Positions 1 to 64,000 of a stretch of DNA of 64,000 bases are shown piece after piece; the stretch's first letter is position 1; each line of letters opens with the position of its first letter. The notes under the pieces were generated by a model. The model had not been told where the DNA came from. It did not search any database and was given only the letters and a program-made list of their open reading frames with translations. The DNA is from an uncultured Selenomonadales bacterium (GTDB taxonomy: Bacteria > Bacillota > Negativicutes > Selenomonadales > Selenomonadaceae), in contig CAMHCS010000008.1 of assembly GCA_946183785.1 (NCBI GenBank), forward strand, positions 1 to 64,000. Direction: 5' to 3'. The position numbers and the translations under genes are program-made.

Positions 1-48
1 ACTAATGCCTGTTTCATTTATCGTGGTGCCTCGTCAGAGGCATGACAA

Positions 49-1158
49 TTACTTCCACACGCCGATGGTCAACCCGTTCACAGGCGGAACGCTTTCGCCT
101 ATCCTCCGCACGGCAATCGCCGCAATGAGCGTCAGCAGAACGACGCCGACATAAAATGCCACGGCCAGCGGAGCGGTCATTATGAGACCGGACCGCTCCA
201 GCAAAAAACCAAGATAAGTAATTGCCAATGGGTGCGCCAGATAGACAAAATACGAATGGCGCCCCAGCAATGAAAGCGCGGGCCGCAGCGCGGCCGGCGA
301 CGCGTCCGGCGTGAATATCGCAAAGAGGAAGATCGACGCCGCCATAGTGTAGATGACGCCCAGCGGGCAAAGCTGATGCGCGGTATTGATAGCGCCAATA
401 GCGTCGTAACCCCTTACGAGAATCAAATAATAATAGTAGCCAAGCATCGAAGCGAAGGACGCGGCGAAAAACGCCGCAAGCGTCCGGCGCCTGCGCTCCA
501 TGAACGCGCGGAACGCGTCGAAACGCACGGCGAGCCAGCCGCCCAGCACGAAGATGAACAGGTAGTGCATGACCCAGTAATTGAGCCGATTGACGGCCAG
601 CGCGCGAAGATACGTATTTTCAATCGCGTAGGCGTTGAAAAGGAAGCTCGACCAATAGTCGAAGGCAATCTGCATCACAAACAGTGCGGCAAGGCGCGCG
701 GGCGTCATGCGCCGCACGAGCCAGATCCAAAGCGGCATCAGCAGATAAAACCAGAGCAGGATTACCATGAAATACAGCTGATAACTGCCGAAGCCGAAGA
801 ACAGGTATTTTGCCAGCACGTTCAAATGCAGGAGCATCGTATCGCGAAACAGCACCGTGTAATGCAGCATATAAAAAATCGACCAGACGATATAGGGCAC
901 GAGCACCGTCCGCGCACGGCGATACAGGAACGCCGGATAGTCAAAGGGCGCATTCAAATCGAGATGGTAAAACAGCCCAAACGCCGAAATGAAGAAAAAA
1001 ATCGGCACGGCAAACCGCGTCACGATCTCGAAAAACGCGACGAGCGCAAGATTCGGCGACGGGTTCGAAAGATACTGGGAGCCGACGTGAATGCCGACGA
1101 CGCCGAGCATCGATATTCCGCGCATATATTCAATTGCGGGGATACGAGGCTTTGTCAT
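49..1158 (-). CDS. Acyltransferase 3 family integral membrane protein
   Basis: A 369-residue, strongly hydrophobic protein with about ten predicted membrane segments. The N-terminal segment (residues 8-25, IEYMRGISMLGVVGIHV) carries the Arg and the helix-1 His typical of acyltransferase family 3 (OafA/WecH type), and 'PIFFFISAF' follows near residue 52. Known family members O-acylate surface or envelope sugars using acyl-CoA; the substrate here cannot be read from sequence. The ATG at 1158 follows a GGGAGAG-type ribosome binding site, and the gene begins 10 bases after the stop of the SIMPL gene, so the two are probably co-transcribed. Confidence 0.85.
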   Translation of the reverse strand: MTKPRIPAIEYMRGISMLGVVGIHVGSQYLSNPSPNLALVAFFEIVTRFAVPIFFFISAFGLFYHLDLNAPFDYPAFLYRRARTVLVPYIVWSIFYMLHYTVLFRDTMLLHLNVLAKYLFFGFGSYQLYFMVILLWFYLLMPLWIWLVRRMTPARLAALFVMQIAFDYWSSFLFNAYAIENTYLRALAVNRLNYWVMHYLFIFVLGGWLAVRFDAFRAFMERRRRTLAAFFAASFASMLGYYYYLILVRGYDAIGAINTAHQLCPLGVIYTMAASIFLFAIFTPDASPAALRPALSLLGRHSYFVYLAHPLAITYLGFLLERSGLIMTAPLAVAFYVGVVLLTLIAAIAVRRIGESVPPVNGLTIGVWK

Positions 1159-1168
1159 CTCTCCCGCC

Positions 1169-1885
1169 TCACCGCGAAAGGATAAATTCGATATGCACGT
1201 CCGCCGTCAGCGACAGCGTCCCCGCTTCAATGGGCGTCGACTCCGTCGCCGCGTCCATGCTTTTCATCATCATGCCGTTGCTCTGACGCGGCTGAAACAT
1301 GCCCGTATTTTCCGTCACATGATGCACGCCGACGATGGACTTGCCGAGAGCGTGGGCGATGGCGTCCGCCTTGTCCCGCGCGTCTTTTACCGCGCTCTCC
1401 AGCGCACGCCTCCGCAGGCCGTCGGTGTCGCGAATCGAAAAGTCCAGCGAGCGGACAGCGTTCGCTCCGCTGGCCAACGCCGCGTCAACCACGTCGCCCG
1501 CGAGCGCCACGTTGCGCACTTTGACACGAATCGTGTTCGACGCGGTATATCCGATAATGACGCCGCGTTCATTTCTTTCACGACTGTATTCGGGACTGAA
1601 ATTGTAATCCTCCGTCTTGATATCCTTATCTTCAATGCCGAGTGCGGCAAGCGCATTGCGGATCGCCGTTGCCTTCGCCGCGTTTTCCTGCTGCGCCTCC
1701 CCCGCCGTTTCGGCACGCGTGACTATGCCAAGCGTGACCGCCGCCTGATCGGGCGTTCCCTGCACCATACCGCTGCCGCTGACGGACAAAATCGGCAGAT
1801 CAGGCTCCGCCGCCGCACCATCCGCCATCGGCGCGAAAAGCGCACAGCAAAGCAGTATTGCCGCCGGAAAAAATCTCATTTTCAT
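1169..1885 (-). CDS. SIMPL (DUF541) domain exported protein
   Basis: A 238-residue protein with an N-terminal signal sequence (MKMRFFPAAILLCCALFAP, then Ala-rich) followed by a SIMPL/DUF541 domain. Visible family features are 'LSVSGSGMVQGTPDQAAVTLG' -type opening strands around residues 38-58, an Ala/Glu-rich helix, and the closing 'SLTADVHIEFIL'. The reading frame extends upstream to 2143, but that extension only translates the 78-bp tandem repeat. The ATG at 1885 has GGAAGGAG just upstream and starts the signal peptide, so I chose it. SIMPL proteins are periplasmic or surface proteins of poorly defined role, often linked to oxidative stress. It lies directly upstream of the acyltransferase gene. 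Confidence 0.85.
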   Translation of the reverse strand: MKMRFFPAAILLCCALFAPMADGAAAEPDLPILSVSGSGMVQGTPDQAAVTLGIVTRAETAGEAQQENAAKATAIRNALAALGIEDKDIKTEDYNFSPEYSRERNERGVIIGYTASNTIRVKVRNVALAGDVVDAALASGANAVRSLDFSIRDTDGLRRRALESAVKDARDKADAIAHALGKSIVGVHHVTENTGMFQPRQSNGMMMKSMDAATESTPIEAGTLSLTADVHIEFILSR

Positions 1886-1915
1886 CGCAATCGTCTCCTT
1901 CCCAAACAAAAGTAT

Positions 1916-2106
1916 TATAACGCCTTTATTCAAATTTTGCCAACGGCAAAATTTCCTCTCTATGCGTTTCGACAAGGCGTTGACACGTCTTGTCATAACG
2001 CCTTTATTCAAATTTTGCCAACGGCATAATTTCCTCTCTATGCGTTTCGACAAGGCGTGGGCACGCCTTGTCATAACGCCTTTATTCAAATTTTGCCAAC
2101 GGCATA
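1916..2106. repeat. 78-bp tandem repeat, 2.4 copies, each with two nested palindromes
   Basis: Copies start at 1916, 1994 and 2072 (the third is cut off after about 34 bases) with an exact 78-base period and only a few substitutions. Each full unit holds palindrome 1, AAATTTTGCC-AAC-GGCAAAATTT in copy 1 (1932-1954), and palindrome 2, GACAAGGCGTG-GG-CACGCCTTGTC in copy 2 (2049-2072). Palindrome 2 of copy 1 keeps pairing through a G-T wobble. The array fills the space between the divergent SIMPL and C_GCAxxG genes, where both promoters must lie. Confidence 0.9.
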
Positions 2107-2177
2107 AAGAAGGATTTTGGCAGAAAAAAAAGAATATTATCAAGAGGGAATCCTATCAAAAAAAGGAGGCACAAAAC

Positions 2178-2690
2178 ATGGCGGAGAAAAAAGTTTACAC
2201 AGAAGCTGAGATTGAGGAAATCGCTGAAAAAGCTTCACAGACGGCGATGGAGCACTTCAAGCACGGGCTGAACTGCGGCGAGTGCGTGTTTCAGGGCTAT
2301 CTGGAGCAAAAGACGACGGACTATCCACCGGAGGTCGTAGCGCTGGTCTCGGGCATGGGCGGCGGAATGGGCTTCACGAAGCACACCTGCGGCGCGGTAA
2401 ACGCCGGCATGTGCGTAATCGGCAGCCGCCATGGACGGAAGAACCCGTTTGCGAAGGAATCCTTCGAGGACCGCGTCGACGAGCTGCACCATGAGGGCAC
2501 GGGCGTCTACCCGCGCCACGGCGAATATATCCGTAAATGTATTGCCGAATTCGGCACCATTGAATGCCGCGACCTCTGTTTCCCATTTGACGAGTCGACG
2601 CCGGAGGGCAAGAAGGAACGCGCGCGCAACTGCAAGAAGATTATCGGTTGGTGCGCGAAGGAAGCGACGAAGGCCGCTTTGAAGGAGTAA
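2178..2690 (+). CDS. C_GCAxxG_C_C family protein (putative redox/metal-binding)
   Basis: A 170-residue soluble protein. 'NCGECVFQGYLE' (residues 32-43), 'KHTCGAVNAGMCVIG' (about 71-85) and later Cys residues at CIAEFG, ECRDLCFPF and NCKKIIGWC match the Cys-rich C_GCAxxG_C_C family, whose members bind metal or a cofactor in anaerobes and have no firmly defined reaction. The open frame starts at 1962 inside the repeat array, but ATG 2178 is preceded by AAGGAGG at 2163-2169, so I start there. It ends five bases before the CoA-disulfide reductase gene, suggesting an operon for thiol/redox metabolism. Confidence 0.85.
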   Translation: MAEKKVYTEAEIEEIAEKASQTAMEHFKHGLNCGECVFQGYLEQKTTDYPPEVVALVSGMGGGMGFTKHTCGAVNAGMCVIGSRHGRKNPFAKESFEDRVDELHHEGTGVYPRHGEYIRKCIAEFGTIECRDLCFPFDESTPEGKKERARNCKKIIGWCAKEATKAALKE

Positions 2691-2694
2691 CAAT

Positions 2695-4392
2695 ATGGCG
2701 AAACGAATTTTGATCGTCGGCGGCGTAACGGGAGGTGCTTCTGCAGCCGCCCGTCTTCGCCGCCTCGATGAGAGCGCCGAGATCGTGATTTTCGAGCGCG
2801 GCCCGCACGTCTCGTACTCGAATTGCAGCCTGCCCTATTTTTTGAGCCGCGTCGTACCGGACAGCGGCAGCCTCTTAATGGTCACGCCGGAGCGATTCAA
2901 AAAACAATACAATATTGAAGTCCGTACGGAAACCGAAGTGACGTCCATCGACCGCGCAGCGAAAACAATCCGCGTGAAGCGGCATGCCGACGGCACAGAA
3001 TCCACGGAGCGCTACGACGTGCTTATTCTTTCGCCCGGCGCGGAGCCGATCCGTCCGAAGAGCATCGAAGGCGTCGACCGTGAAAACGTGTTCACCGTCC
3101 GCAGCGTAGCCGATATCGAAAAGCTCGATGCCTGGCTCGCCGCCCGCGACGTAAAAGACGTGGCGGTGGTCGGCGGCGGCTTTATCGGATGCGAAGTCGC
3201 GGAAAACCTTCGTGAAAGCAAACGAAATGTCGCTCTGATTGAGGCCATGCCGCAAATCATGGCGCCCTTTGATTTCGACATGGCGCAGATTTTGCACAAG
3301 GAAATGCTCGATCACGGCGTCACGCTCATCCTGAAAGACGGTGTGAAGCGAATCGGCGATAAAGAGCTCGAACTTGCCAGTGGGCGCACGATTAAAGCGG
3401 GGGCGACGGTGCTCGCCATCGGCGTCCGCCCGGAAACGGAGCTTGCGAAAGCCGCAGGACTTGAAATCGGCGACACGGGCGGAATCCGCGTCAATCATAA
3501 TTATCAGACCAGCGATTCTTCCATCTATGCGGTTGGCGACGCCATAGAAGTCTTTCATCGTCTCACGCGCAAATGGACGCGCCTCGCGCTGGCATGGCCC
3601 GCCCAAATGCAGGGCCGCGCCGCCGCCGACCACATATGCGGCCTCTCCCATCGTTCGAAGGGCGTCATCGGCTCGTCGGTGCTCCGCGTTTTCAATCTGT
3701 ATGCCGCCTGCACCGGGCTGTCGGAGCGTGCGGCGAAGGAGGCGGGCATTCCCTGCGAATCGGCTTGCGTCATTCCTGCAGACAAGGTCAGTCTGATGCC
3801 GGGCAGCGCGCCGATTCACCTGAAGCTCGTTTTCGAGACTCCCACAGGACGGATGCTCGGCGCTCAGGCCATCGGAAAAGACGCGGCCGATCGCCGCATC
3901 GACGTCATTGCCGCGCTTATTTCCATGGGCGGCACATTGGAAGACCTCAAAGAAACAGAACTTTGCTATGCGCCCGTCGTCGGCACGGCAAAGGACGCCG
4001 TCCACATGGCGGCGCTGGTCGGGTTGAACCTGCTTGACGGACGTTTCCGCCAGGTTCCGGTCTCAGCGGTGCGCGGCCTTGTCGAAAGCGGCGCCTGCAT
4101 CGTGGATGTGCGCGAAAAAGGAGAATATGCCGCAAGCCATCTGAAAAACGCGGTCAACATTCCCTTGAGCGAACTTCGCGGGCGCATGGACGAAATCCCC
4201 AAAAATCGCCCTGTATATCTCCATTGCCGTTCCAGCCAAAGAAGCTACAATGCGATTATGGCGCTGCAGCAGCACGGCTTCGACAACGTGGTCAACATCG
4301 CGGGCTCCTATCTCGGCATTTGCCTGTACGAATATGCCCAGGACGTCCTCGAAGGAAGAGAAAAAATCGTAACTGCATACAATTTTAATTAA
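2695..4392 (+). CDS. CoA-disulfide reductase-type flavoprotein with C-terminal rhodanese domain
   Basis: A 565-residue pyridine nucleotide-disulfide oxidoreductase. The FAD site 'ILIVGGVTGGASAAARLRR' is at the N terminus; a single active-site Cys lies in 'YSNCSLPY' (Cys44), as in CoA disulfide reductases; the NAD(P)H fold 'VAVVGGGFIGCEVAENL' is around residue 155; a dimerisation domain follows. A rhodanese domain occupies about 455-540 with catalytic Cys511 in 'LHCRSSQRS'. Known fusions of this kind (CoADR-RHD/Npsr type) reduce CoA disulfide, CoA-persulfide or polysulfide. The exact substrate is inferred. It is co-oriented with and 4 bases from the preceding gene and followed by a terminator. 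Confidence 0.9.
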   Translation: MAKRILIVGGVTGGASAAARLRRLDESAEIVIFERGPHVSYSNCSLPYFLSRVVPDSGSLLMVTPERFKKQYNIEVRTETEVTSIDRAAKTIRVKRHADGTESTERYDVLILSPGAEPIRPKSIEGVDRENVFTVRSVADIEKLDAWLAARDVKDVAVVGGGFIGCEVAENLRESKRNVALIEAMPQIMAPFDFDMAQILHKEMLDHGVTLILKDGVKRIGDKELELASGRTIKAGATVLAIGVRPETELAKAAGLEIGDTGGIRVNHNYQTSDSSIYAVGDAIEVFHRLTRKWTRLALAWPAQMQGRAAADHICGLSHRSKGVIGSSVLRVFNLYAACTGLSERAAKEAGIPCESACVIPADKVSLMPGSAPIHLKLVFETPTGRMLGAQAIGKDAADRRIDVIAALISMGGTLEDLKETELCYAPVVGTAKDAVHMAALVGLNLLDGRFRQVPVSAVRGLVESGACIVDVREKGEYAASHLKNAVNIPLSELRGRMDEIPKNRPVYLHCRSSQRSYNAIMALQQHGFDNVVNIAGSYLGICLYEYAQDVLEGREKIVTAYNFN

Positions 4393-4402
4393 CCATCGCA
4401 AT

Positions 4403-4440
4403 TTAAAAAGGAGGCGCGAACTTGCGTCTCCTTCTTTTTT
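4403..4440 (+). terminator. Rho-independent terminator after the flavoprotein gene (probably bidirectional)
   Basis: Stem GGAGGCGC / GCGTCTCC (4410-4417 with 4424-4431) extended by flanking A-T pairs, loop GAACTT, then CTTTTTT. On the minus strand the same stem is followed by TTTTTAAATT just beyond the 3' end of RNase P RNA, so it can serve both convergent transcripts. Confidence 0.85.
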
Positions 4441-4442
4441 CA

Positions 4443-4809
4443 TTGCGAGCACTCAATAAGCCGGGTTCTGTTTCGCTTCCGCGACGGCAATCATTTATCT
4501 AGGCCGCCTGTCGCCAGGCGGCTCCAGCGACTCAACCCGGAAGGTTCCGCGGGCCGCATCATCCCTTCCCTATTCGGTCTTGCTCCGTGTGGGGTTTACC
4601 AAGCCGCCCGGTTGCCCGGACGCTGGTGCGCTCTTGCCGCACCTTTCCACCCTTACCTCCGCCATAAATGACGAAGGCGGTTTTCGTTTCTATGGCACTT
4701 TCCCGGAGGTTGCCCTCGCCGGACGTTATCCGGCACACTGCCCTGTGGAGCCCGGACTTTCCTCTTGCGGCTTATACGTCCGCCAGCGATTGCCTTTCAT
4801 GCTCGCAGG
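4443..4809 (-). ncRNA. rnpB: RNase P RNA, bacterial
   Basis: The minus strand carries the hallmark GAGGAAAGTCCGGGCTCC (around 4750-4767) and the 3' universal element ACAGAACCCGGCTTAT (around 4454-4469). The ends pair: TGCGAGCA at 4807-4800 with TGCTCGCA at 4451-4444 forms an 8-bp P1 helix, which fixes the borders to within a few bases. The RNA is the catalytic subunit that matures tRNA 5' ends. It sits between convergent and co-oriented protein genes with no competing ORF. Confidence 0.97.
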
Positions 4810-4846
4810 AAAGATTATAATCATTCCACAATGCGTCGTCAAGCCT

Positions 4847-5641
4847 TCATACGATCTCGAAAAAGTCGCGCGCTCTGTCGTCCGCCACAACCTCAACCTT
4901 TTCTCCCAATTCCCCTGCCAATCGTGCCGCGAGAATTTCCACCACCGGCTGCTCCGTCGCGAAATGTCCGGCGTCGATGACGTGAATTCCGAGCGCCGCC
5001 GCGCGTTGAGCGTCGTGATAGCGGACATCGCCGGTTACATAAGCGTCGCATCCCATGAATGCCGCGCGATCTATAAACTCCGCGCCGCTGCCGCTGCAAA
5101 GCCCGACCTTTTTCACGATGTGATTGCCGCCGCTGACAAAGCGTATATTCGCCGCGCCAAGCCCCCTTTTGACCTGCTCGGCGAACTTTTTGGCTGCCAT
5201 CGGCGCAGGGAGCTTGCCGACACGGCCGAGACTTTCCGAAAGAGAATCTGCAGTTCCTAACGGCGCAATCGTCGCCGGATCAAGGCCTATGCGAGCTGCA
5301 AGCACGTCGTTGACGCCGCCCTCCGCGCAGTCGAGATTCGTATGAGCGGCGAACACCACGATGCCCGCCCGAAGCAACGCGCCGAGAAGCCGCCCGTCGG
5401 GAAGATCGGTGCGAAGCTTTTTCAACCCTTTGAATATTACAGGGTGATGGGCGACAATCATCTGAAAATCTTCCGCCTTTGCCCTCTCCGCCATTTCCTC
5501 CCGCACGTCGAGACAAACGAGGATTCGCCGCACCTCGTCGTTCGGACTTCCGACAAGCAGCCCCGGATTGTCCCATTCCTCCGCCAGTCGCTTCGGCGCA
5601 ATGCGCTCCATAACGTCCATGACATCCCGACATTTCATCAT
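4847..5641 (-). CDS. Nif3-like dinuclear metal-centre protein (YqfO type)
   Basis: A 264-residue member of the Nif3/DUF34 family. 'CRDVMDVMERIAPKRLAEE' opens the protein, 'DNPGLLVGS' follows, and the metal-binding motifs 'IVAHHPVIFKG' and 'VFAAHTNLDCAEGGVND' are present, as is the late 'HVIDAGHFATEQP' His/Glu motif. These proteins form hexamers and have been linked to GTP cyclohydrolase I or NAD-related damage control; the role is not settled. ATG at 5641 overlaps the trmK stop by four bases (ATGA) and follows GAGAGGAG; the longer frame to 5848 would sit inside trmK. The trmK-nif3 pair is a standard Firmicute arrangement. Confidence 0.93.
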   Translation of the reverse strand: MMKCRDVMDVMERIAPKRLAEEWDNPGLLVGSPNDEVRRILVCLDVREEMAERAKAEDFQMIVAHHPVIFKGLKKLRTDLPDGRLLGALLRAGIVVFAAHTNLDCAEGGVNDVLAARIGLDPATIAPLGTADSLSESLGRVGKLPAPMAAKKFAEQVKRGLGAANIRFVSGGNHIVKKVGLCSGSGAEFIDRAAFMGCDAYVTGDVRYHDAQRAAALGIHVIDAGHFATEQPVVEILAARLAGELGEKVEVVADDRARDFFEIV

Positions 5642-6342
5642 GACGATTTCTCCTCTCCCGCGTTCCAATGACGCTCGATTTCCTCCAGCGTTTCCGATAC
5701 GCTTCTGTATGCTTCGCTCCCGCGCGCGGACTCGCTTTTTTCCATGCCTCGCAAGATACGGCGCAGTCGCTCCATTTGCGCCCTGGCATGAATTGCAAAA
5801 AGCGATGGCCGTTCCCGCCAGAGCACCGGTCCAAGCGTCAGGAGCCACGTCTCCGGCGTCTCTTCTGCGCCCGGCTCCGCCGCGATAATTTCATAGAGCC
5901 GCCCGTCTGCTGTCGCGAGACGTTCCTCCGCGATATGCCAACCGTTTTCATAAAGCCATCGCCGAAGCGCCGCCGCGTCGTTCATCGGCTGCAGTACAAG
6001 CCTTGAAAGTCTTGCCAATACTTCCGGAGTCGCCGCAAGAATCGAAGCAATCAAACCGCCGCCCATGCCAGCGATACAAATCGTATCAACCTCCCCCGGC
6101 GAGAGCGGCGCAAGACCGTCGCCGCAACGCACCGGCACGCGTTCCGAAAGCCCCACCGCAGAAAGCGTCCGACCCGCCGCCGCGCAAGGCCCTTCGTTCT
6201 TATCCGTGGCTATGACCGTTTTCGCGTCGCGTTCCTCGACAAGCGCTATCGCGAGATACGCGTGATCCGTTCCCACATCCGCAACTTTCGCGCCGCGCGG
6301 CACGAGCGCCGCCACCGCCGACAATCGCCCGTCAAGATGCAT
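5638..6342 (-). CDS. trmK: tRNA (adenine22-N1)-methyltransferase
   Basis: A 234-residue SAM-dependent methyltransferase of the TrmK (YqfN) family. The Rossmann motif 'VADVGTDHAYLAIALVE' lies near residue 22, 'IATDKNEGP' follows, and 'ICIAGMGGGLI' and 'LQPMNDAAALRRWL' are diagnostic of TrmK, which methylates A22 in the tRNA D-loop region. I start at ATG 6342 because AAAGGAGG lies nine bases upstream; the frame runs on to 6381 but the extra residues have no ribosome binding site and would cross the tRNA terminator. It overlaps nif3 by four bases. Confidence 0.93.
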   Translation of the reverse strand: MHLDGRLSAVAALVPRGAKVADVGTDHAYLAIALVEERDAKTVIATDKNEGPCAAAGRTLSAVGLSERVPVRCGDGLAPLSPGEVDTICIAGMGGGLIASILAATPEVLARLSRLVLQPMNDAAALRRWLYENGWHIAEERLATADGRLYEIIAAEPGAEETPETWLLTLGPVLWRERPSLFAIHARAQMERLRRILRGMEKSESARGSEAYRSVSETLEEIERHWNAGEEKSS

Positions 6343-6362
6343 GCCGCGCCTCCTTTCATACG

Positions 6363-6395
6363 AAAAAAGCCGCCGATACAAATACTATCGGCGGC
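6363..6395 (-). terminator. Terminator of the tRNA-Asn gene
   Basis: On the minus strand a 10-bp perfect stem GCCGCCGATA / TATCGGCGGC (arms 6386-6395 and 6369-6378) is followed by six T. It lies 10 bases past the tRNA-Asn CCA end and just before the trmK ribosome binding site, so trmK-nif3 probably depends on read-through or its own promoter. Confidence 0.9.
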
Positions 6396-6405
6396 TCATT
6401 GTTTC

Positions 6406-6481
6406 TGGCTCCTTGAGCAGGACTCGAACCTGCGACCGATCGGTTAACAGCCGATTGCTCTACCGACTGAGCTATCAAGGA
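6406..6481 (-). tRNA. tRNA-Asn (anticodon GTT)
   Basis: Minus strand, 76 nt with encoded CCA. Acceptor arms TCCTTGA and TCAAGGA pair fully; the D-arm AGCTCAGTCGGTAGAGC, anticodon loop CTGTTAA with GTT, and T-arm GGTTCGAGTCC are all canonical. It is placed between rpoD and trmK and has its own terminator. Confidence 0.98.
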
Positions 6482-6517
6482 ATAACTTATATGGTTATTA
6501 TACTTCCCCGACTTGCG

Positions 6518-8692
6518 TCAGTCAAGGAAATCACGCAGCTTATGACTTCTGCTCGGGTGGCGCAGCTTGCGGAGCGCCTTTGCCTCGATCTGACGGATTC
6601 GCTCGCGGGTGACGCCGAAGTTCTGTCCGACCTCTTCCAGCGTGCGGGCCCTGCCGTCGTCAAGTCCGAAGCGCAGACGGAGCACCTTTTCTTCCCTCGG
6701 AGTCAGCGTGTCAAGCACTTCCTCGAGCTGCTCCTTTAAGAGCAGGAACGAAGCCGCGTCCGCCGGAGCCGGCGCGTCGTGGTCTTCGATAAAGTCGCCG
6801 AGATGGGAATCCTCTTCTTCACCGATCGGCGTCTCCAGGGAAACAGGCTCCTGCGCGATTTTCATGATCTCGCGCACCCGGTCGACGCCAATCTCCATTT
6901 CCTTCGCAATCTCATCCGGCGTCGGATCGCGTCCGAGCTGCTGCAATAGCTGCCGGGAAATGCGAATCAATTTGTTGATCGTCTCGACCATATGAACGGG
7001 GATGCGGATCGTACGCGCCTGGTCTGCGATGGCTCTCGTAATCGCCTGCCGAATCCACCACGTAGCGTAGGTACTGAATTTGTAGCCTTTGTTGTAATCG
7101 AACTTTTCGACCGCCTTGATCAGGCCAAGATTGCCTTCCTGAATCAAATCAAGGAACAACATACCGCGGCCGACATAGCGTTTCGCAATGCTGACCACAA
7201 GACGAAGGTTCGCTTCCGCAAGGCGTTTTTGCGCTTCCTCGTCGCCCTCCTCCATGCGCTTGGCCAGCATGATTTCCTCTTCCGCCGTAAGAAGCGGCAC
7301 ACGCCCGATTTCCTTCAGGTACATGCGGACGGGATCGTCAATGCTGATGCCTTCGGGAATCGTGAGGTCGATTTCTTCCTCCGCCTTTTCCAGGCCGGCG
7401 TCTCCGGCGTCGGCCTCGACGTCCGCCGTCTCGTCGACCAGCTCAATCCCCTGTTTGCCGAAGGTCTCGTAAAGCTCCTCCATCATCTCAGGCGAAAGCT
7501 CCTGGTTTTGGAAGGCTTCAAGAATTTCCCCGTAGGTCAGCGTGTTGCCGCCTTTTTTGCCGCGCTCGATCAAATCGCGCGTCACTTCCGCAACGGTGCG
7601 CACTGGAACGTTCTCTGCGGCGTCCTCGTCGGACGGATCCTGCTCCTGCGCAGCCTGCTCCGGCTTTTCCTTCTGCTTTTTCCCGGAGGTCGACGACTTA
7701 CCCTTGCCTTTGTCTTTATCGGACGGGACGACCTTTCCCTTCGCTTCTTTCTCCTTCGGCTCTTCAGCCTGGTCGTCGCCCGTCTCCGCCTTCTTTGGCT
7801 TTCCCGGCTTCTGCTCAACAGGCTTTGAAGGCTTCTCGGAAGCTGCTTTATCCTTGGCCGCGGCCTTTGGTTTCTTCTTCGAAGATTCCTCCGCCGCCTG
7901 CTTCCCGGTCTCCTTTTTCGGCTTTTCTGCCGTCTTTTTGCTCGTTTCCTTCTCTGCGCCGCCGTCTTTCTTTTTCCCGCCCGGTTTCGGAGCGGATTTT
8001 TTCTCAGGCGCTTTTTCCGCCGATTTTTTGACCGTTTGTTTCTCCGCTTTTTCGACCGCTTTTTTCAGTTCCGTCTTTTTCGCGGGCTTCACGGCGGATT
8101 TCGTCTGCGTGGGCTTCGAAGCCTTCGCAGCCTTATCTTTCTTTTCGGCCGGAGCCTTTGCAGCGGTTTTCTCCTTAGCGATGTTTTCCGATTTGACAGT
8201 TTTTTCCTTTGTCGCCTTCTTTGCCGGCTTCGCAGGAACGGCGGCCTTTTTCGCTTCCGTCCTAGCGGACGATTTCTTCTCCGCCGGTTTCACGGACGCC
8301 GTCGTTTTCTTTTCCGTCTTCTTCGACGCTTCCTTTGGTTTTGTCTTTACGATTGCCGCAGATTTCTTCTCCGCTTGCTCCGACGTTTTCTTTGCCGGCG
8401 CTTTGGAGGAAACCGTCATTTTTTTCTCCGTTTTTGGCTTGGCGGCAGGCTGCGTCTTTTCGGCTTTTGCGCTCTTCTTCGCAGACGCCTTTGCCGGGAC
8501 GGATTTCTCCTGCTTCGGGGCTGCCTTGGACGTCTTCGCCGGCTTTTTCTCCGCCGGCTTTTTGTCGGCGGACGCCTTCGCGGCTGTCGTCCCGGGTTTC
8601 TTCTTCTCGTCCGCCCGCGCCTGCTTTTCCGCCGACGCCTTTGCGCTCTTTTTGCCCGCCGCAACCGTCTTTACCGTTTTCTTTTCCGCCAT
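6518..8692 (-). CDS. rpoD: Primary RNA polymerase sigma factor with 350-residue Lys/Ala-rich N-terminal tail
   Basis: A 724-residue sigma-70. The C-terminal half is a complete primary sigma factor: a region 1.1-like segment (about 360-430), region 1.2 '[17 protein letters not shown]' from about 449, region 2 with '[21 protein letters not shown]' -type core binding and -10 recognition helices followed by [15 protein letters not shown], region 3, and region 4 ending '[19 protein letters not shown]'. Residues 1-355 are low-complexity, dominated by Lys, Ala, Glu, Ser and Pro, with recurring AEKK, PAKK and KKSA motifs like histone H1 tails. Typical SigA/RpoD proteins of Firmicutes are about 370-400 residues, so this is nearly double. 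The tail is in frame with a ribosome binding site (GGGGGCGG) before ATG 8692. The gene follows dnaG, the usual macromolecular synthesis arrangement. Confidence 0.96.
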
Positions 8693-8750
8693 GTCCTGCC
8701 GCCCCCTTTCCCGATAAATTCGCGTGTCAGTCTCACTTTCAAACCATCAC

Positions 8751-10568
8751 TCATCCATTCGTCTCTGCATCTTGATGCAAACTATCTATTTGTATATGTA
8801 ATTCGTCTATCTCTTGTTTAATTCGCTGACTTTTTTGTAATTCCTGCAAGAAATCGGAATTTCCTTTTCTTTCCATTTCGTCGGCGCGGAGACGATATTC
8901 CTCAAAAGCCGTCTTGAGCTGGGCGAGGCGAATCGTTCGCAGGAACGCCGTATAATTCTCTTCCGACTCGTCTCTTCCCTCAATCATCGTCCGTGAAATT
9001 TCCGCCGCGGCTTCCTCTCCCAGATTTGCCAGGATTTCCTCATCCTGCGGCCTTTGATGCAATTCCCCGCATTGAGCGATATATCGCAGGAGTTTTTCAT
9101 GGAGCGCAACGGGAAACGGCTCTCCTTCCAGCTCCGCCACCGCCGCCACCGCTACGCCCGGGTCACGCCATGCCATGCGGATCAGCCCGCGCCCCGCGCG
9201 CCGCACCGCATCATCCGGCGTCCGAACAGCCTGCCGCCGCATTGGAGGACGAAACTCCGACGCCGGCTCGTCTCCCCGATACATCGCAAGTTCCTGGCGA
9301 ATAATCCCCTCATCGACGCCGAGAGCGCCCTGCAAATCATGGATATAGGCGTTCTGCTCAATGGCGCCGGACGCTCTCAACGTTGGGAGACACGCGCGCA
9401 AGGCCCGATTTTTGCCGTCCAGCGTCCGTATATCGTTAGTCTTAAGCGCGTACCGGATCTGAAACTTCCCGATTGGCATCGCCTTATCCGCCAGCGTGCG
9501 AAACGCTTCGCCGCCATGCTTCCGAACGAACTCGTCGGGATCCTTGCCGTCCGGGATAATCAATACCCGAGCCTGCGCGTCCGTCCCGCGGACGATGGAC
9601 AGCGCCCGCATCGTCGCTCTCTGCCCGGCCTCGTCGCTGTCGTAGCAGAAACAGATCTCCTTTGTATGACGGAGCAGCAGCCTGCATTGTTCCGCCGTGA
9701 ATGCCGTGCCGAGAGAAGCCGCCACATTTTTGACGCCTGCCGCCGAAAGCGAAATCGCGTCCATATACCCCTCGACCAGAATCGCCTTGCCCTCTTCCCG
9801 GATTGCCTTCTTCGCGTGATCCAATCCGAAAAGCAGCTTGCGTTTATTGAAAAGCGCCGTCTCCGGCGAATTCAAATACTTCGGCGTACCGTCGCCCAAC
9901 ACGCGCCCGCCAAAACCGACAACGCGCCCCCGCTCATCGGCGATGGGAATGATCACGCGGTTTCTGAAACGGTCGTAAACGCCGCCGCCCCGTCCCTCCG
10001 AAACGAGCCCCGCTTCCAACAGCAGTTCTTCTCTAACGCCGCGCTTCTTGAACGCGTCGCGGAGCTTTCCCGGCGCGTCCGGCGCAAATCCGAGCCCAAA
10101 CGTCTCTATTACGTCCGTCCCGACGCCGCGTCCGGCGAAATACCGAAGCCCCTGCTCTCCATACCTGGTTTTCACAAGACAATTATGGAAAAAGCTCTGA
10201 GCCATTCCCATCAGTTTCCGCAGGTCGTCCAGCTTTCGTTCGCGAGCAAGCTCCTTCTCGGACTTCTCCCGATTCGGCATCGCGATACCGAGCTTCTCCG
10301 CCTGCAGCTTGATTGCGTCGAAATACGACACGTTCTCGATCATCGAGATAAACTTGAATACGTTCCCCCCCGCGTGGCAGCCGAAGCAATAAAAAAAACC
10401 TTCGTCCGGCACGACGGAAAACGACGGCGTCTTTTCCTGATGAAACGGGCAACAGCCCCAATATCTCCCGCTCTTCCGTTTGAGCGGTACATAGGACGCG
10501 ACCACGCTCAATATATCCGAGGCTTCGCGAACGCGCGCCACGAACGCGTCCATCTCCGCACTTCTCAT
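8751..10568 (-). CDS. dnaG: DNA primase
   Basis: A 605-residue DnaG. The zinc-binding domain has Cys40, His43, Cys61 and Cys64 (CPFHQEKTPSF and FYCFGCHAGG); the catalytic core follows with the Toprim motif 'AILVEGYMDAISLSAAGV' and 'CFCYDSDEAGQRATMRAL'; a helical C-terminal region for DnaB binding ends the protein. It makes RNA primers at the replication fork. The frame continues upstream to a TTG at 10607, but GAGGTGG lies upstream of ATG 10568, so I start there. It lies 58 bases before rpoD and downstream of dgt in one orientation. Confidence 0.96.
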   Translation of the reverse strand: MRSAEMDAFVARVREASDILSVVASYVPLKRKSGRYWGCCPFHQEKTPSFSVVPDEGFFYCFGCHAGGNVFKFISMIENVSYFDAIKLQAEKLGIAMPNREKSEKELARERKLDDLRKLMGMAQSFFHNCLVKTRYGEQGLRYFAGRGVGTDVIETFGLGFAPDAPGKLRDAFKKRGVREELLLEAGLVSEGRGGGVYDRFRNRVIIPIADERGRVVGFGGRVLGDGTPKYLNSPETALFNKRKLLFGLDHAKKAIREEGKAILVEGYMDAISLSAAGVKNVAASLGTAFTAEQCRLLLRHTKEICFCYDSDEAGQRATMRALSIVRGTDAQARVLIIPDGKDPDEFVRKHGGEAFRTLADKAMPIGKFQIRYALKTNDIRTLDGKNRALRACLPTLRASGAIEQNAYIHDLQGALGVDEGIIRQELAMYRGDEPASEFRPPMRRQAVRTPDDAVRRAGRGLIRMAWRDPGVAVAAVAELEGEPFPVALHEKLLRYIAQCGELHQRPQDEEILANLGEEAAAEISRTMIEGRDESEENYTAFLRTIRLAQLKTAFEEYRLRADEMERKGNSDFLQELQKSQRIKQEIDELHIQIDSLHQDAETNG

Positions 10569-10683
10569 ACGCAACGCCACCTCGGAAGAATCAATCCCAA
10601 AATCCAATTATTCACAGTCCATATATTCCATAAAAAATAAAAAAATCCTTTCGCCGACAAAAAGAAATTTTAATCGCATACTC

Positions 10684-11697
10684 TTATACAATGTGTCCCT
10701 TGATCGTCATGCCCACCGGCGGTATGAAAATCTCATGGAAGAGCTGCACCGCGTAGCCGTCCGTCAGTCCCGCCATATAGTCCACGACAATCTGCTGCCG
10801 TCCCCAGCGCTCCTCGCGATCAAGGAATTCCCGCGGCAGCCGATCGACATGGCGGATAAAATACTCGTAAAGCTGCTGCAGTACGAACACGGCCTGCTCC
10901 CGCTCCTGCGCCAGCGCTTTCGAATGGTAAATACGTTCGAACATGAACGCGCGAAAAACCTTCATCACGTCCTGCATCGCCGGGGAAAAAGAAACATCGT
11001 GCGTCCCTTCTGAAGCCGTGATAATGTCCGAGACGAACCCTGTAATCAATGCCGAATGCGCGTCGCCTAACGCGTCCCGAACCGCCATCGGCAAATCGTC
11101 CGGCTTCAAAAGTCCCGCCCGCAGACTGTCGTCGTAGTCATGGCAAAGATACGCGATACGGTCGGCATGGTGCACGATACGCCCCTCCAGCGTTTTCGCG
11201 CGTTCCTTTCCCGTATGATGAACGATGCCGTCCCTGACGTCGTCCGTCAAATTCAATCCTGTGCCTTCCCGCTCCAAATAATCGACGACGCGCAGGCTCT
11301 GCTCGTTGTGGGCGAAATGGCCGCAAAGCTCCGCCATCGCCGCCTCGCCGGAATGGCCGAAGGGCGTATGCCCGACGTCGTGCCCGAGGGCGATTGCCTC
11401 GACGAGATCCTCGTTCAGCCGAAGTCCCCGGGCAATCGTCCGCGCAATCTGCGCGACTTCAAGACTGTGCGTCATACGCGTGCGGTAATGATCGCCCGAC
11501 ATGATATAGACCTGCGTCTTGTGCTTCATGCGGCGAAACGATTTGGAATGCAGAATCCGGTCGCGGTCCCGCTGGTACGCCGTTCGAAACGGGCACAGGT
11601 CAATCTCGCCCCGACGCTTCGCCTCGCGGCTTTTCGCAGCGTCCGGCGACAAAATCTGATATTCCAGTTCTTCCGTCCGCTCCCGTATCGTCTGCAT
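10684..11697 (-). CDS. dgt: HD-domain dNTP triphosphohydrolase (dGTPase-like)
   Basis: A 337-residue protein. The HD motif is spread over 'RMTHSLEVAQIARTIARGL', 'AIALGHDVGHTPFGHSGE' and 'HHADRIAYLCHDYDD', the pattern of type 2 deoxyguanosinetriphosphate triphosphohydrolase-like proteins, which cleave dNTPs to deoxynucleoside and triphosphate. The start at 11697 (MQTIRERTEELE) has AAAGGGG upstream; a longer frame to 11751 has no better signal. It precedes dnaG and rpoD by 115 bases, as in many Firmicutes. The true nucleotide specificity cannot be read. Confidence 0.88.
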   Translation of the reverse strand: MQTIRERTEELEYQILSPDAAKSREAKRRGEIDLCPFRTAYQRDRDRILHSKSFRRMKHKTQVYIMSGDHYRTRMTHSLEVAQIARTIARGLRLNEDLVEAIALGHDVGHTPFGHSGEAAMAELCGHFAHNEQSLRVVDYLEREGTGLNLTDDVRDGIVHHTGKERAKTLEGRIVHHADRIAYLCHDYDDSLRAGLLKPDDLPMAVRDALGDAHSALITGFVSDIITASEGTHDVSFSPAMQDVMKVFRAFMFERIYHSKALAQEREQAVFVLQQLYEYFIRHVDRLPREFLDREERWGRQQIVVDYMAGLTDGYAVQLFHEIFIPPVGMTIKGHIV

Positions 11698-11756
11698 ACG
11701 CTTCGCCCCTTTCCCGCACATAATGACTCGATTTTTTATAGTATTCTGCATCCAAA

Positions 11757-11799
11757 TTAAAATTCCTGCCGCACGTGCAAGTTTTGTGCGGCAGGAATT
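11757..11799 (-). terminator. Terminator after the 408-residue unknown protein
   Basis: Fourteen-base-pair perfect stem AATTCCTGCCGCAC / GTGCGGCAGGAATT (11761-11774 and 11786-11799) with an 11-base loop, followed on the minus strand by TTAATTT. It separates the unknown gene from dgt. Confidence 0.8.
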
Positions 11800-11817
11800 A
11801 ACCGTCCCATATACCCG

Positions 11818-13044
11818 TTATGCTTCTGTCGTCGCTCCCCATCCGTTCCGTTCGCTGATTCGATTCCATGTGTTGCAGTACATCGTCAGACGGTCCGCAG
11901 CGGTTTTTTCTATCGGCGTGCCCGTCGGCTTTGCTTGCGTGGACGCGGCTTTCATTTCTCCTTCGCCCGGTCTTTCCTCATCCGCCTTCCGCAATTTGTC
12001 CCGGAGCTCCTCGTCCTCCTCGTTCCGCCGATATTGCGCAAGCACCTCTCCCGCCGACGCCGGCCTCTCGTCGCTGTCCTTACCCGTCAGTTTGTCAAGG
12101 AGGTGCTTTTCCTCATTCGCCTTACGCCGCTCCATATCGAGATAGGAAAGCCCTCCTCGAGCCGTTTCTTCCTTTTTTCCGTCCTGCTCTTCCTTTTGAC
12201 GGGAAACCTTCTTCTTCCCGCCAACGTAGGTATCGACAATCGCGTCTTTCACGTCGTTTTTGAATCCATCGCTTTGCGTATTGATGGTGTTTCCGTCCCG
12301 CACGGTCTTTACCATATCGCGCATCTGCTGCAAAAGCGCGTTGTCGTCTCCCATATCGAGCTCGTCCAAAGCGCCGAGCAACGTGTCGAAATAGCCGTCC
12401 TCCGCACCGAACTGGTTAAGATAGTCGTTCAAATGCGTAGCAAGCACCCCGAACGCGCCGTTCACAGGCGTCAGTATCTGCGTGAATCCATAACGGCTGT
12501 CGTCGAACGAGGATTTCCAGGCGACGCCCTCCCGCATGTACAGCGCGTCAAAAGCCTCCTCATAGGTCGCGCGCGGCTTCAGGATTTCGCCGATGCTCTG
12601 GCTGATCGCGGTCGTAAATACCTGCCGAAAGCTCTCCTTGCGTGCGGCGAGTTCCTCCGCTTCCGTTATCGTTTCCTCGATACCGTCCGCTTCCGTCCAG
12701 CGGAAATGCTCCGAGCGGATTTCCGTCACGGGAAAATATTCCGTTTCATCCGCTGCATACGCCTCCGCACCGCTGCGCTTCAAAATCTGCCGCGCCTCCG
12801 GGCTGATCTCCACGGAAAAAGGCGGCGCCTCGAGCGGGCGCAATTCGCCTTTCGGCAAATCGCCCAAAAGCCCCTTTCGCTCATTTGCGGCCATCAAGCC
12901 ATCCGGCCGTCCCGTTAGCCGATAATTCTCGTTCTGTTGGCGGTATACCTCCGCCAATTTACTCAGCGCTTCCCGCTCCTCTTTACGCGACAGATTGCCT
13001 CCGTAAGAAACCTGGACGGCGCGGCCGCCGTTATAAATCATCAT
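11818..13044 (-). CDS. Unknown 408-residue protein, possibly motility-associated
   Basis: I do not recognise this protein. It is soluble, acidic and helical, with no signal peptide or membrane segment. A short 'FSVEISPEARQIL' segment (about residues 76-88) resembles the opening motif of FlgM-like and other flagellum-linked proteins, but this is weak. The C-terminal third is charged and repetitive in character (KEEQDGKKEETARGG, RRNEEDEELRDKL), likely disordered or coiled coil. ATG 13044 follows GGGAGAGG. A sigma-28-like promoter lies 45 bases upstream, and a terminator follows, so it is probably a single-gene transcript. Function is open; the motility link is inference. Confidence 0.75.
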   Translation of the reverse strand: MMIYNGGRAVQVSYGGNLSRKEEREALSKLAEVYRQQNENYRLTGRPDGLMAANERKGLLGDLPKGELRPLEAPPFSVEISPEARQILKRSGAEAYAADETEYFPVTEIRSEHFRWTEADGIEETITEAEELAARKESFRQVFTTAISQSIGEILKPRATYEEAFDALYMREGVAWKSSFDDSRYGFTQILTPVNGAFGVLATHLNDYLNQFGAEDGYFDTLLGALDELDMGDDNALLQQMRDMVKTVRDGNTINTQSDGFKNDVKDAIVDTYVGGKKKVSRQKEEQDGKKEETARGGLSYLDMERRKANEEKHLLDKLTGKDSDERPASAGEVLAQYRRNEEDEELRDKLRKADEERPGEGEMKAASTQAKPTGTPIEKTAADRLTMYCNTWNRISERNGWGATTEA

Positions 13045-13088
13045 ATTGAATCCTCTCCCTGTTCGCTTCTACACTCCCTCTTATTGGT

Positions 13089-13115
13089 TTATCGAATTTT
13101 TTCCATAAAAACTTA
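13089..13115 (-). promoter_or_regulatory. Candidate sigma-28 (FliA/SigD) promoter
   Basis: The minus strand reads TAAG, 15 bases, TTCGATAA, against the consensus TAAA-N15-GCCGATAA: 9 of 12 positions match, with the exact spacing. It points at the 408-residue unknown gene. No good sigma-70 -10/-35 pair was seen in the same gap. Confidence 0.45.
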
Positions 13116-13122
13116 AGCGCAA

Positions 13123-13153
13123 AGAAAAACGCCGCAGGGACTGCCCCCACGGC
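13123..13153 (-). terminator. Terminator after trmB
   Basis: Minus-strand stem GCCGTGGGG / CCCTGCGGC (13153-13145 with 13139-13131, two G-T pairs) followed by GTTTTTC. It closes trmB just before the candidate sigma-28 promoter of the next gene. Confidence 0.8.
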
Positions 13154-13179
13154 ATATATATGCGGCACAGCGTCGAATC

Positions 13180-13830
13180 TCACGGAAACCTCACGACGCA
13201 GCGGTGGATTTTTTCCCCGAAGCCGCTGAATTTTTTTTCGTATTCCGTCTCGATGTTGTCCGGGCGATTTTCCGCGTGAAGGTCGTAGGAAATATCCTCC
13301 GTTTTTAGTCCCGCCGCCGCGAATTCCTCCAGCGAAAATTCGAACAGGCCCGGATTGTCCGTCTTGAAAATCAAGATCCCTCCGGGCCGCAGTACGCGGC
13401 GATACCTTTCCAGGAATGTGCGGTTTGTCAGGCGGCGCTTCGCATGGCGTGCCTTCGGCCATGGATCGCAGAAATTGATATAGATCCCGTCGGCCTCGCC
13501 CGGCGCCAAAATTTCCTCCAGCGCGTGAATATCGAATACGAGGAGCCGCACGTTCGTCAGCCCCGCCTCGCGCACCCGCTGCGCCGCCTTGTAAAGGACG
13601 TCCTGCTGCGCCTCGATCCCGAGAAAATTATTCTCCGGCTCCCGCGCCGCGATTTGGCTGATAAAGCCGCCCTTGCCCGTGCCAAGCTCGACATAGAGCG
13701 GAGCGGGCCGGCCGAAAATCTCCTTCCATCGACCGCGCTCCGCTTCCGACGCAGGTCTGTCCTTTGGATACACAAAATCGTCAAAGTCGTGAATCGCCGT
13801 ATCGATCCACGGTTTTCTCCGCAAACGCAA
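13180..13830 (-). CDS. trmB: tRNA (guanine46-N7)-methyltransferase
   Basis: A 216-residue TrmB. The SAM motif 'VELGTGKGGFISQIA' is near residue 47; 'FLGIEAQQDVLYKAAQ' follows; 'INFCDPWPKARHAKRRL' is the diagnostic substrate-binding loop; and a conserved C-terminal 'ENRPDNIETEYEKKF' closes the protein. It forms m7G46 in the tRNA variable loop. It is an isolated minus-strand gene with its own terminator; the next gene upstream is divergent. Confidence 0.95.
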   Translation of the reverse strand: MRLRRKPWIDTAIHDFDDFVYPKDRPASEAERGRWKEIFGRPAPLYVELGTGKGGFISQIAAREPENNFLGIEAQQDVLYKAAQRVREAGLTNVRLLVFDIHALEEILAPGEADGIYINFCDPWPKARHAKRRLTNRTFLERYRRVLRPGGILIFKTDNPGLFEFSLEEFAAAGLKTEDISYDLHAENRPDNIETEYEKKFSGFGEKIHRCVVRFP

Positions 13831-13919
13831 AACATCATTCCTCCTAATTATTCGTATTTTGTATTATACAGGCGCGCCCCGCCACCCGCAATAAATTTTT
13901 CTTCCCGCAAGCAGTGAAA

Positions 13920-13933
13920 ATATGATATCATAT
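13920..13933. promoter_or_regulatory. 14-bp perfect palindrome in the promoter region of the pncB-purF unit
   Basis: ATATGATATCATAT is a perfect palindrome 30 bases before the TTG start of the small membrane protein and overlaps a plausible -10 region. It could be an operator, for example for an NAD- or purine-responsive repressor, but AT-rich palindromes of this size also arise by chance. No known NiaR or NrtR consensus was recognised. Confidence 0.3.
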
Positions 13934-13963
13934 AGTCTACATGATATGAAAGGTGGACTTATT

Positions 13964-14314
13964 TTGGCACGACAGACGAAACGCATTCGAAAAAATATCC
14001 AGACGACCCAGGAGATGGACGAGATTCTCGACGGCAAACCGGAAAAACGGCAGCACAAGCCGTGGGAAAACATCGTGCTCGTCGGCATCATCTGCCTGAC
14101 GATGTTCCTTTTGTCCTCGGGATGGAGTTACTTTGACAACGTGAACCGGGGCATGTACAGCCTGCTGCTCGTCGCGCTGCTCCTGATGTACGCGGAACGC
14201 CGCATGGACATGACGCCGACGCGGGAGACGTGGATCCGACGCGGCATCTTCGCGGCCATAGCTCTGGCGCTCGTGCTTTTTGCCTATGCGGTGTATATGC
14301 AATATCTCGTATAA
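13964..14314 (+). CDS. Small two-to-three-TM membrane protein of unknown function
   Basis: A 116-residue protein: a basic, polar N terminus (ARQTKRIRKNIQTTQEMDEIL), then hydrophobic segments at about 37-53, 62-76 and 94-113. I do not recognise a family. The frame opens at 13922, but AAGGTGG at 13950-13956 sits seven bases from the TTG at 13964, which I take as the start. It ends 18 bases before pncB and is likely the first gene of a small operon with pncB and purF. Confidence 0.7.
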   Translation: MARQTKRIRKNIQTTQEMDEILDGKPEKRQHKPWENIVLVGIICLTMFLLSSGWSYFDNVNRGMYSLLLVALLLMYAERRMDMTPTRETWIRRGIFAAIALALVLFAYAVYMQYLV

Positions 14315-14332
14315 AAGGAAGGATTAATAACC

Positions 14333-15796
14333 ATGTCTCAATTTGACGCGCGCAATATCAGCATGGTCATGGACCTCTACGAGCTGACCATGGCCGGAGG
14401 TTACTTTTCCGACGAGGCGATGGCGGAGTCGGTGACCTTCGACGTGTTTTACCGGGGCAACCCCGACAACGGCGGATTCGCCATTTTCGCAGGACTGGAG
14501 CAGGTCGTAGAACTCGTCGAGCATTTCCATTTCTCTGCGGAGGACGTGGATTATCTACGCGGTCTGGGCATCTTTACGGACGATTTTCTCGAATACCTTG
14601 CAAATTATCGTTTCCGCGGCGACATTTACGCGTTTCCCGAAGGAACGGTCATGTATCCGAACGAGCCGATTTTGACCGTCGTCGCGCCCCCCATCGACGC
14701 GCAGCTCGTGGAAACAGCGATTCTCGCGCAGATCAACCATCAATCCCTGATTGCGACGAAAACGCAGCGCATCGTACGCTCGGCGGCGGGCCGGGCCGTC
14801 TCGGACTTCGGGGCGCGGCGCGCGCACAACATGGACGCGGCGGTATACGGCGCACGGGCGGCTATCATCGGCGGCGCCGTCGGAACGGCGACGCTCCTGG
14901 CCGGGCAGCTTTTCAATCTGCCGGTCAGCGGCACGATGGCGCACAGCTGGGTCATGTATTACGACGACGAATACACCGCGTTCCGCAAATACGCGGAAAA
15001 ATATCCCGACGCGACGGTGCTTTTGATTGACACCTTCGACGTGCTGCATTCCGGCGTGCCAAACGCAATCCGCGTCGCGAAAGAAGTCCTCGAACCGATG
15101 GGCAAACGTCTCAAAGGCGTGCGTCTCGACTCCGGCGACCTCGCGTATCTGTCGAAGCGGGTCCGCAAAATGCTGGACGAAGCGGGACTTGACGACTGCA
15201 AGATCATCGTCTCGAACAGCCTCGACGAATACACGATTGCCTCGATCCTCCGGCAGGGCGGCTGCATCGACGCCTTCGGCGTCGGCGAGCGCCTGATCAC
15301 CGCGAAAAGCGATCCGGTCTTCGGCGCTGTCTACAAGATGGTCGAGGTCAACAAGAAGCGTGCCTGCATTCCGAAAATCAAGATTTCGGAAACCTTCGAG
15401 AAAATCACGAACCCCGGTCGGAAGCGAGTCTACCGCATCTACAACGATCACGGGCAGGCCATCGCCGACCTTTTGACAGGATGGGACGAAACCCTTGACC
15501 TCTCAAAGCCATACCGATACATTGACCCGGAGCAGCCGTGGAAACAGCGTAATTTTGAAAACTGCACGGCCAAAGAACTGCAAACTCTCGTCGTCAAGGA
15601 CGGACAACGCGTCGCGCCGCCGACGCCGCTGCCGGAAATCCAGGCGTATGTGAAGAAACAGCTTCAGGAAGAGATCTGGGAAGAGGAGCAGCGCTTCGAG
15701 AACCCGCACCGGCATTACCTTGACATGAGCCCATCTTACTACGAAATGAAAATGGATCTTCTCTGCGAAGCAAAAGAGAACGGATCGAAGAAATAG
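14333..15796 (+). CDS. pncB: Nicotinate phosphoribosyltransferase
   Basis: A 487-residue NAPRTase. 'MVMDLYELTMAGGYF' at the N terminus, 'FAIFAGLEQVVELVE', 'DFGARRAHNMDAAVYGARAA' around residue 160 and 'GVRLDSGDLAYLSKRVR' near 262 are family motifs for nicotinate and phosphoribosyl diphosphate binding. It converts nicotinate, PRPP and ATP to nicotinate mononucleotide in the Preiss-Handler NAD salvage pathway. ATG 14333 follows AAAGGAAGGA. purF starts 14 bases after its stop; both enzymes consume PRPP. Confidence 0.96.
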   Translation: MSQFDARNISMVMDLYELTMAGGYFSDEAMAESVTFDVFYRGNPDNGGFAIFAGLEQVVELVEHFHFSAEDVDYLRGLGIFTDDFLEYLANYRFRGDIYAFPEGTVMYPNEPILTVVAPPIDAQLVETAILAQINHQSLIATKTQRIVRSAAGRAVSDFGARRAHNMDAAVYGARAAIIGGAVGTATLLAGQLFNLPVSGTMAHSWVMYYDDEYTAFRKYAEKYPDATVLLIDTFDVLHSGVPNAIRVAKEVLEPMGKRLKGVRLDSGDLAYLSKRVRKMLDEAGLDDCKIIVSNSLDEYTIASILRQGGCIDAFGVGERLITAKSDPVFGAVYKMVEVNKKRACIPKIKISETFEKITNPGRKRVYRIYNDHGQAIADLLTGWDETLDLSKPYRYIDPEQPWKQRNFENCTAKELQTLVVKDGQRVAPPTPLPEIQAYVKKQLQEEIWEEEQRFENPHRHYLDMSPSYYEMKMDLLCEAKENGSKK

Positions 15797-15810
15797 GAAG
15801 GAGCTTTCGC

Positions 15811-17241
15811 GTGGACTTTGGAGCAGAAGAGCGCATCGGAGAGGCCTGCGGCGTTTTCGGCATGTACGACCTTGACGGACATGATGTGGCCTCGTCTATC
15901 TATTACGGCCTGTACGCGCTTCAGCACCGCGGGCAGGAGAGCGCCGGCATCGCGGTCACGGACACAAACGCTCAAAAGGCGCAAGTCGCATGCCATAAGG
16001 ATATGGGACTTGTAAACGAGGTCTTTACCGAAGAAAATCTCTCGCATCTCTCCGGCAATCTCGGCGTCGGCCATGTGCGCTACTCGACGGCGGGCGGTTC
16101 GCTGCCGGAAAATTCCCAGCCCCTCGTCATTCGTTATATCAAGGGAACGCTGATGCTTGCGCACAACGGCAACCTCGTCAACACGCCGGAGCTGATTCGC
16201 GAGCTGTCCGAGGGCGGCGCGATTTTCCAGACCACCATTGATTCGGAAACCATCGCCTACCACATCGCCCGCGCCCGCGTCAATGCGCCCTCTGTCGAAG
16301 CGGCGGTCGTGGAAGCAATGAAAAAACTCAAGGGCGCTTATTCCCTTGTGGTGGCCAGCCCGCGAAAGCTGATGGGCGTGCGCGATCCGCTGGGCTTCAA
16401 ACCTCTCGTGATCGGCAGGCGCGACAATGCTTACGTCATTACCTCCGAGACCTGCGCCCTTGAGACCATCGGCGCGACCTTCATTCGCGATGTGGAGCCG
16501 GGCGAAGTCGTGACGATCGGCCAGGACGGCGTCATTCATTCCGACCGTACCCACTGCCACGATCCGAAAAAAACGGCGCGCTGCATTTTTGAGTACATCT
16601 ACTTTGCGCGTCCCGACTCGGTCATCGACGGCGTCAGCGTCGTCAGCGCCCGCATGATTGCGGGCCGATGCCTCGCAAAGGATCATCCGGTAGACGCAGA
16701 CCTCGTCGTCGGCGTGCCTGAATCCGGCAACATGGCGGCCCTCGGCTATGCCTTGGAATCCGGCATCCCTTACGGAATCGCGTTTACGAAAAACACTTAC
16801 GTGGGCCGTACCTTCATCAGCCCGAAACAGTCGCGCCGCGAACGCGGCGTCCACGTCAAGCTCAACGTGCTGAAGGAAGTCGTCGAAGGCAAGCGTATCT
16901 TGATGATCGACGACTCCATCGTGCGCGGCACGACCAGCAACCAGATCGTCAATATGCTGCGCGAAGCGGGCGCGAAGGAAGTCCACATGTGCGTGTCGGC
17001 GCCTCCGTTCCTCCACCCGTGTTACTTCGGCATCGATATCCCGTCGGAGGATCATCTGATTGCCCATGACAAGACCATCGAGGATATTCGCCGCGAGATT
17101 GGAGCCGATTCCCTTGGTTATCTGAACCTCGCCCGCCTCTCGGAAATGGTCGGCGGCCTCCCGATCTGCACCGCCTGCTTCAGCGGAAACTACCCGATCG
17201 ACCCGCCGAAAGAGGACATTCGGGGCGAATACGCAAGATAA
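15811..17241 (+). CDS. purF: Amidophosphoribosyltransferase
   Basis: A 476-residue PurF. 'EERIGEACGVFGMYD' shows the short propeptide before the N-terminal nucleophile Cys13; the glutaminase domain has 'HRGQESAGIAV' and 'GVGHVRYSTAGG'; the phosphoribosyltransferase domain has 'RILMIDDSIVRGTTS' (PRPP loop). Several Cys residues in the last 230 residues (CHDPKKTARCIFE, CTACFSG) suggest the Fe-S type found in Bacillus. It catalyses the first step of de novo purine synthesis. Start is GTG at 15811 with AGGAAGGAG upstream. No other pur gene is nearby, which is unusual for Firmicutes. Confidence 0.96.
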   Translation: MDFGAEERIGEACGVFGMYDLDGHDVASSIYYGLYALQHRGQESAGIAVTDTNAQKAQVACHKDMGLVNEVFTEENLSHLSGNLGVGHVRYSTAGGSLPENSQPLVIRYIKGTLMLAHNGNLVNTPELIRELSEGGAIFQTTIDSETIAYHIARARVNAPSVEAAVVEAMKKLKGAYSLVVASPRKLMGVRDPLGFKPLVIGRRDNAYVITSETCALETIGATFIRDVEPGEVVTIGQDGVIHSDRTHCHDPKKTARCIFEYIYFARPDSVIDGVSVVSARMIAGRCLAKDHPVDADLVVGVPESGNMAALGYALESGIPYGIAFTKNTYVGRTFISPKQSRRERGVHVKLNVLKEVVEGKRILMIDDSIVRGTTSNQIVNMLREAGAKEVHMCVSAPPFLHPCYFGIDIPSEDHLIAHDKTIEDIRREIGADSLGYLNLARLSEMVGGLPICTACFSGNYPIDPPKEDIRGEYAR

Positions 17242-17249
17242 AGGATCAG

Positions 17250-17295
17250 AAAATCCCCGCAGGAAAATGACATGTCATTCCTGCGGGGATTTTTC
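17250..17295 (+). terminator. Bidirectional terminator between purF and rsmA
   Basis: Long near-perfect stem AATCCCCGCAGGAA / TTCCTGCGGGGATT with inner TGACATGTCA, followed by TTTTTC on plus and by TTTTCTGATCC on minus. It serves the convergent purF and rsmA transcripts. Confidence 0.92.
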
Positions 17296-17309
17296 TATGC
17301 CTACGTTCC

Positions 17310-18161
17310 TTATGCCTGCTCCGTCAATCCGTCGGCGACGGCGGCAAATTCCGAAAGCGACAATGTTTCACCACGCCTTGCCGCGTCCACCTTCGCTCCG
17401 GCCAGCGCTGCTTCGATTTGCTCCTTCGGCACGCCAAGCGGCTTCAACGCGTTTGTCAGCGTCTTTCTCCTTTGCCCGAAGGCCGCCTTGACCACGCGGA
17501 AAAACATTTTTTCGTCTTTTACGTCTACGGCCGGCGTCTTGCGAACCGCGCAGACGATCACTGCGGAGTCCACTTCCGGCTCGGGCAGGAAACAATTCGG
17601 CGGCACGTCCAGCGCGATCTCCGGTTCCGTATGATATTGTACCGCCACCGAAAGCGCGCCGTAGTCCCTGCCGCCGGGCCGCGCCGTCATGCGCGCGGCG
17701 ACTTCCTTTTGCACCATCGTGACGATGCGCGTGATCGGAAGCTTTTGCTCCAGCAGCGACAGCAGGATCGGGGTCGTGATGTAGTATGGAAGATTCGCGG
17801 CAACCTTGAAGGGCTCGCCGCCCATCAGCGAAGGAATGTCCGTCTTCAAAATGTCGCCCTGTACGACATTCAAATGCGCATAACCTCGAAGGGTCTCGGC
17901 AAGCACGGCGGGAAGTTTTTTGTCCAGCTCGACCGCCGTAACCTCCGCGCCTGCCTCCAGGAGGCCCTGCGTCAGTGTGCCGATGCCCGGCCCGATTTCC
18001 AACACCCGATCGCCCGCCCCGATTTCCGCCGCTTCGACGACGGCACGCACAACGGCAGGCGAAATCAGGAAATTCTGCCCGAGCCGGTGGGAAGCGTGCA
18101 AACCGAAAGCCTTCAAGATATGTCGCGTTACGCCTTTGTCAGCAATCTGCGGCGTCAGCAT
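17310..18161 (-). CDS. rsmA: 16S rRNA dimethyladenosine transferase
   Basis: A 283-residue KsgA/RsmA. 'HRLGQNFLISPAVVRAVVE' and 'VLEIGPGIGTLTQGLLEAG' form the N-terminal and SAM motifs, 'VAANLPYYITTPIL' is the catalytic NLPY loop, and 'FGQRRKTLTNAL' is the conserved C-terminal segment. It dimethylates A1518 and A1519 of 16S rRNA. It overlaps rnmV by seven bases and is the last gene of the ldc-degS-decarboxylase-tmk-rnmV-rsmA operon. Confidence 0.96.
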   Translation of the reverse strand: MLTPQIADKGVTRHILKAFGLHASHRLGQNFLISPAVVRAVVEAAEIGAGDRVLEIGPGIGTLTQGLLEAGAEVTAVELDKKLPAVLAETLRGYAHLNVVQGDILKTDIPSLMGGEPFKVAANLPYYITTPILLSLLEQKLPITRIVTMVQKEVAARMTARPGGRDYGALSVAVQYHTEPEIALDVPPNCFLPEPEVDSAVIVCAVRKTPAVDVKDEKMFFRVVKAAFGQRRKTLTNALKPLGVPKEQIEAALAGAKVDAARRGETLSLSEFAAVADGLTEQA

Positions 18162-18703
18162 TTATTTCCCTCCTCGAGTTCTTGCAGCCCTGCGTCATAT
18201 TCTTCCCGCGTCACGCCGTAATGGTTGAGCCGTTTCAAAAACGTTTTGGCGTTGCCGCATCCGACGCCGAGTATCGCGCCAAGCCGTGCGCGCCGCTCTG
18301 AAGCCATCGTCCCGCCCGAAAGCCCAGCCGCAATCAGGTCCGCCGGTGAAAATCTCTCCACGGGATTCCAGTCCAATGTCCGCACTTTTCCCAGCGCAAT
18401 GCGGATCGCCTCCGGCGACGCCTGTTCGACGCCTATGTCGTCATTTGCCGTCGCATCTTCCTTCGGCACGAAGGCGTGCTTCGCCCCCGGGAATTTTTTC
18501 GACAGGAAGCGGCGAATCCGCTCCCCCGCCGGGTCCGGATCCGTCAAAATGATGATACCCCGCCGCTTGTACGCGTCGCCGATGCTCGCCAGCGTCTTCG
18601 GCGAAAGGCGGAAGCCGTCGGTGATGATGCAGTCCGCCTCCACCGCCCGTCTCACCGCCAGGACGTCCATTTTTCCCTCGACAATCAGAACTTCCTTTAT
18701 CAT
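18155..18703 (-). CDS. rnmV: Ribonuclease M5
   Basis: A 182-residue Toprim protein. 'EVLIVEGKMDVLAVRRAVE' and 'IILTDPDPAGERIRRFLSKK' carry the catalytic Glu and DxD of the Toprim fold, and 'GVEQASPEAIRIAL' is typical of RNase M5, which finishes 5S rRNA in Firmicutes. The rnmV-rsmA order is conserved in this phylum. It overlaps both neighbours (four bases with tmk, seven with rsmA). Confidence 0.95.
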   Translation of the reverse strand: MIKEVLIVEGKMDVLAVRRAVEADCIITDGFRLSPKTLASIGDAYKRRGIIILTDPDPAGERIRRFLSKKFPGAKHAFVPKEDATANDDIGVEQASPEAIRIALGKVRTLDWNPVERFSPADLIAAGLSGGTMASERRARLGAILGVGCGNAKTFLKRLNHYGVTREEYDAGLQELEEGNKC

Positions 18704-19392
18704 GCGACGTCTCCCACCGCGCCCAATACCGGCAGCACCGTTTTATAAACATCTGCCGCTATATCTTCCGGCTCCCTCGGAGTCGTCCCCGTACCACAGA
18801 CGACTCTCGCCCAGCCCAGCTTCTCCGCCGTTTCGGCGTAAGCCGCATGGACGCGGTGCAGATACGTCGTATCTTTTTCGTGGATGTCCGCCGCCCCCGT
18901 CTCTTTCGCCCGCGCCGCCAAAAGCCTGTCGCTGGCCTCGGGCGGCATATCGAGGAACACCACGAGATCGGGCCGTGGAAGCCCCAGCCGCCCATACTCG
19001 AAATCTTCCAGCCAGGAAAAATACTCCCGTCGCGCTCTCTCATCGGCGAGCTTAACCGCCTGATGGGCAAGATTTGAAGTCGTATAACGGTCGGAAAGGA
19101 TCACGCCCCCCCTCTTGTACGCTTCGCCCCATTTCGTATGAAAAGAGGCATACCGATCCACCGCAAAAAAGGTCGACGCCGCGTACGCGTCCACATCCGC
19201 CGCTTCCGCGCCGAAATCCCCCCGAAGGTACATCTTGACCAGCGCAGACGAATCCGATTCGTAGTCGGGAAACGAGACCCGCGTCACGTCGCGCCCCTCC
19301 GCCGAAAGCCGTTCATAGAGAAGCCGCGTCTGCGTCTCTTTACCCGAGGCGTCCCCCGCCTCCAAGATAATCAGTTTTCCCTTTGTTTCCAT
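18700..19392 (-). CDS. tmk: Thymidylate kinase-like protein with atypical P-loop
   Basis: A 230-residue P-loop kinase. 'LIILEAGDASGKETQTRLL' opens the protein; 'VDRYASFHTKWGEAYKRGGV' and 'LSDRYTTSNLAHQAVK' match the dTMP-binding DRY region of thymidylate kinases; the lid region 'ARAKETGAADIHEKDTTYL' follows. The Walker A ends GKE-T rather than GK-T/S, a variant seen in a subset of Firmicute thymidylate kinases, so dTMP phosphorylation is likely but unproven. ATG 19392 follows AGGTG and begins nine bases after the decarboxylase stop; the frame runs upstream to 19605 inside that gene. It overlaps rnmV by four bases. Confidence 0.85.
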   Translation of the reverse strand: METKGKLIILEAGDASGKETQTRLLYERLSAEGRDVTRVSFPDYESDSSALVKMYLRGDFGAEAADVDAYAASTFFAVDRYASFHTKWGEAYKRGGVILSDRYTTSNLAHQAVKLADERARREYFSWLEDFEYGRLGLPRPDLVVFLDMPPEASDRLLAARAKETGAADIHEKDTTYLHRVHAAYAETAEKLGWARVVCGTGTTPREPEDIAADVYKTVLPVLGAVGDVA

Positions 19393-19400
19393 ACTTTCAC

Positions 19401-20852
19401 CTATTTCAAGACGCAGAACGTCGAAAGCGACGGATCTTGCGGCCCCGTCACCTTCAGCCCCATGCGCGTCATCTCCACGAGATAGCCGACGGCTTCCTCG
19501 GTTATCATTTCTCCCGGCACAACGGCCGGAATCCCCGGCGGATAAAACGTCGCTTCCTCCGCCGCGATTCGCCCGACGGCCCGTGAAAGCGGCACGGACT
19601 CCCACGCCGCAAAAAACGCCTCTCGCGGAGAAACCGCAGAAGGCAGCGTTGGAGGCGTCGATACGGAAAGCAACGCCTCCTTCCCCTTTCCTTCATTTTC
19701 CTGCGAAAGGGCCTTCAGCGCCAAGAACAGCCGCTCCGCTTCCCGTTTCGTATCCGCCATCGACACGATAAAAAGTACGTTCCGCGCGTCGGCCAGCTCC
19801 GCCTGTATGCCTTTTCCCCGCAGGAGGCGCATAGCCTCTTCACCTGACAGTCCAAGCCCCGAGACGTTCACCGTCAGCTTCGTCGCATCAAGAGCCTCCG
19901 CGCCTGGGCGTCCCATGCGTTCTCTTCCGAAACACCAAAGACCCGGCACTTCATTGATCGCCGTGCGAAGCTCCTCCGCGAGCCTCACCGCTCGCCCGAC
20001 GCGCATTTCTCCCTCTTCCTCCATTTGCAGACGCGCTATATCCAGCGACGCCATCAAAAGATAATTTGGGCTTGTCGTAGCGAGCATTGACGCAGTGCGG
20101 CGCACTCGCTCCGCAGGAACGCGCCCGCCCTTTCGGAACAGTATCGAAGCCTGTGTCATCGCGCCCAAAAGCTTGTGCGTGCTCTGCGCGACGAGATCGG
20201 CTCCGCAGGAAAGCGCGTCGGGAGGCAATGCGTCTGAAAACCGCAAATGCGCGCCGTGCGCCTCATCCACTAAGAGCGGCACTCCCTTTTCATGCGCCGC
20301 GGCCGCAATCGCCCGAAGCTCTGACGCCACGCCGTAGTATGTCGGATAGACCGCCACCACCGCTTTTGCCTCTGGGTGCGCCGCTAGCGCCCGACGTACG
20401 GACTCCGCCGTCACGCCGTGAGCGATTCCCGGCATCTCGTCAAATTCCGGCGTCAGATAGACGGGCCGAGCGCCGGTCAGGACCAATCCGCCGACAACGG
20501 ACCGGTGGATATTGCGCGGCACGATCACCTCGTCCCCCGATGAAAGCGTCGCCGTCATCATCGCGTGGATTGCGCCCGTGGTGCCGTTTACCGAAAAAAT
20601 CGCCTCGTCCGCGTCCCAAAGCCGCGCCGCCCTATCCTGAGCCTCTTTGAGACAGCCTTCCGGTCTATGCAGATCGTCCAGTTCCTCCGCCAACGATACT
20701 TCCTCGCGCAGGCCCTGTTCCGTCACCAATTCCCGAAGCAGCGGGGGCGCGCCGAGCCCTTGCTTGTGGCCCGGCGTATGAAAAGCGAGGGCGCCGCTCG
20801 CCGCGTACGCTTTCATCGCCGCCGCCAGTGGCGCCCTATCTGCGTCGATCAT
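19401..20852 (-). CDS. Fold-type I Orn/Lys/Arg decarboxylase (YaaO type)
   Basis: A 483-residue PLP enzyme of the Orn/Lys/Arg decarboxylase major domain family. 'FHTPGHKQG' near residue 24, 'SVNGTTGAIHAMM', 'LLVDEAHGAHLRF' and the PLP lysine motif 'QSTHKLLGAMTQ' are present, with a C-terminal Orn/DAP/Arg decarboxylase domain. It is shorter than inducible CadA/SpeC enzymes and resembles biosynthetic Bacillus YaaO/SpeA. Substrate (Lys, Orn or Arg) cannot be decided by eye. In Bacillus the yaaO gene also precedes tmk. It overlaps the sensor kinase gene upstream by four bases (ATGA). Confidence 0.88.
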   Translation of the reverse strand: MIDADRAPLAAAMKAYAASGALAFHTPGHKQGLGAPPLLRELVTEQGLREEVSLAEELDDLHRPEGCLKEAQDRAARLWDADEAIFSVNGTTGAIHAMMTATLSSGDEVIVPRNIHRSVVGGLVLTGARPVYLTPEFDEMPGIAHGVTAESVRRALAAHPEAKAVVAVYPTYYGVASELRAIAAAAHEKGVPLLVDEAHGAHLRFSDALPPDALSCGADLVAQSTHKLLGAMTQASILFRKGGRVPAERVRRTASMLATTSPNYLLMASLDIARLQMEEEGEMRVGRAVRLAEELRTAINEVPGLWCFGRERMGRPGAEALDATKLTVNVSGLGLSGEEAMRLLRGKGIQAELADARNVLFIVSMADTKREAERLFLALKALSQENEGKGKEALLSVSTPPTLPSAVSPREAFFAAWESVPLSRAVGRIAAEEATFYPPGIPAVVPGEMITEEAVGYLVEMTRMGLKVTGPQDPSLSTFCVLK

Positions 20853-22216
20853 CCATCTTGCCCTTTCTCAATGTCAGCCGCCGCATTTTCCTCCGCGTCC
20901 CGCACCGCTTCTTCGCCGGCTTCTATGACCTCCGCCGTCAGCGCATCCGTTTCCGGCGGCGCTTCATGCAGCACGCGTTTCCTCGGCAGACGCTTCCGCC
21001 GCGCCGCCTCCTGCGGCGTTTCCTCCGGCATATCCTCCGGCTTCAGCGGGAAGCGCACATGCACGCGGGTTCCCTGCCCCTTTTTCGACGCGACCGTAAA
21101 CTGTGCGCCGACGATCATTGCCCGCTCGCGCATACCTAAGAGGCCGAAATGTGCGTCCCCTTCGCCTCCGCCTTCTTTTCCCATCGCGGTCTCCACATCA
21201 AAGCCTGCGCCGTCGTCCTCGATCAGGATCGACATGGCCGCGTCCGTGAAGAGCACGCGAAGCGACGTATGCTTAGCCTTCGCATGGTGCGCGACGTTGT
21301 TCAGGGCCTCCTGCACAATGCGGAACAGAGCCGCCTTCACATGAGCGTCCAACGGAGCCTCCATGCCCTCCACCGTCATTGTCACAGTTATGATTCCACG
21401 ATCGTGGAGCTGCCGGACAAGCTGGGCAATCGCCGCCACCAGCCCGAGATCGTCGAGAGCCATCGGCCGCATATTAAAGATGATCTGCCGAATATCGGAC
21501 AAGCATTCCTTCAGATGGCGACGGAGCACCTGCAAATTCTCCTTCGCCTCGTCCTTGTCCACATCTATCAGCCGCTCGCAGATCGAAGTCTCAAACAGCA
21601 TATTGGCGATATCCTGTGCCGGGCCGTCGTGAATTTCCCGGGAAACGCGCAGGCGTTCCTCCTCCTGCGCTCGAATGATTGCCGCACTGAGAAACTTGTT
21701 TTTCGACGCCGCCTCCATCTGCGAGACTACATCGCTGAGGGACGAGCTCAGGAAATTCAGCATAGAACCGATACGCATCGCCAAACGCTCCGCGCCCTGC
21801 ACCGTCTTCTGCAAATGCAGAAGCTGCACCTCCAGACGATTTCTCATCTGCCGAAGCTGCTGTTCCCGCTCTTTCGCCACGCCGAGACGCACCTGAACAT
21901 CTTTCACTGCCTCGTAGGCCGCCTGGATCTGGTCCTCCGAGTAATGGCCGCTGACGTAAACGAGCTTCTGTTTCTCCCGCTGCTCCTCCGCCGTCAGCTT
22001 GTCCACCTCGTCGATGACCTCGCGCGTCTGTCGGCGCACTTCCTCGAGGTTTGCCTTGCTGTTTTCCACCTCGCGCCGCGCCGCCTCGTAAACGTCGAAG
22101 AGCTGCGACTTGGTACTCTCAATCCCCGACACCATAGAATGCAGGATTTCCTGCAATTTATTCTCGCCCAGTTCCACCGATTTTTTCTCGGCCTTGCTTC
22201 TTTTTGGCATCTTCAC
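20849..22216 (-). CDS. DegS-type cytoplasmic sensor histidine kinase, orphan
   Basis: A 455-residue HisKA_3 kinase without membrane segments. Residues 1-175 are DegS sensor-like coiled coil; the phosphoacceptor is His196 in 'VSREIHDGPAQDIANM'; the ATPase domain has 'ALFRIVQEALNNVAHHAKA' (N box), 'IEDDGAGFDV' (G1) and 'GHFGLLGMRER' -like G2. A 65-residue acidic/basic tail follows (residues 390-455). B. subtilis DegS is similar in plan and phosphorylates DegU. No response regulator gene is adjacent: the neighbours are two amino-acid decarboxylases, and the stop overlaps the downstream one. The signal and partner are unknown. Confidence 0.9.
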   Translation of the reverse strand: MKMPKRSKAEKKSVELGENKLQEILHSMVSGIESTKSQLFDVYEAARREVENSKANLEEVRRQTREVIDEVDKLTAEEQREKQKLVYVSGHYSEDQIQAAYEAVKDVQVRLGVAKEREQQLRQMRNRLEVQLLHLQKTVQGAERLAMRIGSMLNFLSSSLSDVVSQMEAASKNKFLSAAIIRAQEEERLRVSREIHDGPAQDIANMLFETSICERLIDVDKDEAKENLQVLRRHLKECLSDIRQIIFNMRPMALDDLGLVAAIAQLVRQLHDRGIITVTMTVEGMEAPLDAHVKAALFRIVQEALNNVAHHAKAKHTSLRVLFTDAAMSILIEDDGAGFDVETAMGKEGGGEGDAHFGLLGMRERAMIVGAQFTVASKKGQGTRVHVRFPLKPEDMPEETPQEAARRKRLPRKRVLHEAPPETDALTAEVIEAGEEAVRDAEENAAADIEKGQDG

Positions 22217-22232
22217 TCTCCCCGTGTTCCAG

Positions 22233-23381
22233 TCATACGGCTGTTTCCTTCTTCGCCGCTGTCATATCCTCGAAATAAAGCTCTTCCGCCTTGGAAAAGC
22301 CGTTGAATGTCGTCGCGCTGGCCGACGTGTACGCGCCGCAATCCGGCACCAGCACCAAATCCCCTTGTAATAGCTCTGGCAGCGCTACGTCCCGCCCAAC
22401 GAAGTCAATAGAATCACAGCTCGGCCCGAGTACCGTCGCGCGCCGACTCGGACCTTCGCGAAATGCCTCGAACGAATACGTCCAGTGGTCGAAAATCGCC
22501 CCCGAAAGCGTCCCGTAAAGCCCATCATCAATCGTGTACCAAAGTTCCTCGCCGCGCCTTTTCACCCCGATGACCGAGGTCACGAGATTCACCGCCGTGC
22601 CGATGAAAAAACGTCCCGGCTCCGCCCAAATCTCCGTTTGGGGAAACAATTGGTCAATCTGGCGCGAAATTCGCTCCATCATCGTCTCAACGTCCGGTTC
22701 TGTCCCGGCTATCGGAATCGGAAAACCGCCGCCGATATCGAGCATCGAAAGCGGCAGGCCCGCCGCCTCGGCCTCGTCGAAAATATGGCGGGAAATCAAA
22801 ATCGCCTCTTCGTACGCCTCCGCCGAAAGAGACTGGCTGCCCACATGAAAGGCGACGCCTTTCGGCGTAAGCCCGGCGTCCCGTGCCAAACGAAGAAGCG
22901 AAATCGCCTCTTCCGCCTCCGCGCCGAATTTCGCGTTCAAGTCGACAAGCGCTTTCTCATTTCGTATGCGGATCCGCACCAAAAGCTCCGCCCCCGGCGA
23001 AAGCTCCGCCATCTTCCAAACCTCGTTCGCATCGTCGAAAGTCATGCGCCTTACGCCGAGCCGAGCCGCCGTTTGAAGTCCCTCCGACGTCTTCACGGGA
23101 TTCGCATAAATCATACGCGCGCCTTCAACGCCCAATTCCGAGAGCATTCGCATCTCACCTGCCGACGCCGTGTCAAACCCCGCGCCGAGTTCCGCCAAAA
23201 GAGACAACACGCGCGGCGCAGGATTTGCCTTCATCGCATAATACGCATTCACCCGAGGCAGATGGCGGCGAAAAAATCGATAATTTCTTTCCACCTGCGC
23301 CAGTGAAATGACCAGGAACGGCGTTTGATGCAACGCAGCCAGTGTTTCCGTTTCTTCCCTTGTGAGGCGAAAGCTCTCCAT
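22233..23381 (-). CDS. ldc: Fold-type III lysine/ornithine decarboxylase, Selenomonas type
   Basis: A 382-residue group IV PLP decarboxylase. PLP lysine is Lys51 in 'YYAMKANPAPRVLS'; 'FHVGSQS', 'DIGGGFPIP' and 'EPGRFF' are the alanine racemase-fold cofactor motifs; the second-subunit Cys is about 322 in 'GPSCDSIDFV'. From memory it matches the Selenomonas ruminantium LDC/ODC along its length, including 'TPFLV', 'MIYANPVK' and 'NLVTSVIG'. That enzyme decarboxylates lysine and ornithine; its cadaverine is attached to peptidoglycan in Selenomonas and Veillonella. The ATG at 23381 follows GGGAGAG. It heads a six-gene operon behind a clear promoter. Diaminopimelate or carboxynorspermidine decarboxylase is less likely. 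Confidence 0.88.
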   Translation of the reverse strand: MESFRLTREETETLAALHQTPFLVISLAQVERNYRFFRRHLPRVNAYYAMKANPAPRVLSLLAELGAGFDTASAGEMRMLSELGVEGARMIYANPVKTSEGLQTAARLGVRRMTFDDANEVWKMAELSPGAELLVRIRIRNEKALVDLNAKFGAEAEEAISLLRLARDAGLTPKGVAFHVGSQSLSAEAYEEAILISRHIFDEAEAAGLPLSMLDIGGGFPIPIAGTEPDVETMMERISRQIDQLFPQTEIWAEPGRFFIGTAVNLVTSVIGVKRRGEELWYTIDDGLYGTLSGAIFDHWTYSFEAFREGPSRRATVLGPSCDSIDFVGRDVALPELLQGDLVLVPDCGAYTSASATTFNGFSKAEELYFEDMTAAKKETAV

Positions 23382-23426
23382 ATAACTCTCCCATTCTCCG
23401 AGCCGTCGTTTTTCTGTTATTGTTCC

Positions 23427-23455
23427 ATTGTAATACGCCTGCGTCTCCTGTGCAA
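23427..23455 (-). promoter_or_regulatory. Promoter of the ldc operon
   Basis: Minus strand TTGCAC, 17-base spacer, TACAAT. The predicted start point lies about 40 bases before the ldc ATG. Confidence 0.75.
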
Positions 23456-23496
23456 TATATTTTTACGACTTCAGCGTGCAAATATGCAATGCAAAA

Positions 23497-23530
23497 TAAA
23501 CTCCCCGCCGAAACCTCCGGCAGGGAGTCG
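23497..23530 (-). terminator. Terminator after the diguanylate cyclase
   Basis: Minus-strand stem ACTCCCTGCCG / CGGCGGGGAGT with an internal G-T, followed by TTATTTTG. It lies five bases past the cyclase stop. Confidence 0.85.
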
Positions 23531-23534
23531 AATG

Positions 23535-25094
23535 TCAATCCTTGCGCACCGCTTTCATTTCCTTCTTGCGGATATACATTGCTTTATCCGCGCGCTTGAA
23601 TACCGTAGTTACCGAAGTGTCCACCTCCGGGTCGAAGCGCGCGATGCCGATAGCGGCCGAAATGCGCTCCCACGGCGCCAGCGTCTCGTCCGCGCTCATC
23701 TCCACCAACTGCGCGTTCATCGACGCCACGAGCTCATCCGCATGTTCGTAATCATTGTTTTCCAACACTGCCACGAACTCGTCGCCGCCGATACGGAACA
23801 CCGGCGAATGGGCGAATACCGTGCAGACAAGGCGGCAGAGCTTCTTGATCGCGACGTTGCCCTGTTCATGTCCATACGTATCGTTGATTTGCTTCAGGTA
23901 ATTCAGGTCGATCATCGCGATGCCGAATTGCTTCTTGCCGTCCGCCAGCTGGGATTCGACACGCTGCACCTCGTGGTCATAAGCCGTCTTGTTGCGAATT
24001 CCCGTCAGCGCATCCCTGTTCGCCAGCGCGTTCATCGCGTCGGCCTTTTGCTGCGCCTCGACGAGCTTTTTCGTCGTCTCCACGAGGTTCTTCATATAGT
24101 CCTCCAGCTCACGGATCATTGCAGCCGCCTGCATTGCCAGGGCTGACAACTCGTCGCCGCCCGTCGCATCTTTCTCGATGGCCCCGGCGACAGCGGCGTC
24201 CTTCACCGTCGCATACTCCTTGATATTCTCGCCGAGCCGCACAATCTTTGAAATGTAATAGCGATTGATGAACCACAGCATCGCAATCATGCAAAGGATC
24301 ACGATGGCGCTGACGCCCGCAATCTGCTTCAACGTATTTTGCAGGATGCCCTCGTTGACCGTCTTGACCTCGATCTCCGTACCGATCAGGCCCTGCTTCT
24401 TTCCGTTAATGATCAAAGGCGTGTAATAGGCGTAAGTGTGCCCCCATTCATTGTTCCAGACTTGGGACTTATCGAGCTTTTGGCCCGTAAACCATGCCTC
24501 CCACTGCACCGGATATTTTTCCAGCGGATCCAGATACTCGTCGCCGAGATACAGGATCTTTCCGTTGCTGTCCTTTTTCGCAGTACGCTCGCCGTCGATC
24601 ATATAGACCATGTAATAAATATCTTCCTTCGGCACGAGATAATAGGTATACGGGATATGAAACGCCGCCCGCGCCTCCTCGAAGGTCAACAGCCAGTATT
24701 CGTGGTAATAGATGAACCACGCCTTCTTGACCGCGTCGTCCATGTCGTCAAACTCGATATCCACGCCGAAAGTCCGCCCCGGATGATGCATGGCGAACAA
24801 CTTTTCATACTCCGCCTGTGCCGCCCGATAATTGTTGAAGTCAAACGGAATATCGACCTCGGCAAAATGCTCCATGTAATACCGCTGATAGATCACAAAA
24901 TTTTCCTGATCCTGCAAAATCAGCCGTTCCAAATACTCGCCAATCTCGCGGATATGCGTCTCGCACTGCCGCCGATAAGACTCCGTCTGGCTGTAGTAAG
25001 TGGCAAAACCGCTCAACACCACCGCGAAGAACGCAAACATGGCAAAAATGACGCCGAACTTAAACAGCAGGCTCTTCCCTTTATTAAATTCCAC
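23535..25094 (-). CDS. Membrane diguanylate cyclase (GGDEF)
   Basis: A 519-residue protein: membrane segment at about 10-30, an extracytoplasmic domain to about 258 (probably a Cache-like sensor fold, judged by layout only), a second membrane segment at about 259-279, a HAMP-like and coiled-coil linker, then a GGDEF domain with an intact 'FRIGGDEFVAVL' (436-440). The segment five residues before GGDEF lacks an RxxD inhibitory site. It should make cyclic di-GMP in response to an outside signal. Start is GTG at 25094; a good promoter lies upstream. It is a single-gene transcript. Confidence 0.92.
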   Translation of the reverse strand: MEFNKGKSLLFKFGVIFAMFAFFAVVLSGFATYYSQTESYRRQCETHIREIGEYLERLILQDQENFVIYQRYYMEHFAEVDIPFDFNNYRAAQAEYEKLFAMHHPGRTFGVDIEFDDMDDAVKKAWFIYYHEYWLLTFEEARAAFHIPYTYYLVPKEDIYYMVYMIDGERTAKKDSNGKILYLGDEYLDPLEKYPVQWEAWFTGQKLDKSQVWNNEWGHTYAYYTPLIINGKKQGLIGTEIEVKTVNEGILQNTLKQIAGVSAIVILCMIAMLWFINRYYISKIVRLGENIKEYATVKDAAVAGAIEKDATGGDELSALAMQAAAMIRELEDYMKNLVETTKKLVEAQQKADAMNALANRDALTGIRNKTAYDHEVQRVESQLADGKKQFGIAMIDLNYLKQINDTYGHEQGNVAIKKLCRLVCTVFAHSPVFRIGGDEFVAVLENNDYEHADELVASMNAQLVEMSADETLAPWERISAAIGIARFDPEVDTSVTTVFKRADKAMYIRKKEMKAVRKD

Positions 25095-25142
25095 GAAAAA
25101 CGCACCGCCTCTCCTGCGTTTTGCTGTAATCTTCTGTATTTT

Positions 25143-25171
25143 ATTGTATCGTATTTTCTTCCGCTTTGCAA
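25143..25171 (-). promoter_or_regulatory. Promoter of the diguanylate cyclase gene
   Basis: Minus strand TTGCAA, 17-base spacer, TACAAT, about 50 bases before the GTG start. Confidence 0.75.
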
Positions 25172-25186
25172 TTCATGAAAATTTGC

Positions 25187-25215
25187 TTGCTTTTCCCCGT
25201 TCCTAAGATTAAAAT
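25187..25215 (+). promoter_or_regulatory. Promoter of the YgbA_NO-family gene
   Basis: TTGCTT, 17-base spacer, TAAAAT, 33 bases before the ATG at 25248. It is back to back with the cyclase promoter, whose -35 box is 16 bases away. Confidence 0.6.
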
Positions 25216-25247
25216 AATAGGAACTGAACGAAAAAGGAGACTGGTAT

Positions 25248-25739
25248 ATGGGCTTCATGGACAAGGTGCGGAACATCCTGCCCGAGCGATTCCGCAAGAA
25301 AAAAGACCCTTCCGAGGGTTTAAAAGAAAACCGCATAAAGGAAAAGGATAATATCAAGACCTCCTTCTCCGTTTACTGCAACGCAAACCATGACACAAAG
25401 GACGGTAAGCTCTGCCCGAAATGCACGGCGCTCTTGACCACGATCATGCTGAAGATTTCGCGCTGCAAGTATGGCATCACAAAGCCTCTTTGCGATCATT
25501 GCGACGAAAAATGCTTTGGAGACGCGAACAACAAAACCTTCATGGAAATCATGGACGGCTCGCGCACAGGCATGCTCCTCCGCCACCCAGTGATGACCGT
25601 CCGTCACAAGATTACCGGTATGGGCGTCGAGTACGCGAAGCAAAAGCAAAGCGACGCTGCAGAGCAAAAAGAAGAAGGCCGCATGAAAGCGAAAGCCGCC
25701 AAGGCCAGAAAGCGGAAAGCCCGCAGAAATCCAAAATAA
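25248..25739 (+). CDS. YgbA_NO (nitrous oxide-stimulated promoter) family protein
   Basis: A 163-residue Cys-rich protein. 'SVYCNANHDTKDGKLCPKC' (about 43-61), 'RCKYGITKPLCDHCDEKCF' (about 74-92) and 'MDGSRTGMLLRHPVM' follow the layout of Pfam YgbA_NO, with pairs of Cys likely to bind zinc or an Fe-S cluster. Members are linked to nitrosative stress but their biochemistry is unknown. The last 30 residues are Lys/Ala/Arg-rich. ATG 25248 follows AAAAGGAG. The promoter region is shared with the divergent diguanylate cyclase gene. Confidence 0.8.
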   Translation: MGFMDKVRNILPERFRKKKDPSEGLKENRIKEKDNIKTSFSVYCNANHDTKDGKLCPKCTALLTTIMLKISRCKYGITKPLCDHCDEKCFGDANNKTFMEIMDGSRTGMLLRHPVMTVRHKITGMGVEYAKQKQSDAAEQKEEGRMKAKAAKARKRKARRNPK

Positions 25740-25743
25740 GCTG

Positions 25744-25792
25744 AAAAACGACGATGAAGCGCCAGGCCTCATCGCCGTTTTTATTTTTCTCT
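25744..25792. terminator. Bidirectional terminator
   Basis: Stem AAAACGACGATGA / TCATCGCCGTTTT with loop AGCGCCAGGCC, followed by TTTATTTTT on plus and GTTTTTC on minus. It serves the YgbA_NO gene and the convergent hotdog gene. Confidence 0.85.
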
Positions 25793-26350
25793 TTACTTCA
25801 CGCTTCCCTGCGCGAACGCGGCTTCTCCGCGTATCGTAAACTTTCCTTTGCTATCCTCTGCGATGGTCAGCGCTTCACCTGAAAACGCGGGACGGACAAA
25901 CTTCAGCGTCAGATTCGACGCCCCTTTGTAATCCGACGTCTGAAGCAGCTGCTCCAGAATCAGGAGCCCCGGCACCACGGGCCGTTCCCCCTGATGGATC
26001 GTATTGACGTCGTTCACCGCGCGAACGAACTCAGCCACCTCTTGCGGCGTAAACGTATGCCACGGCCTGCCGCCCGTCCCGGGCGCCTCCTTCGCGGCCT
26101 CCGCCCTTGCGGCAGCAATTTCCTTTTCAATATCTTTCGGATTAAACCGCCCCAAAAGCATCGTCAACGTCAGCGAGGTATCGCCGATGCGTCCACAGGC
26201 TACCACCGTGTCACGCCTGTCGCGAAGCACTGTCAACCCTTCCGGTTCTTTCATTTCGCCGCCCTGACGCCAGACCGCTTTCGCGATTAAGCCGCCCATA
26301 AACCGCTCGCCTTTGAGCTGGGCGAGAATTCTCGAAACTTCCCGAAGCAT
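25793..26350 (-). CDS. MaoC-like hotdog-fold protein of unknown substrate
   Basis: A 185-residue protein. The C-terminal half 'FTPQEVAEFVRAVNDVNTIH' followed by 'VVPGLLILEQLL' is the hydratase signature of MaoC-like hotdog proteins (D-x-N-x-x-H with a PG loop), suggesting action on an acyl thioester. The N-terminal half is less clear; 'VVACGRIGDTSLTLTMLLG' could be a second strand set. ATG 26350 follows GGGGGA; the frame runs to a TTG at 26371. It is transcribed alone, with a terminator at its end. Assignment to an acyl-ACP or acyl-CoA pathway is inference. Confidence 0.65.
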   Translation of the reverse strand: MLREVSRILAQLKGERFMGGLIAKAVWRQGGEMKEPEGLTVLRDRRDTVVACGRIGDTSLTLTMLLGRFNPKDIEKEIAAARAEAAKEAPGTGGRPWHTFTPQEVAEFVRAVNDVNTIHQGERPVVPGLLILEQLLQTSDYKGASNLTLKFVRPAFSGEALTIAEDSKGKFTIRGEAAFAQGSVK

Positions 26351-26478
26351 ACCAAGTCCCCCGTCGAACAAAATTGAAACTGATATTAGTATATTCGACG
26401 ATAACTCTCCTTTTTCCTGCCGGAATCATAAAAATTGCCATACAAATGCCTCACCAGGAAGCCGCTCTCTGTTATCCG

Positions 26479-26874
26479 TCACGCTTTCAGCTTTTCTATG
26501 GCAAACTTTCCCTCCGCATAGCTGATGTCAACATCTGTGAAATGCTGAGCCGCAAAAGCGAGAAAGCCGCAAATTCCCGGCAAATCATATTCGTTTCCCG
26601 TGATGGAGCGGAGAATGCCGCCTCGCTTGACCAGCCCATAGATTTCTCTTTGGTCAAAGGCGTTATGAATCGTCGTACAGATTGCCCCGTCGCGCAGAAG
26701 ATAGGTGCATGGCTCATAAGGGTGCGAGCCGATCTTGTACACGAACGTCCCGTCCCAAAGATAAAGCTCGCCGTCAACGTCTGCCAACCCGATTCCATCC
26801 TCTTCGTAAACCACCGTAATGTCGGTTGTTTCTATGCCGAGCATTTGTTCAAGTCTCGTTCCCATCGCGTTCAA
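26479..26874 (-). CDS. Unknown 131-residue protein
   Basis: I do not recognise a family. The protein is soluble, with strand-rich stretches such as 'DITVVYEEDGIGLADVDG', 'ELYLWDGTFVYKIG' and a Cys at 'PYEPCTYLL'. The open frame reaches 26919, but that extension would run through the terminator hairpin at 26905-26929. TTG at 26874 sits seven bases after AGGAAGGGGG and is my choice; ATG 26865 is the alternative. Neighbours give no hint. It may be a real gene on length and codon use, but evidence is modest. Confidence 0.55.
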   Translation of the reverse strand: MNAMGTRLEQMLGIETTDITVVYEEDGIGLADVDGELYLWDGTFVYKIGSHPYEPCTYLLRDGAICTTIHNAFDQREIYGLVKRGGILRSITGNEYDLPGICGFLAFAAQHFTDVDISYAEGKFAIEKLKA

Positions 26875-26904
26875 ATGAACGCCCCCTTCCTCCTGCACCG
26901 CTAC

Positions 26905-26929
26905 AAAAAAGGGCGGCACACCGCCGCCC
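26905..26929 (-). terminator. Terminator downstream of csoR and its element
   Basis: Minus strand GGGCGGC / GCCGCCC stem with a five-base loop followed by TTTTTTG. It ends transcription from csoR after the degenerate element. Confidence 0.85.
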
Positions 26930-27000
26930 CGACTTCACATTTTCCCTTTATTTCGGCTCCACCTTGCCGCCGTCGATTACGGCGCTTCTCAATGCAATGC

Positions 27001-27155
27001 ATCAAGAGAGCATCGAACAACGCCTGCGTCCCCCGGCCGGATTTTTACCGACTGTCGTTGTCAAAGTCCTTTCATCGCAGCGATATTACCTTTTCCCGGC
27101 CAGTCGGAAAAATCCTCGACAGGGCCGCGACTTGACGTATGCAGTGAATCCTTAA
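27001..27155 (-). mobile_element. Degenerate MITE, older copy of the element at 59246-59413
   Basis: Read on the minus strand, this stretch aligns end to end with the intact element: TTAAGGATTCACTG at the left end, then GTCAAGTCGCGGCCCTGTCG (intact copy differs at one base), GGATTTTTC, GGGAAAAG, ACTTTGACA, AGTCGGTAAAAATCC and a decayed right end TTGTTCGATGCTCTCTTGA. Inner arms GGATTTTTCCGACT and AGTCGGTAAAAATCC still pair. It codes for nothing. The csoR stop codon lies inside its terminal TTAA. Confidence 0.7.
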
Positions 27156-27424
27156 AAGTTCGAGAATCGCTCCACGGCCTTCGTGAAGCTTTCAATGGTG
27201 CGTTGGGCGTCGCCGTGCTCGATGCCGTCCCGCACGCAATGCTGGATATGGCCTTCGAGGACAATCTGCCCGACCTTATGTACCGCCGACTTCACCGCGT
27301 TGATCTGGGACAGGATATCTTCGCAGGGAATATCCTGGTCAATCATGCGCTCGATGGCCTCGATCTGCCCGCCGATTTTCCGCAGGCGACGATGAAGATT
27401 TGCTGAATCCATGCATTGCTTCAT
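27152..27424 (-). CDS. csoR: CsoR/RcnR-family metal-sensing repressor
   Basis: A 90-residue all-helical DUF156 protein: 'LHRRLRKIGGQIEAIERMI' helix, Cys34 in 'DIPCEDIL', His59 and Cys63 in 'EGHIQHCVRDGI'. That Cys-His-Cys set matches copper-sensing CsoR, though some members sense persulfide or formaldehyde. I start at ATG 27424 because AAAGGTGG lies upstream; the frame runs to 27472 but a CsoR of about 90 residues is usual. No copper exporter is adjacent. The last codon and TAA stop lie at the edge of the degenerate element, so the native C terminus may have been altered. Confidence 0.9.
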   Translation of the reverse strand: MKQCMDSANLHRRLRKIGGQIEAIERMIDQDIPCEDILSQINAVKSAVHKVGQIVLEGHIQHCVRDGIEHGDAQRTIESFTKAVERFSNF

Positions 27425-27483
27425 ACCTTTTCCCACCTTTGCAAGCCTGCGCAAATCCTTCGCGCTCTCCATTCACAGTAATG

Positions 27484-27512
27484 ATTATATCATAACCGTT
27501 AATCAATATCAA
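27484..27512 (-). promoter_or_regulatory. Promoter of csoR
   Basis: Minus strand TTGATA, 17-base spacer, TATAAT. The -35 box lies inside the 3' end of the MBL hydrolase gene. A short dyad TGAT-TAT-ATCA (27482-27492) overlaps the -10 and could be an operator. Confidence 0.75.
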
Positions 27513-28308
27513 TCACATCAAGGTCGTCGGGTATGAAAACGCCGCCCTTGAAATGCGCGGAGGCCTCGACTCCGTAAAGCGCCTTGCGTTGTTCGAGGTT
27601 CGTGTCCTCCGTATGATAGAGCACAAGATTTTTCGCGAGCAGCTTTTCCGCGTTCATTGCCGCCTCACGCACCGTGCCGTGATTCTTTTCATGCGGCCTG
27701 AACCGCTCCTGATCGGCTTCAAGGCAAAACGCCTCGGAAACCAGCCAGTCCGTCTTTTCGGCGAAGCTGCGGCATCGGTCGTTGTACGGTTCGTCGCCAA
27801 GGCAGACGAGCGAATGACGGTTCGCGAAGCGCAGACGATAGCCGAACTGCTTTGCCTTCGTGGAGCGAACGTCAAAGGCCGTCAGTTTCATATTGAGGAA
27901 ATTGACCTGCTCGCCGTCGTGAATCTCATGGAGTAAAATCCGTTTCCCATACTGGGCGAGCTCGACCCGTGAAAGGAGCATCTGCACCATCATCTCGATG
28001 ATTTCACAGGCGACGTCGTGGCAATAGATGTGAAACTCGCCCTCAAAGATATCCTTGTTCATCAGCGCCGCAATCCGCCGAATAATCCAGACGGCGCCCA
28101 TAATGTGGTCGGAATGGCCGTGCGTAACAAACAGACAACGAAGCCGCTCCAGGGGAACTTCAGCTCGTTTCATTTGCCGCAATATCCCGTTGCCCCCGCC
28201 CGCGTCAGTCAGGAAATATTCACCGTCCGGAGTCCGAAGCAAAAAGCAGGCGTTGTAACACTCGGTCGCCATGGCCGCGCCGGTGCCCAAAAAGATAAGC
28301 TGCCGCAT
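27499..28308 (-). CDS. MBL-fold metallo-hydrolase (RNase Z-like)
   Basis: A 269-residue metallo-beta-lactamase fold protein. 'LIFLGTGAAMATE' opens it, 'VTHGHSDHIMGA' is the HxHxDH zinc site, and later metal ligands sit at 'CLGDEPYND' and 'LVLYHTED'. The start 'FLGTG' and length are like RNase Z/arylsulfatase-like members, but the flexible arm of true RNase Z is not obvious, so the substrate is unknown. ATG 28308 follows AAAGGA; the frame to 28359 crosses the rnc terminator. Confidence 0.85.
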   Translation of the reverse strand: MRQLIFLGTGAAMATECYNACFLLRTPDGEYFLTDAGGGNGILRQMKRAEVPLERLRCLFVTHGHSDHIMGAVWIIRRIAALMNKDIFEGEFHIYCHDVACEIIEMMVQMLLSRVELAQYGKRILLHEIHDGEQVNFLNMKLTAFDVRSTKAKQFGYRLRFANRHSLVCLGDEPYNDRCRSFAEKTDWLVSEAFCLEADQERFRPHEKNHGTVREAAMNAEKLLAKNLVLYHTEDTNLEQRKALYGVEASAHFKGGVFIPDDLDVIDID

Positions 28309-28333
28309 ATAAAATATTCCTTTCTCTTGCTCT

Positions 28334-28365
28334 AAAAAAAGAGCCATTGCTTCACGCAACGGCTC
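28334..28365 (-). terminator. Terminator after rnc
   Basis: Minus-strand stem GAGCCGTTGC / GCAATGGCTC, loop GTGAA, then TTTTTTT. It ends the plsX-to-rnc operon. Confidence 0.92.
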
Positions 28366-28376
28366 TGAATGTCTTT

Positions 28377-29099
28377 CTATTCCTGACGCTGAAATTTTGG
28401 CAGCGCCTGCTGCGCCGCGTTTTGCTCTGCCGCCTTTTTGCTGCGCCCAACGCCGACCCCATAAGCCAGTCCGTTGACGCGCACCGCAACCTTGAACTCC
28501 TTCGCATGATCTGGACCCGTCGCCGAGAGCAATTCATAGACGATATGCTGTCCCTGATGACGCTGTATCAGTTCCTGCAGCATCGTCTTAAAGTCCTTGA
28601 TATTCTGCCCGCGCTCGACTTCCAAAAGCTCCTGCCGGAGCTGCCGCACGACATAATCCGACGCCGTCTGCCAGCCCTGGTCGAGATAAAGCGCGCCAAT
28701 GACCGCCTCAAAGGCGTCCGCCAGAATCGACGGTCGCTCGCGGCCTCCGGTCGCCTGCTCTCCATGCCCCAAAAGCAGGAAGCTGCCAAGATTCACTTCC
28801 GTCGCACGACGATGAAGCGCCGCTTCGCAAACCACCGAAGCCCGTGCCTTCGTGAGGTCGCCTTCGGGCATCATCGGAAACTGACGGAACAAATAAGTAC
28901 TCGTCGCAAGCTCCAAAACCGCGTCGCCGAGAAATTCCAGCCGCTCGTTGTGGACGACCTTCCGATGCACCGATTCATTGGCGAAGGAAGTATGCGTGAG
29001 CGCCTGGTCAAGCAGGGCAATGTCGCGAAACTTGACGCCCAGCCTTTCCGAAAGCGTCAACAGTTCTTTTTGCCGTTCTTCCGTCAGCGCCTTTGTCAT
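28377..29099 (-). CDS. rnc: Ribonuclease III
   Basis: A 240-residue RNase III. The catalytic signature 'NERLEFLGDAVLELATS' is near residue 46, the acidic 'ADAFEAVIGALYLDQG' follows, and a double-stranded RNA-binding domain fills about 165-235 ('VRVNGLAYGVGVGRSKKAAEQ' region). It processes rRNA precursors and structured mRNAs. It starts four bases after the fabF stop and is the last gene of the fatty-acid operon, a common Firmicute position. Confidence 0.97.
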   Translation of the reverse strand: MTKALTEERQKELLTLSERLGVKFRDIALLDQALTHTSFANESVHRKVVHNERLEFLGDAVLELATSTYLFRQFPMMPEGDLTKARASVVCEAALHRRATEVNLGSFLLLGHGEQATGGRERPSILADAFEAVIGALYLDQGWQTASDYVVRQLRQELLEVERGQNIKDFKTMLQELIQRHQGQHIVYELLSATGPDHAKEFKVAVRVNGLAYGVGVGRSKKAAEQNAAQQALPKFQRQE

Positions 29100-29103
29100 T
29101 TCC

Positions 29104-30354
29104 TCACTCCGCGTACTTCTTCAAAACAATGCACGCGTTGTGCCCGCCAAAGCCGAAATTGTTGGAAATCGCCGCACGAACCGTGTGTTTTCTCGCCACG
29201 TTCGGCACATAATCAAGATCGAGCCCTTCCTCAAGATCCGGCGTTTCGTAATTAATCGTCGGCGGAAGCATATCGCGCTCGACGGAAAGCGCCGTCGCGA
29301 TGCACTCGACGCCGCCCGCCGCGCCCAGCATGTGGCCCGTCATGGACTTGACGGAACTGATGGGAACGTCCTTCGCCCGCGCGCCGAAAACCGTTTTGCA
29401 GGCTTCCGACTCGCCCTGGTCGTTCATGTGCGTCGATGTGCCGTGAGCATTCACATAATCGATATCGTCCGGCGTCATACCCGCGTCCGCAATCGCAAGA
29501 CTCATACATTTTGCCTGATATATGCCGTGAGGCGCAGGGCTCGTGACATGATAGGCGTCAGAATTGCGCCCGTAGCCTACGACTTCCGCGTAAATATGAG
29601 CGCCGCGTTTTTTCGCGTGTTCCAAAGTTTCAAGGATAACGATGCCCGCGCCCTCACCCATGACAAATCCGCTGCGATTCTTGTCAAAAGGACGGGAAGC
29701 GTGCGCCGGGTCGTCGTTGTGATCGGTGCAAAGTGCCTTCATCGAGCTGAAGCCCGCTACCGGCGCGGCAGAAATGCCTGCCTCGGTGCCGCCGGCAATC
29801 ATCACATCAGCTTCGCCATATTGCAGAACGCGGAACGCAGCGCCAATGCAATCTGTTCCTGTAGCACAAGCCGTAACGATATCACAGGACGGCCCATGTA
29901 CGTCAAGAGCTATGGACGTCTGCCCCGCCGCCATATTCCCGATCATCATCGGGATGAAGAACGGGCTGACAAAATGCGGCCCCTTGTCAAACAACTTCTT
30001 GTATTGTGCGTGCAGCGTGTCGATGCCGCCGACGCCCGAACCAATATACGTGCCGATACGGTCTCGATCCTCTGCAGCAAGGTCGAGCCCCGCGTCCTCC
30101 ACCGCCATTTTTGAAGCGGCCACAGCAAATTGCGTATATCGGTCCATACGCTTGGTTTCTTTTTTGTCAATATAGTCCTCAGGCGTGAAGTCCTTGACTT
30201 CACCCGCAATCTGCGACGCGCACTCCGACGCGTCAAAGCGCGTAATGCGTTCGATGCCGTTCTTCCCGGCGACCAACGCCTCCCAGAAAACGTCTTTGCC
30301 GCTTCCAATCGGCGAAATCACGCCGACGCCGGTCAAAACCACACGATTCGTCAA
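29104..30354 (-). CDS. fabF: Beta-ketoacyl-ACP synthase II
   Basis: A 416-residue thiolase-fold condensing enzyme. Active-site Cys in 'DIVTACATGTDCIGAA' (about 165), His pair in 'NAHGTSTHMNDQ' (about 305) and 'NNFGFGGHNA' (about 403). It elongates acyl-ACP with malonyl-ACP. The start is TTG at 30354 after GAGGTG. It ends 4 bases from rnc and starts 48 bases after the nitronate monooxygenase-like gene. Confidence 0.96.
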   Translation of the reverse strand: MTNRVVLTGVGVISPIGSGKDVFWEALVAGKNGIERITRFDASECASQIAGEVKDFTPEDYIDKKETKRMDRYTQFAVAASKMAVEDAGLDLAAEDRDRIGTYIGSGVGGIDTLHAQYKKLFDKGPHFVSPFFIPMMIGNMAAGQTSIALDVHGPSCDIVTACATGTDCIGAAFRVLQYGEADVMIAGGTEAGISAAPVAGFSSMKALCTDHNDDPAHASRPFDKNRSGFVMGEGAGIVILETLEHAKKRGAHIYAEVVGYGRNSDAYHVTSPAPHGIYQAKCMSLAIADAGMTPDDIDYVNAHGTSTHMNDQGESEACKTVFGARAKDVPISSVKSMTGHMLGAAGGVECIATALSVERDMLPPTINYETPDLEEGLDLDYVPNVARKHTVRAAISNNFGFGGHNACIVLKKYAE

Positions 30355-30402
30355 AACCTAACACCTCACAAACTCTCTAAGCCGCCCAATAGCAACCTTT
30401 TC

Positions 30403-31347
30403 TTAATTCGCCGTCTCGACCTCGGACAGCAGCCGGCGGAAAATCTCCTTGACAGGAAGAATTTCCTTGATGCGGGAAATGTACTCGCCGGTGAAGACGA
30501 GACCCGTATCCACGTCGCCCTGCTGCGCCCGGATCAACGAACGAATGATGCAAAAATTGTGCTTGCATTCCTTCAGGCAGTTATCGCAGCGCGTCGGCGG
30601 AACATTCCCGTTCATGATGCGCTCGGCGAAAGGATTTCGAACCGCGCGCCCCGGCAGCCCCACCGGGCTGTGGATGACCACGATGTCCTCCGCCTTAGAC
30701 TTCAGATAGAACTCTTTAAGCATTGGCGCAGAGTTCGCTTCGACGCTCGAAGCAAACCGCGAACCCATCTGCACGCCGTTCGCACCCATTTTTATCAAAT
30801 CCACAACGTCCTGGCCATGCAGCGCGCCGCCCGCCGCAATGACGGGAAGCTTGACCGCCGCTCGGATATCCGGGATCAGCTCCCGCACGGAAACGTCCGT
30901 GCCCAGATGGCCGCCCGCTTCCTTGCCCTCGACGACGATGGCCGTCGCCCCCAGACGTTCGGATATTTTCGCAAGCTTAACGGAAGACACGATCGGCACG
31001 ATCGGCGTCCCCGATTCTTTTCCAAGTCCAAACATATCGCGGGAAAACCCCGCGCCTGCCACGACGAGGTCGATCCCCTCGTCGATCGCCGTCTTGACGA
31101 TCTCGCTGAATTTCTTCGCCGCGACCATAATATTTATGCCGATGACGCCCTTCGTAAGGGAACGCGCCATTCGGATTTCATACCGAAGCTCATTATTCGA
31201 CATGCCGGAGGCCGCGATGAGGCCTATGCCCCCCTGGTTGGCCACCGCCGCGGCAAGCCGCGCCGTCGACAGGCGGATTGCCATACCGCCCTGCACGATA
31301 GGTATTTTCGCTATCCTATCGCCAATCTTCAGCTCTGGAAGTTTCAA
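30403..31347 (-). CDS. Nitronate monooxygenase / FabK-like flavoprotein with Cys-rich C-terminal segment
   Basis: A 314-residue FMN TIM-barrel protein. 'IPIVQGGMAIRLSTARLAAAV' at the start, 'VVEGKEAGGHLGT' with the conserved His, and 'VIAAGGALHGQDVVDLIKMG' are shared by nitronate monooxygenases and FabK. Unlike the fabK product in this cluster it carries a C-terminal 'CDNCLKECKHNFCIIRSL' motif with four Cys that could bind a metal or Fe-S cluster. Start is TTG at 31347 after AAGGGGG. Its place between acpP and fabF suggests a lipid role, perhaps a second enoyl reductase or isomerase. Confidence 0.85.
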   Translation of the reverse strand: MKLPELKIGDRIAKIPIVQGGMAIRLSTARLAAAVANQGGIGLIAASGMSNNELRYEIRMARSLTKGVIGINIMVAAKKFSEIVKTAIDEGIDLVVAGAGFSRDMFGLGKESGTPIVPIVSSVKLAKISERLGATAIVVEGKEAGGHLGTDVSVRELIPDIRAAVKLPVIAAGGALHGQDVVDLIKMGANGVQMGSRFASSVEANSAPMLKEFYLKSKAEDIVVIHSPVGLPGRAVRNPFAERIMNGNVPPTRCDNCLKECKHNFCIIRSLIRAQQGDVDTGLVFTGEYISRIKEILPVKEIFRRLLSEVETAN

Positions 31348-31377
31348 GCGTAAACCCCCTTCCGCGCCCCTCCCGCC

Positions 31378-31411
31378 TTTAGAAAGCCCCGTGAGATTTC
31401 ACGGGGCTTTC
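31378..31411 (-). terminator. Intra-operon hairpin after acpP
   Basis: Thirteen-base-pair perfect stem GAAAGCCCCGTGA / TCACGGGGCTTTC, loop GATT or its complement, with only a weak T-tract. It probably acts as an mRNA-stabilising or attenuating hairpin, which would raise acpP transcript over downstream genes. Confidence 0.7.
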
Positions 31412-31437
31412 AGCATGGAAAGGCACTTACCAGCCCC

Positions 31438-31674
31438 TTATTTGCCCTGGTTCTGGTCAATATAGGTTACAACATCCTGTACCGTCTTGATCTTTTCAGC
31501 AGCCTCATCCGGAATCTCAATACTAAACTCTTCCTCGAAAGCCATAATCAGCTCGACAATATCCAGTGAATCGGCACCCAAATCATCAATAAACGTGGAC
31601 TCAATCGTAACATCATCGGCTTCAACGCCAAGCTGCTCGACTACGATGTCCCTGACTTTATCAAACGTCGCCAT
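31438..31674 (-). CDS. acpP: Acyl carrier protein
   Basis: A 78-residue acidic protein with the phosphopantetheine Ser in '[19 protein letters not shown]' and the usual four-helix pattern. It carries acyl chains for the Fab enzymes. ATG 31674 follows GGAGGGAGGTG; the longer frame to 31695 is upstream of that ribosome binding site. Confidence 0.98.
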
Positions 31675-31712
31675 GCTGTATTCACCTCCCTCCAAAGAAA
31701 TACTATTATCTA

Positions 31713-32456
31713 TTACATAACCATTCCGCCGTCTACATTCAATACCTGCCCCGTGATATAGGACGCCTGGTCCGACACGAGGAACAAGACGGCGGCGGCA
31801 ATATCTTCCGGCGTGCCCATGCGCCCCAGCGGAATACCGGAAAGCGCAGCCTCTTTAGCCTTATCCGAAAGCGCCGCAGTCATATCGGTGTCTATGAAGC
31901 CGGGAGCGACAGCGTTGACCGTAATCCCACGGCTTGCCAGCTCCCTTGCGATCGTCTTCGTGAAGCCGATGACGCCCGCTTTTGCCGCCGAGTAATTTGC
32001 CTGCCCCGCATTGCCGGTGACGCCGACCACTGAAGCCATATTGACGACACGTCCGGCGCGCTGCTTCATCATCAGCTTCGCCACGGCTTTCGTCGTCAGG
32101 AACACTCCTTTGAGATTCGTCGAGAGCACCGCGTCCCAATCTTCTTCCTTCATACGCGCCAAAAGCCCATCCCGGGTAATTCCGGCGTTGTTCACAAGGA
32201 TATCGACGCGCCCGAAAGCGTCGGCGACGGTCTGCACCATCTGCTGTACCGCAGCCTCGTCAGCGACGTCCGCCTTGACGAGAATCGCCTGACTGCCCGC
32301 CGCCTCAATCTCCTGCCGAACGGCGTTCGCCGCAGCCTCGTTTCCGGCGAAGTTCAAAGCGACCTTCGCGCCCTCCGAGGCCAGCTTAAGGGCAACCGCG
32401 CGGCCAATGCCCCGCGAAGCGCCCGTCACAAGGGCGCACTTTCCATCTAAAAGCAT
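31713..32456 (-). CDS. fabG: 3-oxoacyl-ACP reductase
   Basis: A 247-residue short-chain dehydrogenase. '[19 protein letters not shown]' (NADPH site), '[15 protein letters not shown]', catalytic Ser in '[15 protein letters not shown]' and 'YSAAKAG' are all present, with the C-terminal '[14 protein letters not shown]'. It reduces 3-oxoacyl-ACP. ATG 32456 follows GGAAGGAGG and starts one base after the fabD stop. Confidence 0.97.
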
Positions 32457-32457
32457 A

Positions 32458-33399
32458 TTAGCGAACCTCCTTCCATGTGTCAAGAGTTTTTTCGAGGGAA
32501 GCCGCATCTTCGACGTTCATATTCTTGATTTTCCGGTCGATTCGTTTATTGAACCCGCAAAGGGTCTTGCCCGGCCCCGCTTCGATAAAAGCGTCCGCGC
32601 CAAACTCGCGCATTGCCGCGACACAGTCTTCCCACAACACGGGATGCGCCGCCTGCAAAACGAGATTCTCCTTGATTTCGCCAGCTTTTGTTTCTAACTT
32701 GCCCGTATAGTTCGACGCTACAGGGAATTTCGCATCGCGAAGCGTCACTTTGTCGAGCTCCGCAGCGAGTTTTTGAGCCGCGGGCTCCATCAGCGTCGAA
32801 TGGAACGGCGCGCTGACCGGCAGAATTACGCACTTTTTCGCGCCTGCCGCATTAAGCGCTTCCACCGCTTTTTCAACGCCCCTGGTCGCACCCGCGATCA
32901 CCGTCTGGCCGGGGCAATTCAGATTGACCGCCTGCACCGCCGACTCGGCGTTGATTTTTTCACAAATTGAAACAATTTCCTCCCGTGAAAGCCCCATGAC
33001 CGCCGCCATGGCGCCCTCTCCCACGGGAACGGCTTCCTGCATATACATGCCGCGTTTATGCACAAGGCGCACCGCGTCCGAGAAGTCCAAAACGCCCGCC
33101 GTTACCAGCGCGGAATACTCTCCCAGGCTGTGACCGCCGGCCACGTCCGGCTCCACGCCCCGTTCCTTCAAAATCTCCGCAGCGATGACGCTGACCGTCA
33201 GGATTGCGGGCTGCGTATTCGCCGTAAGCCGAAGATCCTCCTCCGGCCCCTCGAAGCACATCTTCTTGATCGAATATCCCAGCGCCTCGTCCGCTTCGGC
33301 AAGCCGCTTTTTCGCGATATCATAGGTATCGTAAAACTCCTTTCCCATGCCTACGGCCTGCGCGCCCTGGCCGGGAAAAACAAATGCAATCTTGCCCAT
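32458..33399 (-). CDS. fabD: Malonyl-CoA:ACP transacylase
   Basis: A 313-residue acyltransferase. 'FVFPGQGAQAVGMGKEFYD' opens it, catalytic Ser is in 'VAGHSLGEYSALV' (about 91), Arg in the VHKRGMYMQEAV helix and His in 'PVSAPFHSTLM' (about 200). It loads malonyl groups on ACP. Two adjacent ATGs exist; the second (33399) is four bases from GGGAGGT and is used here. Confidence 0.96.
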   Translation of the reverse strand: MGKIAFVFPGQGAQAVGMGKEFYDTYDIAKKRLAEADEALGYSIKKMCFEGPEEDLRLTANTQPAILTVSVIAAEILKERGVEPDVAGGHSLGEYSALVTAGVLDFSDAVRLVHKRGMYMQEAVPVGEGAMAAVMGLSREEIVSICEKINAESAVQAVNLNCPGQTVIAGATRGVEKAVEALNAAGAKKCVILPVSAPFHSTLMEPAAQKLAAELDKVTLRDAKFPVASNYTGKLETKAGEIKENLVLQAAHPVLWEDCVAAMREFGADAFIEAGPGKTLCGFNKRIDRKIKNMNVEDAASLEKTLDTWKEVR

Positions 33400-33415
33400 C
33401 ATACCTCCCGTAATA

Positions 33416-34363
33416 TCAACGGAAATTCTTGTGCACGTTTTCGGCCGCCGCCGAAACGCCCTTGACGAGATCTTCCAAGATGACTTTCACCGGCTTGATG
33501 TCGTTCATCATGCCGGAAATCTGCCCGATCATCACCGAGCCCATCTCCACGTCGCCTTCCCGCGCCGCCATACGGAGCGTACCGAGGCCGAGCTTCTCCA
33601 GCTCTTCAGCGGACGCGCCCGCCGCTTCTTTTTCGAGATAAATGCGCGTCAGTTTGTTTTGCAGTACCCGCGCCGGATGTCCCGTCGTGCGCCCCGTGAT
33701 GACCGTCGAACGGTCGCGGGCCTTCAGTACGAGATTCTTATAGTTTTCATGGGCAATACATTCTTCCGACATGACAAAGCGCGTACCCATCTGCACTGCC
33801 TGCGCGCCCAGCGCGAAAGCCGCGCAAACGCCGCGCGAATCGCCGATGCCGCCCGCCGCGATGACGGGAACGTCCACCGCATCCACAACCTGCGGCACAA
33901 GCGCCATCGTCGTCAGTTCACCGATATGGCCGCCGCTCTCCATGCCTTCTGCGATAATCGCGTCAACGCCCGTACGGACAAGACGCTTCGCTAGCGCTAC
34001 AGACGCCACAACCGGAATCACCTTCGTGCCGATTCCCTTCAGCGCGGGAATATACTCGCCGGGATTGCCTGCGCCCGTCGTCACCACCGGTACACGCTCG
34101 TCCACGACCACCTGCATGACTTCCTTGACGAAGGGGGACATCAGCATGATATTAACGCCAAAAGGCTTTGTCGTCGCCTTTTTCACCTTTTGGATTTCCG
34201 CGCGAAGCACGTCCGGCGGCATATGGCCTGCGCCGATAATTCCCAGGCCGCCAGCCTCCGACACTGCGGACGCGAGCTCCGCGGTCCCGAGCCAGGCCAT
34301 TCCGCCCTGGAATATCGGGTACTTGAGCCCAATCATCTTACAGATTGCATTCTCTTCAAACAT
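33416..34363 (-). CDS. fabK: Enoyl-ACP reductase II (FMN-dependent)
   Basis: A 315-residue FabK. 'LKYPIFQGGMAWLGTAELASA', 'GLGIIGAGHM', 'AEGMESGGHIGELTT' with catalytic His and 'VIAAGGIGDSRG' are family motifs. Position directly in the fab cluster between fabH and fabD supports enoyl reduction rather than nitronate oxidation, and implies triclosan insensitivity as known for FabK. ATG 34363 overlaps the fabH stop (TAATG) and follows GGAGGA. Confidence 0.93.
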   Translation of the reverse strand: MFEENAICKMIGLKYPIFQGGMAWLGTAELASAVSEAGGLGIIGAGHMPPDVLRAEIQKVKKATTKPFGVNIMLMSPFVKEVMQVVVDERVPVVTTGAGNPGEYIPALKGIGTKVIPVVASVALAKRLVRTGVDAIIAEGMESGGHIGELTTMALVPQVVDAVDVPVIAAGGIGDSRGVCAAFALGAQAVQMGTRFVMSEECIAHENYKNLVLKARDRSTVITGRTTGHPARVLQNKLTRIYLEKEAAGASAEELEKLGLGTLRMAAREGDVEMGSVMIGQISGMMNDIKPVKVILEDLVKGVSAAAENVHKNFR

Positions 34364-35361
34364 TACAAATCCTCCTTCGCCCATCGCATGATACAGGACG
34401 CCCATGTAAGGCCCGCGCCGAATCCGGCCAGAACGACGATGTCGCCCTTTCTGAACCGGCCTTCGCCCGCGGCCTCTGCAAGCGCCATCGGTATCGAGGC
34501 GGCGGACACGTTCCCGTATTTCCCAATATTGATTATAACCTTTTCCGTCGGTAAAGCAAGACGTTTTGCCGCGGATTGGATAATTCTTATATTCGCCTGA
34601 TGCGGAACGAGCCAGTCGACATCCTCCGCAGACAGCCCCGCGCGCTCCAGCGAACGCTTCATTGTCGCGCCCATCGCACGAACGGCGAACTTAAACACCT
34701 CTGCGCCGTTCATATAAACGCAGTTTTGTTTTTGCCCCTCAACCAGAGCCCGCCCGCGGTCTCCAACCGCGATGCCAAGCGCCCCCGTTCCGGTACCGTC
34801 GCAGCCCATATCAAAGCCCAAAATGCCGAAACCCTTTTCCACCGGCCCGTAAACAGCGGCTCCCGCGCCGTCCCCAAAGAGCACGCAGGTGTTCCTGTCC
34901 TTCCAATCCAGAAAGTGGGAGAGCACTTCCACCCCGATGACCAGGACCCGACGGTATACGCCGCTCTGGATAAACTGGGCCGCCACGCTGGAGCTGTAAA
35001 CAAACCCCGAGCACGCCGCCGTAAGGTCGAAGGCCGCCGCACGGGAAGCGCCGAGTTTTTCCTGAATAAAACTTGCCGTCGAAGGGCAAATTGCATCTCC
35101 CGTCAGCGTCGCGCAAATAATAAGGTCAATCTCTTCCGGCGTCGTCCGCGCGTCCGCAAGCGCGCAGACGGCAGCCCTATACGCCAGTTCCGAGGCGGGC
35201 ATATCGTCCGGCGCGATGCGGCGCTCATGAATACCCGTGCGTTCAACGATCCACTCGTCGCTGGTATCGACCATCTTTTCCAAATCAAAATTCGTGAGAA
35301 TGCGCTCCGGCACATAAAAGCCAGTGCCAAGGACGCCGGCGTCAATTGTCGTCGATGTCAT
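34363..35361 (-). CDS. fabH: Beta-ketoacyl-ACP synthase III
   Basis: A 332-residue KAS III. Catalytic Cys in 'DLTAACSGFVYSSS' (about 116), His in 'WLVPHQANIRIIQ' (about 257) and Asn in 'INIGKYGNVSAASIP' (about 287). It starts fatty-acid synthesis from acyl-CoA and malonyl-ACP. It overlaps the plsX 3' end by 20 bases, and its GGAGGAG ribosome binding site lies within plsX. Confidence 0.97.
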   Translation of the reverse strand: MTSTTIDAGVLGTGFYVPERILTNFDLEKMVDTSDEWIVERTGIHERRIAPDDMPASELAYRAAVCALADARTTPEEIDLIICATLTGDAICPSTASFIQEKLGASRAAAFDLTAACSGFVYSSSVAAQFIQSGVYRRVLVIGVEVLSHFLDWKDRNTCVLFGDGAGAAVYGPVEKGFGILGFDMGCDGTGTGALGIAVGDRGRALVEGQKQNCVYMNGAEVFKFAVRAMGATMKRSLERAGLSAEDVDWLVPHQANIRIIQSAAKRLALPTEKVIINIGKYGNVSAASIPMALAEAAGEGRFRKGDIVVLAGFGAGLTWASCIMRWAKEDL

Positions 35362-36379
35362 TGAGCAGCATCTCCTCCTTCACAAGGGTGTCCCTGATCC
35401 TATCTAATACATTGCTGCGCGCGAAATCGTTCGCGACGCGGATCGCGCTCGTAATCGCCTTTGCATTCGACGAGCCGTGGCTGATGATCACGCAGCCATT
35501 CACGCCGAGAAGCGGCGCGCCGCCGTACTCCGTCACATCAAGCTTTTTCGCAAGATTTTTGAGCGCCGGCTTGACCAGAAGCGCGCCAAGCTTTGCAATA
35601 AGCCCCGCGTTCATCAGCTCGTCCTTGACGAGCCGGATAATCGTTTTCGCAAGTCCTTCGCCAAATTTCAGCAGCGCGTTCCCGACGAAACCGTCGCAGA
35701 CGACCACGTCGAAATTGCCCTTCGGAATATCGCGTCCTTCGGCATTTCCCGTGAATCGGATTACCTGTTTTTCACCGAGAGCCGTCAAAAGAGGGTATGT
35801 CTCGCGGGCGAGCTCATCGCCCTTCGTCTCTTCCTCACCGATATTGAGGAGGCCGACACGAGGCTCTTTATGACCGTAAACAAGCTCGGAATAAATCGAG
35901 CCCATCAGCGCGCTCTGTAATAAATGAATCGGCTTCGAGTCGACATTTGCGCCGGAGTCCAGCATCAGCGTCGCGCCCTGCGGCGTCGGAATCGGCGTCG
36001 CGATAGAGGGGCGCTTAATGCCTTTGATGCGTTTCAGGACGAGTTGGGCTGCAGCCACCGCCGCTCCCGTACTGCCCGCCGATAGAACCGCGTCGCACTC
36101 GCCGTCTTTCACAAGCCGCGTGGCGACCACCACCGACGAGTCCTTTTTCTGTCGGACGGCGTCTGCCGGGTGTTCGTCCATTTCGACGACCTCGCTCGCA
36201 TGACGAACGGTCAGCTTGAGCTTTTCCCAATCCCGCTCGCCGGCGAGGACTTTTTTGATTTTCTCTTCATCGCCTACCAGCACAATTTCACAATCATACT
36301 GCCGGGCGGCTCGCAGTGCGCCGAGAACGATCTCCTTTGGAGCGTAATCGCCTCCCATGGCGTCGACTGCAATTTTCAT
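35342..36379 (-). CDS. plsX: Phosphate acyltransferase
   Basis: A 345-residue PlsX. 'MKIAVDAMGGDYAPKEIVLGA' opens it; 'DAVLSAGSTGA', 'LMLDSGANVDSKP' and 'NFDVVVCDGFVGNALLKF' are diagnostic. It makes acyl-phosphate from acyl-ACP for phospholipid synthesis. It is the first gene of the fab operon, behind a good promoter and ribosome binding site AGGAGGG. No fapR gene or FapR-type palindrome was seen between rpmF and plsX. Confidence 0.97.
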   Translation of the reverse strand: MKIAVDAMGGDYAPKEIVLGALRAARQYDCEIVLVGDEEKIKKVLAGERDWEKLKLTVRHASEVVEMDEHPADAVRQKKDSSVVVATRLVKDGECDAVLSAGSTGAAVAAAQLVLKRIKGIKRPSIATPIPTPQGATLMLDSGANVDSKPIHLLQSALMGSIYSELVYGHKEPRVGLLNIGEEETKGDELARETYPLLTALGEKQVIRFTGNAEGRDIPKGNFDVVVCDGFVGNALLKFGEGLAKTIIRLVKDELMNAGLIAKLGALLVKPALKNLAKKLDVTEYGGAPLLGVNGCVIISHGSSNAKAITSAIRVANDFARSNVLDRIRDTLVKEEMLLNDIDDN

Positions 36380-36482
36380 CAGGAATCCCTCCTGTAGGCG
36401 GGACGCATAAAATCATCTGCAAGTCCCGTATCGAAAGGGAAAACGAATAACGCCTCCCCAATTTTTCCAATCATATCGTTTG

Positions 36483-36511
36483 ATTATACTTGCTTTCTTT
36501 TGAAAATGCAA
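36483..36511 (-). promoter_or_regulatory. Promoter of the plsX-fab operon
   Basis: Minus strand TTGCAT, 17-base spacer, TATAAT, leaving a leader of about 95 bases before plsX. Its -35 box touches the T-tract of the rpmF terminator. Confidence 0.82.
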
Positions 36512-36513
36512 GC

Positions 36514-36545
36514 AAAAAAGAGAGCAGGCTTTTCCACCCGCTCTC
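36514..36545 (-). terminator. Terminator after rpmF
   Basis: Minus-strand stem GAGAGCGGG / CCTGCTCTC with one G-T pair, followed by TTTTTTG. Confidence 0.88.
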
Positions 36546-36558
36546 CTTGCCTGCTTTT

Positions 36559-36738
36559 TTACTCACCTTGAGCGATAACTTCCTTGCCGTCATAAAACCC
36601 GCACTCCATGCAAACATGGTGGGGGAGCTTCGGCTCATGGCACTGCGGGCAAAGCACATAGCCCGGCACCGTAAGTTTCCAATTCGCGCGACGCTTGTCG
36701 CGGCGCGACTTCGACATTTTGCGTTTCGGCGCTGCCAT
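36559..36738 (-). CDS. rpmF: 50S ribosomal protein L32
   Basis: A 59-residue L32: '[19 protein letters not shown]' basic start and a zinc motif '[18 protein letters not shown]' (CxxC...CxxC, zinc-binding paralogue). ATG 36738 follows GGAGGTG; the frame upstream to 36762 lacks a signal. It follows the DUF177 gene, as in most bacteria. Confidence 0.97.
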
Positions 36739-36768
36739 TTCGATACACCTCCTTAAACACAATCGGAA

Positions 36769-37263
36769 TCATTTTTTCAACAAATCTTTCAAGACCGCAA
36801 GCCTCGGATCCGTAATCTCCCGGTCGCAGCCGCAATCGCCTTGATTGAGATCCACCCCGCATTTTGGACAAAGCCCTTTGCAGTCCGGACGGCAGAGATT
36901 CCGTATCGGGAGCGAGGAAAGGATCGCGTCTCTTACCAGCGGCGCAAGGTCGACGCCGTCGTCCCCAAAGGACGCTTCATCGTCCGAAGCTCCCTTGCGA
37001 AAATCTTCCGCAAAGGAATACCGCTCCGCCGCCTCCGCTTCCGCAAGGCAACGGTCGCAAACAAACGCGCGCCGCGCGCGAATCTCGCCCGTGACGCGAA
37101 ACGAGCCGCCCGTATTTTCGAGCGTCCCTTCCACTAGAACCGGCCCAGAAAAGCGTGCGTCCCGTTCTTGGACGCCGATCGTTTCCGCCGCCGTTTCAAA
37201 ACGAAAAGTCCCTTTATAGCCAAGGGCTTCTTCCCGTTCGCCTATTCTCAGTCTCATTTCCAT
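36769..37263 (-). CDS. DUF177 (YceD) family protein
   Basis: A 164-residue protein of the YceD/DUF177 family, regularly found before rpmF. 'FVCDRCLAEAEAAERYSF' gives a first Cys pair and 'LCRPDCKGLCPKCGVDLNQG' with DCGCD a second Cys cluster, likely zinc-binding. The family is implicated in 23S rRNA maturation in plants and bacteria. ATG 37263 lies only about 12 bases after the predicted transcription start, with GAGG at the very 5' end. Confidence 0.9.
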   Translation of the reverse strand: MEMRLRIGEREEALGYKGTFRFETAAETIGVQERDARFSGPVLVEGTLENTGGSFRVTGEIRARRAFVCDRCLAEAEAAERYSFAEDFRKGASDDEASFGDDGVDLAPLVRDAILSSLPIRNLCRPDCKGLCPKCGVDLNQGDCGCDREITDPRLAVLKDLLKK

Positions 37264-37282
37264 TCGAAATCAACCTCAACCT

Positions 37283-37311
37283 ATTATAGCGGCCGCCTAT
37301 TTGCTTGTCAA
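37283..37311 (-). promoter_or_regulatory. Perfect-consensus promoter of the DUF177-rpmF operon
   Basis: Minus strand TTGACA, 17 bases, TATAAT: both boxes match the sigma-70 consensus exactly. The expected start leaves a leader of about a dozen bases. Confidence 0.9.
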
Positions 37312-37395
37312 GGGAAACGCAAAATTCCGGCGCCGAGACAATGCGCAAATATAATATGTTGACTTTTGTAAGACGAAAAGAATTTTTCACGAAGG

Positions 37396-37424
37396 TTTAC
37401 TTTCTATTTAAGGTGTACTATATT
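37396..37424 (+). promoter_or_regulatory. Promoter of the SGNH hydrolase gene
   Basis: TTTACT, 17-base spacer, TATATT, about 60 bases before the ATG at 37486. Confidence 0.6.
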
Positions 37425-37485
37425 TATATGGATACATATTTCATCTCTCAATCGATTGACGAGCGGAGATTTTTAGGAAGAGATT

Positions 37486-39105
37486 ATGAAGAAGTTTATT
37501 CTTTTTTTGCTGATTATCGCAGGCTTTTCAACGATATGGCTGTACATGACGGAACGCGCCGGACTGCTCCCGACTGTGGATGCTTCTCTTGATGTGCATT
37601 TCACGGAGGAAAACGGCGTCGTGACAATGCACTGGAAACCGTTGCCGTATCCCTGCCGTTATGAGGTGGAGTGTTTCTCTCAGACCACCGGGCGGACGAC
37701 AGGCGGCGAGCCTCAGCTGCACCGCTTTTCCTCCGGCGCGACGACGACGGCTTCTTTCCGTGTCCCCCCCACCACCATTCCGATGTTTTATCAAGTGTCG
37801 GCGTACGGACTGTTCGGAAAGCTCTCCGGACCTTCCGCACCGGTGACGCATCCGGCTTATACCGAGCCTTTCTCACCCCACAGCATTTTCCGATACACGG
37901 AAGAATCTCCGGCCAGCCTGAAACCGTTCCTCGTCTGGCATCCGGTGCCGGGCGCCGTATGCTACGAAGTGGAGCTTCTCTCCGCGCCGCCGGAAAAGGA
38001 CGGCGGCGTCAAGCTTTCGGACGCATACAATCTTTTCGACACCCAGCGCGTTTACACGAACGGCTATCAGATTGACCTGACGCCATGGAAGGATCGCCGC
38101 GAATTGTATTGGCGTGTACGCGCTCTGACGTTGGAGAAAAAACCCATCGGCGAATTCTCCCGGGCGGAAAAAATCGTCGTCGACGCGTCGGCCCGAATCC
38201 CAGATGCACCACTTGTCAACACCTTCGTGCAAATGCCGGACGAATACCCGCTTTTGTACCCGGTCTATCAATGGATCCCGATGAACGGCATCATTCGCTA
38301 CGAAGTCGAGCTCCTGTACTCGCCTCCGGAGGAAAAGTACGCAAAAACGCCCGTGCCCGACCGCGCGTGGCACCACATCGCCGACGATTCCTTCAGCTGT
38401 TATGACGAATACAAGCGCGGCGATCCCGGATCATATTATTGGAGGGTCCGCGCGATAAACGAAGACGGAGACACCATCGGACGTTACTCGGAAACGGCTT
38501 CCTTTGAGGTGCCGGAAACGAAAGGCAGACCTTACGCTGCGGCCTTTGGCGACAGCATCACACATGGCGGCGGCGCGCTGTCTTACTCGCCTGCGAATCG
38601 GGAGTACGACTACATGACGTATCTCAACTTCCCGGCGATGAATCTCGGGCAAAGCGGCGACAGATCCAGGGAATCGCTCCTCCGTTTCGAGGAAGACGTT
38701 CTTCCCTATCGCCCGTACAATTTGATAATCCTGACAGGTTCCAATGATCTGCGTTCCGATCGTCTGGCGGAGGATATCATCGACGATCTGGCTAAAATTC
38801 GGGACAAATGCCTGGCGAACGACATCCGTCCGATCTTCCTGACGCTCATGCCGATTCATCCGCAAAACATCCACACGGCCTTCCGTACGGAGACAGACGA
38901 CAGCTGGCGCGCCAAGCTTTCAAAGATCAACGAATTTATCCGAAAGCAGGAATATTACGTCGATCTGGAGCCGTACTTCTACGACAGCGCCAGGACGCAG
39001 CTTGACACGGCGCTGGCCATCGACGGTCTGCATCCCGACATCCGCGGAAAAATGCTGATGGCGGAACTCATCAATGCACACCGCGACTTATTCCGTGAGC
39101 CTTGA
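37486..39105 (+). CDS. Exported SGNH/GDSL hydrolase with N-terminal beta-sandwich repeats
   Basis: A 539-residue protein. Residues 1-20 (MKKFILFLLIIAGFSTIWLY) form a signal peptide or membrane anchor. About 35-345 hold three Ig/fibronectin III-like repeats, each ending with a Trp-containing 'YWRVRAL' or 'YYWRVRAIN' strand and starting 'RYEVELL' or 'CYEVELL'. The C-terminal SGNH domain has block I 'AAFGDSITHGG' (about 350), block III 'ILTGSNDLR' and block V 'IDGLHPDIRGK' with the catalytic Asp-His. It probably de-esterifies a surface glycan or polymer. It is a single-gene unit; substrate is unknown. Confidence 0.88.
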   Translation: MKKFILFLLIIAGFSTIWLYMTERAGLLPTVDASLDVHFTEENGVVTMHWKPLPYPCRYEVECFSQTTGRTTGGEPQLHRFSSGATTTASFRVPPTTIPMFYQVSAYGLFGKLSGPSAPVTHPAYTEPFSPHSIFRYTEESPASLKPFLVWHPVPGAVCYEVELLSAPPEKDGGVKLSDAYNLFDTQRVYTNGYQIDLTPWKDRRELYWRVRALTLEKKPIGEFSRAEKIVVDASARIPDAPLVNTFVQMPDEYPLLYPVYQWIPMNGIIRYEVELLYSPPEEKYAKTPVPDRAWHHIADDSFSCYDEYKRGDPGSYYWRVRAINEDGDTIGRYSETASFEVPETKGRPYAAAFGDSITHGGGALSYSPANREYDYMTYLNFPAMNLGQSGDRSRESLLRFEEDVLPYRPYNLIILTGSNDLRSDRLAEDIIDDLAKIRDKCLANDIRPIFLTLMPIHPQNIHTAFRTETDDSWRAKLSKINEFIRKQEYYVDLEPYFYDSARTQLDTALAIDGLHPDIRGKMLMAELINAHRDLFREP

Positions 39106-39137
39106 ATAAAAACGCTTGAAGAAACACGCAAAAAAAC

Positions 39138-39166
39138 TTGCAATCGTTCCTTCGCTATGATAATAT
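39138..39166 (+). promoter_or_regulatory. Promoter of rpmB
   Basis: TTGCAA, 17-base spacer, TAATAT, 60 bases before the rpmB ATG. Confidence 0.75.
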
Positions 39167-39225
39167 ATCATTGCTGTTTTGAAAGAATATAAGAATCTTA
39201 CTTCGTGCAAGGAGGTGTATCATAG

Positions 39226-39417
39226 ATGGCACATGTATGTGAGATTTGCAACAAGGGGCCGATGAGCGGCATGAACGTCAGTCATTCCCACTTGAAGACG
39301 AAGCGCCGTTGGTATCCGAATATCCAGCGCGTACGCGCCATTGTGGACGGCGAGGTGAAGCGCGTCAACGTCTGCACGCGTTGCCTGCGCTCGGGAAAAG
39401 TCCAGCGCGCGATTTGA
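39226..39417 (+). CDS. rpmB: 50S ribosomal protein L28
   Basis: A 63-residue L28 with 'HVCEICNKGPMSGMNVSHS' and 'VNVCTRCLRSGKV', giving the four-Cys zinc form. ATG 39226 follows AAGGAGGTG. It is a single-gene transcript with tandem terminators. Confidence 0.97.
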   Translation: MAHVCEICNKGPMSGMNVSHSHLKTKRRWYPNIQRVRAIVDGEVKRVNVCTRCLRSGKVQRAI

Positions 39418-39429
39418 TTTCAGGACAAA

Positions 39430-39517
39430 AAGAGACTGCTATGAGGAACAATTTCTTCATGGCAGTTTTTTATTGGCAGCCGACGGTTCGCACTCCCGAG
39501 CCGCCGGCTGCTTTTTT
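39430..39517 (+). terminator. Two tandem terminator hairpins after rpmB
   Basis: First stem ACTGCTATGAGGAA / TTCTTCATGGCAGT followed by TTTTTT; second stem GCAGCCGACGG / CCGCCGGCTGC followed by TTTTTT. The first can also stop the convergent hslO transcript (minus T-tract CTCTTTTTG). Confidence 0.9.
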
Positions 39518-39526
39518 GTCCGTACG

Positions 39527-40405
39527 TTATCCTTTCCTGTTGCCCGTTGCGGCTTGCCGTATCGCCAGCAATTCTTCCCTCGTAAAAAGATACTTTTCCC
39601 CGCAAAAGTCGCAGCAGACCTCCACCCGACCGTCTTCTTCAAGCCGCGCCAAGTCTTCGTCGCGAAGCGTCGAAAGAATTTCCTCGGTGCGGCTTCTCGA
39701 GCATTGGCATCGAAAAGCGATTTCCGTTTCCGAAAGCACATGAACATCCGAAAAACCGCACAGAATCTCGGAGGCGATCATCCGCGCGGATAATCCGTCC
39801 TTTACCATCGAAGACACCGGGCGAAGGGACGCGAGCGTTGTTTCGAGACGCGAAAGCGTTTCTTCCGACGCGCCCGGCATCGGCTGTATAATGAAACCAC
39901 CCGCCGCTTCCGTTTCCCCGCTCCTACCGACGAGCACGCCGAGCCCGACGCTGGACGGTGTTTGCTCCGATTGGAACAGATAACGCGTCAGATCTTCGGC
40001 AATCTCGCCGGAAAAAATCTCGCAGGTACCCGTGACCGGCTCTTTCAGTCCTGTAAAACGCGTGACCGAAAGCAGCCCGCGTCCGACGCCCTGCCCGACG
40101 GACAGCTTGCCGTTCGTCAGCGGCAATTCGGTTCCCGGATGAGCGACATATCCACGCACTGCGCCGTCGGCGGAAGCGTCCGCCACAATCTGTCCCAAAG
40201 GACCGTCGCCCTGGAATTTCACGGTCAGGCATTCGCGGTTTTTCAGGTTCGCCGCGAAAAGAAGCGCCCCCGTCATCACACGGCCCAGTGCCGCCGTTGC
40301 CAGCGCGCCGCACTTATGCCTCCGTGCAGCCTCGCCGACGAGCTCCGTCGTAACAGCCGCGTAAACGCGCACGTCCTCCGCCGTCGCCTTGCAAAGATGA
40401 TCCAT
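39527..40405 (-). CDS. hslO: Redox-regulated chaperone Hsp33
   Basis: A 292-residue Hsp33. 'GALLFAANLKNRECLTVKFQG', 'GYVAHPGTELPLTNGKL' and the C-terminal zinc switch 'FRCQCSRSRTE' plus 'VEVCCDFCGEKYLF' (CxC...CxxC) are present. It protects against oxidative unfolding. ATG 40405 follows GGAG at eight bases; an in-frame GTG at 40414 is the alternative. It overlaps nothing but lies six bases from the phosphodiesterase gene. Confidence 0.95.
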   Translation of the reverse strand: MDHLCKATAEDVRVYAAVTTELVGEAARRHKCGALATAALGRVMTGALLFAANLKNRECLTVKFQGDGPLGQIVADASADGAVRGYVAHPGTELPLTNGKLSVGQGVGRGLLSVTRFTGLKEPVTGTCEIFSGEIAEDLTRYLFQSEQTPSSVGLGVLVGRSGETEAAGGFIIQPMPGASEETLSRLETTLASLRPVSSMVKDGLSARMIASEILCGFSDVHVLSETEIAFRCQCSRSRTEEILSTLRDEDLARLEEDGRVEVCCDFCGEKYLFTREELLAIRQAATGNRKG

Positions 40406-40410
40406 CGCTT

Positions 40411-40971
40411 TCACTCCATCGACAAGTCGTCAAGTATTTCTCCGGTATAAAGGTCGCGTATGAAAATGTGCCTCTCATCCATCAGCGCAAGGGTTGACCT
40501 ACCGTCCTCACGCTTCGAGAAGGCAGGCGAACCGGGATTCAGGAAAATCGTTTTTCCGACGCGTTCAACGACCGAAACGTGGGTATGGCCGCTGATGAAA
40601 ATGTCCGCCTGCAGCCGCTCCGCCATTTCCGATTTTTCTTCCTGCGTCTCCACCAGATGACCGTGCGTGATTACAACGCGCTTGCCGTTCACGAAGGCGA
40701 AAGCGTAGGGGGCGGCCATTGGAATTCCAAGCACCGATATATCGACCTCGGAATCGCAGTTTCCCCGAGACGCGATGATTGGCGCCGGACATTGCCGGAT
40801 CGCCTCGGCGAGCTTTGCCGGAGAATAGTCGTCGGTCATGCGATTGCGAGGTCCGTGGTACAGGACGTCGCCCGCGTGGAAAATCAGATCGGCGTCGCGG
40901 AAAAAATTGTCACAGGCCATGGCCCAGCAGCCCGCCGAGCCGTGAGTGTCGCTGATAACTCCTATTTTCAC
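40411..40971 (-). CDS. YfcE/MJ0936-family metallophosphodiesterase
   Basis: A 186-residue calcineurin-like phosphoesterase. 'IGVISDTHGSAGCW' (DxH), 'LIFHAGDVLYHGP' (GD), 'IASRGNCDSE' (GN(C/H)D), 'VITHGHLVETQ' and 'ISGHTHVSVVE' (GHTH) provide the two-metal site. The physiological substrate is unknown. Start is GTG at 40971 with GGAG nine bases upstream. It lies between ribH and hslO on the same strand, so it may be read from the riboflavin operon. Confidence 0.9.
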   Translation of the reverse strand: MKIGVISDTHGSAGCWAMACDNFFRDADLIFHAGDVLYHGPRNRMTDDYSPAKLAEAIRQCPAPIIASRGNCDSEVDISVLGIPMAAPYAFAFVNGKRVVITHGHLVETQEEKSEMAERLQADIFISGHTHVSVVERVGKTIFLNPGSPAFSKREDGRSTLALMDERHIFIRDLYTGEILDDLSME

Positions 40972-40983
40972 TTTTTTCGTCTC

Positions 40984-41451
40984 CTATCCGATCTTCTTCA
41001 AAAGATTCGCCATTTCCATTGCCGCCATCGCGCCGTCCGCTCCCTTGTTCCCGGCTTTCGTCCCGGCGCGCTCGACGGCCTGCTCGATATTCTCCGTCGT
41101 GACCACGGCAAAAATCACCGGCACGCCCGTCGACAGCCCTGCCTGCGCGACGCCCTTTGAAACTTCATTGCAGACATAATCGTAATGGGAAGTCGCGCCG
41201 CGAATCACCGCGCCGACGCAAATGACAGCGTCATACTTTCCGCAGGCGGCGAGTTTTTTCGCAGTGAGCGGAATCTCAAACGCGCCCGGCACCCATGCCA
41301 CATCCACCGCTTCCTCCGTCGCGCCGTGACGCCGCAGCATATCCAGCGCGCCTTCCAACAGCTTCGCCGTGATAAATTCATTGAACCGTGACGCCACAAT
41401 CGCAAACCGCAAACCTTCCGCCGTAATGTTTCCTTCAATAATGTTCGCCAT
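40984..41451 (-). CDS. ribH: 6,7-dimethyl-8-ribityllumazine synthase
   Basis: A 155-residue lumazine synthase. '[21 protein letters not shown]', '[18 protein letters not shown]', '[21 protein letters not shown]' and '[21 protein letters not shown]' with the catalytic His are canonical. It condenses the uracil intermediate with dihydroxybutanone phosphate. It starts three bases after ribBA. Confidence 0.97.
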
Positions 41452-41454
41452 GTC

Positions 41455-42654
41455 TTACTCCTCCTCTAAAAGATGCCCCATCTTATTCTTCTTCACTTCA
41501 AGATAATGATGATTGTACGGATTGGGATGCATTTCCAGCGGCAGCCGCTCGACGATGGAAAGACCGTAGCCTTCCAGCCCCGCACGTTTGGCAGGATTGT
41601 TCGTCAACAGGCGGATGCTCGTCAGCCCGAGATCGGCGAGAATCTGCGCGCCGATGCCATAATCGCGAAGATCGGGCGCGAAGCCGAGCAGCACGTTGGC
41701 CTCCACAGTGTCCTTGCCTTGATCCTGCAAAGCGTACGCGCGCATCTTGTTCGCGAGGCCGATGCCGCGCCCCTCCTGCCGCATATAAAGCACGACGCCT
41801 TCTCCCTCGGCCTCGATACGGCGAAGAGCCGTCGCCAGCTGATCGCCGCAGTCGCAGCGCATGGACCCGAGAGCGTCCCCGGTCAGGCACTCGGAATGAA
41901 CGCGCACCAGCACATCTTTTTTTCCCTGCACTTCTCCCTTGACAACGGCAAGATGACATTTGCCGTCCAGCGTACTCTCGTAAGCCTTGATGCGAAAATG
42001 GCCGTATCTGCTCGGAAAATCCACGTCCGCAATCAATCGGATAAACGTCTCCGTCCGCTTCCGGTAGGCAATCAAACCTTGCACGGTAATGATCTTCAGC
42101 CCGTGCGCCTCCGCAAATTCCAAAAGCTGCGGCGTCCGCATCATGTGTCCGTCGTCTGCCATGATTTCGCAGCAAAGCCCCGCGGGATAAAGCCCCGCCA
42201 ATTTCGCGAGATCGACGGTCGTCTCCGTATGCCCGGCGCGGCGGAGCACGCCTCCCGGCACCGCCCGGAGCGGAAATACGTGACCGGGCCGCCGGAAGCT
42301 CGACGGTTTCGCCGCCGGATCGATCAAAAGCTGTACGGTCTGGCACCGCTCAAAGGCGGAAATGCCCGTGTCCGTCGTCACAGCGTCCACAGAAACGGTA
42401 AACGCCGTCTCGTGGTTGTCTGTATTGTTCGCGACCATCGGCGTGATGTCGAGGGCGTCGAGCCTGTCTCCCTCCATCGGCGTGCAGATCAGCCCCTTCG
42501 CATAAGTCGCCATGAAATTGACCGCTTCCGGCGTCACCTTGTCCGCAGCAATAATCAGGTCGCCCTCGTTTTCCCTGTCCTCGTCATCGACGACCACCAG
42601 CATTTTCCCCTGCCGAATATCTTCGATGGCTTCCTCTACATTCGCAAAACCCAT
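41455..42654 (-). CDS. ribBA: Bifunctional DHBP synthase / GTP cyclohydrolase II
   Basis: A 399-residue fusion. The N-terminal half has the dihydroxybutanone phosphate synthase motif 'VVVDDEDRENEGDLIIAAD' and 'RRAGHTETTVDLAKLAGLY'; the C-terminal half has the GTP cyclohydrolase II zinc site 'HSECLTGDALGSMRCDCG' and 'LYMRQEGRGIGLANKMRAY'. It supplies both branches of riboflavin synthesis. ATG 42654 follows AGGGAGGC. Confidence 0.97.
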   Translation of the reverse strand: MGFANVEEAIEDIRQGKMLVVVDDEDRENEGDLIIAADKVTPEAVNFMATYAKGLICTPMEGDRLDALDITPMVANNTDNHETAFTVSVDAVTTDTGISAFERCQTVQLLIDPAAKPSSFRRPGHVFPLRAVPGGVLRRAGHTETTVDLAKLAGLYPAGLCCEIMADDGHMMRTPQLLEFAEAHGLKIITVQGLIAYRKRTETFIRLIADVDFPSRYGHFRIKAYESTLDGKCHLAVVKGEVQGKKDVLVRVHSECLTGDALGSMRCDCGDQLATALRRIEAEGEGVVLYMRQEGRGIGLANKMRAYALQDQGKDTVEANVLLGFAPDLRDYGIGAQILADLGLTSIRLLTNNPAKRAGLEGYGLSIVERLPLEMHPNPYNHHYLEVKKNKMGHLLEEE

Positions 42655-42666
42655 CTTACTGCCTCC

Positions 42667-43311
42667 CTATTCAAATCCATATTTCTGCAAAAACTCCGCC
42701 GTCAGTTCGGAAGGCGCCGCTTCTTCCCCCTTCGCCGGCGTTTGGAGCAGCCTTTCCACATATTTCCCGATTACATCGTTTTCAATATTGACGGGCGCTC
42801 CCGCTCTTTTTTCGTCCAGCGCCGTCGCCTGACGCGTGTGCGGGATCAACGAGACGGAAAAGCCTTTCCCGTCGACTTCCGCCACGGTCAGGCTCACGCC
42901 GTCGATCGCCACCGACCCCCGCGGCACGATATACCGCAAAATTGCCGGCGCAGCCTCAACGCAAAGAATCCGCGCGTTCGCCTTCGCCTCTATGCTCTTC
43001 ACTCGCCCCACGCCGTCGATATGCCCGCTGACGATATGGCCGCCGAGCCGCGATGAAAGTGTCAGCGCCCGCTCCAAATTCACGCCGTCCCCCGCCCGGA
43101 GCCCTCCAAGGGAAGAATGTGCCAGCGTAACGGGCATGACGTCCGCTGTGAAACCGCCCCGCGTAAACGCCGTGACCGTCAGGCAGACGCCGTTCACCGC
43201 GATGCTGTCGCCGATTTCCGTGCCGCCCAGCACTGTTTCGGCCAGAATCTCTATGCGTCCGTTTCCGACCGAGCGGACGCGCCCGATTTCTTCCACGATT
43301 CCCGTAAACAC
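42667..43311 (-). CDS. ribE: Riboflavin synthase, alpha chain
   Basis: A 214-residue protein of two tandem lumazine-binding domains: 'FTGIVEEIGRVRSVG' with 'DSIAVNGVCLTVTAF' in the first and 'HIVSGHIDGVGRVKSIEAK' with 'GSVAIDGVSLTVAEV' in the second. It dismutates dimethylribityllumazine to riboflavin. Start is GTG at 43311 after AGAGGTGA. ribD ends five bases before. Confidence 0.97.
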   Translation of the reverse strand: MFTGIVEEIGRVRSVGNGRIEILAETVLGGTEIGDSIAVNGVCLTVTAFTRGGFTADVMPVTLAHSSLGGLRAGDGVNLERALTLSSRLGGHIVSGHIDGVGRVKSIEAKANARILCVEAAPAILRYIVPRGSVAIDGVSLTVAEVDGKGFSVSLIPHTRQATALDEKRAGAPVNIENDVIGKYVERLLQTPAKGEEAAPSELTAEFLQKYGFE

Positions 43312-43315
43312 GCGC

Positions 43316-44407
43316 TCACCTCTTGATATATCCGCTGATGCAGAGATCGTCGCCGATGGTTTCCACCTTAATATCCGTCAATCTTGCCGCGTCGGCCAGC
43401 CGTGAAAATCCATCGCCGCCGACGGCCGGCGTCGCCCCCTTCCCGCCGGTGAGCATCGGCGCGATAAACGCGCAGACCTTATCGGCAAGTCCCTCTTCCA
43501 AAAAAGAAAAATGAACCGTCGAGCCGCCCTCGACAAGCAATGAGCAGATGTTTCTCTCGCCGAGCGTTCGCAAAAGGACCGGCAAATCAACGGTCGGCCC
43601 CGCGCCCGCGAAAACCACTTCCGCGCCCGCCGCGCGAAGCCGTTCCACATTTTCTTTCGGAGCCGCTTCTGTCAGAGCAATCCACACGGGAGCCGCTCCG
43701 TCCCGGAGCATCGGCGAATCAATCGGCGTTCGGGCACGACTGTCAAGGATTATCCGCAGGGGATTTTTCCCGGTTCCGTCTGGCAGCCGTGTCGTCAGCG
43801 ACGGACGGTCGGCAATCATCGTGCCGATTCCCACGAGAATCGCGTCGTTTTCATCTCGCAGACCATGTCCGCGAAGCCGGGCCGCCTCTCCTGTGATCCA
43901 TTGAGACTCGCCGCCCGCCGTCGCCGTTTTTCCGTCCAGCGTCATCGCCATCTTCAGCGTAACGAACGGACGCTTTTTTGTCACCCACGTCACGAACGCC
44001 TCGTTCAGCCGCCGCGCTTCCTGCTCCAGGAGTCCGCAATCAACCTCGACGCCGGCCTCGCGGAGTATTCGAAATCCACGCCCGCCGACGATCGGATTCG
44101 GATCTTCCATCGCTGCGACGACGCGCCGAACGCCCGCTTCAATTACCGCCCGCGCGCACGGTCCTGTTCGTCCGGTATGCGAACAGGGCTCCAGCGTCAC
44201 ATACAGCGTCGCCCCCCGTGCCAGCTCTCCCGCCATACGAAGCGCGTGAATTTCGGCGTGTTCCGTTCCGGCTTTTCGATGCCAGCCTGCGCCGACCACG
44301 CGCCCGTCCCGGACGAGAACCGCGCCGACCATCGGATTCGGCGACGTCCGCCCGCGCCCATGCGTTGCAAGCCGGAGCGCTTCGCGCATATACATCTCCT
44401 CGTCCAA
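43316..44407 (-). CDS. ribD: Bifunctional pyrimidine deaminase/reductase
   Basis: A 363-residue RibD. The deaminase domain has 'GTEHAEIHALRMAG' and 'YVTLEPCSHTGRTGPC' (HAE and PCxxxxxxxxC zinc site); the reductase domain starts near 150 with 'PFVTLKMAMTLDGKTATAGGE'. It carries out steps two and three of riboflavin synthesis. I start at TTG 44407 (MDEEMYMREAL), placed after GAGGTGGG; the open frame reaches 44500, into the FMN riboswitch, and cannot be coding there. Confidence 0.94.
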   Translation of the reverse strand: MDEEMYMREALRLATHGRGRTSPNPMVGAVLVRDGRVVGAGWHRKAGTEHAEIHALRMAGELARGATLYVTLEPCSHTGRTGPCARAVIEAGVRRVVAAMEDPNPIVGGRGFRILREAGVEVDCGLLEQEARRLNEAFVTWVTKKRPFVTLKMAMTLDGKTATAGGESQWITGEAARLRGHGLRDENDAILVGIGTMIADRPSLTTRLPDGTGKNPLRIILDSRARTPIDSPMLRDGAAPVWIALTEAAPKENVERLRAAGAEVVFAGAGPTVDLPVLLRTLGERNICSLLVEGGSTVHFSFLEEGLADKVCAFIAPMLTGGKGATPAVGGDGFSRLADAARLTDIKVETIGDDLCISGYIKR

Positions 44408-44431
44408 CAATCCCACCTCGCAATTCACAAA

Positions 44432-44463
44432 TAAAAAGCCCCGAAAGAAAAATCTTCCGGGGC
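44432..44463 (-). terminator. Riboswitch-controlled terminator of the rib operon
   Basis: Minus-strand stem GCCCCGGAAG / CTTTCGGGGC, T-rich loop, then TTTTTATTTG. It sits between the FMN aptamer and ribD and is the expected OFF structure. Confidence 0.88.
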
Positions 44464-44490
44464 GTGTAAAAACGCAAATAAAAAGCCAAT

Positions 44491-44607
44491 CTTTTCTCAT
44501 CCAGACTATACTGTCGGCTTCGGAATCTCACCGAATCATGCCTTTCGGCTCGCGGGCTGTACCGCCGGTCGGGAATCTGGAAACACTTCCGTCACCCTGC
44601 CCCAAAG
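44491..44607 (-). promoter_or_regulatory. FMN riboswitch (RFN element)
   Basis: The minus strand carries the RFN core in order: GGGGCAGGGTG, ATTCCCGACCGGCGGT, AGCCCGCGAGCC, GGTGAGATTCCGAAGCCGAC, AGTATAGTCTGGATG. It precedes a terminator and the ribD-ribE-ribBA-ribH genes, so FMN should switch the operon off by premature termination. Confidence 0.97.
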
Positions 44608-44644
44608 ATCTATATTATTTTTTTATCCTACCACAAACCGCCGC

Positions 44645-45166
44645 TTACGGCAAGGTCTTGAACTGCTCGAAGGGCCAGAATACGAGAATCGCCTTGCCTT
44701 TAATTAAATCATACGGCACGAATCCCACGTCCGCGAAGCGGCTGTCCTCAGAATTGTTCCGATTATCGCCCATCACGAAGATATGCCCGGCCGGCACTTC
44801 GGCCAACGGATAGTCGCCCCGCGTCCGGCTCAGGATATACGGTTCGTTGATGAGCTGGCTGTTCACATAGACCTGCCCGTCCTTGATCTCAATGGTATCG
44901 CCCGGCACTGCGATCACGCGCTTGATGAAATCACGCCTCGGGTCTCGCGGGTACTGGAACACGAGAATTTCACCGCGCTCCGGCTCACGGAACCGATAAA
45001 TAAACTTATTGACGACGAGCCGCTCCGCGCTTTGCAGCGTCGGCCGCATCGAAGGGCCGTCCACCAGGTACAGTTCCACGATGAACGTGCGGATAATCAG
45101 AGCGAGAACGACGGCCGTCGCAATGGATACAATCCAATCCTTTGCTTCTTCCCCCAAAGAACTCAT
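44645..45166 (-). CDS. lepB: Signal peptidase I
   Basis: A 173-residue LepB/SipS. One N-terminal membrane segment (about 10-30), catalytic Ser39 in 'VDGPSMRPTL', catalytic Lys in 'RDFIKRVIAVPGD' (about 82), and box E 'VMGDNRNNSEDSR'. It removes signal peptides at the outer face of the inner membrane. It follows rplS, separated by a terminator, as in many Firmicutes. Confidence 0.96.
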   Translation of the reverse strand: MSSLGEEAKDWIVSIATAVVLALIIRTFIVELYLVDGPSMRPTLQSAERLVVNKFIYRFREPERGEILVFQYPRDPRRDFIKRVIAVPGDTIEIKDGQVYVNSQLINEPYILSRTRGDYPLAEVPAGHIFVMGDNRNNSEDSRFADVGFVPYDLIKGKAILVFWPFEQFKTLP

Positions 45167-45180
45167 AGCGTCCCTCCATA

Positions 45181-45219
45181 CAAAAAGAGGGGCTGACCTT
45201 TGCCAGCCCCTGCTCTTTT
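45181..45219 (-). terminator. Terminator between rplS and lepB
   Basis: Minus-strand stem AAAGAGCAGGGGCTG / CAGCCCCTCTTT with a two-base bulge, followed by TTTTTG. It overlaps the last bases of rplS. Confidence 0.85.
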
Positions 45220-45559
45220 AGCGTCTTTCCCTGATGCGGGCCGCCTTGCCCGTGAGGCCGCGCAGATAATAAAGCTTGGCGCGGCGGACGATACCGCGGC
45301 GCACAACCTCGATCTTCTCAATTCGCGGCGAATGTACCAGGAACGTACGCTCTACGCCGATGCCGTAAGAAATGCGGCGCACCCTGAACATTTCGCGGAC
45401 GCCCGCACCCTGCCGTCCGATGACGACGCCCTCAAACACCTGAATACGCTCGCGCGTACCCTCGACAATCTTCGCATGGACGCGCACCGTGTCGCCGGGG
45501 CGAAAATCCGGAATGTCCGAGCGAAGCTGCTCTTTTTCCAACGCTTCAATGATGTTCAT
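45218..45559 (-). CDS. rplS: 50S ribosomal protein L19
   Basis: A 113-residue L19: '[21 protein letters not shown]', '[14 protein letters not shown]' and the C-terminal '[21 protein letters not shown]' are diagnostic. It is transcribed from its own promoter upstream. Confidence 0.98.
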
Positions 45560-45630
45560 TTCTGTTCCTCCTATTTCGTGGCGTTCGTGGCAGAGCCATT
45601 CTGTCCAGAGGACCGCCCGTACATTTCGTT

Positions 45631-45659
45631 ACTATACCATAAGCCGAAAAATAATGCAA
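45631..45659 (-). promoter_or_regulatory. Promoter of rplS
   Basis: Minus strand TTGCAT, 17-base spacer, TATAGT, about 65 bases before the rplS ATG. Confidence 0.8.
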
Positions 45660-45688
45660 GATGTGATTTCCACAGAATGCCGCAACTT

Positions 45689-47128
45689 TTATCTCCCGTT
45701 GCCTCGCTGTGAAATCGCGTAGCTTTCCGGGTGCATACCCGGCTTGATGATAAACCCGACCTTTACGCCGAGCTCCGACGACAGGCTGTCGACCAGCGGC
45801 GAATCCATCAACGCGTAAGCCACCGCCTCATGCACCTCGACCTCATAGCCGAAATCAGCGTGGGATCGCTCCTCTATACGGCGAATATCCCGGCAGATGC
45901 GAATCGCCACCGTCTCCGGCGACTCCACACGCCCGCTGCCGTGACAGCATGGGCACTCGCCGTACAAAATGCTCTCGAAATTCTGACGCGATTTTTTCCG
46001 TGTGATCTCGACAAGACCGAGAGCCGTGATGCCGATGATGTTCGTCTTCGTGCGGTCGAGCTTCGCCCGTTCGCGCATGAATGAGAGCAGATTCTCTTTT
46101 TGCTCCGCCGCATCCATATCGATAAAATCCACGACAATAATGCCGCCGATATCCCGCAGACGAAGCTGACGCAAAATTTCCGCCGCCGCCTCCATATTCG
46201 CCCGGTAAATCGTGTCGGACAAATTGGACTGCCCGACATATTTTCCCGTGTTCACGTCTATGACGGTGAGCGCCTCCGTACGGTCGATGACGAGAAAACC
46301 GCCGGAAGGCAGCTCGACCTCGCGGCCGCCCAATGTTTCCAGTTCCTCCTCCGCCCCGTACTCTCGAAAGAGAGCGCCGCCCTCATACAGCTCGACACGC
46401 TCGGACAGCCCGGGCGAAGTGTAGCTCACCAGTTCCCGTACGCGACGAAAAGTTTCCGCGTCATCCACGATCAAACGATCGATCTGCTCGGTAAAAAGAT
46501 CGCGCACAATGCGAACCGCCATGTCGGCGTCCCGATAGAGCAGCGCGGGCGCCGAAAGCACATGACAACGTGCGGAAAGCGATTCCCAGAGCCGCGAAAG
46601 ATACTGTACGTCGGCTGTGAGCGTCTCCCTGTCCTGCCCGGCTGCGGCTGTGCGGACAATCAGTCCCATACCCCGGGGGCAGATCTCACGCGCCAAATCA
46701 TGAAGACGCCCTCGCTCCTCCTCGTCCGCAATCCGCCGCGACATGCCGATGTAATCCGCCGTCGGCATCAGGACGACATTTCGCCCCGGCAAGGAAATCC
46801 TCGTTGTGACGCGCGGCCCTTTTGTGCCCACGGCGTCCTTGACGACCTGCACGACGGCCGACTGGCCGATATGCGCATGCAGCTGCCCGTCTGCCCTTCT
46901 TTCATCTGCCGCGCCGTCGCCGAGATAAAGAAACGCATTCTTCTTCTGCCCGATATCAACGAACGCCGCCTGCATGCCGGGCAGCACATTCTGCACACGT
47001 CCCTTGTAGATGTTGCCGACGAGATGGGAATGGGAAGGCCGTTCCACTTCCGTTTCGAGCAGCTTCCCGTCCTCGAGCAGAGCCATGCGCGTCTCTTCCG
47101 GCGTCACGTTCAAGAGAATGAATCTCAC
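45689..47128 (-). CDS. rng: Ribonuclease E/G family endoribonuclease
   Basis: A 479-residue RNase G-like enzyme: S1 domain around 35-120 ('GNIYKGRVQNVLPGMQAAFVD'), RNase H-like and DNase I-like catalytic parts with 'VIDVNTGKYVGQSNL' and 'IIVVDFIDMDAAEQ' (catalytic Asp), and the zinc-link 'GECPCCHGSGRV'. It processes rRNA and mRNA. Start is GTG at 47128 after GGAGGTG, overlapping the previous stop as GTGA; the frame to 47188 is inside the upstream gene. Confidence 0.95.
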   Translation of the reverse strand: MRFILLNVTPEETRMALLEDGKLLETEVERPSHSHLVGNIYKGRVQNVLPGMQAAFVDIGQKKNAFLYLGDGAADERRADGQLHAHIGQSAVVQVVKDAVGTKGPRVTTRISLPGRNVVLMPTADYIGMSRRIADEEERGRLHDLAREICPRGMGLIVRTAAAGQDRETLTADVQYLSRLWESLSARCHVLSAPALLYRDADMAVRIVRDLFTEQIDRLIVDDAETFRRVRELVSYTSPGLSERVELYEGGALFREYGAEEELETLGGREVELPSGGFLVIDRTEALTVIDVNTGKYVGQSNLSDTIYRANMEAAAEILRQLRLRDIGGIIVVDFIDMDAAEQKENLLSFMRERAKLDRTKTNIIGITALGLVEITRKKSRQNFESILYGECPCCHGSGRVESPETVAIRICRDIRRIEERSHADFGYEVEVHEAVAYALMDSPLVDSLSSELGVKVGFIIKPGMHPESYAISQRGNGR

Positions 47129-47850
47129 GGCTTCACCTCCGCCTCCGGGAGCAACGCTTTTCCCCGGCTCAAAAGAGCGCGCCGGCACACTGACGCAGCC
47201 TGCGCTTCCACGGGAAACGCGAACTTTTCGCAGAGCAAAGTCAAAATCTCCTGTGGTTTTACGCTCCCCCCCGGCGTAATACGGATTGCCATCGTAAGCT
47301 TTATCCTGCCGTCCGTCGTTTCTTCCCCGCGAACGTCGCCGACCATATATTGGCGAACCTCAATCTCCCGCGTCTTCTTTGGCGTCCTGCGAAGATACGA
47401 ACATTCCGCCGCCGCGTTGAAACCGTCGAGAGCCTCCCGTGCATCGTCCATGGACCCGCGCAGCGGGGCCGTTACCTCGTATACCGCCTCGTCCGTCAAT
47501 GCCATCAGCGCCTTGGGCTTTCCGTCCAAAACGCGCAGATTGAGCAGCCGCACGCCGTCCGGCAGTGCGGAGCGCAATCGCTTTGCGATTTCCGTTTCCG
47601 GCAATGTCTCCGACAATTCGACGTCCATATATTCGGCGTCGCTGGTAACGCCCACCGAGAGCGCTGACGCGAAGCTCATCTTCATATGCGGGTTAAATCC
47701 CTCGGAATACGCCGCCGGGAGCTTTGCCCGACGAATCGCCCGCTGCATCAGCGAAGCGTAATCGAGATGGGAAATATAACGGATTGCCTCGTCCTTCGTG
47801 ATCCGCGCACGACAACAGACACCTGCGCGGTTCATCATATCGCCGCTCAT
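47125..47850 (-). CDS. TIGR03936-family (DUF2344) radical-SAM-linked protein
   Basis: A 241-residue protein with 'IRYISHLDYASLMQRAIRRAK' and 'LPAAYSEGFNPHMKMSFASAL', the hallmark of DUF2344/TIGR03936, which in some genomes is fused to the preceding B12-binding radical SAM enzyme. The reaction is unknown. ATG 47850 overlaps that gene's stop by four bases; the 3' end overlaps rng. The fixed order radical SAM - DUF2344 - rng suggests a role in RNA or ribosome modification. Confidence 0.92.
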   Translation of the reverse strand: MSGDMMNRAGVCCRARITKDEAIRYISHLDYASLMQRAIRRAKLPAAYSEGFNPHMKMSFASALSVGVTSDAEYMDVELSETLPETEIAKRLRSALPDGVRLLNLRVLDGKPKALMALTDEAVYEVTAPLRGSMDDAREALDGFNAAAECSYLRRTPKKTREIEVRQYMVGDVRGEETTDGRIKLTMAIRITPGGSVKPQEILTLLCEKFAFPVEAQAASVCRRALLSRGKALLPEAEVKP

Positions 47851-49709
47851 GTCCTCGCCCCCCCGTCGATGACGCGTACGCCCAGCGTCGGGCAAACGGC
47901 GCAGCCTGTGCATCGTCCTCTCCGGCAGTCCGGCGTCAGCTCGCCGCGAGCTGCACGCTCCCATTCCGAGCGCAGGAACGCGCGAGCCACACCCGGCGAC
48001 GTGTGCTCCCACGGAAATTTCTCATCTCTCTCCCGTTCACGCTCGTTGTAATATTCCCGATGCACGCCCAGCGCGTCGAAAGCGTCCTGCCAATATTCCT
48101 CGTGAAATTGGTCGCTCCACCCGTCGAACCGCGCCCCGTTTTTCCATGCCGCAAAAATCACTTTGGCCAGACGACGGTCGCCGCGCGCCAGTACACCTTC
48201 GAGACGGCTGACCCGCGCGTCATGATAATTGAACTGAATCGCGCGGTCGCGAATATTTTCCTTCAAAAGCCGCTGCTTGCGCTCAAACTCCACCAGCGAA
48301 TCCTGCGCCGCCCATTGAAACGGCGTAAACGCTTTCGGCACGAAACAGGAAACGCTGATTGTGACCTTCGCGCCGCGTTTGCCTGTGATTTCCTGATAGC
48401 AATCCACAACTTTCTTTGCCAGCCGCGCGATGCCGACAATGTCCTCATCCGTTTCCGTCGGCAGCCCGAGCATAAAATACAGCTTGACGGATTTCCATCC
48501 CTTTCGGAACGCCGCCGAGACCGCATCCAAAAGATTCTCCTCGGTGACGCCTTTATTGATGACGTCGCGCATTCTTTGCGTCCCCGCCTCCGGTGCGAAG
48601 GTCAGGCCGCTTTTCCGGATCTGCTGCATCCTGTCGGCAAGGCCGATGGAAAAACTGTCGATACGAAGCGACGGCAGCGAAAAACTGACCTTCTCTCCGT
48701 CAAAATCCGACATCAGATCGTCCACCAATCCGTCGAGGCAGGAATAATCGGCCGAACTCAAAGACGTCAGCGACATCTCATCGTAACCGGTGGCGTCCAC
48801 CATGTTTCGCGCCAGAGCGCGCAATCTGTCCACGCTTCGCTCCCGCACGGGCCGGTAAGCCATGCCCGCCTGACAAAACCTGCATCCCCGGGAACATCCG
48901 CGAAACAGTTCCAGCATGACGCGATCGTGGACGATGTCGATATACGGCACCACGGGCTTTTCCATCGTCTGCGCTGCATCCATATCACGCACGACGCGCT
49001 TGTAGACCACCGCGGGCGCTGACTCATCCAGCCGCTCCGTGCCGCGAAAATCGCCATTCTCCTCGTAGCGCGGCGCATAAAGCGAAGGAACATAAACGCC
49101 AGCGATCCCCGACGCGCGACGCAAAAATTCTTTGCGCCCTCCCGGGCGTCCCTCGCCCTTCCACCCGACAAAGAGCGAAACGAGCTCGCCCAGGACCTCT
49201 TCTCCCTCTCCGATCACAAATAGGTCGAAAAAGTCGGCGACAGGCTCTACATTGTAAACGCAAGGCCCGCCGCCGACCACGAAGGGAACGTCCTCCCCGC
49301 GCTCAGCCGCCCAGACGGGAATCCCCGCAAGATCAAGCATATTGAGGACGTTCGTGTAAATCATTTCGTACTGCAACGAGAACCCGAGAAAATCAAATTC
49401 GCGGATCGGCGTCCGCGTCTCCAGCGAAAACAGCGGCAAGCCGCGTTTCCGCATCTCCGCCTCCATATCGACCCAAGGCGCGTAGACCCGCTCCGCCGCC
49501 GTGTCCTCCCTGCGGTTCAGGATTTCGTACAAAATCTTCAGCCCGAGATTCGACATGCCGACTTCATAGACGTCCGGCATCGACAGTACAAAGGTGCACA
49601 GCGCCTCATCGCGCTTTTTTTCGCTGCTGTTCCATTCATGCCCCGTATAGCGGGCGGGCTTCATCACCGCCTGCAAAAGCTCTGGGGTCAGTAATACCAT
49701 ATCGTTCAT
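47847..49709 (-). CDS. TIGR03960-family B12-binding-type radical SAM protein
   Basis: A 620-residue enzyme. An N-terminal B12-binding-like domain ('SMPDVYEVGMSNLGLKILYEI', 'FLGFSLQYEMIYTNVLNML', 'VVGGGPCVYNVEPVA') precedes a radical SAM core with 'FRGCSRGCRFCQAG' (CxxxCxxC, about residue 270), and a C-terminal extension with further Cys ('CRRGRCTGCAVC'), possibly a second cluster. Substrate is unknown; neighbours are DUF2344, rng and rodA. Confidence 0.93.
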   Translation of the reverse strand: MNDMVLLTPELLQAVMKPARYTGHEWNSSEKKRDEALCTFVLSMPDVYEVGMSNLGLKILYEILNRREDTAAERVYAPWVDMEAEMRKRGLPLFSLETRTPIREFDFLGFSLQYEMIYTNVLNMLDLAGIPVWAAERGEDVPFVVGGGPCVYNVEPVADFFDLFVIGEGEEVLGELVSLFVGWKGEGRPGGRKEFLRRASGIAGVYVPSLYAPRYEENGDFRGTERLDESAPAVVYKRVVRDMDAAQTMEKPVVPYIDIVHDRVMLELFRGCSRGCRFCQAGMAYRPVRERSVDRLRALARNMVDATGYDEMSLTSLSSADYSCLDGLVDDLMSDFDGEKVSFSLPSLRIDSFSIGLADRMQQIRKSGLTFAPEAGTQRMRDVINKGVTEENLLDAVSAAFRKGWKSVKLYFMLGLPTETDEDIVGIARLAKKVVDCYQEITGKRGAKVTISVSCFVPKAFTPFQWAAQDSLVEFERKQRLLKENIRDRAIQFNYHDARVSRLEGVLARGDRRLAKVIFAAWKNGARFDGWSDQFHEEYWQDAFDALGVHREYYNERERERDEKFPWEHTSPGVARAFLRSEWERAARGELTPDCRRGRCTGCAVCPTLGVRVIDGGART

Positions 49710-49719
49710 CCTCTGAAAT

Positions 49720-50817
49720 TTAAAAAATAAGCCGCTGTTTTTTCATGTAAATATTCAAAAGCAAAGCAATTGCCATGATATTCGTCGTCAGGGAACTGAC
49801 GCCGTAACTCATCAGCGGCAGCGGAATGCCTGTCACGGGCATGATCCCCATCGTCATTCCGATATTCACCAACACGTGGAACGCCAGCATCGACGTGATA
49901 CCCACCGCCAAAAGCATGCCGAACGCATCGCTGGCCTCCTGCGCGATACGTATCCCCCGCCAGAGCAGGATCAAATATAAAAGCAGCAGGAACGCCGCGC
50001 CGATAAAGCCAAGTTCTTCACCCACTACGGCGAAAATGAAGTCTGTATGGTTTTCCGGCAAAAAGTCGAGCTGACTCTGCGTTCCTTCAAAAAGCCCCTT
50101 GCCGAAGAGCTGGCCCGAGCCGATGGCGATTTCCGACTGGATAATATGATAACCGGAGCCGAGCGGATCGACATTCGGATCGAGGAACACGAGAATCCGC
50201 ATTTTCTGGTAATCCTTCAAAAAATGCCATAGTACGGGGCTCACCAAAATCCCGGCTCCGAACAGCATGCCCAAAAGCCTCAGATTGACCCCCGCCGCAA
50301 ACACCATGCCGAGAAAAATCGCGACGAACACCAACGACGTGCCGAGATCCGGCTGTTTCAGAACAAGCAGGAACGGCACGCCGATAAACGCGGCAATCGG
50401 CAAAAGATCCTGCAGGGTGTTTAGCTTTCCGATCTTGTCCTCCAAAAGCGCCGCCATCGAAATGATCATAATGATCTTGGAAAACTCCGACGGCTGGAGC
50501 GTTATCGGCCCGATCTGGATCCAGCGCTGCGCGCCCAGCGCGCTGTGACCGAACAGCATGACCGCCAGGAGCAGCACAAGGTTGACGCCGTAAAGCTTCA
50601 TACCGTACCGCTGCAGCATCTTGTAATCAAAATTCATCAAAAAAACGACCAGCGCGACATTCAGGATGGCAAACACACCCTGCCGCTGCACAAAATTCCC
50701 ACCCGCAGCCGTATTGATATGCGTCGCGCTGCCAATGATGACAAGGCTCATCAGGATAATCGCCGCCGCAGCAAAAATCAGCGTGAAATCCAAGCGCCGA
50801 AGCCATCGCTTGTTCAT
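49720..50817 (-). CDS. rodA: Rod-shape SEDS glycosyltransferase
   Basis: A 365-residue SEDS protein with about ten membrane segments. 'QPSEFSKIIMIISMAALLED', 'KQPDLGTSLVF' (catalytic Asp region), 'PENHTDFIFAVVGEELGF' and 'MPVTGIPLPLMSYGVSSL' are conserved. It polymerises peptidoglycan with PBP2 in the elongasome. It follows minE after a terminator-like hairpin. Confidence 0.96.
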   Translation of the reverse strand: MNKRWLRRLDFTLIFAAAAIILMSLVIIGSATHINTAAGGNFVQRQGVFAILNVALVVFLMNFDYKMLQRYGMKLYGVNLVLLLAVMLFGHSALGAQRWIQIGPITLQPSEFSKIIMIISMAALLEDKIGKLNTLQDLLPIAAFIGVPFLLVLKQPDLGTSLVFVAIFLGMVFAAGVNLRLLGMLFGAGILVSPVLWHFLKDYQKMRILVFLDPNVDPLGSGYHIIQSEIAIGSGQLFGKGLFEGTQSQLDFLPENHTDFIFAVVGEELGFIGAAFLLLLYLILLWRGIRIAQEASDAFGMLLAVGITSMLAFHVLVNIGMTMGIMPVTGIPLPLMSYGVSSLTTNIMAIALLLNIYMKKQRLIF

Positions 50818-50853
50818 CTGACCCTTCCCCCAAAAACTTCAACCATGAAAACG

Positions 50854-50882
50854 CCAAAAACGCCGACGCAACCAGCGTCGGC
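50854..50882 (-). terminator. Terminator between minE and rodA
   Basis: Minus-strand perfect stem GCCGACGC / GCGTCGGC, loop TGGTT, followed by GTTTTTG. It probably lowers rodA transcription from the mre-min operon. Confidence 0.85.
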
Positions 50883-50895
50883 ATTTTCGTCCAGT

Positions 50896-51171
50896 TTACC
50901 GCCTGCGTCCCGCAACCGGCCGTACGCGGTTCACGGGAATATTGGCGACCAGCGCGACGGCGTCCTGATCGTTCTCCAGGGAAATTTCCATCGCCTTCTG
51001 ATCGATCTCCATATAATTTGAAATTACCTTGATGATATCGTTCTTGATATGCTCCATGACTTCCGGGGAAACATTCGCACGGTCGTGGATCAATACAAAT
51101 TTCAGCCGCTTATGCGCCTGCTCGGAGGAGCTTTCGGACTTGCCGCCGAAAATCTTCAGAAAATCGAACAT
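50896..51171 (-). CDS. minE: Cell division topological specificity factor MinE
   Basis: A 91-residue MinE. The N-terminal amphipathic 'MFDFLKIFGGKSES' targets membrane, 'AHKRLKFVLIHDRA' is the MinD-binding strand, and the C-terminal dimer domain follows. It drives MinCD oscillation, so this organism has a Min oscillator. ATG 51171 follows GGAGGGAGG. Confidence 0.95.
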   Translation of the reverse strand: MFDFLKIFGGKSESSSEQAHKRLKFVLIHDRANVSPEVMEHIKNDIIKVISNYMEIDQKAMEISLENDQDAVALVANIPVNRVRPVAGRRR

Positions 51172-51184
51172 GCTGCCTCCCTCC

Positions 51185-51970
51185 TTAATGCCCAAACACA
51201 TGCTTCAGCCGCTGCCAGAAGGTTTCCGCCTCCAGCGGTTTGAACGGAATATCCTCCCCGCACACTCGCCCGACGATATCGCGGTACGCGGCGCCCGCCG
51301 CAGAATCCTTCCACTCGACAACGGGGGTGCCTCGGTTCGCCGAGTCCACGACCTTGTCGTCGTCCGGCACCTGCCCGATGCACTCCAAAGAAAGGATATC
51401 GTCGATGGCGGTCATGTCCAGCATCGTTCCGTCCTTGACCATCTGCGGGCGAATGCGGTTCACCACCAGCTTGATTTTCTTGTTCGCCGCCTGCAGCTTC
51501 CCGATAATCTTGTCCGCGTCGCGCACGGCGGAAATCTCCGGATTCGTGACCACGATGGCCCAGTCCGCACCGATGACGGCGGTCTCATAGCCCTGCTCGA
51601 TGCCCGCCGGGCAATCGATCAGGATATAGTCGAACTCGCTCTTCATCGCCTCGACAATCTCCAACATCTGTTCCGGCTCGATGGCCGTCTTGTCGGCGAC
51701 CTGCGATGTGGGAAGCAGGAAAAGATTCGTATATTTCTTGTGACGCACCAGCGCCTGCCCATAATTGACGCGCTTCTGCGCCACGTCCACCAGCGTATAG
51801 ACAATGCGGCGCTCCAGCCCCAGCAACAAATCGAGATTTCGAAGACCGGTATCCGTATCGATCAGGACGACCTTCTTTCCGCGAATCGCGAGCCCTACGC
51901 CCAGATTCGCCGTGGTCGTCGTCTTGCCGACGCCCCCTTTTCCCGAGGTGATAACAATAACTTCACTCAT
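51185..51970 (-). CDS. minD: Septum site-determining ATPase MinD
   Basis: A 261-residue MinD: deviant Walker A 'VITSGKGGVGKTTTTANLG', 'LIDTDTGLRNLDLLLGLE', switch II 'YILIDCPAGIEQG' and a C-terminal amphipathic helix 'TFWQRLKHVFGH'. It recruits MinC to the membrane. It overlaps minC by four bases. Confidence 0.97.
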   Translation of the reverse strand: MSEVIVITSGKGGVGKTTTTANLGVGLAIRGKKVVLIDTDTGLRNLDLLLGLERRIVYTLVDVAQKRVNYGQALVRHKKYTNLFLLPTSQVADKTAIEPEQMLEIVEAMKSEFDYILIDCPAGIEQGYETAVIGADWAIVVTNPEISAVRDADKIIGKLQAANKKIKLVVNRIRPQMVKDGTMLDMTAIDDILSLECIGQVPDDDKVVDSANRGTPVVEWKDSAAGAAYRDIVGRVCGEDIPFKPLEAETFWQRLKHVFGH

Positions 51971-52659
51971 ACTTTGACTTCCTGCCTTTCTATCGGTTCA
52001 ATCACGATTTTTCCGTCGACGATCGACGCGCGCTCGGCCACAGTCGGCGTTTCCATCTGCTCCGGCGGCTGCGCAATCCTGTCCGCAATTCGTATCTGCG
52101 TCGGCATCAGCCGATCCGCCACCACGAACGCCGTGGCGTCCCCATAGGCACCCGCGTGCACCATGCCCTTGCATGTCCCTCGAATGTCGATACTGCCGCC
52201 CGCAATGATCTGGGCCCCGGGATTGACGTTGCCGCAAATCATCACCGAGCCCTGCGTCTGTATCTCCTGCCCGCCGCGCACTGTGCGGTTGATGACGAGC
52301 ATTTTTTTCTCTTCTTCCACGGGAATCACATTAGGAACCGGCGCCGGCTCCGGCGGCCGCTCCTCCGGCTGCGGAGGCGGAGCTGCTTTCTTCGGCGCAG
52401 GTCTCGGCGGCTCCTCTGCCGGATCTTCCACGCGAAACAAAACGCCGTGCTGATGGAACAGCTTCCGCAGCACGCCGGCGTTCGCCTCGGACAGCGCGCC
52501 TGGCGCAACCTGAATCACCGTTCCCCGACGGAAAAAGTTTGAGCCTTCCTCCAGCTTCCGCTGAATGTCCTCCCGAATCGATTCAAAATCAACATTCGGG
52601 GAGAAAATAAGCTGCAAGCCGTGTCGGCTTCCTTTTAATTTTACTATTTCCCCGCTCAT
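51967..52659 (-). CDS. minC: Septum inhibitor MinC
   Basis: A 230-residue MinC. The N-terminal FtsZ-inhibiting domain (about 1-75) is joined by a proline-rich linker (about 82-117, PPRPAPKKAAPPPQ and similar) to the C-terminal beta-helix 'RTVRGGQEIQTQGSVMICGN', 'GAQIIAGGSIDIRGTCKGMVH', which binds MinD. Together with minD and minE it places the division site. Confidence 0.94.
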   Translation of the reverse strand: MSGEIVKLKGSRHGLQLIFSPNVDFESIREDIQRKLEEGSNFFRRGTVIQVAPGALSEANAGVLRKLFHQHGVLFRVEDPAEEPPRPAPKKAAPPPQPEERPPEPAPVPNVIPVEEEKKMLVINRTVRGGQEIQTQGSVMICGNVNPGAQIIAGGSIDIRGTCKGMVHAGAYGDATAFVVADRLMPTQIRIADRIAQPPEQMETPTVAERASIVDGKIVIEPIERQEVKV

Positions 52660-52742
52660 GGCTACCCCACTTCACCCATAAACTGCAAAACATTTATATC
52701 AGTGTGTTATTCGACGTCCGTTTAAAAAATCCTGCCGAAAAT

Positions 52743-54542
52743 TTATGGACGAGGTTTCAGGTTCGCATTCACAATCGGCGCCGATCCGTCCAGTCCGAAA
52801 GCAGCCTCCAGAATCCGCTTCCCGATCGGCACCGCCGACTGCGAACCAAAGCCGCCGTTCTCGACGATGACCGAAACGACGATGCTTGGGTCTGAAAACG
52901 GCCCATAGGCTACGAACCAACCGTGATCCGCGCCCTGCGTATTTTCCGCCGTGCCCGTCTTTCCGGCAATATCCACGGGAAAATACGCGCCGAACACGCC
53001 CGCCGCCGTACCTTCCTTCGTGACGTCGCGAAGTCCCTGCTGGACGAGCCGGATGACTTCGTCGGGAACGTCCAGCGTGGAGAGAAGTTTCGGCTTGTAT
53101 TCCTTGATGATCTTGCCGTCGGCGTCAACAATCTTGCTCACCAGATAGGGCTGAAAGCGCTGGCCGTTTGCGGCAATCTCTCCCATGACCATCGCCGCCT
53201 GCAGCGGCGTCACAAGATTGAACCCCTGCCCGATGGCAGCGTCCAGCGTCTCGGAATCGTACCAGTCGTCGTCGAGATACTTCTCTTTGTACGCGCGGCT
53301 CGGCACAAGCCCTTCCGACTCATACGGAAGATTGATGCCCGTCTTTTCTCCGAGTCCGAACATGCGCGCATATTTTTCGAGCCGGTCGACGCCGAGCCGA
53401 TACCCCATTTCATAAAAATAATAATTGTCGGAGTGCGCGAGCGCGCTGGTGAAATCCAGCCAGCCGAGGACTTCGCCCCCCGCGTTTCCCTTTTCGCCAA
53501 GCCAGTAAACGCCCGTGTCGAGAATCTGCTCGGTGGGCGTCACGACCTCCTCCGACAGCGCCGCCGTGCCTGTGACAATCTTGAACGTCGAGCCGGGCGG
53601 ATACTCGCCCGTGGTCGCCTTGTTGTCGAGGGGATCGTAAGGATTCTCGTTGATGGCCTGCCAATTCTTCTCGGAAATCCCGTGCACGAAAAGGTTTGGG
53701 TCAAACGCGGGCCTGCTGACAAGTGCCAGCACTTCGCCGGTCTGCGGGTTCATCACCACCGCCGCCGCCGCCTTCGCCCCAATCAGAGCGAGTTGATCGT
53801 CCACGGCCTTTTCCGTGGCTGCCTGCAGCCGCCAGTCAATCGTCAGATGAAGATCATGTCCGGAAATCGGTTCCTTTTGCCCCAAAATCTGCACAGGCTT
53901 GCCCGTGACGTCGACTTCCACCAGCTCGCCGCCGTTCGTACCGCGCAGTTCCTGGTCATAAATGCGTTCAAGACCGAACTGTCCGATGATGTCGCCGGTT
54001 CTATAGCCTTCTTCCTTTCGCGCTTCCAGCTCCGCTTCGCTGATCTCGCTGACGTATCCGAGGATATGCGCGCCTTGCGCCTTGTACAGATAATCGCGAA
54101 CCGCCTGCACCTCGATGATAACGCCTGGATAAAGCTCGCTCTGCTCCTCAATGACCGTCAACAGCTCCGGGCCGACGTCGTTCTTGACGCGGATCGGCTC
54201 ATAGCCGGTATGCGCCGCAACCTTCGCCTCGATCTCCACCCTTGGCACGTTCAGAAGCTCTGCAAGCCTTGTTATGACCTCCGGCTGGATCGGCGCGGTC
54301 AACGGAAGCAAGGAAACGGTGAAGCTCGGCCGATTCTCGACGATACTCTGCCCGTTTCGATCAAAAAAAGTCCCGCGTGAAGCCACTGTCGGAACGAGAC
54401 GCGTCCGATTGCCGTCAGAGCGCCGGACATATTCATCGCCCCGATAGACCTGCAAATACCCGGCCCGGGCGACCAGCAACATGACAATAAAGACAATCAG
54501 ACCGCCCAGAACCTTCAATCGAGTTTCAAATTCATTCATCAT
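52743..54542 (-). CDS. mrdA: Penicillin-binding protein 2 (elongasome transpeptidase)
   Basis: A 599-residue class B PBP. One N-terminal membrane segment (about 13-30), dimerisation/pedestal region with 'RGTFFDRNGQSIVENRPSF', then the transpeptidase with 'YPPGSTFKIVTG' (SxxK), 'HSDNYYFYEMG' (SxN) and 'DIAGKTGTAENTQG' (KTG). It cross-links the side wall with RodA. Two ATGs are adjacent at the start. It lies between mreD and minC. Confidence 0.96.
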   Translation of the reverse strand: MMNEFETRLKVLGGLIVFIVMLLVARAGYLQVYRGDEYVRRSDGNRTRLVPTVASRGTFFDRNGQSIVENRPSFTVSLLPLTAPIQPEVITRLAELLNVPRVEIEAKVAAHTGYEPIRVKNDVGPELLTVIEEQSELYPGVIIEVQAVRDYLYKAQGAHILGYVSEISEAELEARKEEGYRTGDIIGQFGLERIYDQELRGTNGGELVEVDVTGKPVQILGQKEPISGHDLHLTIDWRLQAATEKAVDDQLALIGAKAAAAVVMNPQTGEVLALVSRPAFDPNLFVHGISEKNWQAINENPYDPLDNKATTGEYPPGSTFKIVTGTAALSEEVVTPTEQILDTGVYWLGEKGNAGGEVLGWLDFTSALAHSDNYYFYEMGYRLGVDRLEKYARMFGLGEKTGINLPYESEGLVPSRAYKEKYLDDDWYDSETLDAAIGQGFNLVTPLQAAMVMGEIAANGQRFQPYLVSKIVDADGKIIKEYKPKLLSTLDVPDEVIRLVQQGLRDVTKEGTAAGVFGAYFPVDIAGKTGTAENTQGADHGWFVAYGPFSDPSIVVSVIVENGGFGSQSAVPIGKRILEAAFGLDGSAPIVNANLKPRP

Positions 54543-54561
54543 AATAGATGCTTCTCATATA

Positions 54562-55056
54562 TCATTTTTTCGAGGCGAACCGCTCAGACAGCCTCCGCGT
54601 CCAATAATGGACGGGAAACGCGAAAATCGCGTTATAGGCAACCATCGGAATCAAAAGCCCTGAAAGCTGCTCCATCCAATCGAAGCGATATCCCAACAAA
54701 ATCATGAACATCAGGATAATGAAATAATTCGCCACGCTCGCCGCAATCACCGAAAAGACCGGCAGAAAGAACTGCTCCTTGATAAAATGGCGCGAAAACG
54801 CGCCGCAGCCGTAGCCGATGATCATCTTGGAAAAGACGTCCACGCCGAAAAAAGTCCCGGTGGCGAGATCCTGCAATAGTCCGGCGAAAAACCCGAACAA
54901 TGCTCCCTCACGGCTGCCCAGTAAAAATGAAACGGACACCACGGCAACGAGCAGAAGATCCGCGCTGATCTCATGCCACGCGATCAACGGAAGAATCGAC
55001 GACTGCAACACATAAAGGGCAATCGTGAACAGCGCCCAGGCGCCAAACTTTTTCAT
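54562..55056 (-). CDS. mreD: Rod-shape protein MreD
   Basis: A 164-residue protein with five to six membrane segments; 'ADLLLVAVVSVSFLLGSREGA' and 'FGFFAGLLQDLATGTFFGVDV' are MreD-typical. It overlaps mreC by four bases and precedes mrdA. Confidence 0.93.
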   Translation of the reverse strand: MKKFGAWALFTIALYVLQSSILPLIAWHEISADLLLVAVVSVSFLLGSREGALFGFFAGLLQDLATGTFFGVDVFSKMIIGYGCGAFSRHFIKEQFFLPVFSVIAASVANYFIILMFMILLGYRFDWMEQLSGLLIPMVAYNAIFAFPVHYWTRRLSERFASKK

Positions 55057-56198
55057 CGTTTCGCACCCGGCGCCGCATTTGTAGGCGCCTGCTGCTGAGG
55101 CGGCTGCGGTTGTGGCTGAGCCTGTGCCGGAACCGGCGCCTGTGCCGGTTGCTGTTGATCCATTCCCGCCGCAGGAGGCGGCGTAGGCGCGGTCGTCGCC
55201 GGCGCAGCCTGATTTGCTGTCGTCGGAGCCGGCGCGGGAACCGTCGGCGCCGGCGGTTGAGCCGCCCGCCGGGCAGCTTCTTCCTGCGCCGCGAGCGCAG
55301 CCTTCGGATCGGTCTCCGTTCCCGGCGTCTGCATCGGAGGTTGCAAAGGCTCCGGCGGAGCCTCGCGAGAAGCCGTAATCACCGCCACATCCTCCAGCCG
55401 CTGGAAATCGGCCGCAGTCTCAATCACCGCATAATGAAGAAGCCCGCTGCTGTCATTCTTGACGGCGGACACCGTACCGATCATGATGCCTTTGGGATAA
55501 ATGCCCCCGAAGCCGGAAGTGACGAGGATATCTCCCACCGCCATATCCTGATTCTTGGGCACGTTCATCATACGCGGATGCATCGCGTCGTCGGGGGTTC
55601 CCTTGACGACGCCCGCCACGCGGGAACGCTGCACCAATGCGCCCGCAGCTGCTCTCGGATCGAGAATCAGCTGCACTTTCGAAGAAATCGGCCCCGCTTC
55701 TGTCACCACGCCGACAAGTCCCCGCGCCGTGACCACCGCCATATTCTTTTGAACGCCGTGCTGCGTGCCGCGATCGATCACGACCATGCGCGTCCAGGTG
55801 GACGGTTCGCGGCCGATGACCCGCGCCATCACCAAATCGAATTGCGTCGCCGCTTGCGTGTAGCCTAAAAGCTCACGCAAACGGATATTTTCCGCAGCAT
55901 ATTCGTTCGCCTTGACGTTCTGCACACGAAGCTGCTCCACTTCGCTTCTGAGCATCTGGTTCTGCTGATGCACAGTCAAGACGTCGGAAACATTCGCCAT
56001 CAGGCCCTTGACCTGATCCCCCGCCCACGCCGCGGCGCGCTGAAACGGCGCCAACAACGTAATGACCGCGGGACTCGAGAACGGCGTCGTGAACCGCCCG
56101 CGTGCCGCGAAAAAGACAATGCAGAAGACGCTGACCGTAATGAAGATCAGCAGCCACGCCGTGCGGCCTGATTCGCCTTCTCGCCTAACCCTGCTCAT
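55053..56198 (-). CDS. mreC: Rod-shape protein MreC with Pro/Ala/Gln-rich C-terminal tail
   Basis: A 381-residue MreC: membrane segment about 13-30, coiled coil about 65-105, and a double beta-barrel ('VIGREPSTWTRMVVIDRG', 'VVTARGLVGVVTEAG', 'ILVTSGFGGIYPKGIMIGTV'). Residues 280-381 are a low-complexity tail of Pro, Ala, Gln and Thr that usual MreC proteins lack; it would lie outside the inner membrane and may reach through the wall. It is adjacent to mreB and overlaps mreD. Confidence 0.94.
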   Translation of the reverse strand: MSRVRREGESGRTAWLLIFITVSVFCIVFFAARGRFTTPFSSPAVITLLAPFQRAAAWAGDQVKGLMANVSDVLTVHQQNQMLRSEVEQLRVQNVKANEYAAENIRLRELLGYTQAATQFDLVMARVIGREPSTWTRMVVIDRGTQHGVQKNMAVVTARGLVGVVTEAGPISSKVQLILDPRAAAGALVQRSRVAGVVKGTPDDAMHPRMMNVPKNQDMAVGDILVTSGFGGIYPKGIMIGTVSAVKNDSSGLLHYAVIETAADFQRLEDVAVITASREAPPEPLQPPMQTPGTETDPKAALAAQEEAARRAAQPPAPTVPAPAPTTANQAAPATTAPTPPPAAGMDQQQPAQAPVPAQAQPQPQPPQQQAPTNAAPGAKR

Positions 56199-57236
56199 TT
56201 ATTTCAGCTTCTTCGTCGTCATAACCACGCGCTTCAAAAGTTCGATATTCTCCAGCGACCGGCCCGTGCCCTCGCCAACGCAGGAAAGCGCATCCTCCGC
56301 CACCAGCACGGGCATGCCCGTCTCACGGGAAAGCAGCTTGTCGAGATTCGTCAGAAGCGCGCCTCCGCCCGTCATCATAATGCCGTGATCCATCACGTCC
56401 GCCGCCAGTTCCGGGGGAGTCTTCTCCAACGTGCTCTTTACCGCGTCGATGATTTTGTAAATAGGCTCGTTCAGCGCATCGCGCACCTCGCTGGCCTTGA
56501 TGTTCAGCGTCTTCGGCAGACCGCTGACAAGATCGCGGCCACGAATATCCATCGCTTTTTCTGTCGCGGGGTCCACGATGGCCGAACCGATTGCCATCTT
56601 GACCTCCTCCGCCGTGCGTTCGCCAATCATCAGATTATACATACGCTTGACGTACTGCACGATGGACGAATCCATCTCGTCGCCGCCGATGCGGATCGAA
56701 CGGCTCGTAACGATGCCGCCGAGGGAAATGACCGCGATCTCCGTCGTGCCGCCGCCGATATCGACGACCATGCTGCCCGTCGCTTCCTCCACCGGAAGTC
56801 CGGCGCCGATCGCCGCAGCCATCGGCTCCTCAATCAGATACGCTTCCCGGGCGCCAGCCTGCTGCGCCGCGTCAATGACCGCGCGCTTTTCGACCTCCGT
56901 CACGCCCGACGGTACGCCGACAACGACACGCGGACGGACGAAGGACTTCGTGTTCATCGCCTTGCGGATAAAATACTTGAGCATCGCCTGCGTCACGTCG
57001 AAATCTGCGATCACACCGTCCTTCATTGGACGGATTGCCACAATGTTGCCGGGGGTGCGTCCAATCATGCGCTTCGCTTCCTCGCCGACCGCCAGCACCT
57101 CGCCGTTATCGCTCTTTATCGCCACTACGGACGGCTCGCGAAGGACGATGCCTCTGCCCTTCACATGCACCAGCGTGTTCGCCGTCCCAAGATCAATTCC
57201 CATATCGCGCGAAAACCCGCCAAATATGCTCCACAT
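56199..57236 (-). CDS. mreB: Rod-shape actin-like protein MreB
   Basis: A 345-residue MreB. '[19 protein letters not shown]' (phosphate 1), '[20 protein letters not shown]', '[19 protein letters not shown]' (phosphate 2) and '[19 protein letters not shown]' are canonical. It organises cell-wall elongation. I start at ATG 57236 ([11 protein letters not shown]), the usual MreB start, preceded by GGAAGGAG at 12 bases; TTG codons further upstream allow a longer form to 57269. Confidence 0.96.
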
Positions 57237-57542
57237 GTCTTTGATAAGCTCCTTCCTCAGTTCCAACAAAATTCCGGGTTACAAAAAATCATTCTCATAC
57301 CTTGCCATTTTCAAGCTATGCTATTGTACCACACCTTGCGCGCGAAGAAAACGCTTGAAGAAAATTTTTTACGCCCGTATAAAATCAAACCGATGTACCC
57401 AACATTTCCAACCTTATAATTTGTTCGCCGTCGCTTAACAGAAAGATATTGTCGGACAGTTTCTTATTTTCTTTCAATCTGATATAATATTGTTGTTTGA
57501 ATATAGACGCGCAAACCGCGCCATGAATTTAAGGAGGCTCTT
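57237..57542. other. Divergent promoter region mreB / HerA-like gene
   Basis: No gene seen. On minus a TACAAT box (57328-57323) can serve mreB with a poor -35. On plus a TATAAT box (57483-57488) lies 55 bases before the HerA-like gene, also with a poor -35. A minus-strand T-rich stretch lies at 57354-57372. I see no clear operator or riboswitch. Confidence 0.5.
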
Positions 57543-59210
57543 ATGTTAAAGGACGGAAAAATCTGGATTGCGCAAAACGACGACGGCGAAAACATCTTTA
57601 TCCTGCTGAAAATGGCCAACCGCCACGGACTCGTGGCAGGCGCCACCGGCACCGGCAAGACCGTCACGCTGAAAGTGATGGCGGAGACCTTCAGCGAAAT
57701 GGGCGTCCCCGTGTTCATGGCGGACGTCAAAGGCGACATCGCCGGCATGCTTGCTCCCGGCACGGACAGCGAGGACATGCAGAAGCGCATCGCGAAATTC
57801 GGCCTCGCGGAGGCCGGCTTCAGCTACAAGGGCTGCCCGGTGACCATCTGGGACATTTTCGGGAAAAACGGCATCCCGCTCCGCACCACCGTCTCGGAAA
57901 TCGGTCCGCTGCTCCTTGCGCGCATTCTTGAGCTGAACGACCTTCAAAGCGCGCTCCTCAACATCATCTTCAAGATTGCCGACGACAACAACCTGCTCCT
58001 GATCGACACAAAGGACATCAAAGCCTGCGTCAACTACATCCAGGATCACCGGGGAGACTTCGAGCCGGACTACGGCAAGATGAGCGCCGCCTCCCTCTCT
58101 GCGATCCAGCGTTCCATTGTCGCTCTGGAGCTCGCGGGCGGCGACGTATTCTTTGGCGAGCCCGCGCTGAACATCCACGACTGGATGACGCAGGACATGG
58201 GCAAAGGCATGATCAACATCCTTGACAGCGAAAGTCTGATCAGCAACGGCAAACTCTACTCGACGTTCCTGCTCTGGATGCTGTCCGAGCTTTTCGAGAC
58301 GCTGCCCGAAGTCGGCGACATGCCGAAGCCGAAGATGGTCTTCTTCTTTGACGAGGCGCATCTGCTGTTCGACGGCGCTTCGAAGGCGCTGCTTGACAAG
58401 ATCGAGCAGGTCGTCAAGCTGATCCGTTCGAAAGGCGTCGGCGTCTATTTCTGCACGCAGAATCCGCGCGACATTCCCGACGGCGTCCTCGCCCAGCTCG
58501 GCAACAAAGTCCAGCACGGTCTCCGCGCCTACACCCCCGCCGAGCAGAAATCGGTCAAGGCGGCGGCGGCCTCGTTCCGTGAAAATCCCGCGTTTGACGC
58601 GGTGGAGGTCATCACCTCCCTCGGCACCGGCAAAGCGCTCGTCTCTTTCCTCGGCGAGGACGGCGTTCCCGGTGTCGCGCAGAAGGTCTCGATCCTGCCG
58701 CCCCAGTGCAGCATGGGCGGCATCACCGAAAACCAGCGCGATCAGGCCATCAAGGGAAGCATGCTCTACGGCAAATATGCAGAGAGCTACGATTCCGACT
58801 CCGCCTATGAATTCCTGATGCGTCACGGCCAGGAGGAAGCAGCCGCCCGACAGCGTGCTGCCGCCGAAGCCGAACAGGCGAAGGAAGACGCGCGTCTCGC
58901 GAAAGAACAGGCAAAAGAAAACGCCCGTCTCGCAAAGGAGCAGGCGAAAGAGGAAGCGCGTATTGCCCGCGAACAGGCGAAAGAGGAAGCCCGCCTGGCA
59001 AAAGAGGCGGAAAAGCAGGCCGCTGCCGCGGAGCGCGCAAAGAACCAGGCCATCAAGTCCGTCGGCAACAGCGTCCTCGGCACGGTAGGCCGCGCCGTCG
59101 GCAAGAGCCTCGGAGCAAGCACGGTAGGCGGCTCCTTCGGCAAGAGCCTCGGCGGAAACCTCGGCGCCAGCCTTGCCCGCGGCCTCTTCGGAACCCTGTT
59201 CAAAGGCTGA
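57543..59210 (+). CDS. HerA-like (DUF853) ATPase with repeat and Gly-rich tail
   Basis: A 555-residue protein of the DUF853/HerA helicase-like group. Walker A 'GLVAGATGTGKTVTLKVMAE' (residues 29-48), 'PVFMADVKGDIAGM', Walker B 'MVFFFDEAHLLFDG' (about 265) and 'GVYFCTQNPRDIPDGVLAQLG' with the arginine-finger region. Residues 449-492 hold four 11-residue repeats of the type EARLAKEQAKE, a charged single helix; 505-555 are Gly/Ser/Leu-rich (VLGTVGRAVGKSLGAS). Family function is unknown; HerA itself is a DNA translocase. ATG 57543 follows AAGGAGG. It is monocistronic, with the terminator split by a MITE. Confidence 0.9.
   Translation: MLKDGKIWIAQNDDGENIFILLKMANRHGLVAGATGTGKTVTLKVMAETFSEMGVPVFMADVKGDIAGMLAPGTDSEDMQKRIAKFGLAEAGFSYKGCPVTIWDIFGKNGIPLRTTVSEIGPLLLARILELNDLQSALLNIIFKIADDNNLLLIDTKDIKACVNYIQDHRGDFEPDYGKMSAASLSAIQRSIVALELAGGDVFFGEPALNIHDWMTQDMGKGMINILDSESLISNGKLYSTFLLWMLSELFETLPEVGDMPKPKMVFFFDEAHLLFDGASKALLDKIEQVVKLIRSKGVGVYFCTQNPRDIPDGVLAQLGNKVQHGLRAYTPAEQKSVKAAAASFRENPAFDAVEVITSLGTGKALVSFLGEDGVPGVAQKVSILPPQCSMGGITENQRDQAIKGSMLYGKYAESYDSDSAYEFLMRHGQEEAAARQRAAAEAEQAKEDARLAKEQAKENARLAKEQAKEEARIAREQAKEEARLAKEAEKQAAAAERAKNQAIKSVGNSVLGTVGRAVGKSLGASTVGGSFGKSLGGNLGASLARGLFGTLFKG
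58887..59018 (+). repeat. Four 33-bp coding repeats in the HerA-like gene
   Basis: Units encode DARLAKEQAKE, NARLAKEQAKE, EARIAREQAKE and EARLAKEAEKQ. Third-position differences show the DNA has diverged while the 11-residue pattern is kept, as expected for a selected charged helix. Confidence 0.9.
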
Positions 59211-59245
59211 GAAACCATCTGGTATAATAATTGCCCGCAACCTCT

Positions 59246-59413
59246 TTAAGGAAGCACTGATTAAGTCAAGTCGTGGCCCTGTCGAGGGATTTTTTCGTCA
59301 GGCAAGGAAAAGTGCTCGAAGTCGTAGCAGAGCTACGTCGAGAGCACTTTGACGCAGCATGACGGAAAAAGACCCGTCAGGGGCGCGGCGGGACTTATTC
59401 AGTGCTTCCTTAA
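59246..59413. mobile_element. 168-bp MITE with TTAA-bounded inverted repeats
   Basis: Ends are TTAAGGAAGCACTGATTAAG on the left (59246-59265) and, inverted, TTAAGGAAGCACTGAATAAG on the right (59413-59394): one mismatch in about 22 bases. Inside, AAAGTGCTC...CGTAGC pairs with GCTACG...GAGCACTTT, and TTTTTCGTCA pairs partly with TGACGGAAAAA, so the whole element folds on itself. It has no ORF for a transposase. The flanks GCCCGCAACCTC and GGGGTGCGGGC re-form a terminator stem when the element is removed. Confidence 0.85.
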
Positions 59414-59429
59414 GGGGTGCGGGCATTTT

Positions 59430-60641
59430 TTATGGATTCATCATCCATTCCAAAACATTATGTTTTCTGATGCCGTCATAATCCGCCTCGGCGTTTATAT
59501 CGTCCAGCGTCAGCAATTGTTTCGGATATTGGTCCTTGATGTTTCTCAGCGGTTTCAGCTCACGCTCCAGTACTTCCGGCTGCTGCGTGGATTCCGAGAC
59601 TTGATAGTATGCAAGCCCTTCCCCGTTGCGTGCGACAAAATCCACTTCCCCGTTGGCCGCCGCTCCGACATAGACTTGACAGCCTCGCCGCAAAAGCTCC
59701 AAATAGACCATGTTTTCCAAAACATGCCCTGTATCTTGCCCTTTCCGCCCAACAAGCAGGAATCGCAAAGCGGCGTCGGCAACATAGTATTTCGGGTTCA
59801 GCTTCAATATTTCTTTCCCTTTCAAATCAAAACGTTCCGCCTGATAAATGAGGAAGCCGTCCTGCAAACCGGAAAGATAACGCTCTACGGTCTTGCCGTC
59901 GATTTTTCGTCCGGCGCTTGCCATCGCATTTGCAATCTTACGCGAAGAAAGCTGACTGCCCACATTTGCAAAAACATATTTTGTAACGCTCTCAAGCATT
60001 TTCACATCGCTGATTCCCAATCGGTCCACTACATCTTTCAGCAGGACGGTATTATATATGCCGCGCAAATACTCCTGTATATCCTGTTCGCGCCCGCCCA
60101 GCTGCAAAGCGTAGGGAAAAGAGCTTTCCGTCGTGTATTTCTCATAGAGCTCCCGCAACGTATATCGTTCCCGCATTTCATCCGCGGAGCAGAATTCCGC
60201 AAATGAAAGCGGCAACATCCGAAGCTCCACATAACGCCCGGAAAGATAAGTCGCTAAATCGCCCGACATGAAGTAAGCGTTGGAGCCGGTAATATAGATA
60301 TCCACGTTCTCCTTGATGAAAAGGCTGTCCACCGCTTTCTCGAATTGCGGGACATGCTGTATTTCATCCAAAAAGACATAGTTCCATTTTCCCGGCGTCA
60401 ACCGCTCTTCTATATAATGATAAAGCGCATGATATTCCTGCAAATCCTCGAACGCAATATCCTCAAAATTGATCGCCTGAATTCGCGCCGCGTCCACGCC
60501 GTCCGCCAAAAGACGCTCCCGATACAGGGCAAATAATGTAGATTTGCCGCAGCGCCTTACTCCCGATACGACTTTGATAATGTGCCGCTCTCGATTGCGA
60601 AGCAAAAAATCCATATATCTGTCCCGTGCAATCAGTCTCAT
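59430..60641 (-). CDS. AAA_14 / DUF4143 ATP-binding protein
   Basis: A 403-residue protein. The N-terminal AAA_14 domain has Walker A 'VVSGVRRCGKSTLFALY' (about 25-41) and Walker B-like 'WNYVFLDEIQHVPQFEKAV'; the C-terminal DUF4143 domain spans about 200-370 with 'QAERFDLKGKEILKLNPKYY' and a nuclease-like 'VDFVARNGEGLAYYQV' motif. These proteins are widespread, often in several copies per genome, and their role is unknown; a toxin-antitoxin or regulatory role has been proposed. ATG 60641 follows AAAGGGGGC. A 62-bp palindrome lies just upstream. Confidence 0.92.
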   Translation of the reverse strand: MRLIARDRYMDFLLRNRERHIIKVVSGVRRCGKSTLFALYRERLLADGVDAARIQAINFEDIAFEDLQEYHALYHYIEERLTPGKWNYVFLDEIQHVPQFEKAVDSLFIKENVDIYITGSNAYFMSGDLATYLSGRYVELRMLPLSFAEFCSADEMRERYTLRELYEKYTTESSFPYALQLGGREQDIQEYLRGIYNTVLLKDVVDRLGISDVKMLESVTKYVFANVGSQLSSRKIANAMASAGRKIDGKTVERYLSGLQDGFLIYQAERFDLKGKEILKLNPKYYVADAALRFLLVGRKGQDTGHVLENMVYLELLRRGCQVYVGAAANGEVDFVARNGEGLAYYQVSESTQQPEVLERELKPLRNIKDQYPKQLLTLDDINAEADYDGIRKHNVLEWMMNP

Positions 60642-60677
60642 CCCAATCGCCCCCTTTAATTTGGATTATACTCCGCA

Positions 60678-60739
60678 TTCTATATAAATTCAACAAAAGT
60701 GCGGAATAAATTCCTCACTTTTGTTGAATTTATATAGAA
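60678..60739. promoter_or_regulatory. 62-bp near-perfect palindrome upstream of the DUF4143 ATPase gene
   Basis: Arms of 29 bases (60678-60706 and 60711-60739) match at 28 of 29 positions around a TAAA centre; each arm runs TTCTATATAAATTCAACAAA and on. It begins 37 bases before the ATG, so it overlaps the likely promoter. It could be an operator, a cruciform, or a site used to mobilise the gene. Confidence 0.9.
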
Positions 60740-60751
60740 CTGTCATTCAAA

Positions 60752-60794
60752 TAAAAGCACTATCCCCCTTCGCGAAACAATGGCGAAGGGGGAT
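60752..60794 (-). terminator. Terminator-like hairpin after the mini-CobN gene
   Basis: Perfect 12-bp stem ATCCCCCTTCGC / GCGAAGGGGGAT (60762-60773 and 60783-60794), followed on the minus strand by AGTGCTTTTATTTG, a weak T-tract. Confidence 0.7.
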
Positions 60795-60835
60795 TTGTCG
60801 GCACACTGCGATTTATGAGTGAAGAAACCATTCTA

Positions 60836-61915
60836 TCACGCTTGTTCGCGTTGAGAGGCTGTCCTTTCGCGCCGCGCTCTTTGCGGCTTTTCCAGCGAAC
60901 GGTACAGCCACAAAAGCTCTGTGCGCGTTTTCAGGCTCACATGCCAGCGCGAGCTTTGCGCCGCCGCTAAGAGACTTCCCGTCAAATGCCGGAGCGCACC
61001 GGGACACACCTCGCGCATCCACTCCTGCACGGCAGGGTGAAGTGCATACGTCCGCGCCAACGCCTCGTACATCCAGTTTTCAAGTCCTTGGCAAAGCGCA
61101 TCCCATTGACAGCTTCGGGCCACATACGCAGCTAGCGCCATCGCGCCGCGCCTCCCATATGCCGCCATACCTTCGATGAAGAGCGGGTTCATAGCTTCAC
61201 TGCGAAAGCGCCGCCGTATCTCCTCTTCGTCAGAGTCCGTCGCTGAGGTCCGTCGCGGCCAAACACACCGGGCCGAAAACGAAGCTTCCGTTGAAAATTG
61301 CACGGCTTCGTCCGCAGCGCGCAAGAGAATCGCGATAAGCTCTTCGCAATCTGTCCGTCCCTCCTCCGCCGACGCCTCCAGCGCCGACGTCGGGGTAAAA
61401 TTCCCTGCTTCCATAATCGCCAACAGAGCGCGTACCCTGCTCAAAAGGGAGTCATAATATTGGCCGTAAGTCTGTTCCTCTTCCGTCATCAAGCTCGGAC
61501 GCGCACAAAGCTCCTCGGGTGTATAGCCGGACTCCGTCGCCAGGAAGCGGAGCAGCGCGCCAAACGCGCCGTATCCTTCATGAGCCAAAAGCGTCAGGTA
61601 ATCCACCCGCGCTTCTCCTTCCGGAATTGCTCCATCCGCGATCCCTGTACGAATCGGGCTGTGCTTCAGCTCGCATACCGTTCGATAAAGCGCCGCAGCA
61701 TACGCATCGAACTCCCAATCCTCCGATTGGTCGTCGGAAAAATGACAGGCCGCAGCCTTTTTTCTGACCTTCGCTTTGATCGTCTCCAAATCCCACGGTT
61801 CGATCACGCGCAGATGGAAATACGCGGTCAGCACATATTCCAGCTCCGCGATTTCCCCAAAACTCCCCGCCATGCGCATTGGCGGCTGCAGATACTCCGC
61901 TCTCTGTCGTTTCAT
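60836..61915 (-). CDS. Internally shortened CobN-like protein (mini-CobN)
   Basis: A 359-residue intact frame. Residues about 30-135 resemble the middle of cobaltochelatase CobN, including 'LYRTVCELKHSPIRTGIADG' and PEGEARVDYL (CobN has E-IK-x-QIRDGLH...P-E). Residues about 241-325 resemble the CobN C terminus: 'NPLFIEGMAAYGRRGAMALA' (CobN: NPKWIEGMKRHGYKGA) and 'WMYEALARTYALHPAVQEWM' then PGALRHL. The whole chelatase core between them (PTGRN, RPRIDV and following) is missing; CobN is normally above 1,200 residues. Residues 136-240 are not recognisable. ATG 61915 lacks a strong ribosome binding site. It follows a CbiK-like gene on the same strand, after a hairpin. Either a new small family or an eroding relic. 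Confidence 0.7.
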   Translation of the reverse strand: MKRQRAEYLQPPMRMAGSFGEIAELEYVLTAYFHLRVIEPWDLETIKAKVRKKAAACHFSDDQSEDWEFDAYAAALYRTVCELKHSPIRTGIADGAIPEGEARVDYLTLLAHEGYGAFGALLRFLATESGYTPEELCARPSLMTEEEQTYGQYYDSLLSRVRALLAIMEAGNFTPTSALEASAEEGRTDCEELIAILLRAADEAVQFSTEASFSARCVWPRRTSATDSDEEEIRRRFRSEAMNPLFIEGMAAYGRRGAMALAAYVARSCQWDALCQGLENWMYEALARTYALHPAVQEWMREVCPGALRHLTGSLLAAAQSSRWHVSLKTRTELLWLYRSLEKPQRARRERTASQREQA

Positions 61916-61940
61916 GTTTTTCTCAGTCCTAATCCGTTAA

Positions 61941-61980
61941 AGCCGAAAAGAGCCGCCGCAGAAAACTCTGTCGGCAGCTC
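61941..61980 (-). terminator. Hairpin between the CbiK-like gene and mini-CobN
   Basis: Minus-strand stem GAGCTGCCG / CGGCGGCTC with inner CAGA/CTGC pairing, followed by TTTTCGGCTTT. It would terminate or attenuate the CbiK transcript. Confidence 0.8.
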
Positions 61981-61997
61981 TCCTCTCTTATGTTAAT

Positions 61998-63002
61998 TTA
62001 TTGTACCAAAGCGTTCCAAGCCTCGTTCGCGCGGTCCACAAACATCTGGCGGATCTGCGGGTTCTCGCCCAGACCGTGCAGATATGCGCGCACCTTGAAG
62101 CCTTCCTTCTCCAGGATCGACTTATGGGAATCCGGCTCGGCGCCCGCCATGTCGTTGGTCGCGTGATCGCCGGCCACCATCATGATCGGCACCAGCAGAA
62201 CCTTCTTATAGCCCTTCCTCTTCAGGCGATGAATCGCGTTCTCCAGGTTCGGCCAACCCTCAACCGTGTACACATAAGCGTTCCGCATCGGAGGCGTCAT
62301 CAGATGGAAACGGGTATTGATGACCGGATAATAGGCGTTCGCCGGATGCGGCGTGCCGTGCGCCATAAAGAGCACCGCCTCGTCCTTCTCCAGCTTCGCG
62401 TCCTTGAGCTCCCACTGCAGAGCCTTGACGAAGTCCAGCACGTCGTCGCGCTGCTCTTCCTGGCCCATCCAGTACATCAGCGGCTCGCCCATCGTCATCT
62501 TCTTGAAGTCGTTCTTGTGCAGATTGAACACCGCCGTGTCATACGCGTATTCCATGCCCGGAATGACGTCGAAGGAAGTCAGCGCCACGCGCGTATAGCC
62601 TTCCTCTTTAAGCTGCTCCAGCGCCTCCTCCGGCGTCGGATACTTGATGCCTTCCTTTGCCTGGATGCGGTCGATGATGATATGCGACGTAAACGCCGTT
62701 ACCACCTTCACGCCCGGATGCGCCGCCTGGATTGCAGCCACCGTCGCGTCAATCGTCTTCTCGCGCGTTTCTTTGTAAGTCGTGCCAAAGCTCATAACCA
62801 CGATGGCGTCCTTGTTTTCAAGATCCTGCAGTTCCGGCGTCGAATGCACCAGTACACCAATCTGCGCCGCCTGCTTCAGCGCGGGCGTCGGGGCCTTGAC
62901 CTCTTCGCTCAGCGTATAAGCCGCCGAAGCCGTCGCCGAAAAGCCGACCAACGTCGTGCATGCCAGCGATGCCGCTAAAAGATTTTTCCAGGACTTTCTC
63001 AT
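61998..63002 (-). CDS. cbiK: Exported CbiK-type sirohydrochlorin/tetrapyrrole chelatase
   Basis: A 334-residue protein. Residues 1-27 are a signal peptide (basic start, hydrophobic core, cleavage after FSATASA). The CbiK domain has 'VVMSFGTTYKETREKTIDA' at 68-86, 'SFDVIPGMEYAYD' with the metal-site Glu near 151, His215 in 'LFMAHGTPHPANAYYP' and His280 in 'PIMMVAGDHATNDMAG', both likely cobalt ligands and catalytic. Cytosolic CbiK inserts cobalt in anaerobic B12 synthesis; exported forms are known in Desulfovibrio and bind heme. Here an extracytoplasmic metal or heme role is inferred. No other B12 gene lies in the window. Confidence 0.9.
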   Translation of the reverse strand: MRKSWKNLLAASLACTTLVGFSATASAAYTLSEEVKAPTPALKQAAQIGVLVHSTPELQDLENKDAIVVMSFGTTYKETREKTIDATVAAIQAAHPGVKVVTAFTSHIIIDRIQAKEGIKYPTPEEALEQLKEEGYTRVALTSFDVIPGMEYAYDTAVFNLHKNDFKKMTMGEPLMYWMGQEEQRDDVLDFVKALQWELKDAKLEKDEAVLFMAHGTPHPANAYYPVINTRFHLMTPPMRNAYVYTVEGWPNLENAIHRLKRKGYKKVLLVPIMMVAGDHATNDMAGAEPDSHKSILEKEGFKVRAYLHGLGENPQIRQMFVDRANEAWNALVQ

Positions 63003-63032
63003 ACTAACAACCTCTCCTCTTTCTTAATTATG

Positions 63033-63398
63033 TTAGGCTACGACGCGGACGTTCGCCACGCCGAAAGCTTCCTTGAACTTCGGGATATAATCCCGTTCCA
63101 GAAGCGACCGCTGCATAAAGCTCTTCGCAACCACCAAAAGCGACTGTGCGTTCCGCGTCAGATTCGGCAGCTCCGCGATATGCTTCGCATAAGCCTCTTC
63201 GCCGATCGACGCGCGAAGCTTCGACAGACCTTCCGAAAGCTCCGGGCTTTTCGCAGCGAGCCTCGCTTCAAGCGGCGTCAATTCCTCTGCCGAGAGGAGC
63301 GGGTCTGCACACCATTCTTCCTCGACGCCACGCGAAGCCGGGCTTGCTGCCTTGGGCATTTTAAGCGGCTTCAAAATCATGCTTTCTTTCGTGCTCAT
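63033..63398 (-). CDS. Unknown 121-residue protein, DnaA-N-like C-terminal half (tentative)
   Basis: Soluble and helical. Residues 60-120 ('SKLRASIGEEAYAKHIAELP', 'SLLVVAKSFMQRSLLERDYI', KFKEAFG) recall the small N-terminal domain of DnaA (a helix pair, then 'LVVA..FM.. LLE..Y'), though by eye only. The first half has no recognised motif. ATG 63398 follows AAAGGTGG. It ends 30 bases before the CbiK-like gene on the same strand, so they may share a transcript. Function is unknown. Confidence 0.65.
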   Translation of the reverse strand: MSTKESMILKPLKMPKAASPASRGVEEEWCADPLLSAEELTPLEARLAAKSPELSEGLSKLRASIGEEAYAKHIAELPNLTRNAQSLLVVAKSFMQRSLLERDYIPKFKEAFGVANVRVVA

Positions 63399-63674
63399 AA
63401 GCTTTCCACCTTTCTTTCCCGCCTTTGGAACGCTCGAACCATACCCTGTCCATTCAGCTTGTCAGCATCGCATAAGCGACTCCCACGGCGCTAAAGCGCC
63501 GGTTCGCTGCTTATAAATGCCCGTCGCTGTCTGCACAGGTCATTTTCTCCGGTTCCTTACGGCGAATGATGATTATATACCCACGCTTTCAGGCGCCGTG
63601 CGCCCAAAAGCGTCGTTGAAAAAAGGAGGCCGCCGATATCCGCACCGGAGGCCCGCCGCAAACGCGGCGAAGGT

Positions 63675-63725
63675 AAATGTATGAGCAATGTTTCTCCATA
63701 GAGCTGAAACCATGGAGAAAACCTT
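63675..63725 (-). repeat. Hairpin repeat, copy 1
   Basis: About 51 bases: on minus AAGGTTTTCTCCATGG, a CAGCTC-containing loop, ATGGAGAAA, then CATTGCTCATACATTT. Stem TTTCTCCAT / ATGGAGAAA. The flanking sequence is shared with copy 2. Confidence 0.8.
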
Positions 63726-63730
63726 CCGAC

Positions 63731-63770
63731 AAAAAGAGGAGGGGACCCGGGGGGGAAGCCCCCGGGCCGG
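63731..63770 (-). terminator. GC-rich hairpin with T-tract
   Basis: Minus strand GGCCCGGGGG / CCCCCGGGTCC stem with a CTT loop, followed by CCTCCTCTTTTTG. It lies between the two hairpin repeats. Confidence 0.6.
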
Positions 63771-63797
63771 GCTGCCAAGAGCCCAATAAAATGAATG

Positions 63798-63850
63798 AAA
63801 TGTATGAGCAGTGCTTCCCTATGGAGCTGAAAAACCATAGGGAAAACCTT
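63798..63850 (-). repeat. Hairpin repeat, copy 2
   Basis: About 53 bases, same layout as copy 1 with stem TTTCCCTATGG / CCATAGGGAA. Stem changes relative to copy 1 occur on both arms so pairing is kept; loop core CAGCTC and the tail TGCTCATACATTT are unchanged. Confidence 0.8.
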
Positions 63851-63881
63851 ATGCCGTGTTCTTGCAGTCACCGAAGCAATC

Positions 63882-63913
63882 AAAAAAGCTCTTTTCCGCG
63901 AACGGAAAAGAGC
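63882..63913 (-). terminator. Strong terminator of a gene beyond the right edge
   Basis: Minus-strand perfect 11-bp stem GCTCTTTTCCG / CGGAAAAGAGC, loop TTCG, then TTTTTTG. It implies a minus-strand gene ending near or past position 64000. Confidence 0.9.
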
Positions 63914-64000
63914 CGGATACAGCGCACGAAAAAGCTGCCGAAAAAACGGCGCCAGTCGAAGCACTTTACGAAATCTCCATCCCCATCCCTCGCGGGTCAA

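Follow-up and report, generated by a model that had tools for sequence, protein, structure and literature searches.

A dispersed hairpin element of Selenomonadaceae, probably targeting and rebuilding TATAAT promoters, as the origin of a tandem array upstream of a SIMPL gene

Insertion sequences of the IS200/IS605 type have hairpin ends and an internal guide that pairs to the cleavage site; they keep the left target and are not known to produce a target duplication. Correia elements of Neisseria (CREE/NEMIS) are short and non-autonomous, lie mostly 5' of genes, create sigma-70 promoters at their ends and vary in placement between strains; they are most often 104-108 or 153-157 bp long, with inverted repeats at the ends and a TA target (PMC2649163, PMC10969869). 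The TnGBS, ISLre2 and ISKra4 groups, which code for Mutator-like DDE transposases, direct oriented insertions to sigma-A promoters, about 15-17 bp upstream of the -35 box, and leave the promoter whole (PMC3942029). The BOX elements of the pneumococcus are palindromic, are thought to be parasitic and contain tandem inner modules whose number varies between strains (PMC3049150). Insertion within a -10 box is described for none of the three in the excerpts cited here, and the titles and abstract openings of the surveyed literature name neither a -10-targeting element nor such repeats in Selenomonadaceae.

The element reported here resembles Correia elements, as far as the cited excerpts describe them, in being short, non-autonomous and gene-upstream with a promoter at one end. 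It differs in being 75-80 bp long, in having asymmetric hairpins as ends and TATAAW as target, and in apparently rebuilding the promoter it hits, and on this description we did not assign it to the Correia elements. With the TnGBS, ISLre2 and ISKra4 groups, as portrayed in the cited excerpt, it shares promoter targeting with a fixed orientation, but it sits inside the -10 box and is non-coding. Like BOX it is palindromic with a variable number of tandem units; the modules differ, and the BOX excerpt does not describe -10 targeting. Hairpin ends, mosaic or tandem arrays and a single-strand fold under selection are common to the element, to REP/BIME repeats and to IS200/IS605 ends, from which it differs by its placement in promoters and by the lack of a Y1 transposase in three carrier genomes.

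The array lies in a 64,000-nucleotide stretch of DNA (the window) from a genome, G000, that groups with rumen Selenomonadaceae MAGs, one of them named Schwartzia sp. Tandem Repeats Finder placed it at 1917-2107 (period 78, 2.4 copies, 96% matches), where it scored highest by a wide margin among 29 repeats reported for the window. The 78-bp array described in the first-pass annotation is thus real, with coordinates (1916-2106) that were one base off, and the neighbours named there, a SIMPL gene on one side and a Cys-rich redox gene on the other, were recovered (Table 1). The first two units (1917-1994 and 1995-2072) share 95% identity; of the third, only 35 nt are present (2073-2107). In the minus-strand direction, towards SIMPL, a unit runs TATGAC, hairpin B, GAAACGC, spacer, hairpin A, TGAATAAA and GGCGTTAT. 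The last unit, on the SIMPL side, terminates in GGCGTTATAAT and has TATAAT where the inner units have TATGAC. Each of the two full units folds far more stably than its shuffled versions, whichever strand is taken (z -4.2 to -5.4; equalled by 0 of 200 shuffles). Of the loops of 3 and 2 bases proposed earlier, the loop of 2 is true of palindrome 2 in the second unit (GACAAGGCGTG-GG-CACGCCTTGTC), whereas the first unit has a loop of 4. The reported substitution that keeps the pairing was also found: in the first unit a C of palindrome 2 is changed to T (G-C to G-U on the folded strand). A further change had been missed: in units 2 and 3 an A of palindrome 1 has become T, which breaks one pair.

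Table 1. Coordinates of the array, its parts and its neighbours in the window.
Feature	Position	Strand	Evidence and remarks
SIMPL (DUF541) gene	1169..1885	-	PF04402, E 5.4e-56; ATG begins 28 nt beyond the -10 box; element promoter in front
-10 box TATAAT of the predicted SIMPL promoter, gene-proximal array end	1914..1919	-	Promoter scan, 11 of 12; plain TATAAT at the same place in two congeners without the element
-35 box TTGGCA (predicted), in right arm of hairpin A, spacer 18	1938..1943	-	Promoter scan
Gene-proximal full element copy (hairpin B, GAAACGC, hairpin A, GCGTTATAAT)	1914..1997	-	Covariance model R1, 90.2 bits
Hairpin A, first copy, AAATTTTGCC-GTT-GGCAAAATTT	1932..1954	-	Folding; helix 3 of consensus, 100% of cells paired in 27 units
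Hairpin B, first copy (GACAAGACGTGTCAACGCCTTGTC)	1971..1994	-	Folding; helix 1 of consensus, 6/8 pairs with changes on both sides
Second full element copy; TATGAC at the join with the first copy	1992..2075	-	Covariance model R1, 82.2 bits
Hairpin A, second copy, one pair broken	2010..2032	-	Unit comparison and folding
Hairpin B, second copy (GACAAGGCGTGCCCACGCCTTGTC)	2049..2072	-	Unit comparison and folding
Third copy, distal, truncated (right part: hairpin A remnant to GCGTTAT)	2073..2107	-	Repeat family D2; same truncation in G001
C_GCAxxG_C_C redox protein gene, divergent neighbour (context only)	2178..2690	+	PF09719, E 1.5e-20

Elsewhere in the window Rfam matched a bacterial class A RNase P RNA (4442-4805, minus). 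A sub-threshold match to the antisense RNA V_AS7 (2720-2888, minus) falls on the 5' part of an oxidoreductase-like gene (2695-4392, named by eye) and is probably a coding-sequence resemblance. Tandem Repeats Finder also reported a 33-bp unit at 58872-59005 (4.1 copies, 73% matches), perhaps a coding repeat.

The unit of the array is one copy of a dispersed, hairpin-built element of 75-80 bp in Selenomonadaceae, and not an operator or terminator private to this locus. BLAST found diverged single copies elsewhere in the window's genome and matches in 20 of 60 genomes searched. We then used a covariance model (R1) built from 27 units. In the own genome it gave 25 matches at E<=1, several of which are antisense shadows, and in a sample of the family with about 30 candidates scored per genome it matched 66 of 151 genomes, from 17 of 30 genera; four relatives that were scanned more fully gave 29, 75, 76 and 50 matches. 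The first-pass annotation had taken hundreds of unrelated sites as the mark of a plain dispersed repeat; dispersal is indeed what we found, at tens of sites per genome and not hundreds. The carriers belong to a family of rumen and gut bacteria. Rfam had no match over the array at E<=1 and none over the copies at eight further loci at E<=0.1, the matches at those loci (tRNA, plastid 3'UTR, RNase MRP) lying outside the copies or far below the cut-off. The window units had no match in plasmid and phage collections, and the right-end pattern had no exact match in viral contigs.

On the minus strand the general unit reads TATrAC, hairpin B, GAAACGC, hairpin A and GCGTTATAAT, and it forms three helices: hairpin B, whose sequence is very variable; a pairing of AACGC with GCGTT that encloses hairpin A; and hairpin A itself, with arms such as TTTTGCC/GGCAAAA, TTTTGTC/GACAAAA and others. 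Several variants were encountered. Long forms (L159, L162, L164, L167, L175, L198-L200, L205 and L147, from G029, G084 and G036) contain more palindromes in the loop of hairpin B (GATGTCCCCCACTTCTGTAAGTGGGGG..., then GGCGGGAG..CTCCCGCC), and L175 carries a further insert inside that loop. The hairpins of the long forms were considered as ends of Y1 insertion sequences and rejected: of the Y1 loci compared only one was matched, and over the element's own right part. Most of a group of copies in G036 (L127-L129, L132, L136, L138, L108, L118 and L037) have a second palindrome (e.g. CCCCCTCCGGGGGCTAGCTTCGCGTCGC) between TGAA and CAATGCGTTAT; L118 and L037 hold a longer element with inverted ends ACTAGTGTCCCGCCTCGTTCA...TGAACGAGGTGGGACACTAG, and these are nested mobile palindromes. 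At L306 (G005, orthologous to L068 of the own genome) one copy is apparently inverted inside or beside another, which gives a larger palindrome.

The decisive evidence for insertion into TATAAT comes from orthologous sites with and without the element. Genomes without it have a plain TATAAT promoter at the same place; in genomes with it, 75-80 bp lie exactly between TAT and AAT (measured inserts: 75, 79, 80 and 80), the gene side again reads TATAAT, and the old -35 box can often still be seen upstream. At a permease locus of genus g16 the gene start was found in 22 of 22 species, 3 filled and 19 empty, and the empty hexamer was TATAAT in 18 of the 19 and TACAAT in one. The empty site of G165 reads TTGTAA-N18-TATAAT-AGGCAGG. 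The filled site of G025 has the same flank, TAT, 75 bp of element and AAT-AGGCAGG, so that TATAAC stands at the end away from the gene and TATAAT at the end next to it. In the window's genus 8 of 11 genomes yielded the SIMPL gene: two sites are empty with TATAAT (G007 and G010, ...CTGC-TATAAT), five are filled with differing unit numbers and one holds a remnant only (G002). G003 has one unit, beginning ...CTGC-TATAAC, and G006 likewise one; G008 has two, the distal one decayed; G001 has one and a truncated remnant; and G000 has two and a remnant. Such differences in unit number between species at one and the same locus fit tandem duplication after insertion. Nine further loci of the own genome were read in congeners. 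Seven were tallied by script (L058 and L068, which have nested or inverted remnants, were left out) and gave 14 filled and 42 empty sites, with TATAAT as the best promoter hexamer in 36 of the 42; this tally includes an "empty" speD site in G003 cut by a contig end, a larE site in G005 with a separate remnant downstream and a few hexamers picked away from the expected place. Individual pairs are clear: at prs (G000 filled, G003 empty) the flank is identical up to TTTATAA, at serA G005 is filled (TATGAC) and G007 empty (TATAAT), speD gives another such pair, and rnj is filled in G000 and G002 and empty in eight genomes.

In order to look for the old -35 box we scored 38 flanks upstream of the distal junction, two of which contain remnants of another copy (L131, L120). 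The mean best match to TTGACA at a spacer of 16-18 was 3.18 of 6 compared to 2.49 (sd 0.14) in shuffles, with 0 of 2000 shuffles as high, and 4 of 6 was reached by 42% of the flanks, compared to 11% at displaced positions. With a stricter set of 27 flanks the values were 3.04 vs 2.50 (3 of 2000 as high), though its filter for element remnants was over-strict and dropped 11 of the 38 including clean ones (such as L048). This excess indicates that many insertions hit existing promoters, even though 22 of the 38 flanks do not reach 4 of 6.

The best sigma-70 promoter match of the array region is TTGGCA-N18-TATAAT facing SIMPL (11 of 12). Neither this complete predicted promoter at the gene-proximal array end nor the insertion point in the -10 box had been noted in the first-pass annotation. 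For the wider family we reduced 228 matches to 214 by removing antisense shadows, to 203 by removing duplicates and to 181 arrays, whose sizes are undercounts as tandem neighbours overlap by 6 nt and cmsearch leaves some unreported (e.g. the window's second copy). The arrays end in TATAAT in 150 cases and in TATAAA in 12, a result that is partly circular as the letters TATAAT are in the search model; 135 of the 150 have a -35 of at least 4/6 at a spacer of 16-18. A same-strand gene follows downstream in 118 of 140 arrays in five genomes at a median distance of 48 nt, and for the remainder the gene is on the opposite strand (11), there is none (7) or the array was called inside a gene (4). These gene calls come from a home-made caller that replaced a poorer first one, and by eye at least 3 of the 22 arrays not counted as same-strand are miscalls (L047 SIMPL, L048 prs, L023). 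The divergent setting named in the first-pass annotation turned out to be incidental: upstream of the 118, the gene is co-directional in 77 cases, divergent in 33 and undetermined in 8. The genes downstream are unrelated in function (the eight scanned include PRPP synthetase, RNase J, SAM decarboxylase, LarE, transporters and phosphoglycerate dehydrogenase), and at L020 a tRNA gene follows the element. The 22 TATAAT sites in the window fall in coding sequence (9), within 150 nt upstream of a same-strand gene (8) or elsewhere (5). Because TATAAT is already common upstream of genes there, the element need not sense promoters: a preference for TATAAW and the loss of insertions in genes would nearly explain its placement.

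A similar non-coding stretch (AAAGGTGCTCGCCGGTAAACGGTCAGCCC...) lies just downstream of the element's TATAAT at four loci, L186, L188 and L193 of G007 and L059 of the own genome. It has no Rfam match. In three of the four the opposite strand holds a short hydrophobic ORF of 22-31 aa with a purine-rich ribosome site (e.g. MSVYDFFAFLVLLVALIVSLKA), and by analogy the arrangement resembles a type I toxin-antitoxin module that might use the element as its RNA promoter.

Immediately after the TAT on the left stand bases that form pairs with the inner foot of hairpin B (AAC/GTT, GAC/GTC, ATC/GAT, GTC/GAC) and so belong to the element, which sets the left junction directly after TAT. The right junction allows two readings that both fit the sequence: the element may run to the end of GCGTTAT, with AAT or AAA contributed by the host, or the TAT may be a duplication of 3 bp. 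In the window copy the original left junction is no longer present, and the insertion point there was read from relatives. The strongest alternative is an ordinary MITE derived from an insertion sequence with a DDE transposase and a short target duplication (TAT or TTATAA). The element is short, non-coding and dispersed with filled and empty orthologous sites, as is expected of a MITE, and its nested inserts are typical of MITEs; in copies of the TATAAC type TTATAA stands at both ends and an 8-bp inverted repeat, TTATAACG...CGTTATAA, can be seen by eye. This repeat is confined to that type, TAT at both ends may be duplication or element sequence, and in copies of the TATGAC, TATATC and TATGTC types the left bases pair inside the element and are thus its own, not a target copy. 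There is also no longer terminal inverted repeat and no parent insertion sequence among the fetched loci. We consider an ordinary DDE MITE unlikely, though it deserves some weight. Integron attC sites have the core sites RYYYAAC and GTTRRRY; the element's right end GTTATAA and left end TTATRAC, compared by eye, did not place it among them.

For the preferred reading, a mobile element that targets TATAAT, a route of movement can be proposed. The end hairpins, the pairing of GAAACGC with the right-end GCGTT (98.5% of cells paired), the left target TAT that is kept and the lack of a sure target duplication all liken it to IS200/IS605 ends, and by this analogy movement through a folded single strand is possible, although we would not rely on it. 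A closely related suggestion is that of REP/BIME elements moved by a RAYT (Y1) transposase: the element has two hairpins per unit, tandem mosaic arrays and, in related genomes, nested palindromes. The Y1 domain (PF01797) had 0 matches in the carrier genomes G000, G007 and G036, even though G036 has 75 R1 matches, whereas it is present in G017, which has no R1 match; the placement in -10 boxes upstream of genes and the fixed direction of insertion also speak against REP/BIME. We did not assign the element to this group, and find such an origin improbable.

Selection acts on the folded strand of the element and not on a fixed string of letters, as the compensatory changes demonstrate. The sequence-based alignment of the 27 units has 95.6% of its cells paired and changes on both sides in 10 of 21 pairs; its covariation score is 0.250, as against 0.121 for shuffles, of which 0 in 500 came as high. 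When 116 distinct rows were fitted to the model, which gives an alignment that leans towards structure, both-sided change reached 17 of 21 pairs. These changes weigh against a multi-site operator, one of the three options offered by the first-pass annotation, in which a regulator would bind palindrome A over the -35 box and the units would have multiplied for tighter control. Palindrome A does overlap the -35 box and the core TTTG..CAAA is nearly invariant in the 27 aligned units, but the two arms vary together in ways that preserve the pairing (GCC/GGC to GTC/GAC, with further forms TCC/GGA and ACC/GGT), the loop has 3 or 4 bases, the downstream genes are unrelated, which also leaves no regulon, and species without the element keep an ordinary promoter. 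An operator is very unlikely.

For 71% of copies the closest relative is another copy of their own genome, compared to 23% for shuffled labels (G029 81%, G036 92%, G084 68%, G000 33% and G007 39%), which points to lineage-specific amplification; in the window's genus the movement may be old, as only 33-39% of copies have their nearest relative in the same genome. An ancestral promoter type that is immobile and inherited by descent could account for the SIMPL and purine permease loci being filled in several species, yet copies cluster by genome and several loci have clean empty sites with matching flanks (rnj 2/10 and g16 permease 3/22 filled); the empty sites refute it unless all of them are precise deletions, and we hold it to be highly implausible. 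A pair of terminators between divergent genes, as also suggested in the first-pass annotation, would suit the two stable hairpins but is next to impossible with 0 terminator-like sites in 1800-2250. The third option offered there, a short mobile palindromic repeat that has expanded, is the one that was borne out.

With the dispersal, structure, covariation, filled and empty sites and promoter geometry observed, we regard it as very probable from these comparisons that the array is a tandemly grown insertion of a mobile, non-coding element that targets TATAAT and rebuilds promoters. The geometry of insertion has good support: a single copy of 75-80 bp would insert between TAT and AAT of the hexamer, and the element end ...GCGTTAT would leave a perfect TATAAT towards the gene. 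The right arm of hairpin A would supply a new -35 box at 17-18 bp, so that a promoter is rebuilt in the same place and direction; we infer from the sequence that this promoter is used. At SIMPL the insertion would later have been duplicated in tandem as 78-bp units by slippage or unequal recombination. The mobilising enzyme was presumably supplied from elsewhere or has been lost. We tentatively propose, at rather less than even confidence, a class of elements that use the -10 box as attachment site, are moved as a folded single strand by a separate enzyme and leave TATAAT intact on the gene side together with their own -35 box; such elements could spread at low cost and set interchangeable, duplicable promoters in front of tens of unrelated genes.

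Most insertions into a promoter core destroy it, whereas this element hits the six bases that matter most and restores them, adding a -35 box of its own. Provided that the rebuilt promoters are active, these bacteria would have a natural means of exchanging one promoter for another at many genes, and the growth of tandem arrays would bring about graded changes in promoter architecture between species. The finding also makes it possible to test whether a mobile element recognises TATAAT itself, and by which enzyme.
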